In this document: one piece after another, positions 1-64,000 of the stretch
Layout: each line of letters starts with the position of its first letter
Numbering within the stretch: position 1 is the stretch's first letter
Assembly (NCBI RefSeq): GCF_014195485.1
Contig: NZ_JACIBU010000001.1
Coordinates: 3,224,001-3,288,000, forward strand
From: Modestobacter versicolor
Lineage (GTDB): Bacteria; Actinomycetota; Actinomycetes; Mycobacteriales; Geodermatophilaceae
Length of the DNA stretch: 64,000 nucleotides
Direction: 5' to 3'
Position numbers and translations under genes: made by a program
The notes under the pieces: model-generated
The model's input: only the letters and a program-made list of their open reading frames with translations
What the model was told of the DNA's origin: nothing
The model's database searches: none

Positions 1-201
1 CTGGACGACGACATCGCCGCCGAGGCCGCCTACCGGGCCGGCATCGAGGGCGGTGACCTGCACTCCCACCACAACCTGGGCGTGCTGCTGCTCGACGCCG
101 GTGACGTCGACGGCGCCATCGAGCACTTCTCCATCGCCGCCGCAGGCGGCGACGACCTGGCCGCCCGGGTGCTGCGCGAGGTCCTGGCCGAAGAGGACTA
201 G
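1..201 (+). CDS. C-terminal end of a TPR/Sel1-like repeat protein (partial)
   Basis: Only the last 66 codons are in the window; the frame is open at base 1 and ends with TAG at 199-201. The visible part has helical-repeat spacing: an AYRAG segment, then NLGVLLLDAG, then DGAIEHF about ten residues later. This is the small/large residue pattern of tetratricopeptide or Sel1 repeats, which are protein-binding scaffolds. The tail is acidic (LAEED). The start, full length and partner are outside the window, so no specific role can be given. The convergent thiamine genes begin only 4 bp after the stop. Confidence 0.6.
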   Translation: MDDDIAAEAAYRAGIEGGDLHSHHNLGVLLLDAGDVDGAIEHFSIAAAGGDDLAARVLREVLAEED

Positions 202-205
202 CGCC

Positions 206-1036
206 TCAGGCCGGCCACCAGCCGGCGAAGTGGTGCACCGGGCCGTGCCCGGACCCCACCTCCAGCGCTGCGCCGGCGACCAGCGCGGCCTGCAGGTAGT
301 CGCGGGCGCCCTCGACCAGCGGCGCCCACTCGGTCGGCTGGTCCGGCGCGGCCAGCCGGGTGCGGGCGGCCAGCGCCGCCAGCGCCGAGGAGAGCGTGCA
401 GCCGGTGCCGTGGGTCGACGTGGTGTCCACCCGCGGCCGGCGGGTCTGCAGCACCCCGTCGGTGGTGACCAGCACGTCGACGCTCTCCGCGCCGCCGAGG
501 TGCCCGCCCTTGAGGAGCACCGCGCCCGGGCCGAGGGCCAGCAGCGCCTGGGCCTGGGGCGCCAGCTCCTCGACCGTCGTCGCCGGCGCCACGTCCAGCA
601 GCGCGGCGGCCTCCGGCACGTTCGGCGTGATCAGGTCGGTGACCGGCAGCAGCACCGTGCGGACGGCGTCGACCGCGTCCTCGGAGATCAGCCGGTCGCC
701 GCTGGTGGCCACCATGACCGGGTCGCAGACCACCGGGCCGGACGGGCGGTCGGCGAGCACCGCGGCCACCTCGCGCACGACCTCCGCCGTCCCGAGCATG
801 CCGAGCTTGGTGGCGTGCACGGTGACGTCGGCCAGCAGCGTGCGCAGCTGCTCCCCCACGAACTCCGCCGGGACGGCGTGCACCCCGGTGACGCCGCGGG
901 TGTTCTGCGCGGTCAGCGCGGTGAGCACCGCGGTGCCGTAGGCGCCCAGCGCGCTGAAGGTCTTCAGGTCGGCCTGGACCCCGGCCCCGCCGCTGGGGTC
1001 GCTGCCGGCCACGGTGAGCGCGACGGCCGCCGTCAC
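206..1036 (-). CDS. thiD: Hydroxymethylpyrimidine/phosphomethylpyrimidine kinase ThiD
   Basis: Phosphorylates HMP and then HMP-P to HMP-PP, the pyrimidine half of thiamine, in the cytosol. The 276-aa product has the ribokinase-fold N-terminus [17 protein letters not shown] (about residues 10-26), a KLGMLG loop, and the C-terminal anion-hole motif GTGC (residues 210-213) whose cysteine is characteristic of ThiD. Length matches stand-alone ThiD. The GTG start at 1034-1036 gives the typical [12 protein letters not shown] beginning and overlaps the thiE stop by 4 bp (GTGA), implying translational coupling. It is the last gene of thiM-thiE-thiD. The frame stays open further upstream inside thiE, but that extension lacks family resemblance. 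Confidence 0.95.
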
Positions 1037-1698
1037 GCCGGCACCCGCTCCCCGGCGAGCGCGGCGCGCAGCGTGCGGGCGGCGGCCGCGGGGTCGGCGG
1101 CCGCGCAGACGTCGGAGACCACGCAGATGCCGTCGACCCCGGTCGCGGCGACCGCGGCGGCGGTGTCCGCGTGGATGCCGCCGATCGCCACCGACGTCAG
1201 CCCGCCGGCCCGGGCCCGGGCGGCGAGCGCGCGGGTGCCCTCCAGGCCCAGCGCCGCCCCGGTGTCGGGCTTGGTGGGCGTCGACCACACCGGGCTCAGG
1301 CCGACCAGGTCGACGGTGCCCGCGGGGAGCGCCAGCACGTCGTCCAGCTCGGCCGCCGAGCCCACCGACACCCCGATCAGCGCGTTCGGCCCGAGCAGGT
1401 CCCGCACCTCGGGCGCGGGCAGGTCGTCCTGGCCGACGTGCACGCCGTCCGCGCCGGTCAGCAGCGCGACGTCCACGGCGTCGTTGACGATCAAGCGCAC
1501 CGACGGCGTCGCCGCGAGCACCGCCTGCACCGCGCGGGTGAGCGCCAGCAGCTCGCGGCGGCTCGCCGTCTTGTCCCGCACCTGGACGGCGGTCACCCCG
1601 CCGGCCACCGCAGCGGCCACCACCTCCGGCACCGACCGGGGCGCGCACAGCGCGGTGTCGGTGACCAGGTAGAGCGTCGGGTCGAACGGGCGGGACAT
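1033..1698 (-). CDS. thiE: Thiamine-phosphate synthase ThiE
   Basis: Joins HMP-PP to thiazole phosphate to make thiamine phosphate. The 221-aa TIM-barrel protein shows LYLVTD at the N-terminus, QVRDK (pyrophosphate contact), the LIVND strand, GVHVGQDD, the GVS loop, a [10 protein letters not shown] segment and the phosphate-binding AIGGI near residue 170, all standard ThiE motifs. The ATG at 1696-1698 shares its first base with the last base of the thiM stop, and the thiE stop overlaps thiD by 4 bp. With ThiM and ThiD it forms a salvage route from free thiazole and HMP; no de novo genes (thiC, thiG) are nearby. Confidence 0.95.
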
Positions 1699-2486
1699 CA
1701 GGACAGCTGGGCGCGGAGCAGGGTCTCGCCGTCCACGGCGTCCAGCGCGTCCAGCCAGCGGATCGCGAACGTGCCCGGCCCGTCGGCGAGCGCGGCCGCG
1801 GCCTCGGCCGCCAGCGCGACGTGCGCGTGGGCGGCGACCGTGGCGGTCACCAGGTCACCGGCGGTGGCGACGTAGGCGGCGACGATCGCGCCGAGCGCGC
1901 AGCCGGCGCCGGTGGTGCGGGTCAGCAGCGGCGAACCGCCGCCCACCCGGACGACGGTGTCCCCGTCGGTGACGACGTCGACCGGACCGCTGACCGCGAC
2001 CACCCCGCGGGTGCGCCGGGCCAGCTCGCCGGCGGCCTCCAGCGCGTCGTCCGGGTCGGCGGTGCTGTCGACGCCCCGCCCGCCCTTGCCGGCACCGGCC
2101 AGCGCCAGCACCTCCGAGGCGTTGCCGCGGACGACCGTGGGGCGCAGCTCGACCAGGTCGGCGGCGAGCTCGGTGCGGAAGGTCAGCCCGCCGACCGCGA
2201 CCGGGTCGAGCACCCAGGGGGTGCCGGCCTCGTTGGCCGCCCGCGCGGCCAGCCGCATCGCCTCGGCGGTGCGCTGCTGCACGGTGCCCACGTTCACCAG
2301 CACCGCGGAGGCGATGGCGGCGAACTCCCCGGCCTCGGCCGGGTCGTCGACCATGGCCGGCGCGGCCCCGATGGCCAGCAGCGCGTTGGCGGTGATGGTC
2401 TGCACCACCGTGTTGGTCAGGCAGTGCACCAGGGGTGCGGAGTCGCGCAGCGCCGTGGAGGCAGCACGCAGAGAGGTGGCGTCCAT
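1698..2486 (-). CDS. thiM: Hydroxyethylthiazole kinase ThiM
   Basis: Phosphorylates 4-methyl-5-hydroxyethylthiazole, allowing salvage of the thiazole half of thiamine. The 262-aa product has the family signatures [23 protein letters not shown], a VLDPVAVG segment, the RGNASEV loop and the C-terminal TGAGCALGA anion hole with the catalytic cysteine. The ATG at 2484-2486 lies 7 bases after the riboswitch core, whose last strand (AGGGATG) contains the only purine-rich sequence able to act as ribosome-binding site. It is the first gene of the operon and is directly under TPP control. Confidence 0.95.
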
Positions 2487-2493
2487 CGCCGGG

Positions 2494-2567
2494 CCATCCC
2501 TTCGCCAGTGTCAGCTGGAGCAGGTTCGACGGGTGTGATCTCAGTCCCCGGTGGGACACCCCGTGCC
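2494..2567 (-). promoter_or_regulatory. TPP riboswitch (Thi box) upstream of thiM
   Basis: Read on the minus strand, the sequence has the conserved TPP-aptamer elements in order: ACGGGGTG at the start, ACTGAGA in the pyrimidine-sensing arm, CACCC, GAACCTG, then ACTGGCGAAGGGATG at the 3' side. The closing strand AGGGA also serves as the ribosome-binding site of thiM, so ligand binding should hide it. That implies control of translation initiation rather than a terminator; I see no separate expression platform with a T-run. Aptamer identity is certain from the conserved cores; the mechanism is inferred from spacing. Confidence 0.95.
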
Positions 2568-2653
2568 GGCCAGCGACGCTAGCACCGCTCGCCGTCACCC
2601 GGTCGGGTGATGCCCGGGCTCAACGTCGCGCCCCGACCGGTCGATGGGTGGGC

Positions 2654-3256
2654 GTGAGGTCCCGTCTGCGCCGCCACCGGCGGCCGCGCTCTGCGCGCAC
2701 CGCGGCAGCCGTCGCCGCGGGCAGCTCGCTCGTGCTCGCCGCGGGGCTGGTCTGGCACTCCGCCTACGCCGGCTTCAGCGACTCGACCACGCCCAAGGCG
2801 CTGCCCACGGTCAGCACCGGCACCCTGACCCTCACCGACGACGACTCCGCGGTGCGGATGTTTACCGCCACCGGCCTCAAGCCCGGCGCCACGGCCACCG
2901 AGTGCATCGCCGTCACCGCCAGCGGGTCGCCGTCCACCGTGCGGCTCTACGGCACCGGCCGGAGCACCACCAACGGGCTGGCCGGCCAGCTGGCCCTCAC
3001 CGTGGCCGTCGGCACCGGCGGCAGCAGCAGCACCTGCGCCGGCTTCACCACCTCCGGCGCGGCCGCCTACACGGGCACCGTGGCCGCCTTCCCGACCGAC
3101 AGCTGGGCGGTCGGCGTCGGCAGCTGGACGACGACCGGCGGCGCCCCGACCACCCGCGTCTACCGGATCAGCTACACGCTGCCGGCGTCCACGCCGAACA
3201 GCGTGCAGAGCGGTACCGCCACGCTCACCTTCGTCTGGGAGGCCCGGACCCGGTGA
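2654..3256 (+). CDS. Secreted protein with a SipW-type signal peptide
   Basis: A 200-aa protein of unknown function. The N-terminus is strongly basic (RSRLRRHRRPRSAR), followed by a hydrophobic stretch and then SAYAGFSDST, resembling the SipW-cognate signal-peptide motif (A-x-x-x-F-x-D) known from TasA/camelysin-type proteins. The mature part is rich in Thr, Ser and Gly, has two Cys that could pair (in TECIAV and SSTCAGF), and looks beta-rich. The next gene, overlapping by 4 bp, encodes a SipW-like signal peptidase, which supports the processing prediction. Start chosen at GTG 2654; GTG 2648 is in frame and possible. A TCACCC/GGGTGA hairpin lies about 45 bp upstream. Confidence 0.7.
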   Translation: MRSRLRRHRRPRSARTAAAVAAGSSLVLAAGLVWHSAYAGFSDSTTPKALPTVSTGTLTLTDDDSAVRMFTATGLKPGATATECIAVTASGSPSTVRLYGTGRSTTNGLAGQLALTVAVGTGGSSSTCAGFTTSGAAAYTGTVAAFPTDSWAVGVGSWTTTGGAPTTRVYRISYTLPASTPNSVQSGTATLTFVWEARTR

Positions 3257-4653
3257 CCGCTCCCCTGCCCCCGACCTGGCGCGCCTCCCGTGCCGCCCTC
3301 GTGCTCAGCACGGTGGCCCGCGCGCTGCTGGGCACGCTGGCGTTGCTGCTGCTCGCCTCCGTCGCGCCCACCGCCGTCGGCTGGGAGACCAGCGTCGTGC
3401 TCTCCGGCTCGATGGAGCCAGGCGTCTCCCCCGGTGACGTCGCCGTCGTCCGGCCGGTGGCCGCCGCGGAGCTGGCGGTCGGCCAGGTGCTGCTCGTCGA
3501 CGACCCGGCCGCGCCCGGCCAGCTGCGGCTGCACCGGCTCGTCGGCATCGAGGACGGCGGCCTGCAGCTGCAGGGCGACGCCAACGCGTCCCCGGACCCG
3601 CAGCTCGTCGACCCCTCCGCCGTCCACGGGGTCGGGGCCCTGCGGCTGCCCGCTCTCGGCCTGCCGGTGCTGTGGGCCACCGAGGGGCAGCTGCTGCCGC
3701 TGGCCGGCAGCGCCGCCGTCCTGGCCGCGCTCGTCGCCCTGGCCCTGCTGCACCGGGCACCCGAGGACCCCGACCGCCCGGCTCCCCCGGCACCCCGCGG
3801 TCGCCGGCGGCTCGGCCGGGCCGGCCGCGTCGTGGTGCCGGCGACGGCGCTGGGGCTCACCGCACTGCTGGGCGTGCTGCCCGGGCTCTCCGCCGCCGGG
3901 GCGACGTTCACCGCGACCACCGCCAACGACGCGAACACCTGGGCCGCCGCCCGGTACTTCAGCTGCACCTCCGCCGGCGCCAGCGCGCCCGCCTACCTGG
4001 CCCTGCAGGAGTCCGCCGGGCCGACCGCGGTCAACAGCGGGATCTACGCCGGGTCGGTGAACGGCTTCTACAGCAGCACCGGGGTGACCTACCGGGTGCC
4101 CGGGCCGGTCTGCGGTGGCGACGGCAAGGCGGTCCGGCTCAACGGCAGCTCCGGGTACGTGTACTCGACGTCGGCCGTCTCCAACCCGCAGGTGTTCAGC
4201 GTCCAGCTGTGGTTCGCCACCTCCACGACCAGCGGCGGCAAGCTCATCGGCTTCGGCAACGGCACCAACGGCGCGGCGTCCAGCCAGTACGACCGGCACG
4301 TCTACATGACCAACTCCGGCAAGCTGACCTTCGGCGTGTACGACGGCGACCACGAGACGACGACGTCGCCGGGCTCGTACAACAACGGCGCCTGGCACCA
4401 GATGACGGCGACCTTCTCCCCCGACACCGGGCTGCGGCTCTACGTGGACGGCGCCCTGGTGGCCTCCCGCCGGCAGGCGACCAGCGCCGAGGTCTTCACC
4501 GGGTTCTGGCGGGTCGGCTACGACACGATCGGCACCAACTGGGCGGGCACGCCGGACAGCCCGTACTTCGCCGGCTCGGTCGCGCACGTGGGCGTCTGGA
4601 CGACGGTGCTCACCGCCGACGACATCGCCGCCCAGTACGCCGCGGTCGGCTGA
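3253..4653 (+). CDS. SipW-type signal peptidase fused to a LamG-like domain
   Basis: A 466-aa membrane protein with two parts. Residues 14-42 form a membrane anchor; SGSMEP carries the catalytic Ser53; LRLHRLVGI places His94 where ER/SipW-type (S26B) enzymes use His instead of Lys; QGDAN is at 107-111; a second membrane segment follows at about 145-168. After a Pro/Arg linker, a third hydrophobic segment (about 193-214) ends in SAAGATFTATT, itself like a SipW-type signal. The rest (about 275-455) is a concanavalin/LamG-like jelly-roll with FSVQLWF, WHQMTATFS and LRLYVDGALV. It is coupled to the preceding secreted-protein gene by a GTGA overlap. Fusion of peptidase and LamG is unusual; self-processing is inference. 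Confidence 0.8.
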   Translation: MTAPLPPTWRASRAALVLSTVARALLGTLALLLLASVAPTAVGWETSVVLSGSMEPGVSPGDVAVVRPVAAAELAVGQVLLVDDPAAPGQLRLHRLVGIEDGGLQLQGDANASPDPQLVDPSAVHGVGALRLPALGLPVLWATEGQLLPLAGSAAVLAALVALALLHRAPEDPDRPAPPAPRGRRRLGRAGRVVVPATALGLTALLGVLPGLSAAGATFTATTANDANTWAAARYFSCTSAGASAPAYLALQESAGPTAVNSGIYAGSVNGFYSSTGVTYRVPGPVCGGDGKAVRLNGSSGYVYSTSAVSNPQVFSVQLWFATSTTSGGKLIGFGNGTNGAASSQYDRHVYMTNSGKLTFGVYDGDHETTTSPGSYNNGAWHQMTATFSPDTGLRLYVDGALVASRRQATSAEVFTGFWRVGYDTIGTNWAGTPDSPYFAGSVAHVGVWTTVLTADDIAAQYAAVG

Positions 4654-4719
4654 GTTCCCGCCGTCGGCTGACGTCCCCGCGGTCGGCTGACGGTCCCGCG
4701 GTCGGCTGACGTTCCCGCG
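4645..4719. repeat. Four short tandem repeats (18-19 bp)
   Basis: GTCGGCTGA occurs at 4645, 4663, 4682 and 4701, each followed by a G/C-rich tail close to CGTTCCCGCG. The first copy encodes the last codons and stop of the SipW-LamG gene, so the array begins inside the coding region and runs into the gap. The last copy runs into the palindrome at 4710-4725. It looks like slippage-type duplication of the 3' end of the gene. Confidence 0.8.
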
Positions 4720-4725
4720 GGAACG
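4710..4725. repeat. 16-bp perfect palindrome, copy 1
   Basis: CGTTCCCGCGGGAACG is a perfect 16-bp palindrome in the gap between the SipW-LamG gene and the HNH endonuclease gene. The same 16 bases recur at 5429-5444 inside the HNH gene. It could be part of a weak terminator for the upstream gene, a protein-binding site, or a mobile short palindrome. Confidence 0.6.
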
Positions 4726-4779
4726 CCCGGCGCCCCGCTGACCAGCGGTCCTGTCGCACCCCGGTCCTAGCGTCGGGCC

Positions 4780-6156
4780 ATGGGAGCAGTCATGGCGTTC
4801 GACGGAGCACCGGCCGTGCGGTCGGTCGAGGAGCTGGGCCGGGAGATCAGGTCCGGTGCCGTGCGGCTGGCGGCGGCGACCGCAGCCTGGTTGGAGCTGG
4901 TCGCCGAGTTCGACGAGCGCGAGGGCTGGGGCGAGGTCGGCGTCCAGAGCTGCGCGCACTGGCTGGCCTGGCAGTGCGGGATGAGCCCGGGCGCCGCACG
5001 GGAGCACGTCCGGGTGGCCCGCTCGCTCCGCGGGCTGCCGGTCACCGCGGCAGCGTTCTCGGCGGGCCGGCTCTCCTACTCCAAGGTCCGGGCGATCACC
5101 CGGGTCGCCGATGCGGGCACCGAGATCGAGCTGGTCGAGCTGGCCACGCACGCCACGGCCTCCCAGGTGGAGCGGGTGGTCCGGGCCTGGCGCCGCTCCG
5201 ACGAGGTGGACGAGGGCCGGGTCGCCGAGAAGCGGTCCTTCCAGTGGCACTGGGACGCCGACGGCATGCTGACCCTGCAGGTCCGGATGGACGGAGAGTC
5301 GGGTGCTGCGCTGCTGGCGGCGGTCGAGTCGCTGGCCGAACGGGACGCCCGCCGGGAACGGGCGGCTGCGACGCGGGCGGCGGCAACGGACCAGGCGCCG
5401 GTCGACGACTGCCCCGCCGACCCGGACGCGTTCCCGCGGGAACGGATGAGCGCCCGGCGCTGCCGGGCGCTGGGCCAGCTGGCCGAGGCCGCCGCCGACG
5501 CCGACCGGCGGGCGGGCGACCCGCCGCGCCGGGAGGTCGTGGTGCACGTGGACGCCGACGTGCTGGCCGACGACGCCGCCGCGGGGCGGGCCCACCTGGA
5601 GGGCGGTCCGGCGCTGGCGCCGGCCCAGGTGCGGCGGATGGTGTGCGAGGCGGCCCTGACGGTGATCGTCGAGCGGGACGGCCAGCCGCTCGCGCTGGGC
5701 CGGCGCCGCCGGCTGGCCACCAGGGCGCAGCGCCGCGCGCTGCTGGCGCGTGACGGCGGCTGCGCCCGCCCGGGCTGCACCGAGACCCGGATCGAGCGGT
5801 TGCACGCCCACCACCTGCGGCCCTGGCGGCTGGGTGGCCGCACGGACGTCTCGGGGATGGTGCTGCTGTGCGACGTCGACCACGGCCTGGTGCACGACGA
5901 GGAGCTGGTGATGACCCGCCGGGGCCGCGAGCTGGTGGTGCACGACCGCACCGGTCGGCGGGTCTGGGCACCGGCCGACACGGCCTTCCTCGACGGGGTC
6001 CCGGCAGCGGCGCGGGGTGCAGGCCCGCTGCTGACCCTGGTCCCGGGCCCGGCGAGCGGGACGGAGATGCCGGCCGGCGGGGAGCGGATAGACCTGCAGC
6101 ACGTCGTCTGGGCGCTGCTGGTCCACCGGGACCACCTCCGGCGAACGGCTGCCTGA
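4780..6156 (+). CDS. DUF222 / HNH endonuclease (13E12-type) protein
   Basis: A 458-aa protein of the actinobacterial DUF222-HNH family, related to the REP13E12 proteins of mycobacteria. The N-terminal helical DUF222 part contains SCAHWLAWQCGMSPGAAREHVRVAR and LSYSKVRAITRV. The C-terminal HNH nuclease region has CARPGC, LHAHHLRPW, a GGRTD turn, and MVLLCDVDHGLVH, giving paired Cys and the His/Asn-type metal site of HNH enzymes. The family is abundant and repeated in actinobacterial genomes; its cellular role is not settled. The ATG at 4780 lies 6 bases behind TAGCGT (4768-4773), suggesting a leaderless transcript. A second in-frame ATG is at 4792. Confidence 0.85.
   Translation: MGAVMAFDGAPAVRSVEELGREIRSGAVRLAAATAAWLELVAEFDEREGWGEVGVQSCAHWLAWQCGMSPGAAREHVRVARSLRGLPVTAAAFSAGRLSYSKVRAITRVADAGTEIELVELATHATASQVERVVRAWRRSDEVDEGRVAEKRSFQWHWDADGMLTLQVRMDGESGAALLAAVESLAERDARRERAAATRAAATDQAPVDDCPADPDAFPRERMSARRCRALGQLAEAAADADRRAGDPPRREVVVHVDADVLADDAAAGRAHLEGGPALAPAQVRRMVCEAALTVIVERDGQPLALGRRRRLATRAQRRALLARDGGCARPGCTETRIERLHAHHLRPWRLGGRTDVSGMVLLCDVDHGLVHDEELVMTRRGRELVVHDRTGRRVWAPADTAFLDGVPAAARGAGPLLTLVPGPASGTEMPAGGERIDLQHVVWALLVHRDHLRRTAA
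5429..5444. repeat. 16-bp perfect palindrome, copy 2 (inside the HNH gene)
   Basis: Identical to the palindrome at 4710-4725. Here it encodes part of the linker between the DUF222 and HNH regions (residues around AFPRERM). Confidence 0.6.
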
Positions 6157-6175
6157 GGCTTGCGACGATGGGCGG

Positions 6176-6628
6176 GTGACCGCTGCACCCCTCCTGCGCG
6201 AGGCGCCCTTCACCGAGCTGACCCCGACCGAGCTCTACGGCATCCTGCGGCTGCGGGTCGACGTCTTCGTGGTCGAGCAGAACTGCCCGTACCCCGAGCT
6301 CGACGGGCGGGACACCGAGCCCACCACCGTGCACCTGTGGCACGAGGCGGCCGACGGCACGGTGCTGTCCACGATCCGGGTGCTGGTCAACGGCGAGGAC
6401 CGGGCGATCGGCCGGGTCGCCACCGCCGAGAGCGCCCGCGGCCAGGGCCTCTCCGCCCAGCTCGTACAGCGGGGCATCGAGCTGTGCGCCGGCCGGACCA
6501 TCGACATCGGCGCCCAGGCGTACCTGGAGCGCTGGTACGAGCGGTTCGGCTTCCGCCGCTCCGGCCCGGACTACGTCGAGGACGGGATCCCGCACCTGCC
6601 GATGCGGCTGGCCGGCGCCGCCCGCTGA
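6176..6628 (+). CDS. GNAT family N-acetyltransferase, ElaA-like
   Basis: A 150-aa acetyltransferase of the ElaA subgroup. Diagnostic features are LRVDVFVVEQNCPYPELDGRD near residues 25-45, the acetyl-CoA loop region IGRVATAESARGQGLSAQLV (about 80-99) and the C-terminal WYERFGFRRSGPDYVEDGIPH, which is typical of ElaA. The substrate is unknown for the family. The GTG start at 6176 is 19 bp after the HNH stop, behind GACGAT that could be a -10. Length is normal for the family. Confidence 0.85.
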   Translation: MTAAPLLREAPFTELTPTELYGILRLRVDVFVVEQNCPYPELDGRDTEPTTVHLWHEAADGTVLSTIRVLVNGEDRAIGRVATAESARGQGLSAQLVQRGIELCAGRTIDIGAQAYLERWYERFGFRRSGPDYVEDGIPHLPMRLAGAAR

Positions 6629-6653
6629 CGGCTCCGTCGCCCCCGCTGGCCGC

Positions 6654-8489
6654 TCAGTCGCTGCCGGTGAGCGACGTCGCCGGCAGCCAGTCAGCCTCGA
6701 GCAGCTCGGCGATCTGCTGCAGCCCGGCGGTGTCGCCGCCGGCGGTCGACCCGGTGACCGCCAGCCGCTCCACCATCACCCGGGCGACGTCCTCCTCGAC
6801 CGTGTCGGAGGCGAAGGCGACCCGCCACGGGGACACCTGGTGGTCGCGGTGGGTGCGGCCGGTGACCTGGCGCGCGGCGATCCCGGAGAACCGCGGCTGG
6901 TGGAACAGCCCCACCCGCGGGGTGGTCGACGCGGTCTGCCCGCCGGGCAGCAGCTCGCCGGCGTGCAGGCTGATCGAGGCGGTCACCGTGAAGACGCAGA
7001 CCGGCGCCTCGCCGGTCTGGAACCGCAGCCGCTCGGCCTCCACGTCGAAGCGGTCCCGGCCGTAGATGCCGGCCACCGCGATGCCGCCGTCCAGCAGCGC
7101 CTCGCGGATCGGGTCGGCCGCCGTCTCCACGAACTCCACCGAGACCGCCACCTGCCGATCGGCCTCCACCTGCGCCTTCACCCAGTCGACGGTGGCCGCC
7201 GCCCGGATCAGCCCGGCCTTCTGCCGGAACCGCAGCAGCGCTGCGCGGCCGCGGGCGGTCTCCCGCTTGCGCCGGGCCAGCTGCATCTCGGCGCGGAACT
7301 CCGACCACTCCGCCTCGTACTGCGCGCGCTCGGCCGGGGTCAGCTCGACCGGGGTGCCGGTGACGCTCACCGGTCCCCACGGCGCCGGCCGGTGCAGGGT
7401 CGCCGGCGGGTCGGTGTCGGCGAGCCAGCGGCGCAGCGTGGCCAGGTCGGCCCGGCGCTCGTCGGCGTCCTCGGTCCAGCTCCACCCGTAGCGCGCACGT
7501 TCCACGTGGAACCCGTGCGCGGCCAGCCGGGTGGGCAGGTCCGACCACTCCTTCAGAGGCTCGCCGTGCACGGCCGCGAAGTGTGGCGCCAGGTAGGGCA
7601 GCTCCAGCGGGGTGTGCGCCGGGGTCGCCGTGGCGAGCAGGACGAACGGGGCGTCCTTCACCCGGCCGGCCCCGGACACCGCCTTCCAGTGCTTCCAGCG
7701 CTGCGTCGTCGTGTGCCGCACCATGTGCGCCTCGTCGGCGATCACCACGTCGAACCGGGTGCCGGTCGCCTTCATCAGCCCGGCCACCTTGCCCAGCCGG
7801 TCCCAGGTGGTCACGCACCAGCGCAGCCCGCCGTCCCCGAACGCGGCGATCGAGCGCGCCCAGTGCGGCACGGTGATCGCCGCCGGGCGGTCGGCCACCA
7901 CGAGCACGGAGCGCACCGGGCGCTGGTCGGCGACCTGCTGCACCGCGAGCACCGCGGTGCCGGTCTTGCCCACGCCCGGGTCGTCGCCGAGCAGGAACAT
8001 CCGCCCCCCGGCGGCGGCGTGTGCGGCGATCACCCGCGCACCGGTCACCTGCTCGGCCCGGGGGGTCATCGGGCGGGCCGGCGGAACCGGGCGCGGCTCG
8101 GCGTTGAGCTCGTCCTCGACGAACCGCTCGTAGGAGTACGGGCCGGGGTCGTAGGGCGCCAGCGCGGCCGGCAGGGACGGGCCGACGTACACGTGCGCGG
8201 ACAGCCCGGCGTGCCAGCTCGCGCCCGGCGCCGGGGCGCGGAACGGGACGGCGAGCACCCACACCCGCTCCCCCGCCCGGGCGACCGGCAGCTCGGCGCC
8301 CGGCTTGGCGGTGGGCTTGGCGGTGGGCTTGGTGGTGGGCTTGGTGGCGGCCTTGGTGGCCGGCTTGGCGGCCGCCCGGGTCCGAGGAGCAGCCTTCTTC
8401 GGTGCGGCCTTCTTCGCGGTGGCCGTGGTCGAGGCAGCGGACCGGGTGGTGCGGGACGAGCTGGACGAGCGCCGGCGGCGTCCGGGCAC
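6654..8489 (-). CDS. DEAD/DEAH-type helicase with a lysine-rich N-terminal tail
   Basis: A 611-aa superfamily-2 helicase. Walker A is GDDPGVGKT at about residue 170, motif II is DEAH at about 250, motif III is the LLATATPAHT segment, and the C-terminal half ends with GRTHRDHQ, a SNF2-like motif VI. The first 70 residues are basic and repetitive (KKAAPKKAAPRTR, then TKPTTKPTAKPTAKP), like a histone-H1 tail, so non-specific DNA binding is plausible. The GTG at 8489 was chosen because GGAG lies 6 bases upstream; an upstream in-frame ATG at 8630 adds 47 residues without a ribosome-binding site. Substrate and pathway are unknown. A parS-like site lies inside the gene. Confidence 0.8.
   Translation of the reverse strand: MPGRRRRSSSSSRTTRSAASTTATAKKAAPKKAAPRTRAAAKPATKAATKPTTKPTAKPTAKPGAELPVARAGERVWVLAVPFRAPAPGASWHAGLSAHVYVGPSLPAALAPYDPGPYSYERFVEDELNAEPRPVPPARPMTPRAEQVTGARVIAAHAAAGGRMFLLGDDPGVGKTGTAVLAVQQVADQRPVRSVLVVADRPAAITVPHWARSIAAFGDGGLRWCVTTWDRLGKVAGLMKATGTRFDVVIADEAHMVRHTTTQRWKHWKAVSGAGRVKDAPFVLLATATPAHTPLELPYLAPHFAAVHGEPLKEWSDLPTRLAAHGFHVERARYGWSWTEDADERRADLATLRRWLADTDPPATLHRPAPWGPVSVTGTPVELTPAERAQYEAEWSEFRAEMQLARRKRETARGRAALLRFRQKAGLIRAAATVDWVKAQVEADRQVAVSVEFVETAADPIREALLDGGIAVAGIYGRDRFDVEAERLRFQTGEAPVCVFTVTASISLHAGELLPGGQTASTTPRVGLFHQPRFSGIAARQVTGRTHRDHQVSPWRVAFASDTVEEDVARVMVERLAVTGSTAGGDTAGLQQIAELLEADWLPATSLTGSD
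7499..7512. promoter_or_regulatory. parS-like ParB site (perfect 14-bp core)
   Basis: GTTCCACGTGGAAC, a perfect palindrome equal to the core of the parS consensus recognised by chromosomal ParB (TGTTYCACGTGRAACA). It lies inside the helicase coding sequence, encoding FHVE, so it is not there as a promoter element. Confidence 0.6.
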
Positions 8490-8598
8490 AGAGGTCTCCA
8501 GGGGAAGTCGGCGGCGTACCGGGAGGAGGCTAGGCGTGCCCACCGACGATCCCGGGGAGCGACATCGGCAGCGGCCGCGCGTCTGGTGGGATGAGGGC

Positions 8599-9441
8599 AT
8601 GACCGACCCCATCCGGCTGGCGGCCCGCACGCTCGGCGACTCCGGGCCGCGGGTCGTCTTCGTGCACGGGCTGTTCGGTCAGGGCAGGAACTGGACGACG
8701 ATCGCCCGACGGCTGGCCGAGGACGGCCACCGGGTCACCCTGCTGGACCTGCCCAACCACGGGCACTCGCCGTGGACCGACCGGGTCGACTACGGCGACA
8801 TGGCCGAGTATGTCGCCGCCGAGCTGGCGGTGCTCGGTGACCCGGTGACGCTGGTCGGGCACTCGATGGGCGGCAAGGTCGCGATGCAGCTGGCGCTGCG
8901 CCGTCCGGAGCTGCTGCGCGCGCTGGTCGTCGTCGACATCGCCCCGGTCGACTACCCGGAGACCGGTGGCCGCACCGACGACCCGGACGAGGAGGCCTCG
9001 CCCTTCGCCGCGTTCATCGCCGCGATGCAGGCGGTGGACCTCGACCAGTTGCAGACCCGGGAGGAGGCCGACGCCGCGCTGCGCGACGCCGTCCCGAGCA
9101 CGATGGTCCGGTCCTTCCTGCTGCAGAGCCTGGTGCGTGACGGCGTGGGGGCCGACGGCGGCTGGCGGTGGCGGCTGAACCTGGAGACCCTCGCCCGCGA
9201 CCTGGGCGAGCTGCGCCGCTGGCCCGACCCGCCGCCCGGTGCGACCTTCGAGGGCCCGGTGCTGTGGATCGCCGGCGCCGGCTCCACCTACGTGCTCGAC
9301 GAGGACCGGCCGCGGATGGACGCGCTGTTCCCGTCGACCCGGCTGGTGCGGGTCAAGCACGCCGGGCACTGGGTGCACTCCGAGCAGCCCGAGGTGTTCC
9401 TGGAGGCGGTCCGGCGGTTCCTCGCCCAGGTCGAGGGGTGA
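8599..9441 (+). CDS. Alpha/beta hydrolase (YbfF/ABHD11-like)
   Basis: A 280-aa alpha/beta hydrolase. The oxyanion motif FVHGLFGQGRNW is at about 21-32, the nucleophile elbow is VGHSMGG with Ser89, and the catalytic His is in HAGHWVHSEQP near the C-terminus. The order and spacing match YbfF-type esterases. The ATG at 8599 gives the usual N-terminus. TGGGAT 6 bases upstream could be a -10, and the divergent helicase starts 109 bp away. Its stop overlaps the BluB-CobT start by 4 bp, so the two are co-translated; whether the esterase has a role in cobamide metabolism cannot be told. Confidence 0.9.
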   Translation: MTDPIRLAARTLGDSGPRVVFVHGLFGQGRNWTTIARRLAEDGHRVTLLDLPNHGHSPWTDRVDYGDMAEYVAAELAVLGDPVTLVGHSMGGKVAMQLALRRPELLRALVVVDIAPVDYPETGGRTDDPDEEASPFAAFIAAMQAVDLDQLQTREEADAALRDAVPSTMVRSFLLQSLVRDGVGADGGWRWRLNLETLARDLGELRRWPDPPPGATFEGPVLWIAGAGSTYVLDEDRPRMDALFPSTRLVRVKHAGHWVHSEQPEVFLEAVRRFLAQVEG

Positions 9442-11159
9442 CCTGGCCCCGGCCGGTCCCGCTCATCGGCGACGGCACCGCGGCCTCCGAGCGGGCCGCC
9501 GACCCGGCCGGCTGGGCGCTCCCCGAGGCCGACCGGGCGGGCCTCTACCGGGCGATCGGCGCGCGCCGGGACGTCCGCCGGTACCGCCCCGACCCGGTGC
9601 CCGACGAGGTGCTCACCCGGGTGCTCGCCGCCGCCCACCAGGCGCCGTCGGTGGGGCACAGCCAGCCGTGGCGCTTCGTCGTCGTCCGGGACGCCGCGCT
9701 GCGCGACCGGGCCGCCGTGCTCACCGACCGGGAGCGGCTGCGCCAGGCCGCCCAGCTGGAGCCGGAGGCCGGCGCGCGGCTGCTGGACCTGCAGCTGGAG
9801 GGCGTCCGCGAGGCGCCGCTGGGCGTCGTCGTCTGCTGCGACCGCCGGACGCCGGCGACCGGGGTGCTCGGCCGGGCGACCTTCCCCGACGCGGACCTGT
9901 GGAGCTGCGCCGCCGCGATCCAGAACCTCTGGCTGGCGGCCCGCGCCGAGGGGCTGGGTCTGGGCTGGGTGACCCTGTTCCGCCCCGACGAGCTCGCCGA
10001 GCTGCTCGGCCTGCCGGACGGCGTGGTCACCCTCGGCTGGCTGTGCCTGGGCTGGCCCGACGAGCGCCCGCCCGCGCCCGGGCTGGAGCGCGCGGCGTGG
10101 TCCCGGCGGCTCCCGCTCGCCGACGTCGTCCTGGCCGACCGCTGGCCGGCGGACGACGTCCCGGCTCCCCCGTCGCGGCTCCGGGCACCGGACCAGGCCA
10201 ACGTGGTCGGCGCCCGGGACGACGCCGACCGGCTGCTCACCCCGCCGGGCTCGCTCGGTGTGCTGGACCGCGCCGTCGACCGGGCGGTCGCGCTCGGCCG
10301 GGCCGACCTGACCGGGGGCGTGCTGGTGCTGGCCGGTGCCGACCACCCGGTCGCCGCCGCCGGCGTCTCCGCCTACCCCGCCTCGACCACCCGGGACGTC
10401 GTGACCGCGGCCGTGGCGGGCGTGGCGCTGGGCGCGACGGCGGCCCGCTCGGCGGGGCTGGACCTGGTCGTGGTGGACGCCGGGGTGCTCGGCGGGCCGG
10501 TGCCCGGTGCGGTCGCGGCCCGCCCGCGGGACCCGCGCGGCGACCTGGCCGGCGCCCCGGCGATGACGGCGGCGGACGTCACCCGGCTGGTCGAGGCCGG
10601 GCGGCGGCTGGGCGTGGAGCACGGCGCCCGGGGGCTGGTGGCGCTCGGCGAGGTCGGCGTCGGCAACACCACCGTGGCGGCGGCGCTGGCCTGCGCGCTG
10701 TTGCACGTGGAACCAGCCGACGTCACCGGGCTCGGGGCCGGCGCGGACGCCGCGATGCTGGCCCGCAAGCTGCAGGTGGTGGCCGCCGCGGTGCACCGGG
10801 CGGGCACCGGGCTCGACCCGCGCACCGCCCTCGCCGAGCTCGGCGGCCCGGAGCTGGCCGTGCTGGCCGGGGTCGCGCTGGGTGCCGCGGAGGCCCGGGC
10901 GGTGGTCGTGGTCGACGGCTTCGCCACCTCGGTGGCCGCGCTGGTCGCCGTCCAGCTCGAACCAGCCGTGCAGTCCTCTCTGGTCGCCGGTCAGCGCAGC
11001 CGGGAGCGCGGGCACGACGCCGTCCTGCAGGCGCTGGGCTGCGAGCCGCTGCTGGACCTGCGGCTGCGGGCCGGGGAGGGCGTCGGCGCCGTGCTGGCCG
11101 CGAGCCTGCTGCTGCAGGGCCTCGCGCTGCGCCGCGGGACGGCCAGGGTCGACCGCTGA
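9438..11159 (+). CDS. BluB-CobT fusion: DMB synthase plus nicotinate-nucleotide-DMB phosphoribosyltransferase
   Basis: A 573-aa bifunctional enzyme for the lower ligand of vitamin B12. Residues about 30-215 are BluB, the flavin-destroying nitroreductase-fold enzyme that makes 5,6-dimethylbenzimidazole: RRDVRRYRPDPVPDEVL, APSVGHSQPWRF and the GLGLGWVTLF segment. From about 245 onwards it is CobT, which forms alpha-ribazole phosphate: TPPGSLG, LAGADHPVAAAGVSAYP, GEVGVGNTT (usually GEMGIGNTT) and the C-terminal GEGVGA, where the Glu is the catalytic base in Salmonella CobT. A similar fusion is known in Propionibacterium freudenreichii. The GTG at 9438 overlaps the hydrolase stop (GTGA). Confidence 0.92.
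   Translation: MTWPRPVPLIGDGTAASERAADPAGWALPEADRAGLYRAIGARRDVRRYRPDPVPDEVLTRVLAAAHQAPSVGHSQPWRFVVVRDAALRDRAAVLTDRERLRQAAQLEPEAGARLLDLQLEGVREAPLGVVVCCDRRTPATGVLGRATFPDADLWSCAAAIQNLWLAARAEGLGLGWVTLFRPDELAELLGLPDGVVTLGWLCLGWPDERPPAPGLERAAWSRRLPLADVVLADRWPADDVPAPPSRLRAPDQANVVGARDDADRLLTPPGSLGVLDRAVDRAVALGRADLTGGVLVLAGADHPVAAAGVSAYPASTTRDVVTAAVAGVALGATAARSAGLDLVVVDAGVLGGPVPGAVAARPRDPRGDLAGAPAMTAADVTRLVEAGRRLGVEHGARGLVALGEVGVGNTTVAAALACALLHVEPADVTGLGAGADAAMLARKLQVVAAAVHRAGTGLDPRTALAELGGPELAVLAGVALGAAEARAVVVVDGFATSVAALVAVQLEPAVQSSLVAGQRSRERGHDAVLQALGCEPLLDLRLRAGEGVGAVLAASLLLQGLALRRGTARVDR
10700..10713. promoter_or_regulatory. Degenerate parS-like site
   Basis: GTTGCACGTGGAAC differs from the perfect parS core at one position. 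It is inside the CobT part of the BluB-CobT gene. May be a weak ParB site or chance. Confidence 0.3.
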
Positions 11160-11223
11160 CCCGCCCCAGGTCACCGGGTCGGGACGGATCCGCCAGGGGT
11201 CCATCGCCCGTAGCATGATCCGC

Positions 11224-12522
11224 GTGACCACGGACGAGGCAGGCGTGGTGCCGACCGACACCCGTCCGCTCCCGGTCATCACCCCGCTCCCGGCGGTCCC
11301 CGACCCCGCGTTCGAGCGCTTCGTCCGGCTGGTCCGCCGCCAGCTCGGCGTCCCGGTCGCGCTGGTGAGCCTGGTCGACGCCCAGGAGCAGGTGTTCCCC
11401 GGTGCCGCCGGGCTGCCCGAGCCGTACGCGTCCAGCCGGCGCACGCCGCTGACGCACTCGTTCTGCCAGCACGTGGTGACCGCGGGCGAGCCGCTGGTGG
11501 TCGAGGACGCCCGGGTGCACCCGCTGGTCCGGGACAACCTGGCCATCCGCGACCTCGCGGTGGTGGCCTACGCCGGGATGCCCCTGGTCGACGCGGACGG
11601 CGTCGTCGTCGGGTCGCTGTGCGCGATCCACGACCGGCCGCACCGGTGGTCGACCGACGAGCTCGCGGTGCTGGCCGACCTGGCCGACGCGTGCTCCTCG
11701 GAGCTGCAGCTGCGCACCATGCGCGACCGCGCCGACCAGGCCGCCCGCCGGGCCGCGGAGCAGTTCCGCCGCACGCAGGAGCTGCTCGAGGAGCGGTCCG
11801 GCGTCGCGGAGCAGCTGCAGCGGGCGATGCTCACCCGGCTGCCGCAGGGCGACGGGACGGCACTGGCCGCGCGGTACGTGCCCGCGCACTCCGGGGACGC
11901 CGTGGGCGGTGACTGGTACGACGCCTTCGGGACGGCGGACGGCGCGCTGGTGGTCGCGGTCGGCGACACGTCCGGGCACGACATCACCGCGGCGTCGGAC
12001 ATGGGCCAGCTGCGCACCCTGCTGCGCGGGTACGCCGTCGACCGCGACGAGCCGCCGTCGGAGACCGTCCGCCGGCTGGACCGAGCCATGGCGACGCTGT
12101 CGGTCGACACCCTGGCCACCGTCGTGCTGGGCCGCATCGAGCACCGCCCGGCCGGCGGTCACGTGCTGCGCTGGACGAACGCCGGGCACCCGCCGCCGCT
12201 GCTGCTGCACGCCGACGGGCGGGTCGACGTGCTCGGCACCCGGCCGGAGCTGCTCGTCGGCGTCCTCCCGGAAGCTGCCCGGACCGACCACCTGGCCGAG
12301 CTGCCGGCCGGCAGCACGCTGCTGTTCTACAGCGACGGCCTGATCGAGCAGCGCGCCGCCGGCCGGGACATCGACGCGGGCACCGCGCAGCTGGTGGAGG
12401 CGCTCGGCGGGCAGTCGCAGCTGCCCCTCGACGCGCTGCTGGACCGGGTGCTGGCGCGGGTCGTCGAGCCCCGGGACGACGACATCGTCGTCCTCGCCGT
12501 CCGGACCGACCCGCTGGCCTGA
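11224..12522 (+). CDS. GAF domain SpoIIE-type PP2C phosphatase
   Basis: A 432-aa cytosolic sensor phosphatase. Residues about 15-170 form a GAF domain (PVALVSLVDAQEQVF, HSFCQHVV, YAGMPLVDADGVVVGSLCAIH). A short helical linker follows, then a SpoIIE-like PP2C domain with GGDWYDAF, VGDTSGHDITAA, NAGHPPPLLL, YSDGLIEQ and a final DDDIVVLAV that supplies metal-binding aspartates. Such enzymes usually dephosphorylate anti-sigma antagonists; no kinase or STAS partner is adjacent. The GTG at 11224 was chosen because TAGCAT (11211-11216) sits 7 bases upstream as a -10; the ATG at 11215 overlaps that box and so is less likely. AraC-type regulator starts 4 bp downstream. Confidence 0.88.
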   Translation: MTTDEAGVVPTDTRPLPVITPLPAVPDPAFERFVRLVRRQLGVPVALVSLVDAQEQVFPGAAGLPEPYASSRRTPLTHSFCQHVVTAGEPLVVEDARVHPLVRDNLAIRDLAVVAYAGMPLVDADGVVVGSLCAIHDRPHRWSTDELAVLADLADACSSELQLRTMRDRADQAARRAAEQFRRTQELLEERSGVAEQLQRAMLTRLPQGDGTALAARYVPAHSGDAVGGDWYDAFGTADGALVVAVGDTSGHDITAASDMGQLRTLLRGYAVDRDEPPSETVRRLDRAMATLSVDTLATVVLGRIEHRPAGGHVLRWTNAGHPPPLLLHADGRVDVLGTRPELLVGVLPEAARTDHLAELPAGSTLLFYSDGLIEQRAAGRDIDAGTAQLVEALGGQSQLPLDALLDRVLARVVEPRDDDIVVLAVRTDPLA

Positions 12523-12526
12523 CCCC

Positions 12527-13390
12527 GTGGGCAGCGAGTGGGTGGAGCACCGGGTGCACCCAGCGCTGCGCCGGTACGTCGCCACCGCCGTGGGCTACCG
12601 GCAGGAGGGGCTGGCGCCGGGGGTGCACCGCGGGCTGCCCTCGCCGCACCTGACCTTCGTGGTGACCTTGGACGAGCCGCTGGTGGTGGCCGCCCACCCC
12701 GATCCGCAGCAGGCGCCCGGCCGCTACGACGGCCTGGTCGGCGGGCTGCACACCCGGCCGGCGCTGATCGTCCACCCCGGCCGGCAGGTCGGCCTGCAGC
12801 TCGCGCTCACCCCGCTGGGTGCCCGGGCGCTGCTCGGCGTCCCGGCCGGTGCGCTGGCCGGCCTGGACGTCGCGGTCCCCGACCTGCTGGGCGCGAGGGG
12901 GGCCGAGCTCGTCGACCGGGTGCGGGCGGCGACGGACTGGCCGGGCCGGTTCGCCGCCGTCGAGCAGGTGCTGCTGCGCGGCGCTCACCCCCACGCCGCG
13001 CCCGCCCCCGAGGTCGCCGAGGCGTGGCGGCTCACCACGGCGGCCGGCGGCCGGCTGCGGGTCCGCGAGGTGGCCGACCGGGTCGGCTGGTCCGACCGGC
13101 ACCTGGGCGAGCGCTTCCGGGCCGAGACCGGGCTGACCCCCAAGGCGGCCGCCCGGGTGGTCCGCTTCGACCGCGCCCGGCGGGCGCTGGCGGCCCGGGC
13201 CGGCGCCGGCCGAGCGCTGGACCTCGCCGGGTTGGCCGTGGCCGCCGGGTACGCCGACCAGGCGCACCTGACCCGCGAGTGGCGGGCGCTGAGCGGGCTG
13301 CCGCCGACCGGGTGGCTGGCCGCCGAGCTCGGGTTCGTCCAAGACGGGACGGCGGCCGGGGCGGCAGGGTCGGGCCATGACCACCTCTGA
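12527..13390 (+). CDS. AraC family transcriptional regulator
   Basis: A 287-aa regulator. The N-terminal 150 residues resemble the sensing part of AraC proteins with a DUF6597-like domain (VHPALRRYVATAVGYRQEG, GLPSPHLTFVVTL). The C-terminal 110 residues carry two helix-turn-helix motifs: LRVREVADRVGWSDRHLGERFRAETGLTPKAAARV, and LAGLAVAAGYADQAHLTREWRALSGLPPTGW. The downstream VOC gene starts inside its last codons (overlap 13377-13390), so the two form one unit. The inducer is unknown. Confidence 0.88.
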   Translation: MGSEWVEHRVHPALRRYVATAVGYRQEGLAPGVHRGLPSPHLTFVVTLDEPLVVAAHPDPQQAPGRYDGLVGGLHTRPALIVHPGRQVGLQLALTPLGARALLGVPAGALAGLDVAVPDLLGARGAELVDRVRAATDWPGRFAAVEQVLLRGAHPHAAPAPEVAEAWRLTTAAGGRLRVREVADRVGWSDRHLGERFRAETGLTPKAAARVVRFDRARRALAARAGAGRALDLAGLAVAAGYADQAHLTREWRALSGLPPTGWLAAELGFVQDGTAAGAAGSGHDHL

Positions 13391-13793
13391 TGCACCGCCG
13401 CCCACCGTCTGGCCCGCGTTCCGCGCCCGGGACGCCCGCGCGCTGATCCGGTTCCTCGTCGACGCGTTCGGGTTCGAGGAGACCGCCGTGTACGGCGAGG
13501 GTGACGCCGTGGCCCACGCCGAGCTGTCCTGGCCGCTGGGCGGCGGGGTGATGCTCGGGTCGGTGCGGGACGACGGCGCCCAGGGGTGGCACGTGCAACC
13601 GGGCAGCACCGGCTGCTACGTGGTCACCGACGACCCGGACGCGCTGTTCGCCCGGGCGGTGGCCGCCGGCGCGGAGGTGCTCCGGCCGCTGGAGGACACC
13701 GACCACGGCTCGCGGGAGTTCGCCGTCCGGGACCCCGAGGGCAACCTGTGGAGCTTCGGCACCTACCGCGGCGAGCCGAGGCGGGTCAGCTGA
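13377..13793 (+). CDS. VOC family protein (glyoxalase/bleomycin-resistance fold)
   Basis: A 138-aa vicinal-oxygen-chelate protein. It begins WPAFRARDARALIRFLVDAFGF and ends with the typical REFAVRDPEGNLWSFGTY; HAEL and the terminal Glu region could bind metal. It resembles the YerK/PhnB-like group of small VOC proteins, whose substrates are mostly unknown. Start ATG 13377 overlaps the AraC gene by 14 bp. Its end overlaps by 8 bp with the end of the convergent SNF2 gene. Confidence 0.85.
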   Translation: MTTSDAPPPTVWPAFRARDARALIRFLVDAFGFEETAVYGEGDAVAHAELSWPLGGGVMLGSVRDDGAQGWHVQPGSTGCYVVTDDPDALFARAVAAGAEVLRPLEDTDHGSREFAVRDPEGNLWSFGTYRGEPRRVS

Positions 13794-16700
13794 ACAGGCC
13801 GCGGACGTCGTCGGCGGTCAGCGCACCGGAGGCCAGCGCACCGTCGCCGACGACCCGGGAGAACAGCGCCTGCTTGCGGGCCTTGAGCTCCATCACCTTC
13901 TCCTCGATGGTGCCGGCGGCCACCAGCCGGTAGACGATCACCGTCTTGTCCTGGCCGATCCGGTGCGCCCGGTCGACGGCCTGCGCCTCGCTCGCCGGGT
14001 TCCACCAGGGGTCGAGCACGAAGACGTAGTCGGCCTCGGTGAGGGTCAGCCCGAAGCCACCGGCCTTGAGGCTGATCAGGAACACCGGGGCGGTGCCGGT
14101 GCGGAACTCCTCGATCCGGGCGTCCCGGTCACGGGTGCGCCCGTCCAGGTACACCCAGTCGACGCCCTCGGCGGTCAGCCGGTCGCGGATGCTGCCCAGG
14201 AACCGGGTGAACTGGCTGAACACCAGCACCCGGTGGCCCTCGGCGACCACCTCGCGCAGCTGCTCCAGGAAGGCGTCGGCCTTGCTGGACCGGACGTCGG
14301 CGTAGGCCGGGTCGACGAGGGCCGGGTCGAGGCTCAGCTGCCGCAGCAGGGTGAGCGACCGGAAGATCGTCATCCGGTTCTTCGACATGTCCTCGACCAG
14401 GCCCAGGACCTTGGACCGCTCGCGCTGCAGGTGGGTCTGGTAGAGCTTCTCGTGCCGCGGGTTGAGCACCACCTCGAGCACCTGCTCCTGCTTGGGCGGC
14501 AGCTCGGCGGCCACCAGCTCCTTGGTCCGCCGGAGCATCAGCGGGCGGATCCGACGGCGCAGCACGGCGAGCTTCTCGGCGTCGCCGTCCCGCTCGATCG
14601 GGACCCGGTAGAACTCGGTGAACCGCTCGGGGTCGGGGAACAGGCCGGGGGCGACGATCGACATCAGCGCCCACAGGTCCATCACGCTGTTCTCCAGCGG
14701 GGTTCCGGTCAGCGCGAACTTCACCGGCGCCCGGAGCTGCCGCGCGCACTGGTAGGTGCGGGCCTGGTGGTTCTTCACGAACTGCGCCTCGTCGAGCACC
14801 AGCCCGCGCCACGGCAGCCCGGCCCACGCCTCGGAGTCGATCCGGAACAGCGCGTAGGAGGTGACGACGACGTGCGCGCCGGTCACCTCGCGGGCCAGCC
14901 GGGTGCCGCGCTTCCGCTCGGTCTCGGCCACGGTGACCACCCGCATCCCGGGGGCGAAGCGCGCGGCCTCCCGGGCCCAGGTCGACACCACGCTGGTCGG
15001 CGCGACCACCAGCACCGGGGCGTCGTCCAGCTCGCCGGCCTCGTGCGCCCGGCAGAGCAGGGCCAGCGTCTGCAGCGTCTTGCCCAGCCCCATGTCGTCG
15101 GCGAGCACCCCGCCCAGCCGGTGGTCCCAGAGGAAGGACAGCCAGCCGTAGCCCTCGCGCTGGTAGGGGCGCAGCTCGGCGGTGAGCCCGGCCGGCAGCG
15201 GGGGCGGCTCGGCGTGCTCGGCGTCGATCAGCCCGCGGACCTCGCGGGTCCAGCGCTCGCTCTGCTCCTCGACCACCCCGAGGCCGAGCAGCTGCTCCCA
15301 CAGCCCGGCCTGGAAGCGGCTGACCTTGACGCCGTCGCCGGGGACGTCCTGGAGCGCCCGGGCCTCCTCGATCAGCAGCCGCAGCTGCTCGAACTCCGGC
15401 CGCTGCAGCGAGAAGTACGTGCCCGACAGCAGCACCAGCCGGGTGCGCCCTGCGGCGAGGGCCTGGAACAGCGTGGCGAACGGGACGTGCTGGCCGTCCA
15501 TCGTCACGCTGACGCCCAGGTCGAACCAGTCGGACTCCCGGCTGTCGCGGGCGGTGAAGGAGATCTGCGGCGCCGAGGTGGTGTGCCGGTAGGCCGTCGG
15601 GGTGCCCACCACGGTGACGTCGACGTCCGGGTCGGCGTGCAGCGCGGGCAGCACCTCGGTGGTGAGGTCCATCGCCTCCGTGCCGGTCAGCTCGACGGTC
15701 GCGGCGAGCCGGCGCTCGGCCGTCCAGAGCTCGGGCAGCCCGCCGACCGGGCCGGGCAGCGCCTCGACCAGCTGCTGCTCGGCGGCGGCGTCGCGGCCGG
15801 GACCGGGTGCGGTGTCCAGCGCGAACACCCGGTCGGGGCCGTAGCGCACCGACCAGCTCAGGCAGACCGTGGCGTCGCCCGGGTAGCGCACCTCGACGGC
15901 CAGCCGCGGCGGCACGACCTCCGGCAGCTCCATCGAGCCGTCGGCGGAGATCACCGGCACCGCCTGCCGCAGCCCGGGGTACCAGTCGCGCAGGAACCGG
16001 TCGACGTCGCCGGCCGGGATGCCGATGGCCTCGCCGCGCGCCACCAGCCCGGCCAGCACCGGCGGCACCGGCCGGCTGAGCCGGGCGAGCACCAGGCCGG
16101 GCGCGCCGTCGGGCGCCTCGTCGCGGTCCGGCCCGTCGATCGTGACCCCGTGCGGGGGCACGCCGAGGAAGGAGAGCGCGGCCGGGTCGACCGCGCGGCC
16201 GCCGAGCCGCAGCACGGCGTGCAGGGCGGTGGAGCGGCCGTCGCGGCGCAGGTCGACGGCCACGTCCGCGTCGCCCTCGGCGAGCAGCACCGGCCGGGGA
16301 GCCCGGTCGGCGGTCATCAGCGGGACGCCGTCGGCCACTGCCTCGGCCAGCAGCCGCCACAGCCCCGGGCCGAACTCGTGCAGGTACACGTCGACCGGGG
16401 CGTACGAGTAGTACTGGTTGCGGGCGGCCTGGTGGGTGGCGTGCAGCGCGCGCATCGCGGCCAGGTGCAGCGGGTCCCAGGTGGCGCGGCTGGTGTCGTA
16501 CTGCAGCTGCCGCCAGGAGACGCCGGTGCGCACCCACCGGCCCTGCCGGCCGGGGACGACCGGCCGGAGCCGGACCAGCCGCTGCCGCGTGCCCGGGGCA
16601 CCGATCGACGCGCGCCCCCGCCCCGGCTCGGGCTCGACCAGCTCGAACTGCAGGCCGATCGGCACCGCGGCGCTCGTGGCACCGCCGGTGGCCGCGCTCA

Positions 16701-17067
16701 CCAGCTCCTCGAGCTGCTCCTCCCAGCCGGGGGCCGCCGCGTGGCCCCGGAGGCGACCGCCGGGCGCGGCCAGCACCGACGGGCGCAGCGAGAGCAGCAC
16801 GGCGACGGCGTGCTCGCAGTCGTCGCCGACCGGGCAGGTGCAGGCGCCGGCCCAGCCGACCCGGCCGCCGTCGGTGCGCACCACGATGGTCCGGTACGGC
16901 TCGGGGCCCTCGCCCTGCACCAGGCCGGTGAGCCGGCGGGCGTCCTCCGCCAGCCGGACGTCGAGCACGCTGCGCGCGACGAGGGGCCGGGCGCGGGCGA
17001 GCACCTCGGGCCCGACGGCGGCGGTCAACGCGGCGTCGGTGACCATCTCCCGCCAGTCCCCGAGCAC
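13786..17067 (-). CDS. SWIM zinc-finger SNF2-family helicase
   Basis: A 1093-aa SNF2 ATPase. The SWIM zinc motif C-x-C-xn-C-x-H is at Cys76, Cys78, Cys84 and His86 ([12 protein letters not shown]). A long middle region (about 100-600) leads to the SNF2 core: [27 protein letters not shown] at about 657, LDEAQ with [23 protein letters not shown], and in the second lobe [28 protein letters not shown] and [10 protein letters not shown]. This is the HepA/RapA-related bacterial SNF2 type, with expected roles in remodelling nucleic-acid-protein complexes. The GTG at 17067 lies 6 bases after TAGCCT (17074-17079, minus strand), implying leaderless expression; an ATG at 17046 is an alternative. Confidence 0.93.
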
Positions 17068-17143
17068 CGGCCCAGGCTACGGCGGGGCACCGACAGACCG
17101 GCCCGGGTCGCGTCCAGCGGGGCGTCGGCGCGAAGATCAGCTC

Positions 17144-18778
17144 ATGAGCTCCGATCGCGCCGGCCAGCCCGCCCAGCCCAGCGACCTGGTCGACGTCCCG
17201 CACCTGCTGACCGCGTACTACACGGTGCAGCCGGACCCGGCCGACGTCGCGCAGCAGGTCGTCTTCGGCACCTCCGGGCACCGCGGCTCGTCGCTGGACG
17301 GCGCGTTCAACGAGGCGCACATCCTCGCCACCACCCAGGCGATCTGCGAGTACCGGGCCGGCCAGGGCTACGACGGGCCGCTGTTCATCGGCCGGGACAC
17401 CCACGGGCTGTCCGAGCCGGCCTGGGCCAGCGCGCTGGAGGTGCTCGCCGCCAACGACGTCACGGTGCTGGTCGACTCCCGCGACGGGTACACGCCCACC
17501 CCGGCGGTCAGCCACGCCATCCTCACCGCCAACCGCGGGAAGACCAGCGGGCTGGCCGACGGCATCGTGGTCACCCCGTCGCACAACCCGCCCCGGGACG
17601 GCGGCTTCAAGTACAACCCGCCCTCGGGCGGGCCGGCCGACACCGACGCCACCGGCTGGATCGCCCGCCGTGCCAACGAGCTGCTCGCCGCCGACCTGGA
17701 CGGCGTCCGGCGGGTGCCCTTCACCCGGGCCCGCGCCGCCGCCGGCAGCTACGACTTCCTGGGCAGCTACGTCGACGACCTGCCGAACGTGCTGGACCTG
17801 GCCGCGGTGAAGAGCGCCGGCGTGCACATCGGCGCGGACCCGCTCGGCGGCGCCAGCGTCGCCTACTGGGGCGAGATCGCCGAACGGCACGGGCTGGACC
17901 TCACCGTGGTGAACCCGCTGGTCGACCCCACCTGGCGGTTCATGACGCTGGACTGGGACGGCAAGATCCGGATGGACTGCTCCTCCCCCAGCGCGATGGC
18001 CTCGCTCATCGGCCGCAAGGACGAGTTCGCCATCGCCACCGGCAACGACGCCGACGCCGACCGGCACGGGATCGTCACCCCCGACGGCGGGCTGATGAAC
18101 CCCAACCACTTCCTCGCCGTGGCGATCTCCTACCTGTTCTCCCACCGCGACGGCTGGGACGCCGGCACCGCCGTGGGCAAGACGCTGGTCTCCTCCAGCC
18201 TCATCGACCGGGTGGTCGCCGACCTGGGTCGCCGGCTGGTCGAGGTGCCGGTCGGCTTCAAGTGGTTCGTGCCCGGCCTGCTCGACGGGTCGGTCGGCTT
18301 CGGCGGCGAGGAGTCCGCGGGCGCCTCGTTCCTCCGCCGCGACGGCGGGGTGTGGACGACGGACAAGGACGGCATCCTGCTCGCGCTGCTGGCCAGCGAG
18401 ATCCAGGCGGTCACCGGGTCCTCGCCGTCCCAGCTGCATGCGTCGCTGACGGAACGCTTCGGGTCCTCCGCCTACGCCCGGATCGACGCCGCGGCCACCC
18501 GCGAGCAGAAGGCTGCGCTGGGCAAGCTCTCCCCCGAGGCGGTCACCGCCACCGAGCTGGCCGGCGAGCCGATCACCGCCAAGCTCACCCGGGCGCCGGG
18601 CAACGACGCCGCCATCGGCGGGTTGAAGGTCACCACCGAGAACGCCTGGTTCGCCGCGCGCCCCTCCGGCACCGAGGACGTCTACAAGGTCTACGCCGAG
18701 TCGTTCCTCGGGCCCGAGCACCTGGCCCGGGTGCAGGCCGAGGCGCAGGAGGTGGTCAGCGCTGCCCTGCAGGGGTGA
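17144..18778 (+). CDS. pgm: Phosphoglucomutase (alpha-D-glucose type)
   Basis: Interconverts glucose-1-phosphate and glucose-6-phosphate, linking glycolysis with trehalose, glycogen and cell-wall precursors. The 544-aa product has [17 protein letters not shown] near residue 46, the phosphoserine loop [15 protein letters not shown] with Ser146, the metal loop [10 protein letters not shown] at about 300, [11 protein letters not shown] and the C-terminal phosphate-binding [16 protein letters not shown]. Length and order match the Pgm family. Start ATG 17144. Divergent from the SNF2 gene, with a 76-bp gap. Confidence 0.95.
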
Positions 18779-18832
18779 GCCCGGCGGCCTGTCGGGTGTC
18801 TCCGCCGTCCACCGGTTGGCAGACTCCCGGCC

Positions 18833-19417
18833 GTGACCGAAGGCGGGCAGTGGCAGCAGGGGCAACCCCCGGAGTGGCAGCCGGCGCAGCCGCAGTACGC
18901 GCAGCCGCAGTACGGCCAGCCGCCGTACGGGCAGCCGGGGTACGGCTACGCCCCGGCGTACGCACCGGGCTGGCCGCAGCAGCCGCCGGTGTGGCCGCAC
19001 GGCCCGGGCCGGCCGGGCCTGGCCACCGCCTCGGCGGTGCTCGGCATCGTCACCGGCTCGCTCACCGTGCTGGGCGGGCTGGTCTTCCTCGTCGCCGGCC
19101 TCACCGACGACGGCGACCCGTCGACCTGGCTGCTCTCCCTCGGCGTGCCGGTCGGGGTCGCCCTGCTGGTCGGCGGCATCGGGCTGCTCGGACGGCGGCG
19201 GGCGGCGCTGGTGCTGTGGTCGGCGGTGGCCGCCGCGGTGCTGCTGCTGGCCAGCCTGGTGGCGGGGCTCGCCTGGTACTCCGACGACGAGGACGCCGTC
19301 CAGGCGCTGCTGGGGTTCACGGTCTTCGCCTGGGTGCTGCCGGTCGTCACCGCGTCGCTCGCCGCGCAGCGGGTCGTCCGGGAGTGGGCGGCGAGCGACC
19401 CGGCACCTCGCTGGTGA
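18833..19417 (+). CDS. Small membrane protein with a Q/P/Y-rich N-terminal tail
   Basis: A 194-aa protein. The first 60 residues are a cytoplasmic low-complexity tail built on repeated QPQYGQP-like units (Gln, Pro, Tyr, Gly). Four hydrophobic segments follow: about 65-87, 97-118, 123-146 and 156-176. This arrangement is common in actinobacterial DUF4190-like proteins of unknown function; the tail may mediate protein contacts. Start GTG 18833, 54 bp after pgm. A 14-bp dyad overlaps its stop codon. Confidence 0.7.
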   Translation: MTEGGQWQQGQPPEWQPAQPQYAQPQYGQPPYGQPGYGYAPAYAPGWPQQPPVWPHGPGRPGLATASAVLGIVTGSLTVLGGLVFLVAGLTDDGDPSTWLLSLGVPVGVALLVGGIGLLGRRRAALVLWSAVAAAVLLLASLVAGLAWYSDDEDAVQALLGFTVFAWVLPVVTASLAAQRVVREWAASDPAPRW

Positions 19418-19473
19418 TCATCGGCGTGTGACCGGCTCCGCCGGCGTGGCGGGCAGCCCCACGCCGATGATCA
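19415..19473. terminator. Bidirectional terminator-like dyad between convergent genes
   Basis: TGATCATCGGCGTG (19415-19428) is repeated as the exact reverse complement at 19460-19473, a 14-bp stem with a 31-base loop. The left arm includes the stop codon of the membrane-protein gene. glpK arrives from the other side and ends at 19487. There is no T-run on either strand, so either a GC-type terminator or an operator is possible. Confidence 0.6.
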
Positions 19474-19486
19474 GCGCAGCGTGGGC

Positions 19487-21004
<1,518 letters not shown>

Positions 21005-21029
21005 CGGAGTTCCTCTCGGTTCGGTGCGG

Positions 21030-21767
21030 TCAGAGGGAGACGTGGGAGAACGCGCCGGCCAGCACGGCGCCGATGATCGGTCCGACGATCGGGACCCAGG
21101 CGTAGCCCCAGTTGCTGCCGCCCTTGCCGCGGATGGGCAGGACGGCGTGCGCGATGCGGGGGCCGAGGTCGCGGGCCGGGTTGATGGCGTAGCCGGTGGG
21201 GCCACCGAGGGAGGCGCCGATGCCGACGACGAGCAGCGCGACGGCCAGCGGGCCGATCTCGCTCGGCGTGTCACCGAACCGCAGGATGATGTAGACCAGC
21301 ACGAACGTGCCGATCGCCTCGGTGACCAGGTTGTCGACCGTGCTCTTGATGGCCGGGCCGGTGGAGAAGGTGCCCAGCTGCGTGCCGGCCGCCTCGGGGT
21401 CGTTGTAGTGCGCGCGGTAGGCGGCCCAGGCGAGCACGGCGCCCAGGAAGGCGCCGACCAGCTCGCCAGCGAAGTAGACCAGCGTGCTGCCGAGGGTGAC
21501 GTCGACGCCCGGTGCGTACTCGTCGGCCCCGCTCACCAGCAGGCCGACGGTGACCGCCGGGTTCAGGTGGGCCCCGGACGACGCGGCGGCGTACACGCCG
21601 GCGAAGACCGCCAGCCCCCAGCCGAAGATGATGACGATCCAACCGCCACCGTTGCCGAAGTTCTTCGGCAGCGCGACGTTCGCGACGACCCCGACCCCCA
21701 GCAGGATCAGGATGCCGGTGCCGGTCACTTCGCTGAAGAAGACGGTCCAGAGACTCGTCGTGTCCAC
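21030..21767 (-). CDS. glpF: Glycerol facilitator / aquaglyceroporin GlpF
   Basis: A 245-aa MIP channel with six membrane segments and two NPA half-helix motifs: [11 protein letters not shown] and [13 protein letters not shown]. The Asp after the second NPAR is the mark of glycerol facilitators rather than water-only channels. The frame extends upstream, but the GTG at 21767 has AGGAG 8 bases before it and gives the normal short N-terminus ([16 protein letters not shown]). Promoter and candidate operator lie at 21819-21872. glpK follows in the same direction. Confidence 0.95.
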
Positions 21768-21818
21768 GTGTGGTGCTCCTCCGGGAGGGGCCCGCTGCTC
21801 TGCGGGCCGTTCGTGCGG

Positions 21819-21848
21819 ACCGTAGGAGCCCCGGTGTGACCCGGACAA
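21819..21848 (-). promoter_or_regulatory. Putative glpF-glpK promoter
   Basis: On the minus strand TTGTCC (21843-21848) and TACGGT (21819-21824) are separated by 18 bp, a fair match to the housekeeping sigma promoter. The candidate operator at 21857-21872 lies 8 bp upstream of the -35. Confidence 0.5.
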
Positions 21849-21856
21849 CACACGCG

Positions 21857-21872
21857 GTGCGACATGGTCGGA
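21857..21872. promoter_or_regulatory. Candidate glycerol operator, copy at glpF
   Basis: GTGCGACATGGTCGGA. The core TGCGAC-ATG-GTCGGA is an imperfect inverted repeat (half-sites TGCGAC and TCCGAC). The same 16 bases occur at 24150-24165 between the IclR-type regulator and glpD, and each copy faces a glycerol promoter region. Binding by that regulator is inference. Confidence 0.6.
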
Positions 21873-21879
21873 CTCGGGG

Positions 21880-23374
<1,495 letters not shown>

Positions 23375-23382
<8 letters not shown>

Positions 23383-24121
23383 CGCCGTGCCCCAGCTCCC
23401 GGGAGACGGCGTGCGCCGCGTCGGTGACCATCGCCAGCACCAGGCTGCGGGGCACCCCCTTGGGGTCCAGCAGGGCGCTCTGCGGGCCGCTGATGCCCAG
23501 GGCGGCGACCACCAGCCCGCCGGCGCCGCGCACCGGGGCGGCGATGCCGGCCATCCCCGGCTCGACCTCGCCACGGGCGGTCGCCCAGCCGCGGGCGCGC
23601 ACCTCGGCCAGCTCGGCGGCGGCCAGCGTCGGGCGGTGCCCGGAGCGGTGCCCGGTGTGCGGGTGGCTGTGCGCGAACAGCACCTTGCCCAGCGCGCTGG
23701 CCGGGCTCAGCGCGGTGCCGACGTCCAGCGTCTGCGCCGAGTCGTCGGGCCGGAAGACGTGGTGGACGACGACGACCTCCTCGCCGGTGAGGGTGGCCAG
23801 CCGCACCGCGTGGCCGCTGCGGGCGGCCAGCGCGTCGGCCCAGTTCGAGGCGCGCGCCCGCAGCTCGTTGACGTCGAGGTGGGAGCCCAGCCGGAGCAGC
23901 CCGGAGCCGAGCGCGTAGCGGCCGGTGGCCCGGTCCTGCTCCACGAACCCGACCAGCAGGAGGGTGCGCAGCAGGCTGTGCGTCGTGGTCTTGGCCAGCC
24001 CGACGGCCTCGGCGATGTCGGTGACGCCGAGGGTCCCGCCGGAGCCGGCGACCACCTGGAGGATGGCCGCCGCCCGCTCGATGGACTGCACGCTGCCCGG
24101 CACGGCGCGACCGTAGGCCAT
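23375..24121 (-). CDS. IclR-family regulator of glycerol genes
   Basis: A 248-aa IclR protein. The N-terminal winged HTH reads SVQSIERAAAILQVVAGSGG, then VTDIAEAVGLAKTTTHSLLRTLLLVGFVEQD. The effector domain includes GHAVRLATLTGEEVVVVHH, SPASALGKVLFAH, and a terminal GLVVAALGISGP. Its position between glpK and divergent glpD matches the GylR/GlpR regulators of Streptomyces. The HPHTGHRSGHRP insertion in the effector domain is His-rich and unusual. Start ATG 24121. The 24150-24165 operator copy lies 29 bp upstream, consistent with autoregulation and control of glpD. Confidence 0.88.
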
Positions 24122-24149
24122 CCGCGGGCCCAGCGGAGATCCCCCGGCT

Positions 24150-24165
24150 GTGCGACATGGTCGGA
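24150..24165. promoter_or_regulatory. Candidate glycerol operator, copy at iclR/glpD
   Basis: The same GTGCGACATGGTCGGA as in front of glpF, in the 135-bp gap between the divergent IclR-type gene and glpD. It is 34 bp upstream of TACCGT (24199-24204), a possible glpD -10; the matching -35 is weak. Confidence 0.6.
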
Positions 24166-24256
24166 CGGCGCACCTCGTCGGGGACCCCGCACCCGACCTA
24201 CCGTGGAGTCCAGAGGCCACATCGAGGTGCGCCGGCCCGGCGCGAGGAGTCCACCC

Positions 24257-25987
24257 ATGACCGCAGTACGCCCGCTCGGACCCGCGCAGCGCGCCCAGGC
24301 CTGGGCAGACCTGGCCGCCGGTGAGTACGAGGTCCTCGTCGTCGGCGGTGGGGTCACCGGTGCCGGCGTCGCCCTCGACGCGGCGACCCGCGGCCTGAAG
24401 ACCGCGCTGGTCGAGGCGCGCGACTTCGCCAGCGGCACCTCCTCCCGCTCCTCCAAGCTCTTCCACGGCGGGCTGCGGTACCTCGAGCAGTTCGACTTCG
24501 GGCTGGTCCGCGAGGCGCTGCACGAGCGCGACCTCTCGGTGAACCGGATCGCGCCGCACCTGGTCAAGCCGGTGCCGTTCCTCTACCCGCTGACCCACCA
24601 CGTCTGGGAGCGGCCCTACGTCACCGCCGGGCTGGCGCTCTACGACGGCCTCGCCCGGCTGGGCGCGCTGTCCGAGCCGATGCCCGGGCAGAAGCACCTC
24701 ACCCGCACCGGCGCCCGGCGGCTGTTCCCTGCGCTGAGGCCCGACGCGCTGGTCGGCGCCGTCCGCTACTACGACGCCCAGGCCGACGACGCCCGGCACA
24801 CGCTCACCGTGGCGCTCACCGCCGCCGCCTACGGCGCGACCGTGCTCAACTCCGCCGAGGTCGTCTCCTTCACCCACGCCGGCGGCCGCGTGGTCGGCGC
24901 CCGGGTGCGCGACGTGGAGACCGGGCAGGAGGTCGACGTCCGCAGCGAGGTGGTGGTCAACGCGACCGGCGTCTGGACCGACGACGTGCAGACCCTGGTC
25001 GGCGGCCGCGGCCGGTTCCACGTGCGGGCCAGCAAGGGCGTGCACATCGTCGTCCCGCGCGACCGGATCAACGGCGAGACCGGCCTGATCCTGCGCACCG
25101 AGAAGTCGGTGCTCTTCGTCATCCCGTGGGGCAGCCACTGGATCGTCGGCACCACCGACACCGACTGGGCGTTGGACAAGGCGCACCCGGCGGCCAGCAA
25201 GGCCGACATCGACTACATCCTCGAGCACGTCAACCGGGTGCTCTCGGTGCCGCTGACCCACGACGACATCACCGGCGTCTACGCCGGGCTGCGCCCGCTG
25301 CTCTCCGGCGAGGAGGAGTCGACCAGCCAGCTGTCCCGGGAGCACGCCGTCGCCCGGCCGATGCCCGGCGTGATCGCGGTGGCCGGCGGCAAGTACACGA
25401 CCTACCGGCCGATGGCCGCCGACGCGGTGGACGCCGTGGCCGAGGACGTCACCCGGACCGTGCCGCCCAGCGTCACCGAGAACATCCCGCTGGTCGGCGC
25501 CGAGGGCTACGCGGCGATGGTCAACTCCCTCGACGGGCTCTCCGAGCGCTGGGGCATCCCGCGGTTCCGCGCCGAGCACCTGCTCAACCGGTTCGGCTCG
25601 CAGACCCCCGAGGTGCTCGCGCTCGCCGCCGATGACCCGGCGCTGCTCCAGCCGGTGCCCGGCGCCGAGGAGTACCTGATGGTGGAGATGGTCTGGTCGG
25701 CCACCAACGAGGGCGCCCTGCACCTGGACGACCTGCTCGCCCGGCGCACCCGGATCTCCATCGAGACCGCGCACCGCGGCGTCGACTCCGCCGAGGCCGT
25801 CGCCCGGGTGGTCGCGCCGGTGCTGGGCTGGGACGCCGAGCGCACCGCCAGCGAGGTCGACAGCTACCGCGCCCGGGTGGAGGCGGAGCGGCGGTCGCAG
25901 GAGGCCGCCGACGACCAGGAGGCCGACGCCGCCCGGGTCGCCGCCCCCGACACGCGCGCGGTCGCCGTGGGGCGCGCCCTGCAGTAG
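24257..25987 (+). CDS. glpD: Glycerol-3-phosphate dehydrogenase GlpD (FAD-dependent)
   Basis: Oxidises glycerol-3-phosphate to dihydroxyacetone phosphate at the membrane and passes electrons to quinone. The 576-aa flavoprotein has the dinucleotide fold VLVVGGGVTGAGVALDAATRG, then VEARDFASGTSSRSSKLFHGGLRYLE, SKGVHIVVPR, the WGSHWIVGTTDTDW segment, and VAGGKYTTYR before the C-terminal cap. ATG 24257 has GAGGAG 7 bases upstream. Divergent from the IclR-type regulator. Confidence 0.96.
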   Translation: MTAVRPLGPAQRAQAWADLAAGEYEVLVVGGGVTGAGVALDAATRGLKTALVEARDFASGTSSRSSKLFHGGLRYLEQFDFGLVREALHERDLSVNRIAPHLVKPVPFLYPLTHHVWERPYVTAGLALYDGLARLGALSEPMPGQKHLTRTGARRLFPALRPDALVGAVRYYDAQADDARHTLTVALTAAAYGATVLNSAEVVSFTHAGGRVVGARVRDVETGQEVDVRSEVVVNATGVWTDDVQTLVGGRGRFHVRASKGVHIVVPRDRINGETGLILRTEKSVLFVIPWGSHWIVGTTDTDWALDKAHPAASKADIDYILEHVNRVLSVPLTHDDITGVYAGLRPLLSGEEESTSQLSREHAVARPMPGVIAVAGGKYTTYRPMAADAVDAVAEDVTRTVPPSVTENIPLVGAEGYAAMVNSLDGLSERWGIPRFRAEHLLNRFGSQTPEVLALAADDPALLQPVPGAEEYLMVEMVWSATNEGALHLDDLLARRTRISIETAHRGVDSAEAVARVVAPVLGWDAERTASEVDSYRARVEAERRSQEAADDQEADAARVAAPDTRAVAVGRALQ

Positions 25988-25994
25988 CGGTCCC

Positions 25995-26027
25995 GATGCA
26001 GGGCTGCATCCAATACAGTCCTGCATC
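25995..26027 (+). promoter_or_regulatory. TetR operator and promoter
   Basis: GATGCAG-GG-CTGCATC (25995-26010) is a perfect 7-2-7 inverted repeat, and a third half-site CTGCATC ends at 26027, directly before the GTG start of the TetR gene. TACAGT (26014-26019) between them can serve as -10 for a leaderless transcript. The layout fits autorepression by the TetR protein. Confidence 0.65.
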
Positions 26028-26651
26028 GTGACCGACGTCGACCTCGAGCGGCCGAAACGGCGGCGCGAGGTCACGGTCGAGCGGCTGCTGGACGCCGCGC
26101 TGGAGACCTTCGCCGAGCAGGGCTTCGCCGCGGCGAGCATCGAGGACGTCTGCAGCCGCGGGGGCTTCACCCGCGGCGCGTTCTACTCCAGCTTCGCCAG
26201 CAAGGACCAGCTGTTCGCCGCCCTCTACACCCGCGAGGCCGGCCGCGACCTGGCCCGGGTCGAGGAGCTGGTGGCCGGTCTCGCCGCCGAGCCCGACCCG
26301 CTGGCCTTCGTCGTCGAGCGGTGCATCGCGCTGTTCCGGCACGACCGCGCCTGGTCGATCGTCGCTGCGGAGTACGCCCTGCACGCCGCCCGGCACCCGG
26401 CCGCCGCCGAGCTGCTGCGCCGGCACCAGAGCGGGTTCCAGGCCCACCTGGTCACGTTGATCGAGCGTGCCGTCGCCGACACCGGGCTGCAGCTGGCGGT
26501 CACGCCGGCCCAGCTGGCGCGTGCCCTGTGCGCCCAGCACGACGGGGTCACCCTGCGCGGGCTGACCGACCCCGCGCACGCCGACGACCTCGAGCGCTCG
26601 GCCCTCCGCCTGCTGCTCAACGGTGCGGTCGCCGGCCGCGCCGCCGACTGA
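26028..26651 (+). CDS. TetR family repressor
   Basis: A 207-aa regulator with an N-terminal TetR HTH (residues about 15-62): VERLLDAALETFAEQGFAAASIEDVCSRGGFTRGAFYSSFASKDQLFAALY. The C-terminal ligand domain has no recognisable subtype. It is followed 19 bp later by an MMPL transporter, the usual repressor-exporter pair, and its own start is flanked by inverted GATGCAG repeats. GTG 26028 is the only start consistent with the HTH and the adjacent -10. Confidence 0.92.
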   Translation: MTDVDLERPKRRREVTVERLLDAALETFAEQGFAAASIEDVCSRGGFTRGAFYSSFASKDQLFAALYTREAGRDLARVEELVAGLAAEPDPLAFVVERCIALFRHDRAWSIVAAEYALHAARHPAAAELLRRHQSGFQAHLVTLIERAVADTGLQLAVTPAQLARALCAQHDGVTLRGLTDPAHADDLERSALRLLLNGAVAGRAAD

Positions 26652-26670
26652 CGCCTCCTGGAGCACCCCG

Positions 26671-28881
26671 ATGTCGACCCTGCTCCACCGGATGGGCCGC
26701 GCCGCCTACCGCCACCGGGTGGCCGTCTCGGCGGCGTGGGTCGCGGTGCTGGCGCTCGTCGTCGTGCTCTTCGTGACCGTCGGCGGCGAGTTCGACGACG
26801 AGTTCACCATCCCGGGGTCGGAGTCCCAGGCGGCGCTCGACCAGCTGCGCGAGGCCTCCCCGGCCGCCGCCGGGGCCGGCGCCGACCTGGTGTTCATCGC
26901 GCCCGACGGCTCCGCGGTCACCGAGCCGCAGTACGCCGCGGCGATCGGGGACGTCGTCGCGGCGGCGGGCCGGGTCGACCAGGTCGCCGCCGTGCAGGAC
27001 CCGTTCACCACCCAGCAGGTCAGTCCCGACGGCCGGGCCGCGCTGGCCACCGTGCAGTACGGCGTGCCGGCCGAGCAGCTGGACGCCGACGCCCTGGAGA
27101 CCCTGCAGGCCGCCACCACCGCGGCCGCGGACGCCGGGCTGCGGGTCGAGGTGGGCGGCGGCGCGTTCGCCACCGGCGCGGTCACCGTGGGCCCGACCGA
27201 GCTCGTCGGCGTCGTCGTCGCGGTGCTGGTGCTCGTGCTGACCTTCGGCTCGCTGCTGGCCGCCGGGATGAACCTGCTGGTGGCGCTGGTCGGCGTGGCC
27301 ATCGGGCTGGTCGGGCTGCTCGCGCTCTCCGGGGCGATCACGCTGTCCTCGACCGCGCCCACGCTGGCGCTGATGATCGGCCTGGCCGTCGGCATCGACT
27401 ACACGCTGTTCATCCTGTCCCGGCACCGCTCCCAGCTGGCCGCCGGCATGGCGCCGGAGGAGTCGGCCGGCCGGGCCACCGGCACCGCCGGGTCCGCCGT
27501 GGTCTTCGCCGGGCTCACCGTGGTGATCGCGCTGTCCGGCCTCTCCGTCGTCGGCATCCCGTTCCTGACCGTGATGGGCCTCGGTGCCGCCGGCACCGTG
27601 CTGGTCGCCGTGCTCGTCGCGCTCACCCTGGTGCCGGCGCTGATGGGCTTCGCCGGTGCCCGGCTGGTGCCCGCCCCGGGCTCGCGCGCCGCCCGCCGCG
27701 AGCAGGCGCTGGCCGAGCACGCCGGGGCACCGGCCCGAACCGGCGGCGCCCGCTGGGCCGCGCTGGTGACCCGCCGCCCGGCGCTCACCGTCGCCCTCAC
27801 CCTCGTGGCGCTGCTCGTGGTGTCGATCCCGGCGCTGCAGCTGCGGCTGGCACTGCCCGACGCCGGCACCGCCGCCGAGGACAGCACCGAGCGGCAGGCC
27901 TACGACGCGGTCAGCGAGTTCTTCGGCCCCGGCGTCAACGGGCCACTCGTGGTCCTCGTCGACGGGCTCGACCCGGCCACCGCCGAGCAGACCGCCGGCG
28001 CGGTCGCCGCCGCGATCGGCGAGGTGGACGACGTCGTCTACGCGGTGCCCCAGCTGCTGGCCGACGGCAGCTCGGCGATCGTGCAGGTGGTGCCGGAGAG
28101 CGGCCCGCAGGACGAGGCCACCAGCACCCTCGTCGGCGACCTCCGCGACCTCGCGCCCGACCTCGAGCGGCAGACCGGCGTCGCGGAGATCGCGGTGACC
28201 GGGCAGACCGCGGTGGCCATCGACGTCTCCGACCGGCTGGCCGGCGCGTTGCTGCCGTTCGCGCTGGTCGTCGTGGGGCTCGCGCTGGTCCTGCTGCTGC
28301 TGGTGTTCCGCTCGGTCCTGGTGCCGGTGAAGGCCGCGCTGGGCTTCCTGCTGTCGGTCGGGGCCAGCTTCGGCGCCGTCGTCGCGGTGTTCCAGTGGGG
28401 CTGGCTGATGGACGTCCTCGGCGTGCCGGCCACCGGCCCGGTCATCAGCTTCATGCCGATCCTGCTGATGGCGGTGCTGTTCGGCCTGGCGATGGACTAC
28501 GAGGTCTTCCTGGTCTCCCGGATGCGCGAGGAGCACGTGCACGGCGGCGCCCCGCGGGCCTCGGTGGTCGCCGGCATGCGGCACGCCTCGCGGGTGGTCG
28601 TCGCCGCGGCGCTGATCATGTTCGCGGTCTTCGCCAGCTTCGTGCACATCGAGGACGTCACGGTGAAGGCGATCGCGTTCGGGCTGGCGGTCGGCGTCCT
28701 GGTCGACGCCTTCGTCGTCCGGATGACCCTGGTGCCCGCGGTGCTCGCGCTGCTCGGCCGGTCGGCGTGGTGGCTGCCGCGGTGGCTGGACCGGCTGCTG
28801 CCCGACCTGGACGTCGAGGGCGCGAAGCTCACCCCGCCGGCGCCCGCCGGGCGGACGCTGGAGGCGGCCGGGCAGAGCTGA
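26671..28881 (+). CDS. MMPL/RND family membrane transporter
   Basis: A 736-aa exporter with two repeats of six membrane segments, each preceded by an extracytoplasmic loop. The first TM is at about 17-37. The conserved Asp-Tyr pairs of MmpL proteins are present in both halves: GLAVGIDYTLFILSRHR and GLAMDYEVFLVSRMREEH. It is shorter than mycobacterial MmpL3 and lacks a long C-terminal tail, matching YdfJ-type actinobacterial members thought to export lipids or drugs. ATG 26671 has GGAG 7 bases upstream. Likely controlled by the TetR gene 19 bp upstream. Confidence 0.92.
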   Translation: MSTLLHRMGRAAYRHRVAVSAAWVAVLALVVVLFVTVGGEFDDEFTIPGSESQAALDQLREASPAAAGAGADLVFIAPDGSAVTEPQYAAAIGDVVAAAGRVDQVAAVQDPFTTQQVSPDGRAALATVQYGVPAEQLDADALETLQAATTAAADAGLRVEVGGGAFATGAVTVGPTELVGVVVAVLVLVLTFGSLLAAGMNLLVALVGVAIGLVGLLALSGAITLSSTAPTLALMIGLAVGIDYTLFILSRHRSQLAAGMAPEESAGRATGTAGSAVVFAGLTVVIALSGLSVVGIPFLTVMGLGAAGTVLVAVLVALTLVPALMGFAGARLVPAPGSRAARREQALAEHAGAPARTGGARWAALVTRRPALTVALTLVALLVVSIPALQLRLALPDAGTAAEDSTERQAYDAVSEFFGPGVNGPLVVLVDGLDPATAEQTAGAVAAAIGEVDDVVYAVPQLLADGSSAIVQVVPESGPQDEATSTLVGDLRDLAPDLERQTGVAEIAVTGQTAVAIDVSDRLAGALLPFALVVVGLALVLLLLVFRSVLVPVKAALGFLLSVGASFGAVVAVFQWGWLMDVLGVPATGPVISFMPILLMAVLFGLAMDYEVFLVSRMREEHVHGGAPRASVVAGMRHASRVVVAAALIMFAVFASFVHIEDVTVKAIAFGLAVGVLVDAFVVRMTLVPAVLALLGRSAWWLPRWLDRLLPDLDVEGAKLTPPAPAGRTLEAAGQS

Positions 28882-28885
28882 GCGC

Positions 28886-28899
28886 GTTCCACGTGGAAC
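28886..28899. promoter_or_regulatory. parS-like ParB site (perfect 14-bp core)
   Basis: GTTCCACGTGGAAC in the 36-bp gap between the MMPL gene and the HMG-CoA lyase gene. It has the same core as the sites at 7499 and 39521. Confidence 0.6.
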
Positions 28900-28917
28900 C
28901 AGGGGGATGATGCGGGC

Positions 28918-29862
28918 ATGAACGAGTTCGACCTGGTGCTGCCCACGGCGGTCGACGTCCGTGAGGTCGGGATGCGTGACGGGCTGCAGCTGGAGGACCC
29001 GCTGCCGCTGGCCGTCAAGCTGGGGATGCTGGAGGCGCTGGTCGCCACCGGTGTCCGGCGGATCGAGGTCACCTCCTTCGTCTCCCCCAAGGCGGTCCCC
29101 GCCCTCGCCGACGCCGACCAGGTCGCCGCCGAGCTGCACCGCTTCGACGGCGTGCACTTCTCCGCGCTGGTCGCCAACCCCCGGGGCGCGGTCCGCGCGG
29201 TCGACGCCGGCATCGCCTCCCTGGAGTACGTGGTGTCGGCGTCGGACTCGCACAGCCGGGCCAACGCCGGGCGCTCCACCGCCGAGGCGGTCGCCGCCGT
29301 CGGTGAGATCGCCGAGCTCGCCCACGGCGCCGGCGGCTCGCTCGAGGTGATCGTCGCGACCGCGTGGGACTGCCCGTTCGACGGCCGCACCCCGATCGCC
29401 CGCACCGTCGACGTCACGCGGGCCGCCGTCACCGCCGGGGCCGACCAGCTGTGCCTGGGCGACACCATCGGCACGACCACGCCGGTGCGGGTGGTGCGGC
29501 TGCTGGACGCCGTCCGCCGGGCCACCCCGGGCGTGCCGCTCGGCGTGCACTTCCACGACACCCGCGGCACCGGCCAGGCCAACGCGCTGGCCGCGCTCCA
29601 GGCCGGGGTCACCCAGCTCGACGCCTCGGTCGGCGGGCTCGGCGGCTGCCCGTTCGCCCCCGGCGCCAGCGGCAACATCGCCACCGAGGAGCTCGTCTAC
29701 TGGCTCGCCGACGCCGAGGTCGCCACCGGCATCGACCTGGACGCCGTGCTGGCCGCCGCCGCGGTCACCGAGCGGGCCGTCGGCCACGAGCTGCCCAGCT
29801 CGCTGCACCGGGCCGGGGGCCGCAACGTGCCGCGCGGGGCCGTGATGGGATCGGCGGTGTGA
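28918..29862 (+). CDS. mvaB: Hydroxymethylglutaryl-CoA lyase
   Basis: Cleaves HMG-CoA to acetyl-CoA and acetoacetate, the last step of leucine breakdown. The 314-aa TIM-barrel enzyme has VREVGMRDGLQLE (catalytic Arg and metal-binding Asp), TSFVSPKAVPALAD, GDTIGTTTP, VHFHDTRGTGQANALAAL (metal-binding His pair) and the signature GGLGGCPFAPGASGNIATE with the active-site Cys. Length is typical. Start ATG 28918. It overlaps the flavin reductase gene by 4 bp. Confidence 0.93.
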   Translation: MNEFDLVLPTAVDVREVGMRDGLQLEDPLPLAVKLGMLEALVATGVRRIEVTSFVSPKAVPALADADQVAAELHRFDGVHFSALVANPRGAVRAVDAGIASLEYVVSASDSHSRANAGRSTAEAVAAVGEIAELAHGAGGSLEVIVATAWDCPFDGRTPIARTVDVTRAAVTAGADQLCLGDTIGTTTPVRVVRLLDAVRRATPGVPLGVHFHDTRGTGQANALAALQAGVTQLDASVGGLGGCPFAPGASGNIATEELVYWLADAEVATGIDLDAVLAAAAVTERAVGHELPSSLHRAGGRNVPRGAVMGSAV

Positions 29863-30368
29863 GCGCAGGAGCACCCGACGTCCCACCGCAGGTCGTCGAC
29901 CCCCGGGTCATGCGCGACGTCCTGGGCCACTTCGTCTCCGGCGTCACCGTGGTGACCGCGATGGGCGCCGACGGCCCGGCGGGCTTCACCTGCCAGTCGT
30001 TCAGCTCGCTGTCGCTGGACCCGCCGCTGGTCGCCTTCGCGCCGTCCCGCACCTCGACCACCTGGCCGCGGCTGCGCGAGGCCGGCCGGTTCTGCGTCAA
30101 CGTGCTCGCCGAGGACCAGCACGGCCTGTCCGGGCAGTTCGCCCGCTCGGGCACCGACAAGTTCGCCGGGGTCGGCTGGGCGCCCAGCCCGCACGGCTCG
30201 CCGATGCTCGACGGCGGCGTGGCCTGGATCGACAGCGAGCTGTGGGCCGAGTACGACGGCGGTGACCACACCATCGTCGTCGCCCGGGTGCTCGACCTGG
30301 GCGCCGACGCCGCCCGCTCGCCGTTGCTGTTCCACCGCGGCGGCTACGGCCTCCGGGCCGCGGGCTAG
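29859..30368 (+). CDS. Flavin reductase family protein
   Basis: A 169-aa FMN-binding split-barrel protein of the HpaC/DIM6 family: FVSGVTVVTAMGADGPAGFTCQSFSSLSLDPPLV, then FCVNVLAEDQHGLSGQFAR and a late DHTIVVARVLDLG. Such proteins supply reduced flavin to monooxygenases or bind flavin themselves; no partner monooxygenase is adjacent. GTG 29859 overlaps the HMG-CoA lyase stop. Its TAG stop overlaps the stop of the convergent LOV phosphatase by 3 bp (shared CTAG). Confidence 0.88.
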   Translation: MSAGAPDVPPQVVDPRVMRDVLGHFVSGVTVVTAMGADGPAGFTCQSFSSLSLDPPLVAFAPSRTSTTWPRLREAGRFCVNVLAEDQHGLSGQFARSGTDKFAGVGWAPSPHGSPMLDGGVAWIDSELWAEYDGGDHTIVVARVLDLGADAARSPLLFHRGGYGLRAAG

Positions 30369-32662
30369 CCGAAGCGGAGCGCGATGACCGCGACGTCGTC
30401 GCGGCGGTCGGGGTCCGAGCCCACCGCGTGCACGCAGAGGTCGGCCGGCGTGGCGTCGACCGGGGCGCTCTCCAGCCGGGCCGCCAGCGAGGCGATCCCG
30501 GAGTCCAGGTCCTCCCCCGGCCGCTCGATCAGCCCGTCGGTGTAGGCGACCAGCGTCGACCCGGCCGGCAGCTCGACGGTGACCGACGCCCGGCGGTGCA
30601 GCGCGTCGACGCCGATGAGCAGGCCGGTGACGCCGTCCAGCAGCTGGACCGAGCCGTCGACGCCGCGCAGCAGCAGCGGGGGGTGCCCGGCGTTGCCCAG
30701 GGTCAGCCGCCACGGCCCGCCCTCGGCCGCGGGGCGCTCGGCCCGGCCGTAGACCATCGTCGCCATCGGGGCGACGTGCAGCCCCTGCACCAGCCGGTCG
30801 ACCCGGCCGAGGACCTCGCCCGGGTCGTTGTCGGGGGCGTCCCAGGCGCAGGCGCGCAGCAGGCCGCGCAGGTGCCCCATCGCGGCGGCCGCCGCGACGT
30901 CGTGACCCACCACGTCGCCGATCGCCAGCCCCACGGCGCCGTCGGGGAGGTGCAGCAGGTCGTAGAAGTCGCCGCCGACCTCGGCCGCGGTGGACGCGCT
31001 GAGGTAGTGCGCGGCAGCGGTGATGCCCGGGATCTCCGGCAGGTCGGGCAGCAGCGAGCGCTGCAGCGTCTCCGCGACCGTGTGCTCCTGCTGGTACAGC
31101 CGCACGTTGTCCATCGCCATCGCCGCCCGGCGGGAGAGGTCCCGGGCCAGGTCGACGTCGTCGGTGGTGAACCGGCGGCGCTCGTCGGTCATCACCAGGG
31201 CCATCGCCCCGAGCGTCCGGCGGCGGGCCACCAGCGGCACGGTGATCGCCGACGCCCCGCCGAGCGACCGGAAGAGCTCGGCGGTCGCCGGCAGCGGGAA
31301 CACCCGGTCGATGTCCTCCGGGGTCAGCTCCGCCATCAGCACCGGCTCGCTGGTGGTCAGCGAGCGACGGGTGGGCGAGCCCTCGGGCAGGTTGGCCGCG
31401 TGCAGCACGGCGAGCTCGGCCAGCTCCTCCTCGCGGCCGTCCTTGTGCCGGTGCGCGGTGTCGTGCACGACGCCGTTCTCGTCGACCAGGGTGAGGAACA
31501 CCCAGTCGGCCAGCAGCGGCACGCACAGCGAGGCGAGCCGGTCGAACAGGTCGGACATGTCCAGCGTGGCGCTCAGCGTGCTGGTGGCCTCGGCCATCAG
31601 CGCCAGCCGGCTCTGCGCCCGCTCGGCCTCGACCCGGGCGGCGTCGGCGGCGGCGTGCGCCTCCTCGGCGTCCCGGCGCGCGGCCTGCTCGGCGGCGAAG
31701 GCGGCCTTCCGGTCCTCCTCCACCCGCACCCGCTCGGTGACGTCGGTCTGCACGCCGACGAAGCTGACCAGCTCGCCCGCGCCGTCGAAGACCGGCGTGA
31801 CGGACAGCTGGTTCCAGAAGGCGGTGCCGTCCTTGCGGTAGTTCAGCAGCGTCGTGGTGACCGGCCGCCGGTCCTGGAGCGCCTGCCGCAGGTCCGCGAC
31901 GGCCTTCTGCTCGGTGGCCGGCCCCTGCAGGAACCGGCAGTTGCGCCCGACGCTCTCCTCGTAGGGGTACCCGGTGATCCGCGTGAAGGAGGGGTTGACC
32001 CAGACCAGCGGGTCGTCCTCCTGGCGCGGGTCGGTGATGGTGAAGGCGATGTCGGTGGCCACCACGGCCCGCTCGCGCAGCGCCTGCAGCTGCGCCTCGG
32101 GGTCGACCTCGGCGCCCGGCTTGTCCAGCTCCAGGAACACCACGAGGGACAACCGCTCGGGCCCGCCGTCCTGGGAGAGCGGGAAGCCGGTCACCCACAG
32201 CACCTGGTCCGACCCCGGGTCGGCGTCCGCGGCGCGCAGCTCGTCGGAGCTGCGCCGCGGCTGCAGCCGCACCGCCTCGCCGGCCACCGGCCGCCCCTGG
32301 GCGACCAGCGACAGGGGGCTGGAGGTCCGCGCCAGCGGGGCGTTGTTCAGGTCGGTCAGCCCGGCCGCGGCGCCCCAGGTGTCGACCGGCACCGGGAGCC
32401 GGACGTTGCCGGCGAGCTCGATGGCGGCGGTGTTCGCGTAGGTGACCGTGCCGGCGGCCTGGTCGATGACCAGGACGGCGACCGGGACGTCGGACAGGAC
32501 GCCGGGCAGCGCGGCGCGCGCGCCGCGCTCGTCGGTGCCGGAGACGACGGCCTCGGCGGCGCCGACGATGTTCGCCTGCCGCTGGACGGTCGCGGGCTCG
32601 TGGTCGACGGTCACCTGACCCCCGGCGAGGGCTGCGGTGGCCTCGGACGGGACGGTGGCCAC
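30365..32662 (-). CDS. PAS-LOV-GAF-PP2C blue-light sensor phosphatase
   Basis: A 765-aa cytosolic multi-domain sensor. A PAS domain (about 50-185) is followed by a LOV domain (about 195-312): TGYPYEESVGRNCRFLQGP holds the photoactive Cys242, NYRKDGTAFWNQL and VGVQTDVTER supply the flavin-contacting Asn, Asn and Gln. A coiled coil, a GAF domain (about 355-520) and a SpoIIE-type PP2C domain follow, with EVGGDFYDLLHL, IGDVVGHDVAAA, NAGHPPLLL, TDGLIERPGEDLD and DDVAVIAL. All key LOV and PP2C residues are present, so light-controlled dephosphorylation of an anti-sigma antagonist is likely but inferred. GTG 32662 has AGGTGAG upstream; GTG 32695, just behind a TAAGAT -10, is an alternative adding 11 residues. 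Confidence 0.9.
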   Translation of the reverse strand: MATVPSEATAALAGGQVTVDHEPATVQRQANIVGAAEAVVSGTDERGARAALPGVLSDVPVAVLVIDQAAGTVTYANTAAIELAGNVRLPVPVDTWGAAAGLTDLNNAPLARTSSPLSLVAQGRPVAGEAVRLQPRRSSDELRAADADPGSDQVLWVTGFPLSQDGGPERLSLVVFLELDKPGAEVDPEAQLQALRERAVVATDIAFTITDPRQEDDPLVWVNPSFTRITGYPYEESVGRNCRFLQGPATEQKAVADLRQALQDRRPVTTTLLNYRKDGTAFWNQLSVTPVFDGAGELVSFVGVQTDVTERVRVEEDRKAAFAAEQAARRDAEEAHAAADAARVEAERAQSRLALMAEATSTLSATLDMSDLFDRLASLCVPLLADWVFLTLVDENGVVHDTAHRHKDGREEELAELAVLHAANLPEGSPTRRSLTTSEPVLMAELTPEDIDRVFPLPATAELFRSLGGASAITVPLVARRRTLGAMALVMTDERRRFTTDDVDLARDLSRRAAMAMDNVRLYQQEHTVAETLQRSLLPDLPEIPGITAAAHYLSASTAAEVGGDFYDLLHLPDGAVGLAIGDVVGHDVAAAAAMGHLRGLLRACAWDAPDNDPGEVLGRVDRLVQGLHVAPMATMVYGRAERPAAEGGPWRLTLGNAGHPPLLLRGVDGSVQLLDGVTGLLIGVDALHRRASVTVELPAGSTLVAYTDGLIERPGEDLDSGIASLAARLESAPVDATPADLCVHAVGSDPDRRDDVAVIALRFG

Positions 32663-32702
32663 AGGCGTCTCACCTGGGTGTCGCTGGGACGGCACCCCGA
32701 CG

Positions 32703-32708
32703 ATCTTA
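32703..32708 (-). promoter_or_regulatory. -10 box of the LOV phosphatase gene
   Basis: TAAGAT on the minus strand, 7 bases before GTG 32695. It would give either a leaderless transcript starting at 32695 or a 33-base leader to GTG 32662. No clear -35 is visible. Confidence 0.45.
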
Positions 32709-32822
32709 CCGGCCGGTTCGGTTGCGCACCATCGAGAGGGGGTGGCGCGGCCTCCGCGCCGGTGCGTCGGCGCTCCCGCGGCGGGGTAGGGGCAGGGACG
32801 TCGCCACGAGAGAGGACGCGCC

Positions 32823-33635
32823 ATGGGACTGCTGAGCCGGCTCTTCGGCCGTGACCGCGGGCAGCGCTCGCCGTACGGCCCCGGGTACACCGACCCCTAC
32901 GCCGACCAGGGCTACGGCTACGCGGCGCGCCCGGAGCCCGCTCCCCGGGCGGCCCGGCCCGCGCAGAGCGAGGACGAGCGCGCCATCGAGCGGTACCGCT
33001 ACCTGCTGCGCACCGCTCCCCCGGACCAGGTCGAGGCGGCGCACGCCGAGGCCTTCGGCAAGCTGACCCCGGAGCAGCGGCGGCAGGTGCTCGAGCAGTT
33101 GTCGGCAGCGGTCCCGGCCGGTGAGCGACCGCGCGGCGACGACCCGCAGAGCCTGGCCCGGGCCGCGACCCGCGCCGAGTTCCGGCAGCCGGGCTTCCTG
33201 GAGCGCACCTTCAGCGGCGGCGGCACCGGCGGCGGGTACGGCGGCGGCTACGGGCCCGGGGGCTACGGCCGCGGCGGGGGCGGCTTCGGCATGGGCGGCG
33301 GCATGGGGATGGGCAGCATGATCGGCGGCAGCCTGCTGGGCACGGTCGCCGGCGTGGTGGTCGGCTCCGCCGTCGCCGACGCCCTCTTCGACACCGGCAT
33401 GGGCGACGGCGGCCTGTTCGGTGGCGGTGACGAGGAGGCCTACGCCGAGGGCTACCAGGACGGCGCGCAGGACGACGCCGGTGGTGACGCCGGTGGTGAC
33501 GCCGGTGGTGACGCCGGTGGTGACTACGACGCGGGCGGCTACGACGGCGGGGGCTTCGACGGCGGGGGCTTCGACGGCGGCGGGTTCGACGGCGGGGGCT
33601 TCGACGGCGGCGGGGACTTCGGCGGGGAGTTCTAG
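32823..33635 (+). CDS. Low-complexity Gly/Asp-rich protein, function unknown
   Basis: A 270-aa protein I do not recognise by function. Parts in order: a basic start MGLLSRLFGRDR, a Tyr/Pro/Gly-rich stretch, a charged helical region (about 45-125, EDERAIERYRYLL, KLTPEQRRQVLEQL), a Gly/Met-rich stretch, a glycine-zipper-like hydrophobic segment (SMIGGSLLGTVAGVVVGSAVADALF, about 160-184), and an acidic C-terminus made of DAGG units and then GGGFD units encoded by perfect short DNA repeats. The zipper could insert into or line a membrane. The start codon ATG 32823 is preceded by GAGAGAGGA. No partner is evident. Confidence 0.65.
   Translation: MGLLSRLFGRDRGQRSPYGPGYTDPYADQGYGYAARPEPAPRAARPAQSEDERAIERYRYLLRTAPPDQVEAAHAEAFGKLTPEQRRQVLEQLSAAVPAGERPRGDDPQSLARAATRAEFRQPGFLERTFSGGGTGGGYGGGYGPGGYGRGGGGFGMGGGMGMGSMIGGSLLGTVAGVVVGSAVADALFDTGMGDGGLFGGGDEEAYAEGYQDGAQDDAGGDAGGDAGGDAGGDYDAGGYDGGGFDGGGFDGGGFDGGGFDGGGDFGGEF
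33478..33525 (+). repeat. 12-bp coding tandem repeat, four copies
   Basis: GCCGGTGGTGAC is repeated four times without change, encoding (A-G-G-D)n in the acidic tail of the low-complexity protein. Perfect identity at third positions suggests recent slippage. Confidence 0.85.
33543..33615 (+). repeat. 15-bp coding tandem repeat, about five copies
   Basis: GACGGCGGGGGCTTC and close variants repeat about five times, encoding D-G-G-G-F units up to the end of the low-complexity protein. Confidence 0.85.
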
Positions 33636-34087
33636 CCCCTCCGGTCGGCCACCTCGGACTGGTGCCGCAGCCACAGCAGGCCCAGCACCGGCAGGGCGAG
33701 CGGGATGAACCCGTAGCCCTGCCCGTAGCCCGACCACACGGTGTCGTCGGGGAAGGCGGCGGGGTCGGCCAGGCTCAGCGTGCCGACCACCAGCACGCCG
33801 GCCAGCTCCACCGCGCAGGCCACCAGCGCCGTGCGGCGGCCGCCCCGGCCGCCGCGGGCCAGCCCGATCGTCGCCGCCACGTAGACGACGGCGGCCAGCG
33901 CGGAGAGGAGGTAGGCCAGCGGCGCCTCGTCGAACTGCACGGCCAGCTGGACGGCGGCCCGGGCGCCGGCGGCCAGAGCGAACACCCCGTAGACCGCGAC
34001 CAGCACCCGGCCCGGCCCCCGGGCGGTGTCCGCGGTGGCGCTGGTCGGCTCCGGCGGCGGGCCGCCCAGCGCGTCCTGGTCAGGCAC
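33632..34087 (-). CDS. Small membrane protein, unknown function
   Basis: A 151-aa protein with a polar 25-residue N-terminus and four hydrophobic segments (about 29-50, 56-77, 85-106, 121-141). The last loop WSGYGQGYGFIPLALPVLGLLWLRHQ resembles conserved actinobacterial integral membrane proteins of unknown function. GTG 34087 overlaps the end of the upstream membrane-protein gene by 8 bp, so the two are probably made together. It ends 4 bp inside the convergent low-complexity gene. Confidence 0.7.
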   Translation of the reverse strand: MPDQDALGGPPPEPTSATADTARGPGRVLVAVYGVFALAAGARAAVQLAVQFDEAPLAYLLSALAAVVYVAATIGLARGGRGGRRTALVACAVELAGVLVVGTLSLADPAAFPDDTVWSGYGQGYGFIPLALPVLGLLWLRHQSEVADRRG

Positions 34088-34445
34088 CGGTGACCTCCCA
34101 CAGGTCGAGCAGCCGCCACAGCATCACCGCGACGGCCAGCCCGGCGACGCCCACCACCGTGCCCGCCCAGCGGGTCGGCTCGGTGCGGGCCCACAGCAGG
34201 CCGGCGACCGGCAGCAGCACCACGCTGACCAGGTAGGCGAGGAACGTCGCCAGCTCGGCGGGGCGGTGCCCGCCGGCCATCGCGACGACCGTGACGACGG
34301 CCTGGGCCACCAGCAGCAGCTCCAGCAGGCCGACCCCGGCCAGGTGGGCCGTGCCGATCCGCCGGCGCAGCGCCGTGCTCAGGCCGCCGAGCACGGCCAG
34401 CGCGACGGCGACGACGGTCGCCGCGACGACGAGCGGGGTGCTCAC
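34080..34445 (-). CDS. Small four-helix membrane protein, unknown function
   Basis: A 121-aa protein that is almost all membrane: segments at about 5-25, 36-57, 65-84 and 92-113. No soluble domain or motif is recognised. GTG 34445 lies 7 bases behind TACCCT (34453-34458, minus strand), suggesting a leaderless transcript carrying this gene and the next membrane-protein gene, which overlaps it. Confidence 0.7.
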   Translation of the reverse strand: MSTPLVVAATVVAVALAVLGGLSTALRRRIGTAHLAGVGLLELLLVAQAVVTVVAMAGGHRPAELATFLAYLVSVVLLPVAGLLWARTEPTRWAGTVVGVAGLAVAVMLWRLLDLWEVTGA

Positions 34446-34467
34446 CCCTGGGAGGGTAGTGAGCGGC

Positions 34468-35460
34468 TCACCGGTGCACGGAGGACATGTCCGGGTAGCG
34501 GTCGCCGACCGCGGCCCCGGCCGGTGCGGCCTCGTCCAGCGCGCGCAGGTCGTCGTCGGTCAACTCGACGTCGGCGGCGCCGGCGTTCTCCTCGAGGTAG
34601 CTGACCCGCTTGGTGCCCGGGATGGGCACGATCGACGGGTTGCCCGCCCGGCCGGACTGCGCCATCACCCAGGCCAGCGCCAGCTGGGTGGCGGTCACGC
34701 CCTTGCCCTCCGCCAGCTCGCGCACCCGGTCGACCAGCTCGAGGTTCTTGCCGAAGGCCTCGCCCTGGAACCGGGGGTTGTGCCGGCGGAAGTCGTCCGG
34801 GGCGAGGTCGTCCACCGAGCGGATCTGCCCGGAGAGGAAGCCGCGGCCGATCGGTGAGTACGCGACGAAGCCGATGCCCAGCTCCGCGCAGGTGGCCAGC
34901 ACCCCGTCGTCCTCGGGGTCGCGGGTCCACAGCGAGTACTCGGTCTGCACCGCCGTCACCGGCTGGACGGCGTGCGCCCGGCGGATGGTGTCGGGGGCGG
35001 CCTCGGAGATCCCGGCGTGCCGGATCTTGCCGGCGTCCACCAGCTCCCTGAGCGCGCCCCAGGTCTCCTCGACCGGCACCGCGGTGTCGACCCGGTGCTG
35101 GTAGTAGAGGTCGATGACGTCGACCCCGAGCCGCTGGAGCGAGGCGTCGCAGGCGCGGTGCACGTACTCCGGCCGGCCGTTGATGCCCAGGAACGAGCCG
35201 TCCTCGCCCCGCTCGTTGCCGAACTTGGTGGCCAGCGTGACCTCGTCGCGACGGCCGGCGATGGCCTGCCCGACGAGCCGCTCGTTGGTGAACGGGCCGT
35301 ACATGTCGGCGGTGTCCAGGAAGGTGACGCCGAGGTCCAGGGCGCGCTGGATCGTCCGCTCGGCCTCGGCCTGGTCGCCGGTGCCGTAGAACTCGCTCAT
35401 CCCCATGCAGCCCAGGCCCTGGGCGGAGACGGTCAGGTCGCGCAGCGTGCGTGTGTCCAT
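34468..35460 (-). CDS. Aldo/keto reductase
   Basis: A 330-aa NADPH-dependent reductase of the AKR13/YakC-like group. [11 protein letters not shown] is at the N-terminus; the catalytic tetrad is visible as the D-x-x-x-x-Y of DTADMYG, the Lys of LATKFGN and the His of YYQHRVD; the C-terminal cofactor region reads [20 protein letters not shown]. The physiological substrate cannot be told. ATG 35460 has GGGGAGGGG upstream. It stands between the iron ABC genes and the small membrane proteins, with no obvious link. Confidence 0.92.
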
Positions 35461-35489
35461 GCCCCTCCCCTGCCCGGGGCTGCTCCCGG

Positions 35490-36338
35490 TCAACCGGGGT
35501 GGTGGCCGGCCACCCGGCGCACCGGGCAGACGACGGGCGTCCCGGTGGTCGGGTCCGCCAGCACGACGGCCTCGACGCCGTACAGCTCGCGGACCAGCTC
35601 GGCGGTGACCACCTCGGCGGGTGTCCCCTCCGCGACGACCCGGCCGTCGCGCATCGCGACGAGGTGGTCGGCGTGCCGGCAGGCGGTGGAGAGGTCGTGC
35701 AGCACCAGGACGACGGTGCGGCCCTGCGCCGCGAGGTCGTGCACCAGGTCCAGCACCTCCAGCTGGTGGCCGAGGTCCAGGGCCGACGTCGGCTCGTCGA
35801 GGAGCACCACCGCCGTCTCCTGGGCGACGACCATCGCGATCCAGGCGCGCTGGCGCTGGCCGCCGGAGAGGGTGTCCAGCGGCCGGTCGGCGAGGGCGTG
35901 CAGGTCGGCGGCGGCCAGCGCCCGGTGCACCGCGGCGGCGTCCTCGGGCGACCACTGCCGCAGCAGTCCCTGGTGGGGGTGCCGGCCGTAGCGGACCAGG
36001 TCGCGGACGGTCAGCCCGTCGGGCGCCTCCGCCTGCTGCGGCAGCAGGCCGATCCGGCGGGCGGCGTCCCGGGTGCGCATCGTGGCGAGGTCGCGGCCGT
36101 CGAGCAGCACCGCGCCGCCCTCCGGCTGGTGCACCCGGGCCAGCGCGCCGAGCAGCGTCGACTTGCCGCAGCCGTTGGGCCCGACGACGGCCGTCACCCG
36201 GCCCGGCGGCAGGCGCAGGTCCAGGCCGTGCACGACCCGGGTGCCGTCGTAGCCGAGGTCCAGCCGCTCGGTGGCGAGGTCCGCCGGGTCGGCGGGGCGC
36301 TGCTCCCGGGTCGGCGGGGGTGCGTCCACGGTGCTCAC
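35490..36338 (-). CDS. Iron-siderophore ABC transporter, ATP-binding protein
   Basis: A 282-aa FecE/FepC-type ATPase: Walker [11 protein letters not shown]-loop LLPQQAEAP, signature [13 protein letters not shown], Walker [13 protein letters not shown] and the switch histidine in VLVLHD. It powers the two permeases encoded just upstream. GTG 36338 overlaps the permease stop by 4 bp. The transporter is divergently linked to a lipoprotein binding protein through a DtxR/IdeR box, so ferric-siderophore (or haem) import under iron control is the probable role. Confidence 0.94.
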
Positions 36339-37423
36339 GGGATCCTCCTGGTCCGGGTGGTCAGCAGCAGCCAGAGCAGGTACGGGCCGCCCACGACCGC
36401 GGTGACCAGGCCCGCGGGCAGCTCCAGCGGGGCGGCGACGGTGCGCCCCAGCAGGTCGGCGAGGAGCACGACCAGGGCGCCGGCCAGCGCCGAGCCGACC
36501 ACCGGGACACCGCGGGGGCCGGCGGCCCTGCGGGCGATCTCGGGAGCCAGCAGCGCGACCAGCCCGAGCGGGCCGGCCACCGCGACGGCGAGCCCGGCGG
36601 TGACGACGGCGGTCGCGATCACCGCGAGGCGGACCCGCCCGACCCGCGAACCCAGCCCGATCACCACGGCGTCGGCGAGCCGGAGCAGCCGCAGCTGCCG
36701 GCCGAGGACGACGGCCACCGGGAGGGCGACCGCCAGCCCGACGGCGAGCACGGCGACCGACGTCCCGGAGCGGCTGTTGAGGCTGCCGATGGTCCAGGGG
36801 AACGCCCGGTTCGCGCTGTCGATGTCGGCCCGGGCCAGCATCAGCTGGGTGAGCGCGCCGAGGGCCGCGCCGACGCCGAGGCCGACGACGAGGAAGCGGT
36901 GACCCTGCCGGCCGGCGCCCCCGGCCAGGCCGAGGGCGAGCGCGGCCGCGGTGGCCGAGCCGACCAGCGCGAAGGCCGACGGGGTGACGGTGGTGGACAC
37001 CGCCACGACGCTGGCCACCGCGAAGGCGGTCGCACCGTCGTTGAGGCCGATCGTGTCCGGGGTGGCCAGCCGGTTGCGGGCCAGGGTCTGCAGCAGCACA
37101 CCGGAGACGCCCAGCGCCGCGCCGACGGCGAGCCCGGCGGCCACCCGCGGCAGCCGCAGCTGCTGCACCAGCAGGACGTCGCGGGGCTCGCCGTCGCCGA
37201 GCACCGCGGGCAGGGTGTCGGCGAGCGGGAGCGGGATGGTGCCGACGGAGAGGCTGACCGCGACCGCGAGGAGCACCAGCGCGCCGAGCACGCCGGCGGC
37301 CAGCACCGCCCGGCGGTCGAGCAGCAGCGAGCGGCCGAGCAGCGCCGGCCGCCAGGTGCCCGGTGGCGCCGGCGCGGTGCCCGGGGCCGGAGCCGGGAGA
37401 GCCGGGTGCGCGGTGGCGGTCAC
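36335..37423 (-). CDS. Iron-siderophore ABC transporter permease 2 (FecCD family)
   Basis: A 362-aa permease with a 40-residue Pro/Ala-rich cytoplasmic start and about nine to ten membrane segments. FecCD motifs include [40 protein letters not shown] and the late [15 protein letters not shown], which contacts the ATPase. GTG 37423 overlaps the upstream permease stop by 4 bp. Pairs with the other permease as a heterodimer. Confidence 0.93.
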
Positions 37424-38412
37424 AGCGCGGGCAGCCGGTTCGAGCGGACCACCGCGACCAGCACCGGCGCGCCGATCAGCGCGGTGACGACGCCCAGCGG
37501 CATCTCGTAGGGCCGCACCAGCAGCCGGGAGGCGACGTCGGCGAGCAGCACCACCGCCGGCCCGAGCACCAGCGCGACGGCCAGCACCCGGCGGAGGTCC
37601 GGGCCCACCAGCGCGCGGGCGACGAACGGCACCACCAGCCCGACGAAGGCGATCGGCCCGGCGGCGGCGACCGCGCCGCCGACCAGCAGGGCGACCGCGG
37701 TCATCGCGGCGGCCCGGGACCGGGCGGGGCGGTGGCCCAGGCCGACCGCGACGGTGTCGCCGAGGGCGAGGGCCGACAACGGGCGGCTGGCGAGCACCGC
37801 CACCAGGAGGCCTGCCGCGAGCACCGGCCCGACCTGGCCGAGGGTCGCGACGTCCCGGCCGGCCACCGAGCCGACCGTCCAGAACCGCACCTCGTCGGCG
37901 GTCCGCTGGTCCAGCAGCAGGACGACGGAGGTCGCCGCACCGAGCAGCCCGGACAGCGCCGCGCCGGCGAGCACCAGCCGGACCGGGTCGTCACCGGTGC
38001 CGCGCAGCCGGGCGGCACCCAGGGCCAGCGCGCACCCGGCGCCGGCGCCCAGCACGGCGGCCCACGGGCCGAGGGTGGCCGCGCTCGCGCCGGAGGCGAT
38101 GACCAGGACGACGGCGAAGGACGCGCCCGCGCTCACCCCGAGCAGCCCCGGCTCGGCCAGCGGGTTGCGCGCGGCCGTCTGCAGCACGGCCCCGGCGACC
38201 CCGAGCGCGATGCCCACGGCGACGGCGACCACGGTGCGCGGCAGCCGCAGGTCCAGCACGGCGAAGCGCGCGTCGGCGTCCCCACCGCCGGCCAGCACCG
38301 GCAGCGCGCGGGCCGGACCCACCTCGCCGGCCCCGAGCACCAGGCTGAGCAGGACGGCGACCGCGAGGACCGCTCCTGCCGGCACGAGACCGCGCAGCAG
38401 CACCTGGCGCAC
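37420..38412 (-). CDS. Iron-siderophore ABC transporter permease 1 (FecCD family)
   Basis: A 330-aa permease with about ten membrane segments. Motifs: LRLPRTVVAVAVGIALGVAGAVLQTAARNPLAEPGLLGVSAGA and GPIAFVGLVVPFVARALVGPD. First gene of the permease-permease-ATPase operon. GTG 38412 (RQVLLRGL) is 120 bp from the divergent lipoprotein gene, with a DtxR/IdeR-type box in the middle. Confidence 0.93.
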   Translation of the reverse strand: MRQVLLRGLVPAGAVLAVAVLLSLVLGAGEVGPARALPVLAGGGDADARFAVLDLRLPRTVVAVAVGIALGVAGAVLQTAARNPLAEPGLLGVSAGASFAVVLVIASGASAATLGPWAAVLGAGAGCALALGAARLRGTGDDPVRLVLAGAALSGLLGAATSVVLLLDQRTADEVRFWTVGSVAGRDVATLGQVGPVLAAGLLVAVLASRPLSALALGDTVAVGLGHRPARSRAAAMTAVALLVGGAVAAAGPIAFVGLVVPFVARALVGPDLRRVLAVALVLGPAVVLLADVASRLLVRPYEMPLGVVTALIGAPVLVAVVRSNRLPAL

Positions 38413-38462
38413 GGACGTCCTCCCCCACCGCGGGCCCTCGGCAGGCCCTCGTCGACCACGAG

Positions 38463-38481
38463 TCAGGTGAGGCTAACCTAC
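38463..38481. promoter_or_regulatory. DtxR/IdeR-type iron box
   Basis: TCAGGTGAGGCTAACCTAC matches the 19-bp DtxR/IdeR consensus (TTAGGTTAGGCTAACCTAA) at 16 positions. It lies in the 120-bp gap between the divergent permease operon and the binding-protein gene, where one dimer pair could repress both. Confidence 0.88.
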
Positions 38482-38532
38482 CCTCCCGGCACCGACGGAC
38501 GGTGCCGTTCCTGATCTTCCCGGAGGACCTCC

Positions 38533-39498
38533 GTGACCCATCTCCCCGCGCTGCGCCGGCGCCCGGTCCTGTCGACCGCCACGGTCGCCGCCGTCGCCCT
38601 CGTGCTGACCGCCTGCGGTGGCGGGAGCGACGACTCCACCGCGGATCAGCCCTCGGCGGGAGCTGCCGAGGAGGTCACGGTCAGCACCGCCTACGGCGAC
38701 GTGACCGTGCCGGCCGACCCGGAGCGGGTGGTGACGCTGGCCGAGAACGCCCTGGACGTCGCCCTCTCGGTCGGCGTCACCCCCGTGGGGACGACGGCCA
38801 GCCGCGGCGGCAACGCCGCCCCGGCCTACCTGGGCGACGCCGCCGCGGGCATCCCGGTCGTCGCCACCGTGGCCGAGCCCAACCTGGAGGCGGTCCTGCA
38901 GGCCGAGCCGGACCTGATCCTGGCCGCCGCCGGGCTGGAGCAGGACCAGTACGACCAGCTGGCGGCGATCGCGCCGACGGTCGTCCCGGACACGACGACG
39001 GGCGGGGACTGGCAGGAGCCGCTGCACGTCTACGCCCAGGCGCTGGGCGCGGACGACGAGCTGACCGAGGAGCTCGACTCGATCACCGACCGCGCGACCG
39101 CGCTCGCCGACCAGGGCGCCCTCGACGGCTCCGCGGCGGTGCTCCGCTGGATGGCCAACGGTCCCCTGGTGATGAACTCCGCCCTCATGCCGGGCGCGCT
39201 GCTGCAGGCCGCCGGCGCCGACCCGGTGCCCGCCGCCGACCTCGGCGGCAAGCCGCACAGCGACCCGCTGTCCCTGGAGAACCTCGCCCAGGTCGACGCC
39301 GACCGGTTGTTCGTCGCCGCGTTCGGGGCCGACGGCACGGGGGCGCTGGCCGCGGCCCGGACCCAGCCGGCCTTCACCCAGCTGACCGCGGTGCAGAGCG
39401 GGACGACGACCGAGGTCGACGGCTCGGTGTGGAGCAGCGCCTCCGGCCCGATCGCGGCCGACCTGGTGATGGACGACATCGAGGCCGCCGTCTCCTGA
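38533..39498 (+). CDS. Iron-siderophore ABC transporter, lipoprotein binding protein
   Basis: A 321-aa substrate-binding protein (FecB/FepB type). The signal peptide ends in the lipobox VLTAC at about residues 24-28, followed by a Gly/Ser linker. The two-lobed fold shows PERVVTLAENALDVALSVGVTPVG, EPNLEAVLQAEPDLILAAAG and a long helix near 170-190. It delivers the ferric chelate to the divergently encoded permeases. GTG 38533 has GGAGG 5 bases upstream and is 52 bp from the iron box. Confidence 0.93.
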   Translation: MTHLPALRRRPVLSTATVAAVALVLTACGGGSDDSTADQPSAGAAEEVTVSTAYGDVTVPADPERVVTLAENALDVALSVGVTPVGTTASRGGNAAPAYLGDAAAGIPVVATVAEPNLEAVLQAEPDLILAAAGLEQDQYDQLAAIAPTVVPDTTTGGDWQEPLHVYAQALGADDELTEELDSITDRATALADQGALDGSAAVLRWMANGPLVMNSALMPGALLQAAGADPVPAADLGGKPHSDPLSLENLAQVDADRLFVAAFGADGTGALAAARTQPAFTQLTAVQSGTTTEVDGSVWSSASGPIAADLVMDDIEAAVS

Positions 39499-39511
39499 CC
39501 ACCCGTCCACG

Positions 39512-39543
39512 GGCCGGCCGGTTCCACGTGGAACCGGCCGGCC
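39512..39543. promoter_or_regulatory. 32-bp perfect palindrome centred on a parS core
   Basis: The 14-bp core GTTCCACGTGGAAC (39521-39534) is extended on both sides by GGCCGGCCG/CGGCCGGCC to make a perfect 32-bp palindrome 14 bp after the lipoprotein gene stop. It may act as a ParB site, as the terminator hairpin of the binding-protein gene, or both. Confidence 0.65.
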
Positions 39544-39652
39544 TCGCCCTGACCGGGACGCCCGCGCGCCGGACACCGGCATGGAGCGCGGAGACCCCGC
39601 CCCGACGGGGCGCTGCGCGCCCTGGGCTGACCCGGTCGGGCATGCTCGCCGC

Positions 39653-40066
39653 GTGCCGCTGCCGAGCCGGGCCCTCCCCTACGCCGCCGCCGCGGCCGGC
39701 GGGGTGGTCGGCGCGCTGGCCCGCTGGGGCGTGGCCGAGGCCCTCCCCTCCCCCGCCGGGGGCTGGCCGTGGGCCACGCTGCTGGTCAACGTCACCGGCT
39801 GCGCGCTGATCGGGGTGCTGGTCGCGGTGCTGCTGGCCCGCGCACCGACCCACCCGTGGCTGCGCCCCTTCCTGGTCACCGGCGTGCTCGGGGGGTACAC
39901 CACCTACTCCACCTTCACCGTCGACGTCGTCCGGCTGGTCGACGCCGGCGCCGTGGCGACGGCGGTCGGCTACCTGCTGGCCTCCGTGCTGGGTGGCCTG
40001 CTCGCGGTCGTCGCCGGGCTGGCCGCCGGGCGCGCCCTCGTGCGCCGGCCCGGGGCGGCACGGTGA
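39653..40066 (+). CDS. crcB: Fluoride channel subunit CrcB/Fluc, first half
   Basis: A 137-aa protein with four membrane segments. Fluc motifs: GGVVGALARWGV, TLLVNVTGCALIGVL (the pore Asn) and GVLGGYTTYSTFTVDVVRL (the fluoride-contacting Thr/Phe/Ser strip). GTG 39653 gives the usual short start. It overlaps the second crcB by 4 bp, the typical arrangement for actinobacterial and Bacillus-type paired Fluc subunits that form antiparallel heterodimers and expel fluoride. Confidence 0.92.
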   Translation: MPLPSRALPYAAAAAGGVVGALARWGVAEALPSPAGGWPWATLLVNVTGCALIGVLVAVLLARAPTHPWLRPFLVTGVLGGYTTYSTFTVDVVRLVDAGAVATAVGYLLASVLGGLLAVVAGLAAGRALVRRPGAAR

Positions 40067-40416
40067 CGGCGCTGTGGGTGGCGCTCGGCGCGCTGGTCGG
40101 CGCACCGCTGCGGCTGCTGGCCGACCGCACCGCGGCCGCGCGCCGGGGCCCGGGCAGCGTGCTCGGCACGCTGGCGGTCAACGTCGCCGGCAGCGCCGTC
40201 CTCGGGGTGCTGCTCGGCCTGGGTGACGCCTCCCCCGCCGTGCTCGCCCTGGTCGGCACCGGCTTCTGCGGCACGCTGACCACCTTCTCCACCTTCGGCT
40301 GGGACGTCGTCCGGCTGGTCGAGGAGCGGGCGGTGGGCCGCGCGGCGGCCTACCTGACCGGCAGCCTGGTGCTCGGGCTGGCGGCCGCGGCCGGAGGCTG
40401 GCTGGCCGTCCGCTGA
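40063..40416 (+). CDS. crcB: Fluoride channel subunit CrcB/Fluc, second half
   Basis: A 117-aa partner of the preceding protein, with [30 protein letters not shown] and [22 protein letters not shown]. Sequence divergence between the two suggests a heterodimer. GTG 40063 overlaps the first crcB stop (GTGA). No fluoride riboswitch is recognised upstream of the pair. Confidence 0.92.
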
Positions 40417-40498
40417 GCAGCGGGTGAGCGCAGCGGGGCCGCCGTCGCCTAGGGTCGGGGAGCAACGGACGACGTCGACGGCGACTGGAGGTCATCAG

Positions 40499-41890
40499 GT
40501 GGGGGCGGACAGCCCGGTGGTGGTGGTCGCCAACCGGCTCCCGGTCGACCAGGTGACTGAGCCCGACGGCACGACCCGGTACCAGCGCAGCCCCGGCGGG
40601 CTGGTCACCGCGCTCGAGCCGTTCGTGGCCGGCCGCGGCGGCGCGTGGGTGGGCTGGTCCGGCGCGGCGGGCGATGCGCCCGAGCCCTTCGAGTCCGGCG
40701 GGATGCACCTGGTCCCGGTGGCGCTCTCGGAGGAGGAGGTGGACCGCTACTACGAGGGGTTCTCCAACGCCTCGCTGTGGCCGCTCTACCACGACGTCGT
40801 CGAGAAGCCGGAGTACCACCGCACCTGGTGGGACACCTACGTCCAGGTCAACAAGCGCTTCGCCGACCGGGCCGCCGAGGTCGCCGGCGAGGGCGCCATC
40901 GTGTGGGTGCACGACTACCAGCTGCAGCTGGTGCCGGCGATGCTCCGCCAGCGCCGTCCCGACCTGACCATCGGCTTCTTCCTGCACATCCCGTTCCCGC
41001 CCTACGAGCTGTTCACCCAGCTGCCCTGGCGCTCGGCGATCATCGAGGGCCTGCTGGGCGCCGACCTCATCGGCTTCCAGCAGCCCGCCGGCGCGACCAA
41101 CTTCGTCAACCTGGCCCGCCGGCTGCACGAGCTGCCGACCAAGGGCAGCACGGTCAGCTACGAGGGCCGCACCGTCACCGCCAAGGCGTTCCCGATCTCG
41201 ATCGACGTCGCCGCCTTCGACGAGCTCGCCCGGTCGCCCGAGGTGCTCGCCCGCGCCGCGGAGATCCGCCAGGAGCTGGGCGAGCCGGAGAAGATCGTGC
41301 TCGGCGTCGACCGGCTCGACTACACCAAGGGCATCGGCGTGCGGCTGGAGGCCTTCCAGGAGCTGCTGGAGGACGGCGCGCTCGAGGCCCCCTCGACCGT
41401 GCTGGTGCAGGTGGCCACGCCCAGCCGCGAGCGGGTCGAGCACTACGTGACCATGCGCGAGACGATCGAGCAGCAGGTCGGCCACATCAACGGCGTCTAC
41501 GGCTCGATCGCCGGCCCCGCGGTGCAGTACTTCAACCAGTCGATGCCGCGCGAGGAGCTGGCCGCGCTGTACCGGGCGGCCGACGTCATGCTGGTGACCC
41601 CGTACCGCGACGGCATGAACCTGGTCGCCAAGGAGTACGTCGCCGCGCGCGGCGACCTCGGCGGGGTGCTGGTGCTCAGCGAGTTCGCCGGCGCAGCCGC
41701 CGAGCTGAAGCAGGCGCTGCTGGTCAACCCGCACGACATCGCCGGGGTGAAGTCGCAGCTGCTGCGGGCGCTGCGGATGGACCCGGCCGAGGGGGCCAGG
41801 CGGATGCGGGCGATGCGCCGGCACATCACCAAGCACGACCTCGACCACTGGGCCACGTCGTTCTTCGACTCCCTGCAGCAGCAGGTCTGA
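40499..41890 (+). CDS. otsA: Alpha,alpha-trehalose-phosphate synthase OtsA
   Basis: Transfers glucose from a sugar nucleotide to glucose-6-phosphate, giving trehalose-6-phosphate. The 463-aa GT20 enzyme has [59 protein letters not shown] and the donor-site ending [20 protein letters not shown] 40499 has GGAGG upstream; an in-frame ATG/GTG further up adds 25 residues that are not family-like. A TAGGGT at 40450 may be the -10. Followed 2 bp later by otsB. Trehalose protects against desiccation and osmotic stress. Confidence 0.95.
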
Positions 41891-41892
41891 GC

Positions 41893-42639
41893 GTGCTCGA
41901 CGAGGCGCTCGCCGCGGCGCTCGACGAGCTGGCCGCGCACCGGCCGCTGCTGCTGGCCAGCGACTACGACGGCGTGCTGGCCCGGCTGCGCGACGACCCG
42001 GCCGCCGCCGTCCTGGAGCCCGGCACCGCCGAGCTGCTCGGCCGGCTGGCCGCGGTCGACGGCGTGACCGTCGCCCTGGTCAGCGGCCGCGGGGTCGACG
42101 ACCTGCAGCGCACCAGCGGGCTGAGCGGGCCGTTCCGCTGGGTCGGCAGCCACGGCGCGGAGTTCGACGGGCCGCTCAGCGGTGAGCTCGCCGTCCGCCG
42201 CGACCAGCTGGCGGCCGCGCTGGCCCCGCTCGTCGACGCCGTCCCCGGTGCCCGGCTGGAGGTCAAGCCGGCCAGCGCGGCGGTGCACGTGCGCACCGTC
42301 GCCGACCGCGCTGCGGCGCAGCGGCTGCTGGACGACGCCGCCGCCGGCCCCGGCGCCGCCGCCGACCTGACGGCCAAGCCGGGAAAGGACGTGCTGGAGC
42401 TGGCGGTCACCGACGCGGACAAGGGGTCGGCGCTGGTCCGGCTGCGCGACGAGCTCGGCGCCCGCGCGGTGCTCTACCTGGGCGACGACGTGACCGACGA
42501 GGACGGCTTCCGGGCGCTCGGACCCGGCGACGTCACCGTGAAGGTCGGCGACGGCGAGACCGCCGCGGCCCACCGGCTGGCCGACCTGACCGGCGTCCGC
42601 GAGCTCCTCGACCGGCTGGCCACCACGCTCTCCCGCTGA
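41893..42639 (+). CDS. otsB: Trehalose-6-phosphate phosphatase OtsB
   Basis: A 248-aa HAD phosphatase that releases trehalose. Motif I SDYDGVLA (Asp nucleophile; the usual Thr of DGT is Val), motif II ALVSGRG, KPGKDVLEL with the motif III lysine region, and motif IV YLGDDVTDEDGF. Length is typical. GTG 41893 follows the otsA stop by 2 bases, so expression is coupled. A GGTTCCGT/ACGGAACC hairpin follows the gene. Confidence 0.93.
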   Translation: MLDEALAAALDELAAHRPLLLASDYDGVLARLRDDPAAAVLEPGTAELLGRLAAVDGVTVALVSGRGVDDLQRTSGLSGPFRWVGSHGAEFDGPLSGELAVRRDQLAAALAPLVDAVPGARLEVKPASAAVHVRTVADRAAAQRLLDDAAAGPGAAADLTAKPGKDVLELAVTDADKGSALVRLRDELGARAVLYLGDDVTDEDGFRALGPGDVTVKVGDGETAAAHRLADLTGVRELLDRLATTLSR

Positions 42640-42658
42640 CCTGACCTGACCGGTCACC

Positions 42659-42679
42659 GGTTCCGTCGCTGACGGAACC
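42659..42679 (+). terminator. Terminator-like hairpin after otsB
   Basis: GGTTCCGT-CGCTG-ACGGAACC: an 8-bp perfect stem with a 5-base loop 19 bp after the otsB stop. No T-run follows. Confidence 0.6.
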
Positions 42680-42874
42680 CGCGTCGACCCCTCGCTGCAC
42701 GGCCGCACCCCGCGCCCCCGCCGACCTCATCCGTCGCAGGCGCCCCACCAGCGCGTTCGCCTCACTCACCCCCCACTCCCCCGGCGGGCCGCCGTCACGG
42801 TGCCCGGAGCCGCTGCCGATCACCTGCTCACACCGGTGCCTCGGGCCCTGTCCCGAGCCGGCGGTGGCGACGAG
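42680..42874 (+). other. Non-coding region between otsB and the cheA leader
   Basis: No gene is supported here. GCCGATCA at 42815-42822 resembles the -10 of FliA/WhiG-type promoters (GCCGATAA), but no TAAA-like -35 lies at the right distance, so a promoter is only possible. It would place the AT-rich leader element at 42875-42954 inside the transcript. Confidence 0.3.
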
Positions 42875-42954
42875 GAATTGTCGACATGTGCATGAAGAAC
42901 CATTTATCGCACATGGCCGACAATTCCAAGAATTGTCGGCGCGCATCGTTTGTT
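42875..42954 (+). promoter_or_regulatory. AT-rich cheA leader with two mutually exclusive hairpins
   Basis: Three arms of one sequence: GAATTGTCG (42875-42883), its complement within GCCGACAATTC (42916-42926), and GAATTGTCGGC (42930-42940). Hairpin A pairs 42875-42883 with 42918-42926 and 42885-42891 (CATGTGC) with 42909-42915 (GCACATG), loop 17 bases. Hairpin B pairs 42916-42926 with 42930-42940, 11 bp with a 3-base loop, and is followed by GCGCATCGTTTGTT. Both use the middle arm, so they exclude each other, as in an attenuator. A DNA operator with three half-sites is the alternative. The element is 85 bp upstream of cheA and much more AT-rich than its surroundings. Confidence 0.65.
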
Positions 42955-43038
42955 CACCTGCAGTGGTGCGAGACGGTGCCGAAGAACCAATCGCTGTGCG
43001 GGGCAGGCCCGTCACGGCATCAAGGGGATGAGGCAGGC

Positions 43039-45522
43039 GTGGAAGGTCTGGACGACATCGTCGAGGAGTTCCTCGTGGAGAGCCACGAGAACCTCGACCA
43101 GCTGGACCAGGACCTGGTGGCCCTGGAGCAGGACCCGCGGTCGCGGGAACGGCTCTCGAGCATCTTCCGGACCATCCACACGATCAAGGGCACCAGCGGC
43201 TTCCTCGCCTTCAACAAGCTGGAGGAGGTCGCGCACGTCGGGGAGAACCTCCTCTCCCGGCTGCGCGACGGCGCCCTGGACCTGACCCCCTCGCGCACGA
43301 GCGCGCTGCTGCTGATGACCGACACGATCCGGGCACTGCTCGCCGAGATCGAGGCCAGCGGTGGCGAGGGCTCGACCCCGGTGGCCGACACGGTCGTGGT
43401 GCTCAGCGCCGCGCTCGAGGACGCCCCGGCCGAGGCGGCCGTCGAGGCCGCCGCAGCCGTGGTCGAGGCAGCCGAGGCGGTCGTCGAGGCCGAGGCCGAG
43501 GTCGTCGCCGAGGCGCAGGCCGCCGCGCCGGCGCCGGTGAAGAAGGCCGCGGCCAAGAAGCCGCCGGCGAAGCGCGCCTCCCGCGCCAAGACCCCCGTGC
43601 CGGCACCGGCCCCGGTGCCCGCCGTCGAGAACGTCCCCGTGCCGTCGCCGCCGGTCGCCGCCCCGGCGCCCGTCGCCGAGCTCCCGCAGGAGGTCCCCGT
43701 GCCCGAGGTCCCCGCCGCCCCGGCCGCGCTCGCCCCCGAGCCCGGCACGCCGGAGGCCCAGCCGAAGGGCCGCGGCGTCGCCGACAGCACCATCCGGGTC
43801 GACGTCGACCTGCTGGACAACCTGATGCTGCTGGTCGGCGAGCTGGTGCTGACCCGCAACCAGATCGTCCAGTACGTCGGCCGGCAGAACGACCAGGACC
43901 TGATCCGCGCGTCCCAGCGGCTCAACCTGATCGCCAGCGAGCTGCAGGAGAGCGCGATGAAGACGCGCATGCAGCCCATCGACCACATCTGGTCCAAGCT
44001 CCCCCGCGTCGTCCGCGACCTGGGCCTGCAGTGCGGCAAGGCCGTGCGGCTGGAGATGGAGGGCAAGGACACCGAGCTGGACAAGACCCTGCTCGAGGCG
44101 GTCAAGGACCCGCTGACCCACCTGGTCCGCAACTCCGTCGACCACGGCATCGAGGACACCGCCGGCCGCGCGGCCGCCGGCAAGCCCGCCGAGGGCGTGC
44201 TCACGCTGCGCTCCCGGCACGAGAGCGGCCAGGTCGTGGTCGAGGTCGCCGACGACGGCGCGGGCATCGACCCGGCCAAGATCGGCCGCAAGGCGGTCGA
44301 GAAGGGCCTCATCACCGCCGACGCGCTCAGCCGGATGAGCCCCCAGGACCTGCTGCAGCTGATCTTCCTGCCCGGCTTCTCCACCGCCGCCGCGGTCACC
44401 AACGTCTCCGGGCGCGGTGTCGGCATGGACGTGGTCAAGACCAACATCGAGGGCATCGGCGGCACCATCGAGGTCGAGTCGGTCGCCGGTCGCGGCACCT
44501 GCATGCGGCTGCGCATCCCGCTGACCCTCGCGATCGTCCCGGCGCTCACCATCGAGTGCGCCGGCGACCGCTACGCCATCCCGCAGATCAGCCTGCAGGA
44601 GCTCGTGGCGCTGGACGCCGAGAAGGCCGCCGCGGCGGTCGAGGACGTCGGCGGCGCCTCGGTCTACCGGCTGCGCGGCGAGCTGCTGCCGCTGGTGCAC
44701 CTGGCCGACGTGCTCGGCCTCACCTCCGACCGGCACGACGGCCACGTGGTCATCGCCGTGCTGAGCTCCGAGGGGCGCCGGTTCGGCCTGGTGGTCGACC
44801 GGGTCATCAACACCGAGGAGATCGTCGTCAAGGCGGTCAGCGGCCAGCTCAAGCAGATCGGGCTGTACTCCGGCGCGACCGTGCTCGGCGACGGTGCGGT
44901 GGCGCTGATCCTCGACGTCCAGGCGCTGGCCCGCCGCGCCCTGCGCACCGAGACCACCGACCGCCAGGAGCACCGCCTCGCCGCGGCCGCGGCGGCCGCC
45001 TCGGTCTCCGAGCGCCAGCGGATGCTGCTCGCCGCGATCGGCGGCGGCCGGCGGGTCGCGATCCCGCTGGACACCGTCACCCGCCTGGAGCAGGTGCGCA
45101 GCGACACCGTCGAGCGGGTCGGCTCCCGGGAGGTCGTGCAGTACCGCGGCGCGATCCTGCCGATCGTCCGGCTCGACCGGCACCTGGGCGCCTTCGGCGA
45201 CTCCGACCGCGAGGTGCTCGAGGTCATCGTCTACGCCGACCACGGCCGCAGCGTCGCGATCGTCGTCGAGGAGATCCTCGACATCGTCGACGGCGAGGCC
45301 GCGGTGCAGAGCGACATCGACGACCTGGGCCTGCTCGGCTCCGCCGTCATCGGCGACCGGGTCACCGAGCTGCTGGACGTCCGCGCGGCCATCCTCGCCG
45401 CCGACCCGGCGTTCTACTCCCCCGCGCCGGGCGCCCTGCCCGGCGGCCTCGGCTCGATGCCCGACATCGACACCAGCGCCTTCGGCTTCGAGGGCACCTC
45501 TTCCCCCCTGATGGAGGTCTGA
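43039..45522 (+). CDS. cheA: Chemotaxis histidine kinase CheA with two CheW-like domains
   Basis: An 827-aa kinase. The Hpt domain has IFRTIHTIKGTSGF with phospho-acceptor His47. A long Ala/Glu/Pro linker (about 130-245) includes a histone-like KKAAAKKPPAKRASRAK. Dimerisation starts at STIRVDVDLLDNLMLLVGEL; the ATPase domain has the N box HLVRNSVDHGIE (about 361), VADDGAGID, FLPGFSTA and GRGVGMDVVK. Two CheW-like domains follow (about 495-635 and 655-790), one more than usual. No CheY-binding P2 domain is obvious. GTG 43039 has GAGG about 7 bases upstream; the frame continues up to ATG 42886 through the leader, which is less likely to be translated. cheW follows after 1 bp. Confidence 0.95.
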   Translation: MEGLDDIVEEFLVESHENLDQLDQDLVALEQDPRSRERLSSIFRTIHTIKGTSGFLAFNKLEEVAHVGENLLSRLRDGALDLTPSRTSALLLMTDTIRALLAEIEASGGEGSTPVADTVVVLSAALEDAPAEAAVEAAAAVVEAAEAVVEAEAEVVAEAQAAAPAPVKKAAAKKPPAKRASRAKTPVPAPAPVPAVENVPVPSPPVAAPAPVAELPQEVPVPEVPAAPAALAPEPGTPEAQPKGRGVADSTIRVDVDLLDNLMLLVGELVLTRNQIVQYVGRQNDQDLIRASQRLNLIASELQESAMKTRMQPIDHIWSKLPRVVRDLGLQCGKAVRLEMEGKDTELDKTLLEAVKDPLTHLVRNSVDHGIEDTAGRAAAGKPAEGVLTLRSRHESGQVVVEVADDGAGIDPAKIGRKAVEKGLITADALSRMSPQDLLQLIFLPGFSTAAAVTNVSGRGVGMDVVKTNIEGIGGTIEVESVAGRGTCMRLRIPLTLAIVPALTIECAGDRYAIPQISLQELVALDAEKAAAAVEDVGGASVYRLRGELLPLVHLADVLGLTSDRHDGHVVIAVLSSEGRRFGLVVDRVINTEEIVVKAVSGQLKQIGLYSGATVLGDGAVALILDVQALARRALRTETTDRQEHRLAAAAAAASVSERQRMLLAAIGGGRRVAIPLDTVTRLEQVRSDTVERVGSREVVQYRGAILPIVRLDRHLGAFGDSDREVLEVIVYADHGRSVAIVVEEILDIVDGEAAVQSDIDDLGLLGSAVIGDRVTELLDVRAAILAADPAFYSPAPGALPGGLGSMPDIDTSAFGFEGTSSPLMEV

Positions 45523-45523
45523 C

Positions 45524-45982
45524 GTGAGCAGCGCCACCGCCACCGCCACCCGCACCATGCCGGCGACCAGCCAGCTCGCCACCTTCTGGCTGGACGGCGA
45601 CCTGTTCGGCGTCGAGGTCGAGCACGTCCAGGAGGTGCTGCGCAGCCAGAGCATCACCCGGGTGCCGCTGGCCCCGCCGGCGGTCGCCGGCCTGATCAAC
45701 CTCCGCGGCCAGGTCGTCACCGCGATCGAGCTCCGCGAGCGGCTCGGCCGCAAGCCGCGCCCGGAGGGGCAGGAGGCGGTCGTCATCGTCGTCCGGCTGC
45801 ACGGGGAGGCCGTGAGCCTGCTCGTCGACAGCATCGCCGACGTCGTCGACGTCGACGTCCGCGACTTCGAGGCCCCGCCGGACACCCTGGACGGCGTCGG
45901 CCGCGACCTGATCCGCGGCGCCTACAAGCTCTCCGGCCAGCTGCTGCTCGCCCTCGACGTCAACCGCGCCGTCGGCACCTGA
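45524..45982 (+). CDS. cheW: Chemotaxis coupling protein CheW
   Basis: A 152-aa coupler linking chemoreceptors to CheA. CheW-fold motifs: [55 protein letters not shown], and [15 protein letters not shown]. The 15-residue N-terminal Ser/Thr/Ala tail is an extension. GTG 45524 comes 1 base after the cheA stop. The first chemoreceptor gene follows 88 bp later, so cheA-cheW-mcp1 is a probable operon ending at the terminators at 47684-47816. Confidence 0.95.
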
Positions 45983-46070
45983 GCACGACCCGGTCACCCC
46001 CGACCCCGGTGACCGGCCGCACCCCCACGACCACCGCCCCGGTACCGCCCCTCCCCTGGAGACCTTGACC

Positions 46071-47678
46071 ATGAGCAGCACCGCACTCCCCTCCCGGCGG
46101 CTCGGGTGGTTCACCGACCGGCCCATCGGCGTGAAGATCGGCGCGGCCATCGCCCTGCTGGTCATCGTGGTCGCCGGCACCAACGTGCTGTCGATCAGCC
46201 GGATGCGCGACATGCGCGCGGTCCAGGAGCAGATCTACACCGAGAACCTCAAGCCGCTGAACTCGCTGGCCGCCATCCAGCGGGCCGTGGCCGCCTACCG
46301 GTCGCGGGTGCTGCAGTACCCCGTCTACTCCGTCGCCGACCGCCCGGAGATCCTCGCTCAGGCGCAGGAGAAGCTGGCCGACCTGCAGGCCGCCTCGGAC
46401 GAGTACGAGCCCTACGTGGTGAACCAGGCGGCCGTCGACACCTTCGAGGCGTCCTTCGCCCAGCTCGTCCAGCTCAACGAGACCCGGATGGTGCCGGCCG
46501 CCGACGCCGGCGACCTGACCACCTTCGGCCTGCTCTACAAGGACACCGCCGCCGAGATCATCAGCACCTTCTCGCAGGCGATGGAGGACGAGGGGCTCGC
46601 GCAGTCGGAGGTCGCCGCTGCCCGCAACGCCGAGGCAGCCGCAGCCGTCGACCGCGCCGTCACGACCCTCCTCGTCTCCGCCCTGCTCGGCATCCTGGTC
46701 GCCGGCGGCCTGGCCTTCCTGGTCGTCCGCCGGGTGCTGGCCACCGTCCGCTCGGTCCAGACCTCCGTGCAGGCGATGGCCGACGGCGACCTGACCGTGC
46801 TGCCCACGGTCCGCGACCGCGACGAGATCGGCCAGATGGCCGAGTCGCTCGCCGCCGCCCAGACCAACCTGCGCTCCGTGATGGCCTCCGTGGTCGCCTC
46901 GTCCGACGCGGTGGCGGCTGCCTCGGAGGAGCTGTCGGCGTCCTCGGCGCAGATCTCGGCCTCGGCCGAGGAGACCTCCGCGCAGTCCGGTGTCGTCTCT
47001 GCTGCTGCGGAGGAGGTCTCCCGCAACGTGGCCACCGTCGCCGCGGGTGCGGAGGAGATGGGTGCCTCGATCCGGGAGATCAGCCAGAACGCCAACGAGG
47101 CCGCCCGGGTCGCCGCCCAGGCCGTCGCCGAGGCCGAGACCACCAACGCCACCGTGGTGAAGCTGGGCGACTCCTCGCGGGAGATCGGCAACGTGGTCAA
47201 GGTGATCACCTCGATCGCCGAGCAGACCAACCTGCTGGCGCTCAACGCCACCATCGAGGCGGCCCGGGCCGGCGAGGCGGGCAAGGGCTTCGCCGTCGTC
47301 GCCAACGAGGTCAAGGAGCTCGCCCAGGAGACGGCGCGGGCCACCGAGGACATCGCCCGCCGGGTCGAGGCGATCCAGGGCGACACCTCCGGTGCCGTCG
47401 ACGCCATCGGCCGCATCTCGGAGATCATCGGCTCGATCAACGACTTCCAGCTGACCATCGCCTCGGCGGTGGAGGAGCAGACGGCCACCACGAACGAGAT
47501 GTCCCGCTCGGTCCAGGAGGCCGCCGGCGGCTCCACCGAGATCGCCACCAACATCACCGGGGTCTCGACCGCGGCGTCCTCGACGACCCAGGCGCTGGGC
47601 CAGACCCGGCAGGCCGTCGACGAGCTGTCCCGGATGGCCAGCGACCTGCGCACCACGGTGGCCCGCTTCTCCTACTGA
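46071..47678 (+). CDS. Methyl-accepting chemotaxis protein 1
   Basis: A 535-aa transmembrane chemoreceptor: TM1 at about 22-44, a 150-residue four-helix-bundle ligand domain, TM2 at about 196-218, a HAMP domain ([24 protein letters not shown]), and a cytoplasmic signalling hairpin whose tip reads [39 protein letters not shown]. It ends ARFSY with no CheR-docking pentapeptide. The ligand is unknown. ATG 46071 has GGAG upstream. Two segments of its signalling domain are almost base-identical to receptor 3 while the 58 bp between them are not. Confidence 0.93.
46878..47122 (+). repeat. Gene-conversion tract shared with receptor 3 (copy 1)
   Basis: 245 bp that match 50798-51042 at 243 positions (differences at 47000 and 47003), including uncommon GCT codons. 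A second tract, 47181-47365 versus 51101-51285, matches at 184 of 185. The 58 bp between the tracts and the flanks are clearly diverged. Confidence 0.85.
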
Positions 47679-47683
47679 GAGGA

Positions 47684-47735
47684 CCCCCTCGCCCCCCACG
47701 CCTCGCTCCGCTCGACGCGGGACCCTGCGAGGGGG
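47684..47735 (+). terminator. First of two tandem terminators after receptor 1
   Basis: CCCCCTCGC (47684-47692) pairs with GCGAGGGGG (47727-47735), a 9-bp perfect stem starting 6 bases after the stop codon. Confidence 0.7.
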
Positions 47736-47761
47736 CCGTTCCAGCCAGTCACCATCGACCC

Positions 47762-47816
47762 CCACGGCCGCTGCCTCGTCCCCTTCCCCGGGCGAGGTGG
47801 CGGCCGTGGTCGTTTT
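47762..47816 (+). terminator. Second tandem terminator after receptor 1
   Basis: CCACGGCCGC (47762-47771) pairs with GCGGCCGTGG (47800-47809), with an inner CCTCG/CGAGG pairing, then TCGTTTT. This is a strong intrinsic terminator with a T-run, ending the cheA-cheW-mcp1 unit. Confidence 0.85.
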
Positions 47817-48090
47817 CCCGGGCCATTCCCGCCGCCCTATCAGCGTCCTTTCTGGTACCGATTGCACGACACGCCGCGAAAAGCGGTAATCGCAGTTTCC
47901 GCAACCCCCACCATGACTCCTGCACCACCGGTGCCACGCCATTCCGGCAGGCGCCGGCAGGGCGACCCAGGCCACTCCGCGAAACCGTCGTCGTCGACTC
48001 GGGGAATGGTCACCACCCCCCGTTCCGCACCCACCGGCGATCCGCTGATCGACCGCCCTGCCCGACCCGCCGCCTCCCAGGAGACCCGCC
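47817..48090 (+). other. Leader/promoter region of receptor 2
   Basis: 274 bp with no supported gene. It holds a relatively AT-rich patch (about 47840-47900) with ACCGATT (47857-47863) followed by CGACAC (47867-47872); the same pair, ACCGATT then CGACAC 4 bases later, is found in front of receptor 3 (49846-49862). A small CCGC-GAAAA-GCGG hairpin lies at 47874-47886. CCATTCC occurs at 47823 and 47939. A promoter is likely, but I cannot fix its position. Confidence 0.4.
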
Positions 48091-49686
48091 ATGCGCTCCC
48101 CCGCCTCGACCCGCCGCTCCGGCTGGTTCGCCGACCGGCCCCTCGCCGTCAAGTTCGGTCTGCTCGTCGGCGTCGTCGTGCTGACGTTCGCGGTCCTGCT
48201 CGGCACCCTGCTCAGCTCCAACGCCGACGTGCACGAGGCGGAGGTGGACAGCGGGCACCTGAACCAGGCGCAGAACCTGGCGCTCCAGCTCGACACCCGG
48301 GCCAGCGAGTTCAAGGTCGACGCGTTCCGCGCGCTGGTCCGCCCCGACCCGGCCGCCGAGCTGCCCAACCTGGCCGACGACGTGGCGACCGCGCAGGGCC
48401 TGCTCGACGAGCTCGCCGCCGTCCCGCTCACCGGGGAGTCGGCGGTCGCGGTGGCCGCGCTGCAGGACAGCTTCGCCACCTACACCGACTCCATCGCGGG
48501 CATCGTGAACGCGGCCGTGGGCAACCAGCTCCAGGCCCGGGCGTCCTACGAGACGATCCAGACCGCGAACGACGTCACCGACGCCGCGGTCAGCGAGGCC
48601 AAGGACGCCCTGGCGGCCGACTACGCGGCGGCCGACGAGCGGATGGAGTCCGCGATCAGCCGGGCGAACACCCTCGGCACGGTCGTGGTGGTCGTGGGCC
48701 TGCTGCTCATCGTCGGGATCAGCCTGCTCACCCTCCGCTCGCTGCGCGGGCCGATCACCCGGGTGAAGGCGTCGCTCGAGGCGATGGCCCGCGGCGACCT
48801 CACCGTCGACTCGGCCGTCACCGCCCGGGACGAGGTCGGCCAGATGGCCACCGCCCTGGGCACCGCCCAGCAGCACCTGCGCACCGTGGTGGCGGGGGTG
48901 GCGGCGTCCGCCGACGCGGTGGCCGCGGCGTCGGAGGAGCTCTCGGCGTCCTCCGCGCAGATCTCCTCCTCGGCGCAGGAGACGTCGGCGCAGTCCGGGG
49001 TGGTCTCCGCCGCCGCCGAGGAGGTCTCCCGCAGCGTGGCGACCGTCGCCGCCGGCGCCGACGAGATGACCGGGGCCATCCGGGAGATCTCGCAGAGCGC
49101 CAACGAGGCCGCCCGGGTGGCCGCCCAGGCGGTCACCGAGGCGCAGGCGACGACCACGACGATCACCAAGCTGGGCACGTCGTCGCAGGAGATCGGCGCC
49201 GTGGTGAAGGCGATCACCAGCATCGCCGAGCAGACCAACCTGCTGGCGCTGAACGCGACCATCGAGGCGGCCCGGGCGGGGGAGGCCGGCAAGGGCTTCG
49301 CCGTGGTCGCGAACGAGGTCAAGGAGCTGGCCCAGGAGACGGCGCGGGCCACCGAGGACATCGCCCGCCGGGTGGAGGCCATCCAGGGCGACACAGCGGG
49401 CGCCGTCGACGCCATCGGCCGGATCAGCGAGATCATCGGCTCGATCAACGACTACCAGCTGACCATCGCCTCCGCGGTGGAGGAGCAGACGGCGACGACG
49501 AACGAGATGTCCCGGTCGGTCCAGGAGGCCGCCAGCGGGTCGACGGAGATCGCCACGAACATCACCGGCGTCTCCACGGCCGCCGCCTCGACCACCCAGT
49601 CGCTGGACCAGACCCGCCAGGCCGTCGACGAGCTGTCCCGGATGGCCAGCGACCTGCGGGGGAGCGTCGCCACCTTCACCTACTGA
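48091..49686 (+). CDS. Methyl-accepting chemotaxis protein 2
   Basis: A 531-aa receptor with TM1 at about 20-42, a four-helix-bundle sensory domain, TM2 at about 196-218, HAMP ([24 protein letters not shown]), and the conserved signalling hairpin tip ([27 protein letters not shown]). It ends ATFTY. The sensory domain is unrelated in sequence to those of receptors 1, 3 and 4, so a different signal is expected. ATG 48091 has AGGAG upstream. It is transcribed on its own, between strong terminators. Its signalling domain is less similar to receptors 1 and 3 at the DNA level. Confidence 0.93.
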
Positions 49687-49700
49687 CCTGCGCCCGGCCC

Positions 49701-49743
49701 GACGGCCGCCACACCTCCGACGACCGGGGGAGTGGCGGCCGTC
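49701..49743 (+). terminator. Terminator after receptor 2
   Basis: GACGGCCGCCAC (49701-49712) pairs perfectly with GTGGCGGCCGTC (49732-49743): a 12-bp stem 15 bp after the stop codon. Confidence 0.8.
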
Positions 49744-49987
49744 GCCATGTCCGGTCGCCATTCCGGCGGCCATTCTCGGTGTCCGGCAGAAATGGTCGCG
49801 ATGTCGACATGCGGACTCCGGGAAACGGTAGTCCGACGTTTTGGGACCGATTCCAGCGACACGCAGGTGATGTGGTACCCGCCGCTTCCGGAACCACTCA
49901 CCATTGCCCTGCACCGGGACGCTGGAACAGCACCGGTCGCCCTCCGCTCCACCATTCCTCCCGCTCGTCACACCCTGGAGAACGACC
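49744..49987 (+). other. Leader/promoter region of receptor 3
   Basis: 244 bp without a supported gene. It contains TGTCGACA (49802-49809), a hairpin CGGACTCCG/CGGTAGTCCG (49812-49836, one bulged base) followed by ACGTTTT, and ACCGATT with CGACAC (49846-49862). CCATTC occurs at 49758, 49770 and 49952. The hairpin plus T-run could be a leader terminator, which would make this receptor attenuated. Confidence 0.45.
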
Positions 49988-51598
49988 ATGGCACGTACCG
50001 CCGCTCCCGCCCGGCCCACCGCGTGGTGGGGAGACCGCAGCGTGCGGGTCAAGGTGCTCACGACCGCCGGGATCGCCGGGGCGGTGGCGGCCGGCATCGG
50101 CGTGCTGGGCCTCACCGCGCTCAGCGACGCGGCCGGCTCGGCCGACGCGCTGTACGAGAAGAACCTCATCGGGGTGGCCGCGGCCGCCGACATGGACGGG
50201 CTGCTCGGCGACATCCGGGTCAACGTCCGCGACACCATCCTGGGTGCCGACCCGGCCGCCGCCGCGGCCGCGGAGGAGACCCTCGCCGCCGACATGGCCG
50301 ACGCCATCGCGGTCTACGCCGACGGTGGGCTGGAGCCGGAGAAGCAGGCGATCGTCGACGACATCGAGACGCAGCTGGCCGACTACGTCGCCTTCCAGCA
50401 GCAGGTGCTGCTGCCGCTGTCGGCGAAGGCGGACTACGGCACCTGGATCACCCAGAACGCGACCACCGGCGCGCCGCTGGCCACCGCGATCAGCGACGGC
50501 ATCCAGCAGCTGCGCGACATGGAGGCCGCCGAGGCCGAGGCGGCCGCCGCGCAGATCCGCGGCGACTACGAGTCCCAGCGCACCACCTCGCTGCTGATCA
50601 TGCTGGTCGGGATCGCGGTCGCGCTCGGGCTCGGCTGGCTGGTCGCCTCCGGGATCGCCCGGTCGACGGCCAAGGTCAAGGCGGTGGCCGAGGGGCTCGC
50701 CGAGGGCGACCTGACCCGCACCTCCGGGCTCACCAGCCAGGACGAGCTCGGCCAGATGGGCCAGGCGCTCGACTCCGCGGTCGTCGGCCTCCGCTCGGTG
50801 ATGGCCTCCGTGGTCGCCTCGTCCGACGCGGTGGCGGCTGCCTCGGAGGAGCTGTCGGCGTCCTCGGCGCAGATCTCGGCCTCGGCCGAGGAGACCTCCG
50901 CGCAGTCCGGTGTCGTCTCCGCCGCTGCGGAGGAGGTCTCCCGCAACGTGGCCACCGTCGCCGCGGGTGCGGAGGAGATGGGTGCCTCGATCCGGGAGAT
51001 CAGCCAGAACGCCAACGAGGCCGCCCGGGTCGCCGCCCAGGCGGTGGGGGAGGCGGAGGCCACCACCCAGACGATCACCAAGCTCGGCGTCTCCTCGCAG
51101 GAGATCGGCAACGTGGTCAAGGTGATCACCTCGATCGCCGAGCAGACCAACCTGCTGGCCCTCAACGCCACCATCGAGGCGGCCCGGGCCGGCGAGGCGG
51201 GCAAGGGCTTCGCCGTCGTCGCCAACGAGGTCAAGGAGCTCGCCCAGGAGACGGCGCGGGCCACCGAGGACATCGCCCGCCGGGTGGAGGCCATCCAGGG
51301 TGACACCGGCGGCGCCGTGTCGGCCATCGGCCGGATCAGCGAGATCATCGGCTCGATCAACGACTTCCAGCTGACCATCGCCAGCGCGGTGGAGGAGCAG
51401 ACCGCGACCACCAACGAGATGTCCCGCTCGGTCCAGGAGGCCGCCGGCGGCTCCACCGAGATCGCCGCCAACATCACCGGCGTCTCCTCGGCGGCCAGCA
51501 GCACCACGCAGGCGCTGGGCCAGACCCGGCAGGCCGTCGACGAGCTGTCCCGGATGGCCAGCGACCTGCGGGGGAGCGTGGCCCGCTTCACCTTCTGA
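49988..51598 (+). CDS. Methyl-accepting chemotaxis protein 3
   Basis: A 536-aa receptor. TM1 at about 20-38; a typical 4HB_MCP sensory domain ([23 protein letters not shown]); TM2 at about 199-221; HAMP ([25 protein letters not shown]); signalling hairpin with the standard tip; ends ARFTF. ATG 49988 has GGAG 8 bases upstream. Large parts of the signalling domain are almost identical in DNA to receptor 1, although receptor 2 lies between them. Confidence 0.93.
50798..51042 (+). repeat. Gene-conversion tract shared with receptor 1 (copy 2)
   Basis: 243 of 245 bp identical to 46878-47122, with a second tract at 51101-51285. Both tracts keep a constant offset of 3920 bp. Confidence 0.85.
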
Positions 51599-51600
51599 CC

Positions 51601-51639
51601 CCAGCAGCACGACCCAGCAGCACGACCCAGCAGCACGAC
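51601..51639 (+). repeat. 13-bp tandem repeat, three perfect copies
   Basis: CCAGCAGCACGAC occurs three times head to tail between the receptor 3 stop and its terminator. It is outside any gene and may vary in copy number between strains. Confidence 0.9.
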
Positions 51640-51640
51640 C

Positions 51641-51671
51641 GAGCCGCGCGGACCCCTGGTCCGCGCGGCTC
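51641..51671 (+). terminator. Terminator after receptor 3
   Basis: GAGCCGCGCGGACC pairs perfectly with GGTCCGCGCGGCTC, a 14-bp stem with a 3-base loop (CCT). Confidence 0.85.
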
Positions 51672-51855
51672 CGTCGTTCCCGGGCCGGTGACCGCCCTTG
51701 TCGACACGTCGCCAGCTGCGCGCGGTCACCGGTGTTTCTGCAGGTGGGAGGCGCGACACGCCTTGCGCCTGCGCGTCGGGGAGCCGGCGGCTGCCGCACG
51801 ATCTGTGCCACCACGCCGGTCCCACCGGCCCCAGCAGTCCCAGGAGGCACGTCCC
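51672..51855 (+). other. Leader/promoter region of receptor 4
   Basis: 184 bp without a supported gene. CCGGTGACCGC (51685-51695) and GCGGTCACCGG (51722-51732) form an 11-bp perfect inverted repeat with a 26-base loop that contains TGTCGACA (51699-51706). The right arm is followed by TGTTTCTGC. It may be an operator or a leader hairpin. Confidence 0.45.
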
Positions 51856-53460
51856 GTGAGCGCACCATCCGTCGTCGCCCGGTTCCGCGACCGCGGCATC
51901 ATGGCCAAGATCGTCGCGGCCGTCCTGGTGGCCGTCCTGGTGGCCGTGGGCGTCGGGCTGGTGGGCCTGCGCAGCCTCGGCAGCTCGGCCGCGGCGACCG
52001 AGAGCATGTACACCGACGAGCTGGTCGGCACCGTCGACGTCGAGGCCGTCCGCGCCGAGCTCTACGCGCTCCGGCTGTCGTCGGTGAACTACGCCGTGGC
52101 CACCGAGCAGTCGGCCAAGCAGTCCTACATGGGCGACCGCCAGGAGGCCTACGAGGGCCTGGCCAAGGCCGCCTCGCACTACCTGGCCACCCACCCCACC
52201 GCGGAGAGCCGGGAGCTGATCGACCACGCGCTGGGGCAGGTCAACCACTACAAGCAGGCGATGCCCGCCCTCGACGAGCTGGCCGACGCCGGCGACCTGA
52301 CCGCCTGGTCGGAGATGCGCGAGACCGTCGTCGCACCGATCGCCGCCTCGATCATCTCCGACCTCGACCGGCTCGCCACGCTGCGCCAGGAGGCCGCCGC
52401 CGGCAGCGCCGACGAGGCCAGCGCCTCCTACGACCGCACCCGCTGGGTGCTGATCGCCGTGATCGCCGCCGGCGCGCTGGCGGCGCTGGGCTTCGGGGTG
52501 CTGGTGGCCCGCCGGATCACCGGCGCGCTGCGCCGGGTGCAGTCGGCGGCCGAGGGGCTCGCCGAGGGCGACCTCACCCGCACGGCCGGCGTCACCACCC
52601 GCGACGAGGTGGGCCGCACGGGTGCCGCGCTGGACGGCGCGATGGCCGAGCTGCGGGCGGTGATGAGCTCGGTCGTCGCCTCGGCCGACGCCGTCGCCGC
52701 CTCGTCGGGGCAGCTGTCGGCCTCGGCGGCGGAGATCTCCACCTCGGCGGAGGAGACCGCGGTGCAGTCCGGCGTCGTCTCCGCGGCCGCCGGGGAGGTG
52801 TCGCGGAACGTGGCCACCGTGGCGGCCGGCGCGGAGGAGATGGGCGCCTCGATCCGGGAGATCAGCCAGAACGCCAACGACGCCGCCCAGGTCGCGGCCC
52901 GGGCGGTCACCGAGGCCGAGCAGACGACCGCCACGATCACCCAGCTGGGCGTCTCCTCCCGGGAGATCGGGGCGGTGGTCAAGACCATCACCAGCATCGC
53001 CGAGCAGACCAACCTGCTGGCGCTGAACGCCACCATCGAGGCGGCGCGGGCGGGGGAGGCCGGCAAGGGCTTCGCGGTCGTCGCCAACGAGGTCAAGGAG
53101 CTGGCCCAGGAGACGGCGCGGGCGACCGAGGACATCGCTCGCCGGGTCGAGGCGATCCAGGGCGACACCACGCGGGCGGTGCAGGCGATCACCGGGATCT
53201 CCACCGTCATCGGCTCGATCAACGACATCCAGCTGACCATCGCCAGCGCGGTGGAGGAGCAGACGGCGACGACGAGCGAGATGTCCCGGTCGGTGCAGGA
53301 GGCCGCCAGCGGCTCGACGGAGATCGCCACGAGCATCACCGGCGTCTCGACGGCCGCGGCGTCCACCACCCGGTCGCTGGGGCAGACCCGCCAGGCCGTC
53401 GACGAGCTGTCCCGGATGGCCGGCGACCTGCGCGGCAGCGTCGCCCGCTTCACCTTCTGA
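51856..53460 (+). CDS. Methyl-accepting chemotaxis protein 4
   Basis: A 534-aa receptor. TM1 at about 16-35; four-helix sensory domain ([23 protein letters not shown]); TM2 at about 196-218; HAMP ([26 protein letters not shown]); signalling hairpin with the usual tip; ends ARFTF. GTG 51856 has AGGAGG 8 bases upstream; the longer frame starting at 51688 runs back through the leader repeats. Several residues that are conserved in the other three receptors differ (for example [11 protein letters not shown] for [11 protein letters not shown]). Confidence 0.92.
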
Positions 53461-53613
53461 GTGACCCGGTTTCGACTCTGGGTAGTCGGGTACTGACGCT
53501 GTGATCTGAACACGCGTCCGTCGTCCGTTCGCTGTCCTGCGAGCGGGTGACGGCCGCGTGGCACATGGTGGTCGGTGCGCCCACGATTGCCTGACCACTT
53601 CCCTGGAGGCGAC
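53461..53613 (+). other. Gap between receptor 4 and the 306-aa protein
   Basis: 153 bp; only a CGACT-CTGGGT-AGTCG hairpin just after the receptor 4 stop is visible. No convincing promoter was seen. Confidence 0.3.
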
Positions 53614-54534
53614 GTGCCCTACTCCCTGGTCAGCGCAGCGACGCTCGGCTTCGACCTGGTCCGCCTGCCCGCGGGGCGGCAGGTCGCCGACGTGCTGCTC
53701 ACCGGACTCGGTGCCGACGCCCCGACCCTGCACCGCCTGGCCGCCGGCCACCCCGCCGCCGGCCGCTCGGCCACCGAGCGCGCGGCGCACGCCCTCCGCG
53801 CCCGCCGGGCCCACGAGCTGGCCGCCGCCGGGGTCCCGCAGCTGCGGGACATGTCCGACGCCGGGAGCGAGGGCGAGGGCGAGGACCGCTCCGCCCGGCT
53901 GGTCGCCCTCCTCGAGCGCGGCACGATCGGCAGCACCCCGGCCCTCGAGCGGCTGGTGCGCGACGACGTCCTGGGCCCCGAGCACCCCGTCGTGGCCGAC
54001 CTCGACCCGGCCGTCGCGACGCTCGCCGCCGACGTGCTGGCCGATGCCGCCACCGGCTGGTGGGCCGCCGAGGCGCTGACCGACCCGGTGCGCACCGAGC
54101 TGACCGGGCCGTACGCGACCGTCGCCGCCTGGGAGCCCCTCGCCGGCCCCGACCTCGGACCGGCCGCCCCCGCCCTGGACGAGCTGCTCGGTGAGCTGCG
54201 CGGGCTGGAGGAGGCCGGTCGCCGCCGCTGGCGGCTGGCGGTCGACGCCACCCGCGCCCAGCGCCGCCCGTGGGCGGCGGCCATGCACGGTGCTGCCTGG
54301 GCAGCGCACGTCTCCGGCCGCACCCGGACGCTGGCCGCGGCGCAGCTGATGGCGGTCCAGGCCTTCGCCGACAGCGGGTTCTCCTCCCGCGACGGCGCGG
54401 AGGGCGTCTGGAACGCGCTGGCCGGCTGCGTGCAGGGCCTGGCGATGAGCGACCTGCTCGACGAGGAGTCGCTGACCGTCCTGGGCACCCCTTGGCAGAT
54501 GGTGACGGGCAGGTCGCTCCCGCTCGTGCGGTGA
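53614..54534 (+). CDS. Unrecognised 306-aa soluble protein inside the chemotaxis cluster
   Basis: I do not recognise this protein. It has no signal peptide or membrane segment and appears mainly helical, rich in Ala, Leu and Arg. Visible pieces: LGFDLVRLPAGRQVADVLLTGLGADAP at the start, an acidic GSEGEGED patch near 90, WWAAEALTDPVRTELTGPYATVAAWE in the middle, and AAQLMAVQAFADSGFSSRDGAEGVWNALAGC near the end. GTG 53614 has GGAGG 4 bases upstream. Its place between the receptors and cheB, on the same strand, suggests an accessory chemotaxis role, but nothing in the sequence proves it. Confidence 0.6.
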   Translation: MPYSLVSAATLGFDLVRLPAGRQVADVLLTGLGADAPTLHRLAAGHPAAGRSATERAAHALRARRAHELAAAGVPQLRDMSDAGSEGEGEDRSARLVALLERGTIGSTPALERLVRDDVLGPEHPVVADLDPAVATLAADVLADAATGWWAAEALTDPVRTELTGPYATVAAWEPLAGPDLGPAAPALDELLGELRGLEEAGRRRWRLAVDATRAQRRPWAAAMHGAAWAAHVSGRTRTLAAAQLMAVQAFADSGFSSRDGAEGVWNALAGCVQGLAMSDLLDEESLTVLGTPWQMVTGRSLPLVR

Positions 54535-54560
54535 TGCCCACTGATCCACCGCGATAGCGC

Positions 54561-54588
54561 TCAACTTGTCCTCGGCGGATGCCGATGA
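54561..54588 (+). promoter_or_regulatory. Possible FliA/WhiG-type promoter of the cheB operon
   Basis: TCAA (54561-54564) and GCCGATGA (54581-54588) are separated by 16 bp, close to the motility-sigma consensus TAAA-N15-GCCGATAA. It lies 47 bp upstream of cheB. Confidence 0.4.
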
Positions 54589-54635
54589 GGTTGTGAGCGG
54601 CCCAACCGGCCGGACCATCGGCTGCGGGGGAACGC

Positions 54636-55766
54636 GTGGAACAGATCAAGGTGATGGTCGTCGACGACTCCGTCGTCGTCCGCAAGATCGTGACCGACGT
54701 CCTCTCCGAGGACCCGATGATCACCGTCGTCGGCACGGCGCCCAACGGCCGGCTGGCCGTGACCAAGCTCGAGCAGCTCAAGCCCGACCTGGTCACGATG
54801 GACATCGAGATGCCGGACATGAACGGCATCGAGGCGGTGCGCGCCATCCGCGCCACCCGCAGCCGCGTGCCGATCATCATGTTCAGCACGCTGACCGAGC
54901 GCGGGGCGTCCGCCACCCTGGACGCGCTGTCGGCCGGCGCCAACGACTACGTGACCAAGCCGGCCAACGTCGGCAGCGTCGCCCAGTCGATGGAGAGCGT
55001 GCGCCAGCAGCTCGTCCCCAAGATCAAGGCCCTCACCGGCCGCCCGATCAGCAGCGGCCCCGCGGCCGCCCCGGTCGCGGCCCCGGTCGCCGTCCGCCCC
55101 CCGGTGGCGCGCACGGGCCCGGCCAAGGAGCCGGCCGTGCTCGTCATCGGCTCGTCCACCGGCGGGCCCGAGGCGCTGACCAAGGTGCTGCCGCTGCTGC
55201 CGGCCTCGCTGCCGGTGCCGGTCCTGCTCGTCCAGCACATGCCGCCCGTCTTCACCCGCCAGTTCGCCCAGCGGCTGGACCGGCTGTGTCCGCTCACCGT
55301 GGTCGAGGCCGGTGACGGCACCCCGCTCGCGCCCGGCACGGTGCACATCGCCCCCGGCGACTTCCACCTGACCATCGGCACCAGCGGTGCCGCCCGGCGG
55401 ACGGCGCTGAACCAGGCCCCGCCGGAGAACTTCTGCCGCCCCGCCGTCGACGTGCTCTTCCGCTCCGCCGTCGCCGCCTACGGCGGTGCCGTGCTGGGCG
55501 TCGTCCTCACCGGCATGGGCTCCGACGGGCGCATCGGCGCCGGCCAGATCCGCGAGGCCGGCGGCACCGTCATCGCCCAGGACCAGGCGACCTCCGTCGT
55601 CTGGGGCATGCCCGGGGCGGTCACCCAGGCCGGCTTCGCCGACGAGGTCCTCCCGCTGGGCCGGGTCGCCGAGGCGATCATCCGGCTCCTGCCCACCCCC
55701 CGTCCCGCGGCCGCCTTCGCCGCAGCCCGCACCGGCGCCGCAGCCGGAATCGGAGGCACCCGGTGA
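54636..55766 (+). CDS. cheB: Chemotaxis response regulator and methylesterase CheB
   Basis: Removes methyl groups from receptor glutamates (and deamidates glutamines) when phosphorylated by CheA. The 376-aa protein has an N-terminal receiver (VVDDS, phospho-acceptor Asp56 in TMDIEMPDMNG, Lys in VTKPAN), a Pro/Ala linker, and a C-terminal esterase with the triad Ser in IGSSTGGPEAL, His in VQHMPPVFT and Asp in TGMGSDG. GTG 54636. First gene of cheB-cheR-cheY-cheX-cheY-cheX-like; it overlaps cheR by 4 bp. Confidence 0.96.
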   Translation: MEQIKVMVVDDSVVVRKIVTDVLSEDPMITVVGTAPNGRLAVTKLEQLKPDLVTMDIEMPDMNGIEAVRAIRATRSRVPIIMFSTLTERGASATLDALSAGANDYVTKPANVGSVAQSMESVRQQLVPKIKALTGRPISSGPAAAPVAAPVAVRPPVARTGPAKEPAVLVIGSSTGGPEALTKVLPLLPASLPVPVLLVQHMPPVFTRQFAQRLDRLCPLTVVEAGDGTPLAPGTVHIAPGDFHLTIGTSGAARRTALNQAPPENFCRPAVDVLFRSAVAAYGGAVLGVVLTGMGSDGRIGAGQIREAGGTVIAQDQATSVVWGMPGAVTQAGFADEVLPLGRVAEAIIRLLPTPRPAAAFAAARTGAAAGIGGTR

Positions 55767-56587
55767 CCCTCACCGCCACGAGCTTCGACTGGGTGCGCCA
55801 GCTGGTGCACCGCGAGAGCGCGATCGTCCTGCAGCCCGGCAAGGAGTACCTGGTCGAGGCCCGGCTGCTGCCGATGGCCCAGCAGCTGGGCTGCGCCGGC
55901 GTCAGCGAGCTCGTCGAGTCCGTCCGCAGCCACCCCGACCCGGCCAAGACCCGGCGGATCGTCGAGGCGCTGACCACCAACGAGACGTCGTGGTTCCGCG
56001 ACGGCGACCCGTTCACCGCCTTCACCGGCACGGTGCTGCCGCAGCTGCTGGCCGCCCGCCGCCCGGACGAGCGGCTGCAGATCTGGTCGGCCGCCTGCTC
56101 CAGCGGGCAGGAGGCGTACACGATCGCGATGCTGCTGTCCGACGCGCTGCCGAACGCCGCGACCCGGGTGTCGATCACCGCCACCGACCTGTCGCGGCAG
56201 ATGGTCGAGCGCACCCGGGCCGGCCGGTTCAGCCAGCTCGAGGTCAACCGGGGCCTGCCGGCCTCGATGCTCGTGCGGCACTTCACCCGCGCCGGCAACG
56301 AGTGGGAGATCTCGCCCACGCTGCGCCGGATGGTCACCGCCAGCGAGTGCAACCTCGCCGCACCGCTGCCGCGGCTGGGCCCGTTCGACGTGGTCTACCT
56401 GCGCAACGTGCTCATCTACTTCGACCTGCCCACCAAGCAGCAGATCCTGACGCGCGTGCGCCAGATCATGCGCCCTGACGGGTGGCTGTTCCTGGGCGCT
56501 GCCGAGACCACGCTCGGGGTCGACGACAACTGGGAGCGGGTCGTCCTCGGCCGCGGCTCCGCGTACCGCCCACGGAAGGGAGCCTGA
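55763..56587 (+). CDS. cheR: Chemotaxis protein methyltransferase CheR
   Basis: A 274-aa SAM-dependent methyltransferase for receptor glutamates. It has the N-terminal helical domain, then TTNETSWFRDGDPF, the SAM loop IWSAACSSGQEAYTIAML (the more usual GCSTGEE is replaced by ACSSGQE), TATDLS and YLRNVLIYFD. The receptors in this window lack a C-terminal pentapeptide, consistent with docking-free methylation. GTG 55763 overlaps the cheB stop (GTGA). Confidence 0.95.
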   Translation: MTLTATSFDWVRQLVHRESAIVLQPGKEYLVEARLLPMAQQLGCAGVSELVESVRSHPDPAKTRRIVEALTTNETSWFRDGDPFTAFTGTVLPQLLAARRPDERLQIWSAACSSGQEAYTIAMLLSDALPNAATRVSITATDLSRQMVERTRAGRFSQLEVNRGLPASMLVRHFTRAGNEWEISPTLRRMVTASECNLAAPLPRLGPFDVVYLRNVLIYFDLPTKQQILTRVRQIMRPDGWLFLGAAETTLGVDDNWERVVLGRGSAYRPRKGA

Positions 56588-56589
56588 CG

Positions 56590-56969
<380 letters not shown>

Positions 56970-56973
<4 letters not shown>

Positions 56974-57470
56974 CCCTGTCCCCCGCCCAGCCCATCACCG
57001 AGCTGCTCGACGCCGAGACGGTGCAGAGCATCGCCGACGAGGTGTGGCCGTCCTTGGTCGGCGACGGCGAGGCGTTCGTGCCCGTCCCGGTGCCGCCGCC
57101 GGCCGACGTCGTGAGCGCGTGGGTCGACATCGTCGGCCCCTGGACCGGCTCCGTCGTCCTCACCTGCGCCCCGGCCACGGCCGAGGCGCTCACCGAGAGC
57201 GTCCTCATGACCCGGCCGCCGACGGTCGTGGACGACGAGGACGTCGCCGACGCGCTGGGCGAGCTCGCCAACGTGCTCGGCGGCAACATCAAGAGCGTCC
57301 TGCCGGGTGAGTCCAAGCTCGGCCTGCCGCAGATCGGGGCGGCCCCGCCCCGGGGGCGGCTGGACGACGTCCGTTCCCTCGTCGGCCAGTGGCGAGGGAA
57401 CTTCCTGACCATCACCGTGCAGGGTGCCGCTCCGGCACCGCACGCCGAGCGGAACGAGGTGCCGCTGTGA
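56970..57470 (+). CDS. cheX: CheX/CheC-type CheY-phosphate phosphatase
   Basis: A 166-aa protein with the CheX/CheC active-site signature E-x-x-N: ELANVLGGNIKSVLP, Glu98 and Asn101, followed by the conserved GN-x-K. The preceding segment (SVVLTCAPATAEALTESVL) matches the CheX beta-strand and helix. It should dephosphorylate CheY-P and so end the signal. GTG 56970 overlaps cheY1, and its end overlaps cheY2. Confidence 0.85.
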
Positions 57471-57829
57471 AGATCCTGGTTACCGACGACAGCCGTGTCA
57501 TGCGGCAGATCGTCATCCGCACCCTGCGCCAGGCAGGCTACGACGACCACGACATCATCCAGGCCGAGAACGGCCGCGAGGCCTTCGAGATGGTCGGTGC
57601 CGAGAAGCCCGACCTGGTCCTCTCGGACTGGAACATGCCCGAGATGAGCGGCATCGAGTGCCTCGAGGCGCTGCGGGCGTCGGGCCAGCAGGTGCCCTTC
57701 GGCTTCGTGACCTCGGAGGGCTCCCCGGAGATGCGGGAGAAGGCGGCCAACGCCGGCGCGCTGTTCCTCATCGCCAAGCCGTTCAACGAGGACACCTTCA
57801 AGGACGCCCTGGACGGGGTGATCGCGTGA
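57467..57829 (+). CDS. cheY: CheY-type response regulator 2
   Basis: A 120-aa single-domain receiver: TDDSRVMRQ, phospho-acceptor Asp54 in LSDWNMPEMSG, switch Thr in FVTSEG and Lys in IAKPF. Diverged from the first CheY, so either a second output or a phosphate sink. GTG 57467 overlaps the cheX stop by 4 bp. Confidence 0.94.
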   Translation: MKILVTDDSRVMRQIVIRTLRQAGYDDHDIIQAENGREAFEMVGAEKPDLVLSDWNMPEMSGIECLEALRASGQQVPFGFVTSEGSPEMREKAANAGALFLIAKPFNEDTFKDALDGVIA

Positions 57830-58311
57830 CCTCCGTGCTGCCGGCGCTGCTGCCGACCGCCAAGGACGTCCGGGACATGCTCGAGGGCCTGTTCGGCAAG
57901 GACGTCACCGTCTCCCCGGGTGACCCGGTCTCGCTCAACGACAAGCCGGCCGTGGCCGTCTACGTCGACCCGACGATGGCCACCACCGCGCTGTGCCTGC
58001 TCGACATCCGGCTGGCCGCCTGGTTCGCCGGCGCGCTGGCGCTGCTCCCCAAGGGCGGGCTGGAGGACGCCATCGACGAGGGCGAGCTCTACCCGATGCA
58101 CCTGGAGGCCGTCTACGAGGTGGTCAACATCGCCGCCTCGATGTTCAACGGCGAGGGCCGCAACCACTCGAAGCTGCACGCGCTGCACGCTCCGGGCGAG
58201 GCCGTCCCCGGCGACATCGCCGGCCTGGCCGCCGCCTTCAACCGGATCGACCTGGTGGTCGACGTCGACGGCTACGGCAAGGGCAACCTGTCGATCGTGA
58301 TGGCGCACTGA
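57826..58311 (+). CDS. CheX/CheC-like protein with an ExxN motif
   Basis: A 161-aa soluble protein that follows the second CheY with a 4-bp overlap, as CheX follows the first. It contains EVVNIAASMFNGEG with Glu98 and Asn101, the same residue numbers as in the first CheX, within an otherwise very different sequence. The C-terminal half ends in a strand-rich VVDVDGYGKGNLSIVMA. A second CheY-phosphate phosphatase is the simplest reading; the overall family assignment is uncertain. GTG 57826. It is the last gene before the 58333-58377 terminator. Confidence 0.65.
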   Translation: MTSVLPALLPTAKDVRDMLEGLFGKDVTVSPGDPVSLNDKPAVAVYVDPTMATTALCLLDIRLAAWFAGALALLPKGGLEDAIDEGELYPMHLEAVYEVVNIAASMFNGEGRNHSKLHALHAPGEAVPGDIAGLAAAFNRIDLVVDVDGYGKGNLSIVMAH

Positions 58312-58332
58312 GCACCAGCTGACAGCAGCACC

Positions 58333-58377
58333 CGGACGGGGGAGGAGGACCGCAGCGCGGTCCTGCTCCCCCGTCCG
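58333..58377 (+). terminator. Strong terminator closing the chemotaxis locus
   Basis: CGGACGGGGGAGGAGGACCGC (58333-58353) pairs with 58357-58377 with one mismatch: a 21-bp stem with a 3-base loop, 22 bp after the last che gene. Confidence 0.9.
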
Positions 58378-58475
58378 TCGTCCCGGGCCCGCCGGCTCAC
58401 CCCGCAGGGGGACGCCGACCGGCCGGCCGGCCGACGGTCGGCGGGGATGCGCCGGGCATGCGGCAGAGTGGGGGC

Positions 58476-60239
58476 ATGACCCCGGACGGCGCGGCGCCGC
58501 CTGCCGACCTGCTGGTGCAGGCCGTGCAGGGCATGGCGCGACCGCTGTTCGTCCTGGACGGGGAGTGGCGGTTCAGCTACATCAACCCGGCCGGTGCCGC
58601 GGTGCTGGGGCGGACCGTCGACGGCCTGCTCGGCCGGGGCATCTGGGCCGAGTTCCCCGAGGCGGTCGGCACGCCGTTCAGCGAGCACTACGAGGCCGTC
58701 GCCGCGACCGGTGAGCCGGCGGTCTTCGAGGCCTGGTTCGAGCCGCTGCAGACCTGGTTCCAGGTGCACGCCTTCCGCACCGGGGCCGGGCTGGTCGTCA
58801 CCTACGACGACGTCACCGAGCGCCGGCGGGTGGAGCAGGCCCGCACCGAGGCGGTCGCCGCCCGCGAGGAGGCCGCCGAGCGCGCCGCGGCCGCCGCCGG
58901 CGCCGCTGAGCTGGCCGGGCGGCACCTGATGCTGCTGGGCGACATCAGCCAGGCGATGACCTCCACCCTGGACCCCGACGAGGCGGTGCAGCGGTTCGCC
59001 CAGCTCGTCGTGCCGCAGCTGGCCGACTGGTGCCTGGTCAGCGTGGTGGAGCACGGCCGGCGCCGGGACGTCGGCCGCGCCCACCGGGACCCGGAGATGG
59101 TGGCGGCGATGCACCGCTACGCGGACCTGCGGGCCACCACCAACCAGTCGACCGCCCCGGTGCCGACCGCGCTGCGGGAGGGTCGGCCCGTGGTGATCCA
59201 GTCGCTCACCGCCGAGCAGGTCGAGGCGATGACCACGCCGGAGGCGCGCGCCGCGCTGGAGCCGCTGCGGCCGACCGCGGTCGCCACCTTCCCGCTGCTG
59301 GCCCGCGGCGAGCTGTTCGGGGCCATCACCCTGGTCACCGGACCCGACCGGGGGCCGTTCACCGACGCCGAGCTGCGCACCGCGGACATCGCGTCCCGGC
59401 GGGCGGCGCTGGCGATGGACAACGCCCGGCTGGTGAGCGCGCAGAGCCGGGTCGCCGAGCGGCTGCAGCGCAGCCTGCTGTCGGCCCCGGTGCAGCCGGA
59501 CAACCTCGAGCTGGCCGTGCGCTACCGGCCGGCCACCCAGGACGTCTCCATCGGCGGCGACTGGTACGACGCCTTCCTCCAGCCCGACGGCTCGACCGTG
59601 CTGGTCATCGGCGACGTGATGGGCCACGACCTCGAGGCCGCCGCGGTCATGGGGCAGCTGAAGACGCTGGTCCGGGCGATCGCCTACGACCGGCAGGACG
59701 CGCCGGCCGACGTCATGCGCCGGGTCGACCTCGCCGTCGTCGGGCTGGACGTCGCCACCCTGGCCACCGCGCTGGTCGCCCGGATCGAGCAGGACGACGA
59801 CGACCGGGTCGCGGGGCTGCGCCGGCTCCGCTGGGCCTCGGCCGGGCACCCGATGCCGATGCTGCTGCAGGCCGACGGCAAGGTGGTCGACCTGGAGTCG
59901 CCGGTCGGGCCGCCGCTGGGCATCGGCTGGTCGGGGTTCCGCTCGGACGGGGTGGCGGTCATCCCGCCGGACAGCACGCTGCTGCTGTTCACCGACGGGC
60001 TCTTCGAGCGGCGCACCGGCGACCTGGACACCGGCCGCGAGGCGCTGCGGGCCGTCGTGGCCGACCTGGCGGGGGAGTCGCTGGAGGAGCTGTGCGACGG
60101 GCTCCTGGCGGCGCTGCTGGCCGACGGGGCCGAGGACGACGTCGCGGTGCTCGCCGTCCGGGCGCACCCGGTGGACGCGCCCCGGCCGCTCGCGGCGGGG
60201 CCGCGCTCGCTGCCGCCGGCCCTGCCCAGCCTCGGCTGA
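58476..60239 (+). CDS. PAS-GAF SpoIIE-type PP2C phosphatase
   Basis: A 587-aa cytosolic sensor phosphatase. A PAS domain (about 15-122, FVLDGEWRFSYINPAGAAVLGR, VTYDDVTERRR) leads by an Ala/Glu coiled coil to a GAF domain (about 150-310), then a PP2C domain with IGGDWYDAF, IGDVMGHDLEAAAVMG, SAGHPMPMLL, FTDGLFERRTGDLD and a final DDVAVLAV. Unlike the 30365 protein, the PAS domain has no GRNCRFLQ, so it is not a LOV sensor. ATG 58476, behind CAGAGT at the spacing seen for leaderless starts here. It comes directly after the che terminator but is not part of that operon. Confidence 0.9.
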   Translation: MTPDGAAPPADLLVQAVQGMARPLFVLDGEWRFSYINPAGAAVLGRTVDGLLGRGIWAEFPEAVGTPFSEHYEAVAATGEPAVFEAWFEPLQTWFQVHAFRTGAGLVVTYDDVTERRRVEQARTEAVAAREEAAERAAAAAGAAELAGRHLMLLGDISQAMTSTLDPDEAVQRFAQLVVPQLADWCLVSVVEHGRRRDVGRAHRDPEMVAAMHRYADLRATTNQSTAPVPTALREGRPVVIQSLTAEQVEAMTTPEARAALEPLRPTAVATFPLLARGELFGAITLVTGPDRGPFTDAELRTADIASRRAALAMDNARLVSAQSRVAERLQRSLLSAPVQPDNLELAVRYRPATQDVSIGGDWYDAFLQPDGSTVLVIGDVMGHDLEAAAVMGQLKTLVRAIAYDRQDAPADVMRRVDLAVVGLDVATLATALVARIEQDDDDRVAGLRRLRWASAGHPMPMLLQADGKVVDLESPVGPPLGIGWSGFRSDGVAVIPPDSTLLLFTDGLFERRTGDLDTGREALRAVVADLAGESLEELCDGLLAALLADGAEDDVAVLAVRAHPVDAPRPLAAGPRSLPPALPSLG

Positions 60240-60242
60240 GCC

Positions 60243-61178
60243 TCACCGGGACCGCTCGGCGGCCTCCCGGACGGCGGCGGTGACCGCCTGCACGCCCTGG
60301 TCGGACCAGAGGATCGACCAGTGGTCGGTGCCGGGCACCTCGCGGGCGGTGACGTGCGCGTCCTGCAGGCCCATCCCGGCCAGCCGCACCTCGTCGTAGA
60401 GGCCGGGCACCTGGCCCTGCATGCCCCGGGTCGCCCACAGCAGGGTCGCCGGCACCGGCAGGTCGGTGGTGGCCTCCAGCACGGCCTCGTTGCGCAGCAT
60501 GTCCGCGCCGTCGACCCGGACCGCCTCGTACACCACCGCGCTGCGCAGCTCGGGCGCCTCGCCGGTCAGGTCGCGGGCGAGGAAGGCGGCGACCGCCGGG
60601 TGGTCGACCCAGGGCCCGACCGCGGGGTGCCCGGACCAGAAGGACCGCACCGCCGGCAGGTCCGGGAAGGTCAGGTCCAGCCGCTCCAGCGACGGGCCGA
60701 GGAAGACGGCGAGCATGTCGTCGGTGTCGGCCGCCGGGGGGACGGCGAAGGGCAGGCCGCCGTCGACCAGGACCAGCCCGTGCACCAGGTCGCGGGCGCT
60801 GCCCGCCGCGGCCAGGGCGGTGACGAACCCGCCCATCGAGTGCCCGACCAGCACTGTGGCGTCCGCGCCGCCCTCCGCGTCGGCGCCGAACCGCTCCAGC
60901 AGGGCGGTCAGGTCGGCGGCGTGCGCGGACAGCCCGTAGGGGCCGGGCAGGCCCGCGCTGCGCGCCCGCCCGCGCAGGTCGGGGGCGACCACCTCGCACC
61001 CGCCGGCCAGCGCCGCGGCGATCGGCGCCCAGGCCATCGCGTTGCCGGTGATCCCGTGCACCAGGACGACGAGCGGGGCGGCCGGGGCGTCGGCGGCCCA
61101 GTACAGCGCGGCCAGCTCACCTCCCTCGACCGGGATGCGGATCTCCTCGGGGGTCACGACGTCCTCGGCGGGGCTCAC
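60243..61178 (-). CDS. Alpha/beta hydrolase
   Basis: A 311-aa alpha/beta hydrolase: VLVHGITGNAMAW oxyanion region, APDLRGRARSAG, nucleophile elbow VGHSMGGFV and catalytic His in EVPGTDHWSIL. A cap of about 80 residues separates the elbow from the acid residue. The substrate cannot be inferred. GTG 61178 was chosen; a second GTG at 61157 would shorten it by 7 residues. It ends 3 bp from the end of the convergent phosphatase gene. Confidence 0.88.
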   Translation of the reverse strand: MSPAEDVVTPEEIRIPVEGGELAALYWAADAPAAPLVVLVHGITGNAMAWAPIAAALAGGCEVVAPDLRGRARSAGLPGPYGLSAHAADLTALLERFGADAEGGADATVLVGHSMGGFVTALAAAGSARDLVHGLVLVDGGLPFAVPPAADTDDMLAVFLGPSLERLDLTFPDLPAVRSFWSGHPAVGPWVDHPAVAAFLARDLTGEAPELRSAVVYEAVRVDGADMLRNEAVLEATTDLPVPATLLWATRGMQGQVPGLYDEVRLAGMGLQDAHVTAREVPGTDHWSILWSDQGVQAVTAAVREAAERSR

Positions 61179-61206
61179 GCCGCCACCCTGCCCCGGGACG
61201 CGCGAC

Positions 61207-61220
61207 GTTGCACGTGGAAC
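61207..61220. promoter_or_regulatory. Degenerate parS-like site
   Basis: GTTGCACGTGGAAC in the gap between the AAA ATPase and hydrolase genes, the same one-mismatch form as at 10700. Confidence 0.35.
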
Positions 61221-61285
61221 ACCGTCGGCGGGCGGCTGACGTGCGTGCGTCCGCCGGGCGGCTGGTCCCCGGTTGACCAGCGTCC

Positions 61286-61355
61286 GCGTTGCACGCTCTT
61301 CGTTCCCGTTGCTCGCGCTGCAGCGCGGGCGGTGCGCACGAAGGACGTGCAATGC
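61286..61355 (-). terminator. Large nested dyad after the AAA ATPase gene
   Basis: 61286-61303 and 61338-61355 are 18-bp inverted repeats matching at 15 positions (GCGTTGCACGCTCTTCGT against the complement GCATTGCACGTCCTTCGT). Inside lies a perfect 14-bp palindrome CGCGCTGCAGCGCG (61314-61327). It starts 23 bp after the ATPase stop, so a terminator is probable, though no T-run is present. Confidence 0.6.
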
Positions 61356-61377
61356 AGCAGCGTCGACGGCGACCGAG

Positions 61378-62568
61378 CTACTCCGTGGCGTGCCGCAGCA
61401 GGTAGCGCCCGAAGTGCGGCACGGTGAAGGCGATCTGGCCGCGCTCGGCGGAGTAGACCAGCCCCTTCTTGATCAGCGAGTCGCGGGCGGGGGAGAGCGA
61501 GGCGGGCTTGCGGCCCAGCGAGACGGCGACGTCGGAGGTGCCCACCGCCGCGCCGGCCGGGCCGCCCAGCTCGGCCATGGCGTGCATGTACTCCCGCTCG
61601 GCCGGGGTGGCGCGGTCGTAGCGCGAGCCGAAGAAGCCGACGGCGAGCTCGGCCTCGGCGGCCGGGGCGGCCATCGCGACGTCGGCGGCGGTGATGGGGG
61701 AGGAGGCGGCGACGTCCCAGGTGACCTTGCCGTAGGCCTGCACGAAGTAGGGGTAGCCGTCGGCGGCCTCGTACAGCGCATCGAGCGCGTCGGTGTGGAA
61801 CTCGACGTCCTCCCGCTCGGCGGGGGCCAGCAGCGCCCGGTCGGCGGCGGCCCGGTCCAGCCGGTCGATCCGCAGGTAGCGGAAGAGCCGCTCGGAGTAG
61901 CTCTTGGAGGCGCTGAGCACCGCGGGGAGGTGGGGGAGGCCGGCGCCGACCACGATCAGCGGCGCGCCCTGCTGGGAGAGCTCGTGGCAGGCGGCGCAGA
62001 TGGCGGAGACGTCGTCGGCCTGCACGTCCTGCATCTCGTCGATGAACAGCGCCACGCCCTTGCCGACGTCGGCGGCGATGCCGGCCACGTCGGTGAGCAG
62101 CTCGACGAGGTCGATCTCCATGTCACCGGAGTCGGCCCGGCCGGTGGTGGCCGGCACGTCGATGCCCGGCTGCCAGCGGTCGCGGACCTTCGCGTCCGCG
62201 GGCGCCTGGCGCTGGGCGAAGGCCTTGAGCGTGCCGAGGACCGCGTCGGTGGACTCCTGGTCGGGGTGCCGCAGCTCGCGCAGCGCCATGTGCAGCGCGG
62301 CCGACAGCGGCCGGCGCAGCGACTGGTCGGGCCGCGCCTCGATCTTCCCGGTGCCCCAGCCGCGGCTGATCGCCGCCGAGCGCAGCTGGTTGAGCAGCAC
62401 GGTCTTGCCGACGCCGCGCAGCCCGGTGAGCACCAGCGAGCGCTCGGGTCGGCCGCGGGCGATGCGCTCGAGCACCACGTCGAAGGCGGAGAGCTCCGTG
62501 TCCCGGCCGGCGAGCTCGGGCGGGCGCTGACCGGCGCCGGGGGCGTACGGGTTCCGCACGGGGTCCAT
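61378..62568 (-). CDS. AAA ATPase with C-terminal winged-helix region
   Basis: A 396-aa P-loop ATPase of the Orc1/Cdc6-like or STAND-like AAA group. It begins RNPYAPGAGQRPPELAGRDTEL, has Walker A GLRGVGKT (residues 49-56), Walker B ALFIDEMQD (about 173-181), a sensor-like LIVVGAGLPHLPAVL and YSERLFRYLRID, and an all-helical C-terminus with a winged-helix-like end (GTSDVAVSLGRKPASLSPARDSLIKKGLVYS). The role is unknown. ATG 62568 lies 7 bases behind TAACCT; ATG 62610 adds 14 residues. A LexA box and a 9-8-9 inverted repeat lie upstream, suggesting damage-responsive control. Confidence 0.8.
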   Translation of the reverse strand: MDPVRNPYAPGAGQRPPELAGRDTELSAFDVVLERIARGRPERSLVLTGLRGVGKTVLLNQLRSAAISRGWGTGKIEARPDQSLRRPLSAALHMALRELRHPDQESTDAVLGTLKAFAQRQAPADAKVRDRWQPGIDVPATTGRADSGDMEIDLVELLTDVAGIAADVGKGVALFIDEMQDVQADDVSAICAACHELSQQGAPLIVVGAGLPHLPAVLSASKSYSERLFRYLRIDRLDRAAADRALLAPAEREDVEFHTDALDALYEAADGYPYFVQAYGKVTWDVAASSPITAADVAMAAPAAEAELAVGFFGSRYDRATPAEREYMHAMAELGGPAGAAVGTSDVAVSLGRKPASLSPARDSLIKKGLVYSAERGQIAFTVPHFGRYLLRHATE

Positions 62569-62575
62569 GTCGAGC

Positions 62576-62581
62576 AGGTTA
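62576..62581 (-). promoter_or_regulatory. -10 box for a leaderless AAA ATPase transcript
   Basis: TAACCT on the minus strand, 7 bases before ATG 62568, the same spacing as other leaderless starts in this window. Confidence 0.45.
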
Positions 62582-62653
62582 TGCGCTCGTCTAGCTCCGG
62601 CGATAGACATGCGTAGACCGAGGCATGGAGCCGCGACTCGACCCTGGTCTCAG

Positions 62654-62679
62654 GCTGTCTAGCCACAGCACTAGACAGC
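62654..62679. promoter_or_regulatory. 9-8-9 perfect inverted repeat upstream of the AAA ATPase
   Basis: GCTGTCTAG (62654-62662), 8 bases, then CTAGACAGC (62671-62679). CTAG is rare in such GC-rich DNA, and related TAGAC/CTAGC words recur at 62589-62615. Likely an operator for a dimeric regulator; a leader hairpin is also possible. Confidence 0.6.
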
Positions 62680-62743
62680 GGCAGACTCTCTCAGAGGAGT
62701 AGCTGGGCCTCCCTGGTCGACGTCGTCCACGCTAGCACAGCAG

Positions 62744-62759
62744 TCGAACACGTGTTCGA
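62744..62759. promoter_or_regulatory. LexA (SOS) box
   Basis: TCGAACACGTGTTCGA is a perfect 16-bp palindrome that fits the actinobacterial/Gram-positive LexA consensus TCGAAC-N4-GTTCGA. On the minus strand a TAGCGT (62729-62734) begins 10 bases downstream, so LexA would cover the -35 of a promoter reading towards the AAA ATPase. No comparable promoter is seen on the plus strand. Confidence 0.75.
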
Positions 62760-62785
62760 ACAACCGCCTGGCCGCGGACAGCGCA

Positions 62786-62818
62786 GCGCCCCGTCGGGAG
62801 ATCGTCCCGGCGGGGCGC
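62786..62818 (-). terminator. Hairpin downstream of the LuxR gene
   Basis: GCGCCCCG-T-CGGGA pairs with TCCCG-G-CGGGGCGC (13 pairs, one mismatch, loop GATCG). It is about 130 bp after the LuxR stop. The DNA between it and the LuxR stop (62819-62946) holds no gene I can support. Confidence 0.6.
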
Positions 62819-62946
62819 GCGATGGCCGGCCCGGCAGCCGCCTCTCGGCGAGTGGTCGCTCGGAGCGACGAAGGGGTGGAGCCCGGGGGTCTGTCCGGGC
62901 CGGCATGCTCTACAAGCACCGTAGCCCCGCGGTTGTTCCCGGAGGG

Positions 62947-64000
62947 TCAGCCGGCGAGCTGCTCCAGCGCGCCGGGCAGCTCGGTCCGGCTGTTGATGCC
63001 CAGCTTGCTGAACGCCGACTGCAGGTAGCTCTCCACGGTGCGCACCGACAGGTGCAACGCGGCCGCGATCTCGGCGTTCGACTGGCGCTGCGCCGCCCGC
63101 TCGGCCACCTCGCGCTCGCGCCGGGTGAGCGGCCCGGCGGCTGCGTCACCGGCGCCGGGCGCGGTGGGTCCGGCGAGCTGCCGCCGGGCGAGGTGCAGCA
63201 CCTTGGCGGCGCTGCGCACCGTCTCCCGGCCCGCGTCCGGGACGTCCAGCGCGGCCGTCGCGGCGTCGACGGCGAACCCGGCGTCTCCGGCGGCCAGCAG
63301 CCCGTGCGCCGTGCGCGCCAGCAGGTCGGCGTCCCCGGTGGCGACCCCCTCGGCGTGGTCGCGGGCGGCGCGCATCCACGGGCCGGGGGAGTGCATCGGC
63401 ATGCTGCGCAGCAGCGCCACGGCGTCGGCGGAGCCGTGCCGGGCGGCCTGGGAGAGCACGACGGCGGCGTTGCCCAGGTGCCCCCGCTCCAGCAGCACGC
63501 GCCCGCGGGCCACCACCTCCTCCCGCACGTCGTCACCGAGCGCGAGCCGGGCGCCGGAGAGGCTCAGCTGCGGGGTCACCGGGCCGTCGTAGTCCAGCCA
63601 CATCGTGGGGGCGTAGCGCGAGAGCTCGGCGCGGGCGGCCGCGGTGTCGCCGGCCAGCGCCTCGGCCCAGGCCAGTGCCGCGCGGGCGAGGCCCTCGAGC
63701 CGGTGCGGGTCGCGCAGCACGAAGCCGGCCAGTGCCGAGCGGAGCAGCGGCCGGGCGCGGTGCCCGTTCCCGCAGAGCACGTGCACCAGCCCGAGCCCGA
63801 AGTCGTCGGAGGTGCCGTTGCGGGCGTCGCGGTGCGGCCCCGGGAGCGCGAGCTGGTCGCGCACCACCGCCCACTCGCCGCAGGTCAGCAGGGCGACGTT
63901 CAACCCGGAGAGCACGACCATGCTGAGGTCCGGCGGCAGCTGCCCCTGGTGCCACACCTCCGCGACGTCGGCAGCCACCGCCCGTGCCTCCTGCTGGCTG
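62947..64000 (-). CDS. LuxR family regulator (partial, N-terminus outside the window)
   Basis: At least 351 residues; the frame is open at base 64000. The C-terminus is a LuxR/GerE helix-turn-helix: LTRREREVAERAAQRQSNAEIAAALHLSVRTVESYLQSAFSKLGINSRTELP. The visible part before it is a helical, TPR-like array of Ala/Leu-rich repeats, typical of large LAL/MalT-type regulators whose ATPase domain would lie upstream of the window. Internal GTG 63978 would give 343 aa, but the frame continues with no stop. The HTH suggests a transcription activator; its targets are unknown. Confidence 0.85.
   Translation of the reverse strand, partial: SQQEARAVAADVAEVWHQGQLPPDLSMVVLSGLNVALLTCGEWAVVRDQLALPGPHRDARNGTSDDFGLGLVHVLCGNGHRARPLLRSALAGFVLRDPHRLEGLARAALAWAEALAGDTAAARAELSRYAPTMWLDYDGPVTPQLSLSGARLALGDDVREEVVARGRVLLERGHLGNAAVVLSQAARHGSADAVALLRSMPMHSPGPWMRAARDHAEGVATGDADLLARTAHGLLAAGDAGFAVDAATAALDVPDAGRETVRSAAKVLHLARRQLAGPTAPGAGDAAAGPLTRREREVAERAAQRQSNAEIAAALHLSVRTVESYLQSAFSKLGINSRTELPGALEQLAG

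Follow-up and report, generated by a model that had tools for sequence, protein, structure and literature searches.

The AT-rich island upstream of cheA in Modestobacter versicolor is probably a two-promoter control region with candidate regulator half-sites that are common to the chemotaxis cluster. The island would act mainly as a DNA control region of the cheA operon and not primarily as an RNA switch. Two flagellar-type (sigma28/FliA/WhiG) promoters, P1 and P2, would drive cheA, and between them lies a block of TGTCGACA (motif A), GAAT[GT]GTC-like candidate half-sites on both strands (related to motif B, GAATGGTC) and CCATT. The block lies about 45-110 bp past the predicted P1 start and about 115-50 bp ahead of that of P2, and would be read by a putative DNA-binding regulator. 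The three GAATTGTC arms would be three half-sites of this regulator, and they would fold too because the half-sites are inverted copies. With related sites before receptor (mcp) genes of the cluster as well, a single regulator would adjust the chemotaxis genes jointly. Protein binding, like the identity and sign of the regulator, is inferred. The features are listed in Table 1, in which positions refer to the window, the whole stretch of 64,000 nucleotides that was analysed.

Table 1. Promoters, repeats, motifs and genes of the cheA leader and the receptor-gene leaders.
Feature	Sequence or layout	Position	Strand	Remarks
P1, predicted distal sigma28-type promoter	GTCA (42794-42797)-N17-GCCGAT (42815-42820)	42794..42820	+	predicted start ~42828
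Arm 1	GGAATTGTCG	42874-42883	+	its GAATTGTC is motif B (GAATGGTC) with one mismatch
Motif A	TGTCGACA	42879..42886	+	overlaps arm 1; found without mismatch in 18 of the 21 cheA leaders of Modestobacter
Inner 7-bp stem of hairpin 1	CATGTGC / GCACATG	42885-42891 with 42909-42915 (span 42885..42915)	+	
Arm 2	CGACAATTCC	42918-42927	+	one-mismatch motif B on the minus strand; pairs and co-evolves with arm 1
Arm 3	GAATTGTCGGC	42930-42940	+	not conserved among relatives
P2, predicted proximal sigma28-type promoter	-35 TGCA-N15- -10 GCCGAA (42978-42983)	42959..42983	+	predicted start ~42990
cheA	Hpt, H-kinase_dim, HATPase_c, CheW	43039..45522	+	GTG start; start region conserved in the genus
mcp2 leader (gene 48091-49686)	motif B GAATGGTC	48004..48011	+	CCATTC also at 47823 and 47939
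mcp3 leader	CCATTC 49758, 49770; AAATGGTC 49790; TGTCGACA 49802-N16-CGGT	49758..49829	+	
mcp4 leader	GGTGACC 51687; TGTCGACA 51699-N16-CGGTCACC	51687..51730	+	

What switches on chemotaxis in actinobacteria from soil and stone seems to be little studied. The outcome here is a pair of predicted promoters and a set of candidate operator motifs common to cheA and the receptors. A guessed riboswitch thereby gives way to defined promoter and operator hypotheses, and the leader supplies bait DNA for the putative regulator.

Downstream of cheA the window has cheW, four receptor (mcp) genes and cheB, and the gene upstream of cheA carries a trehalose-phosphatase domain. Among the records listed, which may lack the nearest ones, the best named match of CheA is from Modestobacter altitudinis, with 91% identity in the best-matching segment. 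The receptor gene at 51688 (mcp4) encodes an MCP when read in the correct frame. The cheA frame is open upstream to an ATG at 42886, through the hairpin (42886-43038), probably by chance. This ATG is unlikely as the cheA start, since cheA is conserved from the GTG and the leaders of relatives differ by insertions and deletions.

The preliminary description of this leader had reported an AT-rich island holding a repeat, its complement and the repeat again, and had taken the arms for mutually exclusive hairpins of an RNA switch. The island is indeed present: GC content is 0.49 at 42880-42959, against at least 0.61 in the flanks (0.70-0.80 in intervals ending before 42880 and 0.61-0.74 in intervals from 42960 on). 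Also as described, arms 2 and 3 form an 11-bp stem with a 3-base loop (GCCGACAATTC at 42916-42926 with GAATTGTCGGC, ending at 42940), and a T-rich TTTGTT lies at 42949-42954, 84 bp (85 bp in that account) before the cheA start codon. The stem of arms 1 and 2, reported as 9+7 bp, has its 7-bp inner part, and direct reading gives its outer part 10 bp and not 9. The loop of this hairpin contains a conserved CCATT (42900-42904). Exactly three copies of GAATTGTCG exist in the 4.59-Mb Modestobacter genome, all of them in the cheA leader, and the pattern read backwards has none. The 111-nt fold has a z score of -4.37, with 0 of 200 shuffles equally stable. By these two measures the hairpin fold is more than chance.

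Both promoter-like elements are conserved. Counted back from the cheA start codon, P1 lies at about 245-219 bp and P2 at about 80-56 bp; both start sites are predicted from the usual spacing, and the sigma factor that would use them is likewise a prediction. P1 with exactly N17 occurs in 20 of the 21 leaders of the genus (reversed, 0; 300 shuffles, mean 0.00 and maximum 1), and the P2 -10 GCCGA[AT] in all 21 (reversed, 0; shuffle mean 0.65, maximum 5). The P2 -35 of the window is weak and deviating, and TTCA or CTCA stands there in 15 of the 21 leaders. The two -10 elements are 163-164 bp apart in 12 leaders and 136 in four, with 116, 175, 185 and 187 in the remaining four that have P1.

Outside the genus we used a strict form, [CT]TCA-N15-17-GCCGA[AT], on 40 distinct actinobacterial cheA leaders (43 entered, three duplicates dropped; L046 and L064, which bear actinobacterial names, and all non-actinobacterial loci left out). 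It matched 23 of them, 15 of 21 within the genus and 8 of 19 outside, whereas reversed, reverse-complement and farther-upstream controls gave 0 and shuffles a mean of 0.01; the window cheA leader is not among the 23. A loose promoter pattern matched 28 of the 40 leaders, and in the control placed farther upstream it matched 19 of 40; following up these control matches led to P1. In two related genera (g11 and g12), 17 of the 19 loci read have at least two GCCGA[AT] in the 150 bp next to cheA, with a usual spacing of about 60 bp. As a genome-wide promoter finder, CTCA-N15-17-GCCGAA, a consensus that reportedly comes from Actinoplanes work, was rejected (18 matches versus 26 reversed); because the strict pattern is no commoner than its reversed control, it is useful only at aligned positions.

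The P1 form recurs at flagellar genes. The flgB promoter reads GTCA-N17-GCCGA in 20 of 20 genus loci, with GCCGAT in 17, and the flagellin promoters show a related form as judged by eye. A FliA/WhiG-type sigma is encoded on contig 2 of the genome (282 bits versus a family cut-off of 189.6), and a second FliA-family sigma, directly before the flagellin genes (G000:C1:2288619-2289278), scores 155.6 bits, under the cut-off. Two hallmarks of sigma28 promoters are found here, namely a -10 at fixed spacing from a conserved -35 and a cognate sigma in the genome. In the accessible text of one study, the flagellar sigma consensus is given as TAAA / GCCGATAA, and WhiG is placed in the flagellar clade with a shared promoter type (PMC8325347). 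P1 and P2 resemble sigma28 (FliA/WhiG) promoters in the -10 core GCCGA[AT], in the spacing class and in standing before chemotaxis and flagellar genes. They differ from them in the -35, which is GTCA, TTCA or CTCA here and not TAAA, and in the tandem arrangement of two promoters before cheA.

Of the two proposed hairpins, one co-evolves and the other does not. We aligned the 21 Modestobacter cheA leaders. Because the pairing register shifts between lineages, arm-swap tests were used in place of fixed alignments, and they compared the pairing of a leader's own arms with that of arms from other lineages in 20 of the 21 leaders (L023, which has no TGTCGACA, was excluded). The seven lineage groups were assigned by eye on the alignment and not via a tree. 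Permutations were drawn with repetition, and the six groups left without the window species allow 719 distinct swaps, for a smallest meaningful chance of about 1/720.

Compensatory change in both stems had been proposed as a check on the RNA switch, and the outcome is split. Own pairs of arms 1 and 2 scored -18.43 versus -14.21 (sd 0.96) for swapped ones, and none of 4,998 permutations did as well. When the window species is left out, the values were -16.75 versus -13.07 (sd 0.80), and 0 of 4,997 were as good. Both parts of stem 1 contribute: swaps were as good in 4 of 4,998 (4 of 4,997 without the window species) for the inner segments and in 11 of 4,998 (39 of 4,997) for the outer ones. Four leaders from a single lineage (L008, L011, L014 and L018) pair weakly in the inner part (-0.3 to -4.3). 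For arms 2 and 3, 396 of 4,998 swaps were as good, and 1,834 of 4,997 without the window species; the corresponding counts were 3,395 of 4,998 for arms 1 and 3, and 270 of 4,998 for the upstream flank with arm 2. None of the 20 relatives has GAATTGTCG at the place of arm 3, where many have an A-rich block (AGAAAAnGCG-like). Stem 2 is private to the window species.

In a fixed register, 59.8% of the stem-1 cells of 12 leaders are paired (shuffles 56.8, sd 0.9, 0 of 500 as high). Three pairs changed on both sides, and slid versions of the stem also reach up to three, so that the fixed-register count for stem 1 is weak alone. For stem 2 the paired share is 53.0%, a value reached by 189 of 500 shuffles, and in six pairs both sides have changed, a number reached by 93 of 500. 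RNAalifold on the fixed alignments returned no such hairpin, a result that counts against the RNA reading and may also reflect the register shifts. Single-sequence folding of 23 leaders gave z scores from -4.62 to +1.47. GTCGAC and CCATT do not vary across 16 leaders that align almost without gaps, which favours the reading as DNA sites.

Stem 1 has been kept across the genus by selection or by hairpin-templated mutation. The second of these would mean that quasi-palindrome repair maintains the inverted repeat and that the pairing itself has no function. It would account for inner arms that were wholly replaced yet stay paired across lineages, with a shifted register and variable loop length, and for perfect 10+7 and 11-bp repeats that are species-specific. 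Such repair would however have to act at one place throughout the genus, and the conservation of the motifs needs a separate cause; we regard it as quite unlikely. Co-evolution of stem 1 also counts against the operator reading, as a plain operator does not require it.

If the pairing is functional in RNA, stem 1 could be a stabiliser, a protein site or a pausing hairpin in the P1 leader of about 210 nt, and in the window species arm 3, once transcribed, would displace the outer stem by an additional fold. Ensemble prediction on RNAs from the predicted P1 start, running beyond arm 3, agrees with the displacement and shows that the swap depends on transcript length: stem 2 (p 0.87-0.96) displaces the outer part of stem 1 (p 0.03-0.13), which has p 1.00 when the RNA ends at 42930. 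The inner 7-bp stem keeps a mean p of 1.00 in the RNAs past arm 3, so the mutual exclusion claimed for the two folds applies to the outer stem and stem 2, whereas the inner stem is predicted to form alongside. The conservation of P1 upstream of the hairpin fits an RNA element, as does the co-evolution of arms 1 and 2, inner and outer, with and without the window species, which arms 1 and 3 do not share. Against it, arm 3 occurs in one species only and its pairing with arm 2 is unsupported, RNAalifold returns no such hairpin, slid versions of stem 1 show as many two-sided changes in the fixed register, only 6 of the 23 leaders fold with z below -2, and arm 1 is near invariant across the genus while arm 2 drifts. 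Moreover, the hairpins sit between P1 and P2, that is, upstream of the predicted P2 start, and would be in the RNA only if P1 fires; P2 would give a cheA mRNA that has no hairpin. An RNA element of this kind is unlikely in our judgement.

A two-state attenuator or riboswitch with two conserved folds, as first suggested, was rejected. Stem 1 covaries and stem 2 does not, and arm 3 is private to one species. The interval 42600-43100 has no terminator-like site, neither a terminator with a U-run nor masking of the ribosome site was found, and the 3' end of the fold lies 98 bases upstream of the cheA start codon; by these two observations, nothing was found downstream of the folds that is able to act on expression. 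The predicted P2 start also lies downstream of 42940, the limit beyond which, in the preliminary description, a cheA start would refute the switch. That description had matched the leader to no known riboswitch class, and in Rfam the only matches are two microRNA models at chance level, far under their gathering scores. The repeats resemble the proposed switch only weakly, and the part of the RNA reading that survives is a role that stem 1 could have in P1 transcripts.

It is decidedly improbable that the block serves two purposes, as DNA half-sites of an undescribed chemotaxis regulator of the Geodermatophilaceae and, in RNA made only from P1, as a selected hairpin that changes what becomes of the long cheA transcript. 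Promoter choice would then decide whether the cheA operon carries RNA control, and arm 3 would be an added co-transcriptional refolding step in the window species.

The preferred reading, a control region with DNA sites, draws on the placement of the motifs. Window-wide they are no commoner than chance, and their placement is uneven. Three copies of TGTCGACA lie in the window, at 42879 (cheA), 49802 (before mcp3) and 51699 (before mcp4), an unremarkable number (0.93 expected; 6 of 100 shuffles as high), and all three are in leaders of the che cluster (leader dinucleotide shuffles, mean 0.03, 0 of 500 as high). After the arms had been seen, the pattern of motif B was relaxed to GAAT[GT]G[TC]C; in this form it occurs six times on either strand of the window, always in che-cluster leaders, and three of the six are the arms (shuffle mean 0.15, 0 of 500 as high). 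The core GAATGG/CCATTC, which was taken from other genera, likewise has six copies, all in che leaders (shuffle mean 0.81, 0 of 500). With one mismatch, GAATGGTC is not over-represented in the whole window (17 sites versus 22.46 expected), and 8 of the 17 are at cheA, mcp2 and mcp3. The placement test covered five leaders, two of which (49687-49985 and 51599-51900) were extended past the first listed ORF starts because the true starts seem to be later; the extended stretches contain one core copy (49952) and one TGTCGACA (51699).

The same bias is seen in ten related clusters of about 15-16 kb. They hold 73 copies of TGTCGACA, GAATGG, CCATTC, GAATTGTC or their complements. Stretches with homology to the chemotaxis proteins of the window make up 74% of the bases; 67 copies fall outside these stretches and six inside. 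By crude gene calls, 69 of the 73 are outside calls or in their first 90 bases, with one receptor gene of L288 left uncalled. The motifs stand before cheA and receptor genes in seven of eight Modestobacter clusters and only before receptor genes in the other (L290); in two clusters of another genus (g4) they stand before cheA only.

For other genera of the family we read 40 leaders, drawn from 73 non-Modestobacter genomes with a cheA match. In seven of the 40, TGTCGACA is found no more than 400 bp from cheA (five of seven in g4, one of eight in g5 and one of one in g9). Two copies are present in five of these seven leaders, at a distance of 34 bp in g4 and 44 bp in g9. The remaining two g4 leaders carry GTGTCGAC, and g4 leaders also contain inverted pairs that resemble GACCATTC/GAATGGTC. 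Turnover of this kind in number and spacing is seen more typically with protein sites than with a single RNA fold.

A protein operator with half-sites had been named as the alternative to the switch, and it agrees best with the evidence as a whole, since the motifs are also found before receptor genes and outside the genus. GAATTGTCG was rejected as a genome-wide operator, having no copies beyond the three in the leader; since it is absent elsewhere in the genome, the arms are at best diverged copies. TGTCGACAYG has 12 further sites in the genome, a point against the operator reading, and motif B was found within 200 bp at 0 of the 11 loci examined; nor does it occur within 200 bp of the mcp4 site. 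In the open literature we found no description of the putative regulator or of the motifs, and no on-topic paper by title for TTGTCGACA as a binding site.

A further point against the operator reading is that TGTCGACA in the mcp leaders may be a promoter -35 and not an operator. Across the window and the ten related clusters, CGGT follows TGTCGACA at exactly N16 in 10 of 16 sites outside cheA leaders, and NGGT in 13 of 16; at the other offsets from 8 to 25, CGGT occurs only at 23 (two sites). The elements of the window span 49802-49829 and 51699-51726, and those of relatives are in the mcp leaders of L286-L293. The TGTCGACA-N16-CGGT layout looks like a promoter of the ECF kind. It is close to the ECF41 signature, which the accessible text of PMC3426412 gives as TGTCACA-n16-CGTC, and shares with it the two-block layout and the spacing. 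The mcp leaders are related to that signature and not identical with it, as the first block has an extra G and CGGT replaces CGTC, and the cheA leader lacks the element. Neither CGGT nor NGGT occurs at N16 in any of the nine cheA sites, and no ECF sigma was linked to the element. Given its absence at cheA, the ECF-like reading cannot explain the cheA leader as it stands, and that TGTCGACA marks a further ECF-like promoter is highly improbable as an account of the island. RNA polymerase may recognise TGTCGACA at the receptors and something else may do so at cheA, or TGTCGACA and CGGT may be a pair of protein sites.

The true start of mcp4 is probably later than 51688, where the longest ORF begins, because the receptor domains start only at residue 71. 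An inverted repeat, GGTGACCG ... CGGTCACC, flanks TGTCGACA before this gene (51687-51730), and 3.5 copies of a tandem repeat, CCCAGCAGCACGA, lie at 51600-51644, just past the mcp3 stop.

The arrangement proposed for cheA, a sigma28-type promoter with regulator sites, has a precedent. In Escherichia coli the sigma28 promoters of aer and trg are activated by CRP, according to the accessible text of PMC2859248, so the kind of arrangement, with an activator site ahead of a chemoreceptor's sigma28 promoter, is known. The cheA leader is like these in having a sigma28-type promoter with a regulator site upstream, here candidate sites, and unlike them in having several such candidates, which precede the predicted P2 start by about 115-50 bp. 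Regulator sites at actinobacterial developmental genes offer another comparison. The TcrA box of Actinoplanes is a GCA[A/C]CCG direct repeat (PMC12691653) and the BldM/WhiI sites of Streptomyces read TCACcCgnncGgGTGA (PMC4125116), as given in the parts of these papers that were accessible. Compared by eye, the TcrA box, BldM and BldM-WhiI consensus sequences from those parts are unlike GAATGGTC or TGTCGACA.

Several minor observations concern the leaders of relatives and the flagellar genes. In seven relatives (L006, L007, L009, L010, L012, L013 and L019) an inverted repeat like CTGTGACCG ... CGGTCACAG spans the P1 -35, about 245-285 bp before cheA; it was not seen in the window. The flgB leader keeps CACGGATCGGCGG or a near copy within the genus. 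The flagellar cluster contains a csrA gene (Pfam CsrA, 86.9 bits; L168 9199-9378, minus strand), and in the leaders of flagellin genes (near G000:C1:2289500-2292480 and 1557800-1557900) small hairpins such as CCACCGCACGGATGCGGTGG contain CACGGATG or CACGGACG. Together with csrA, these leader elements look like CsrA control of flagellin mRNA.
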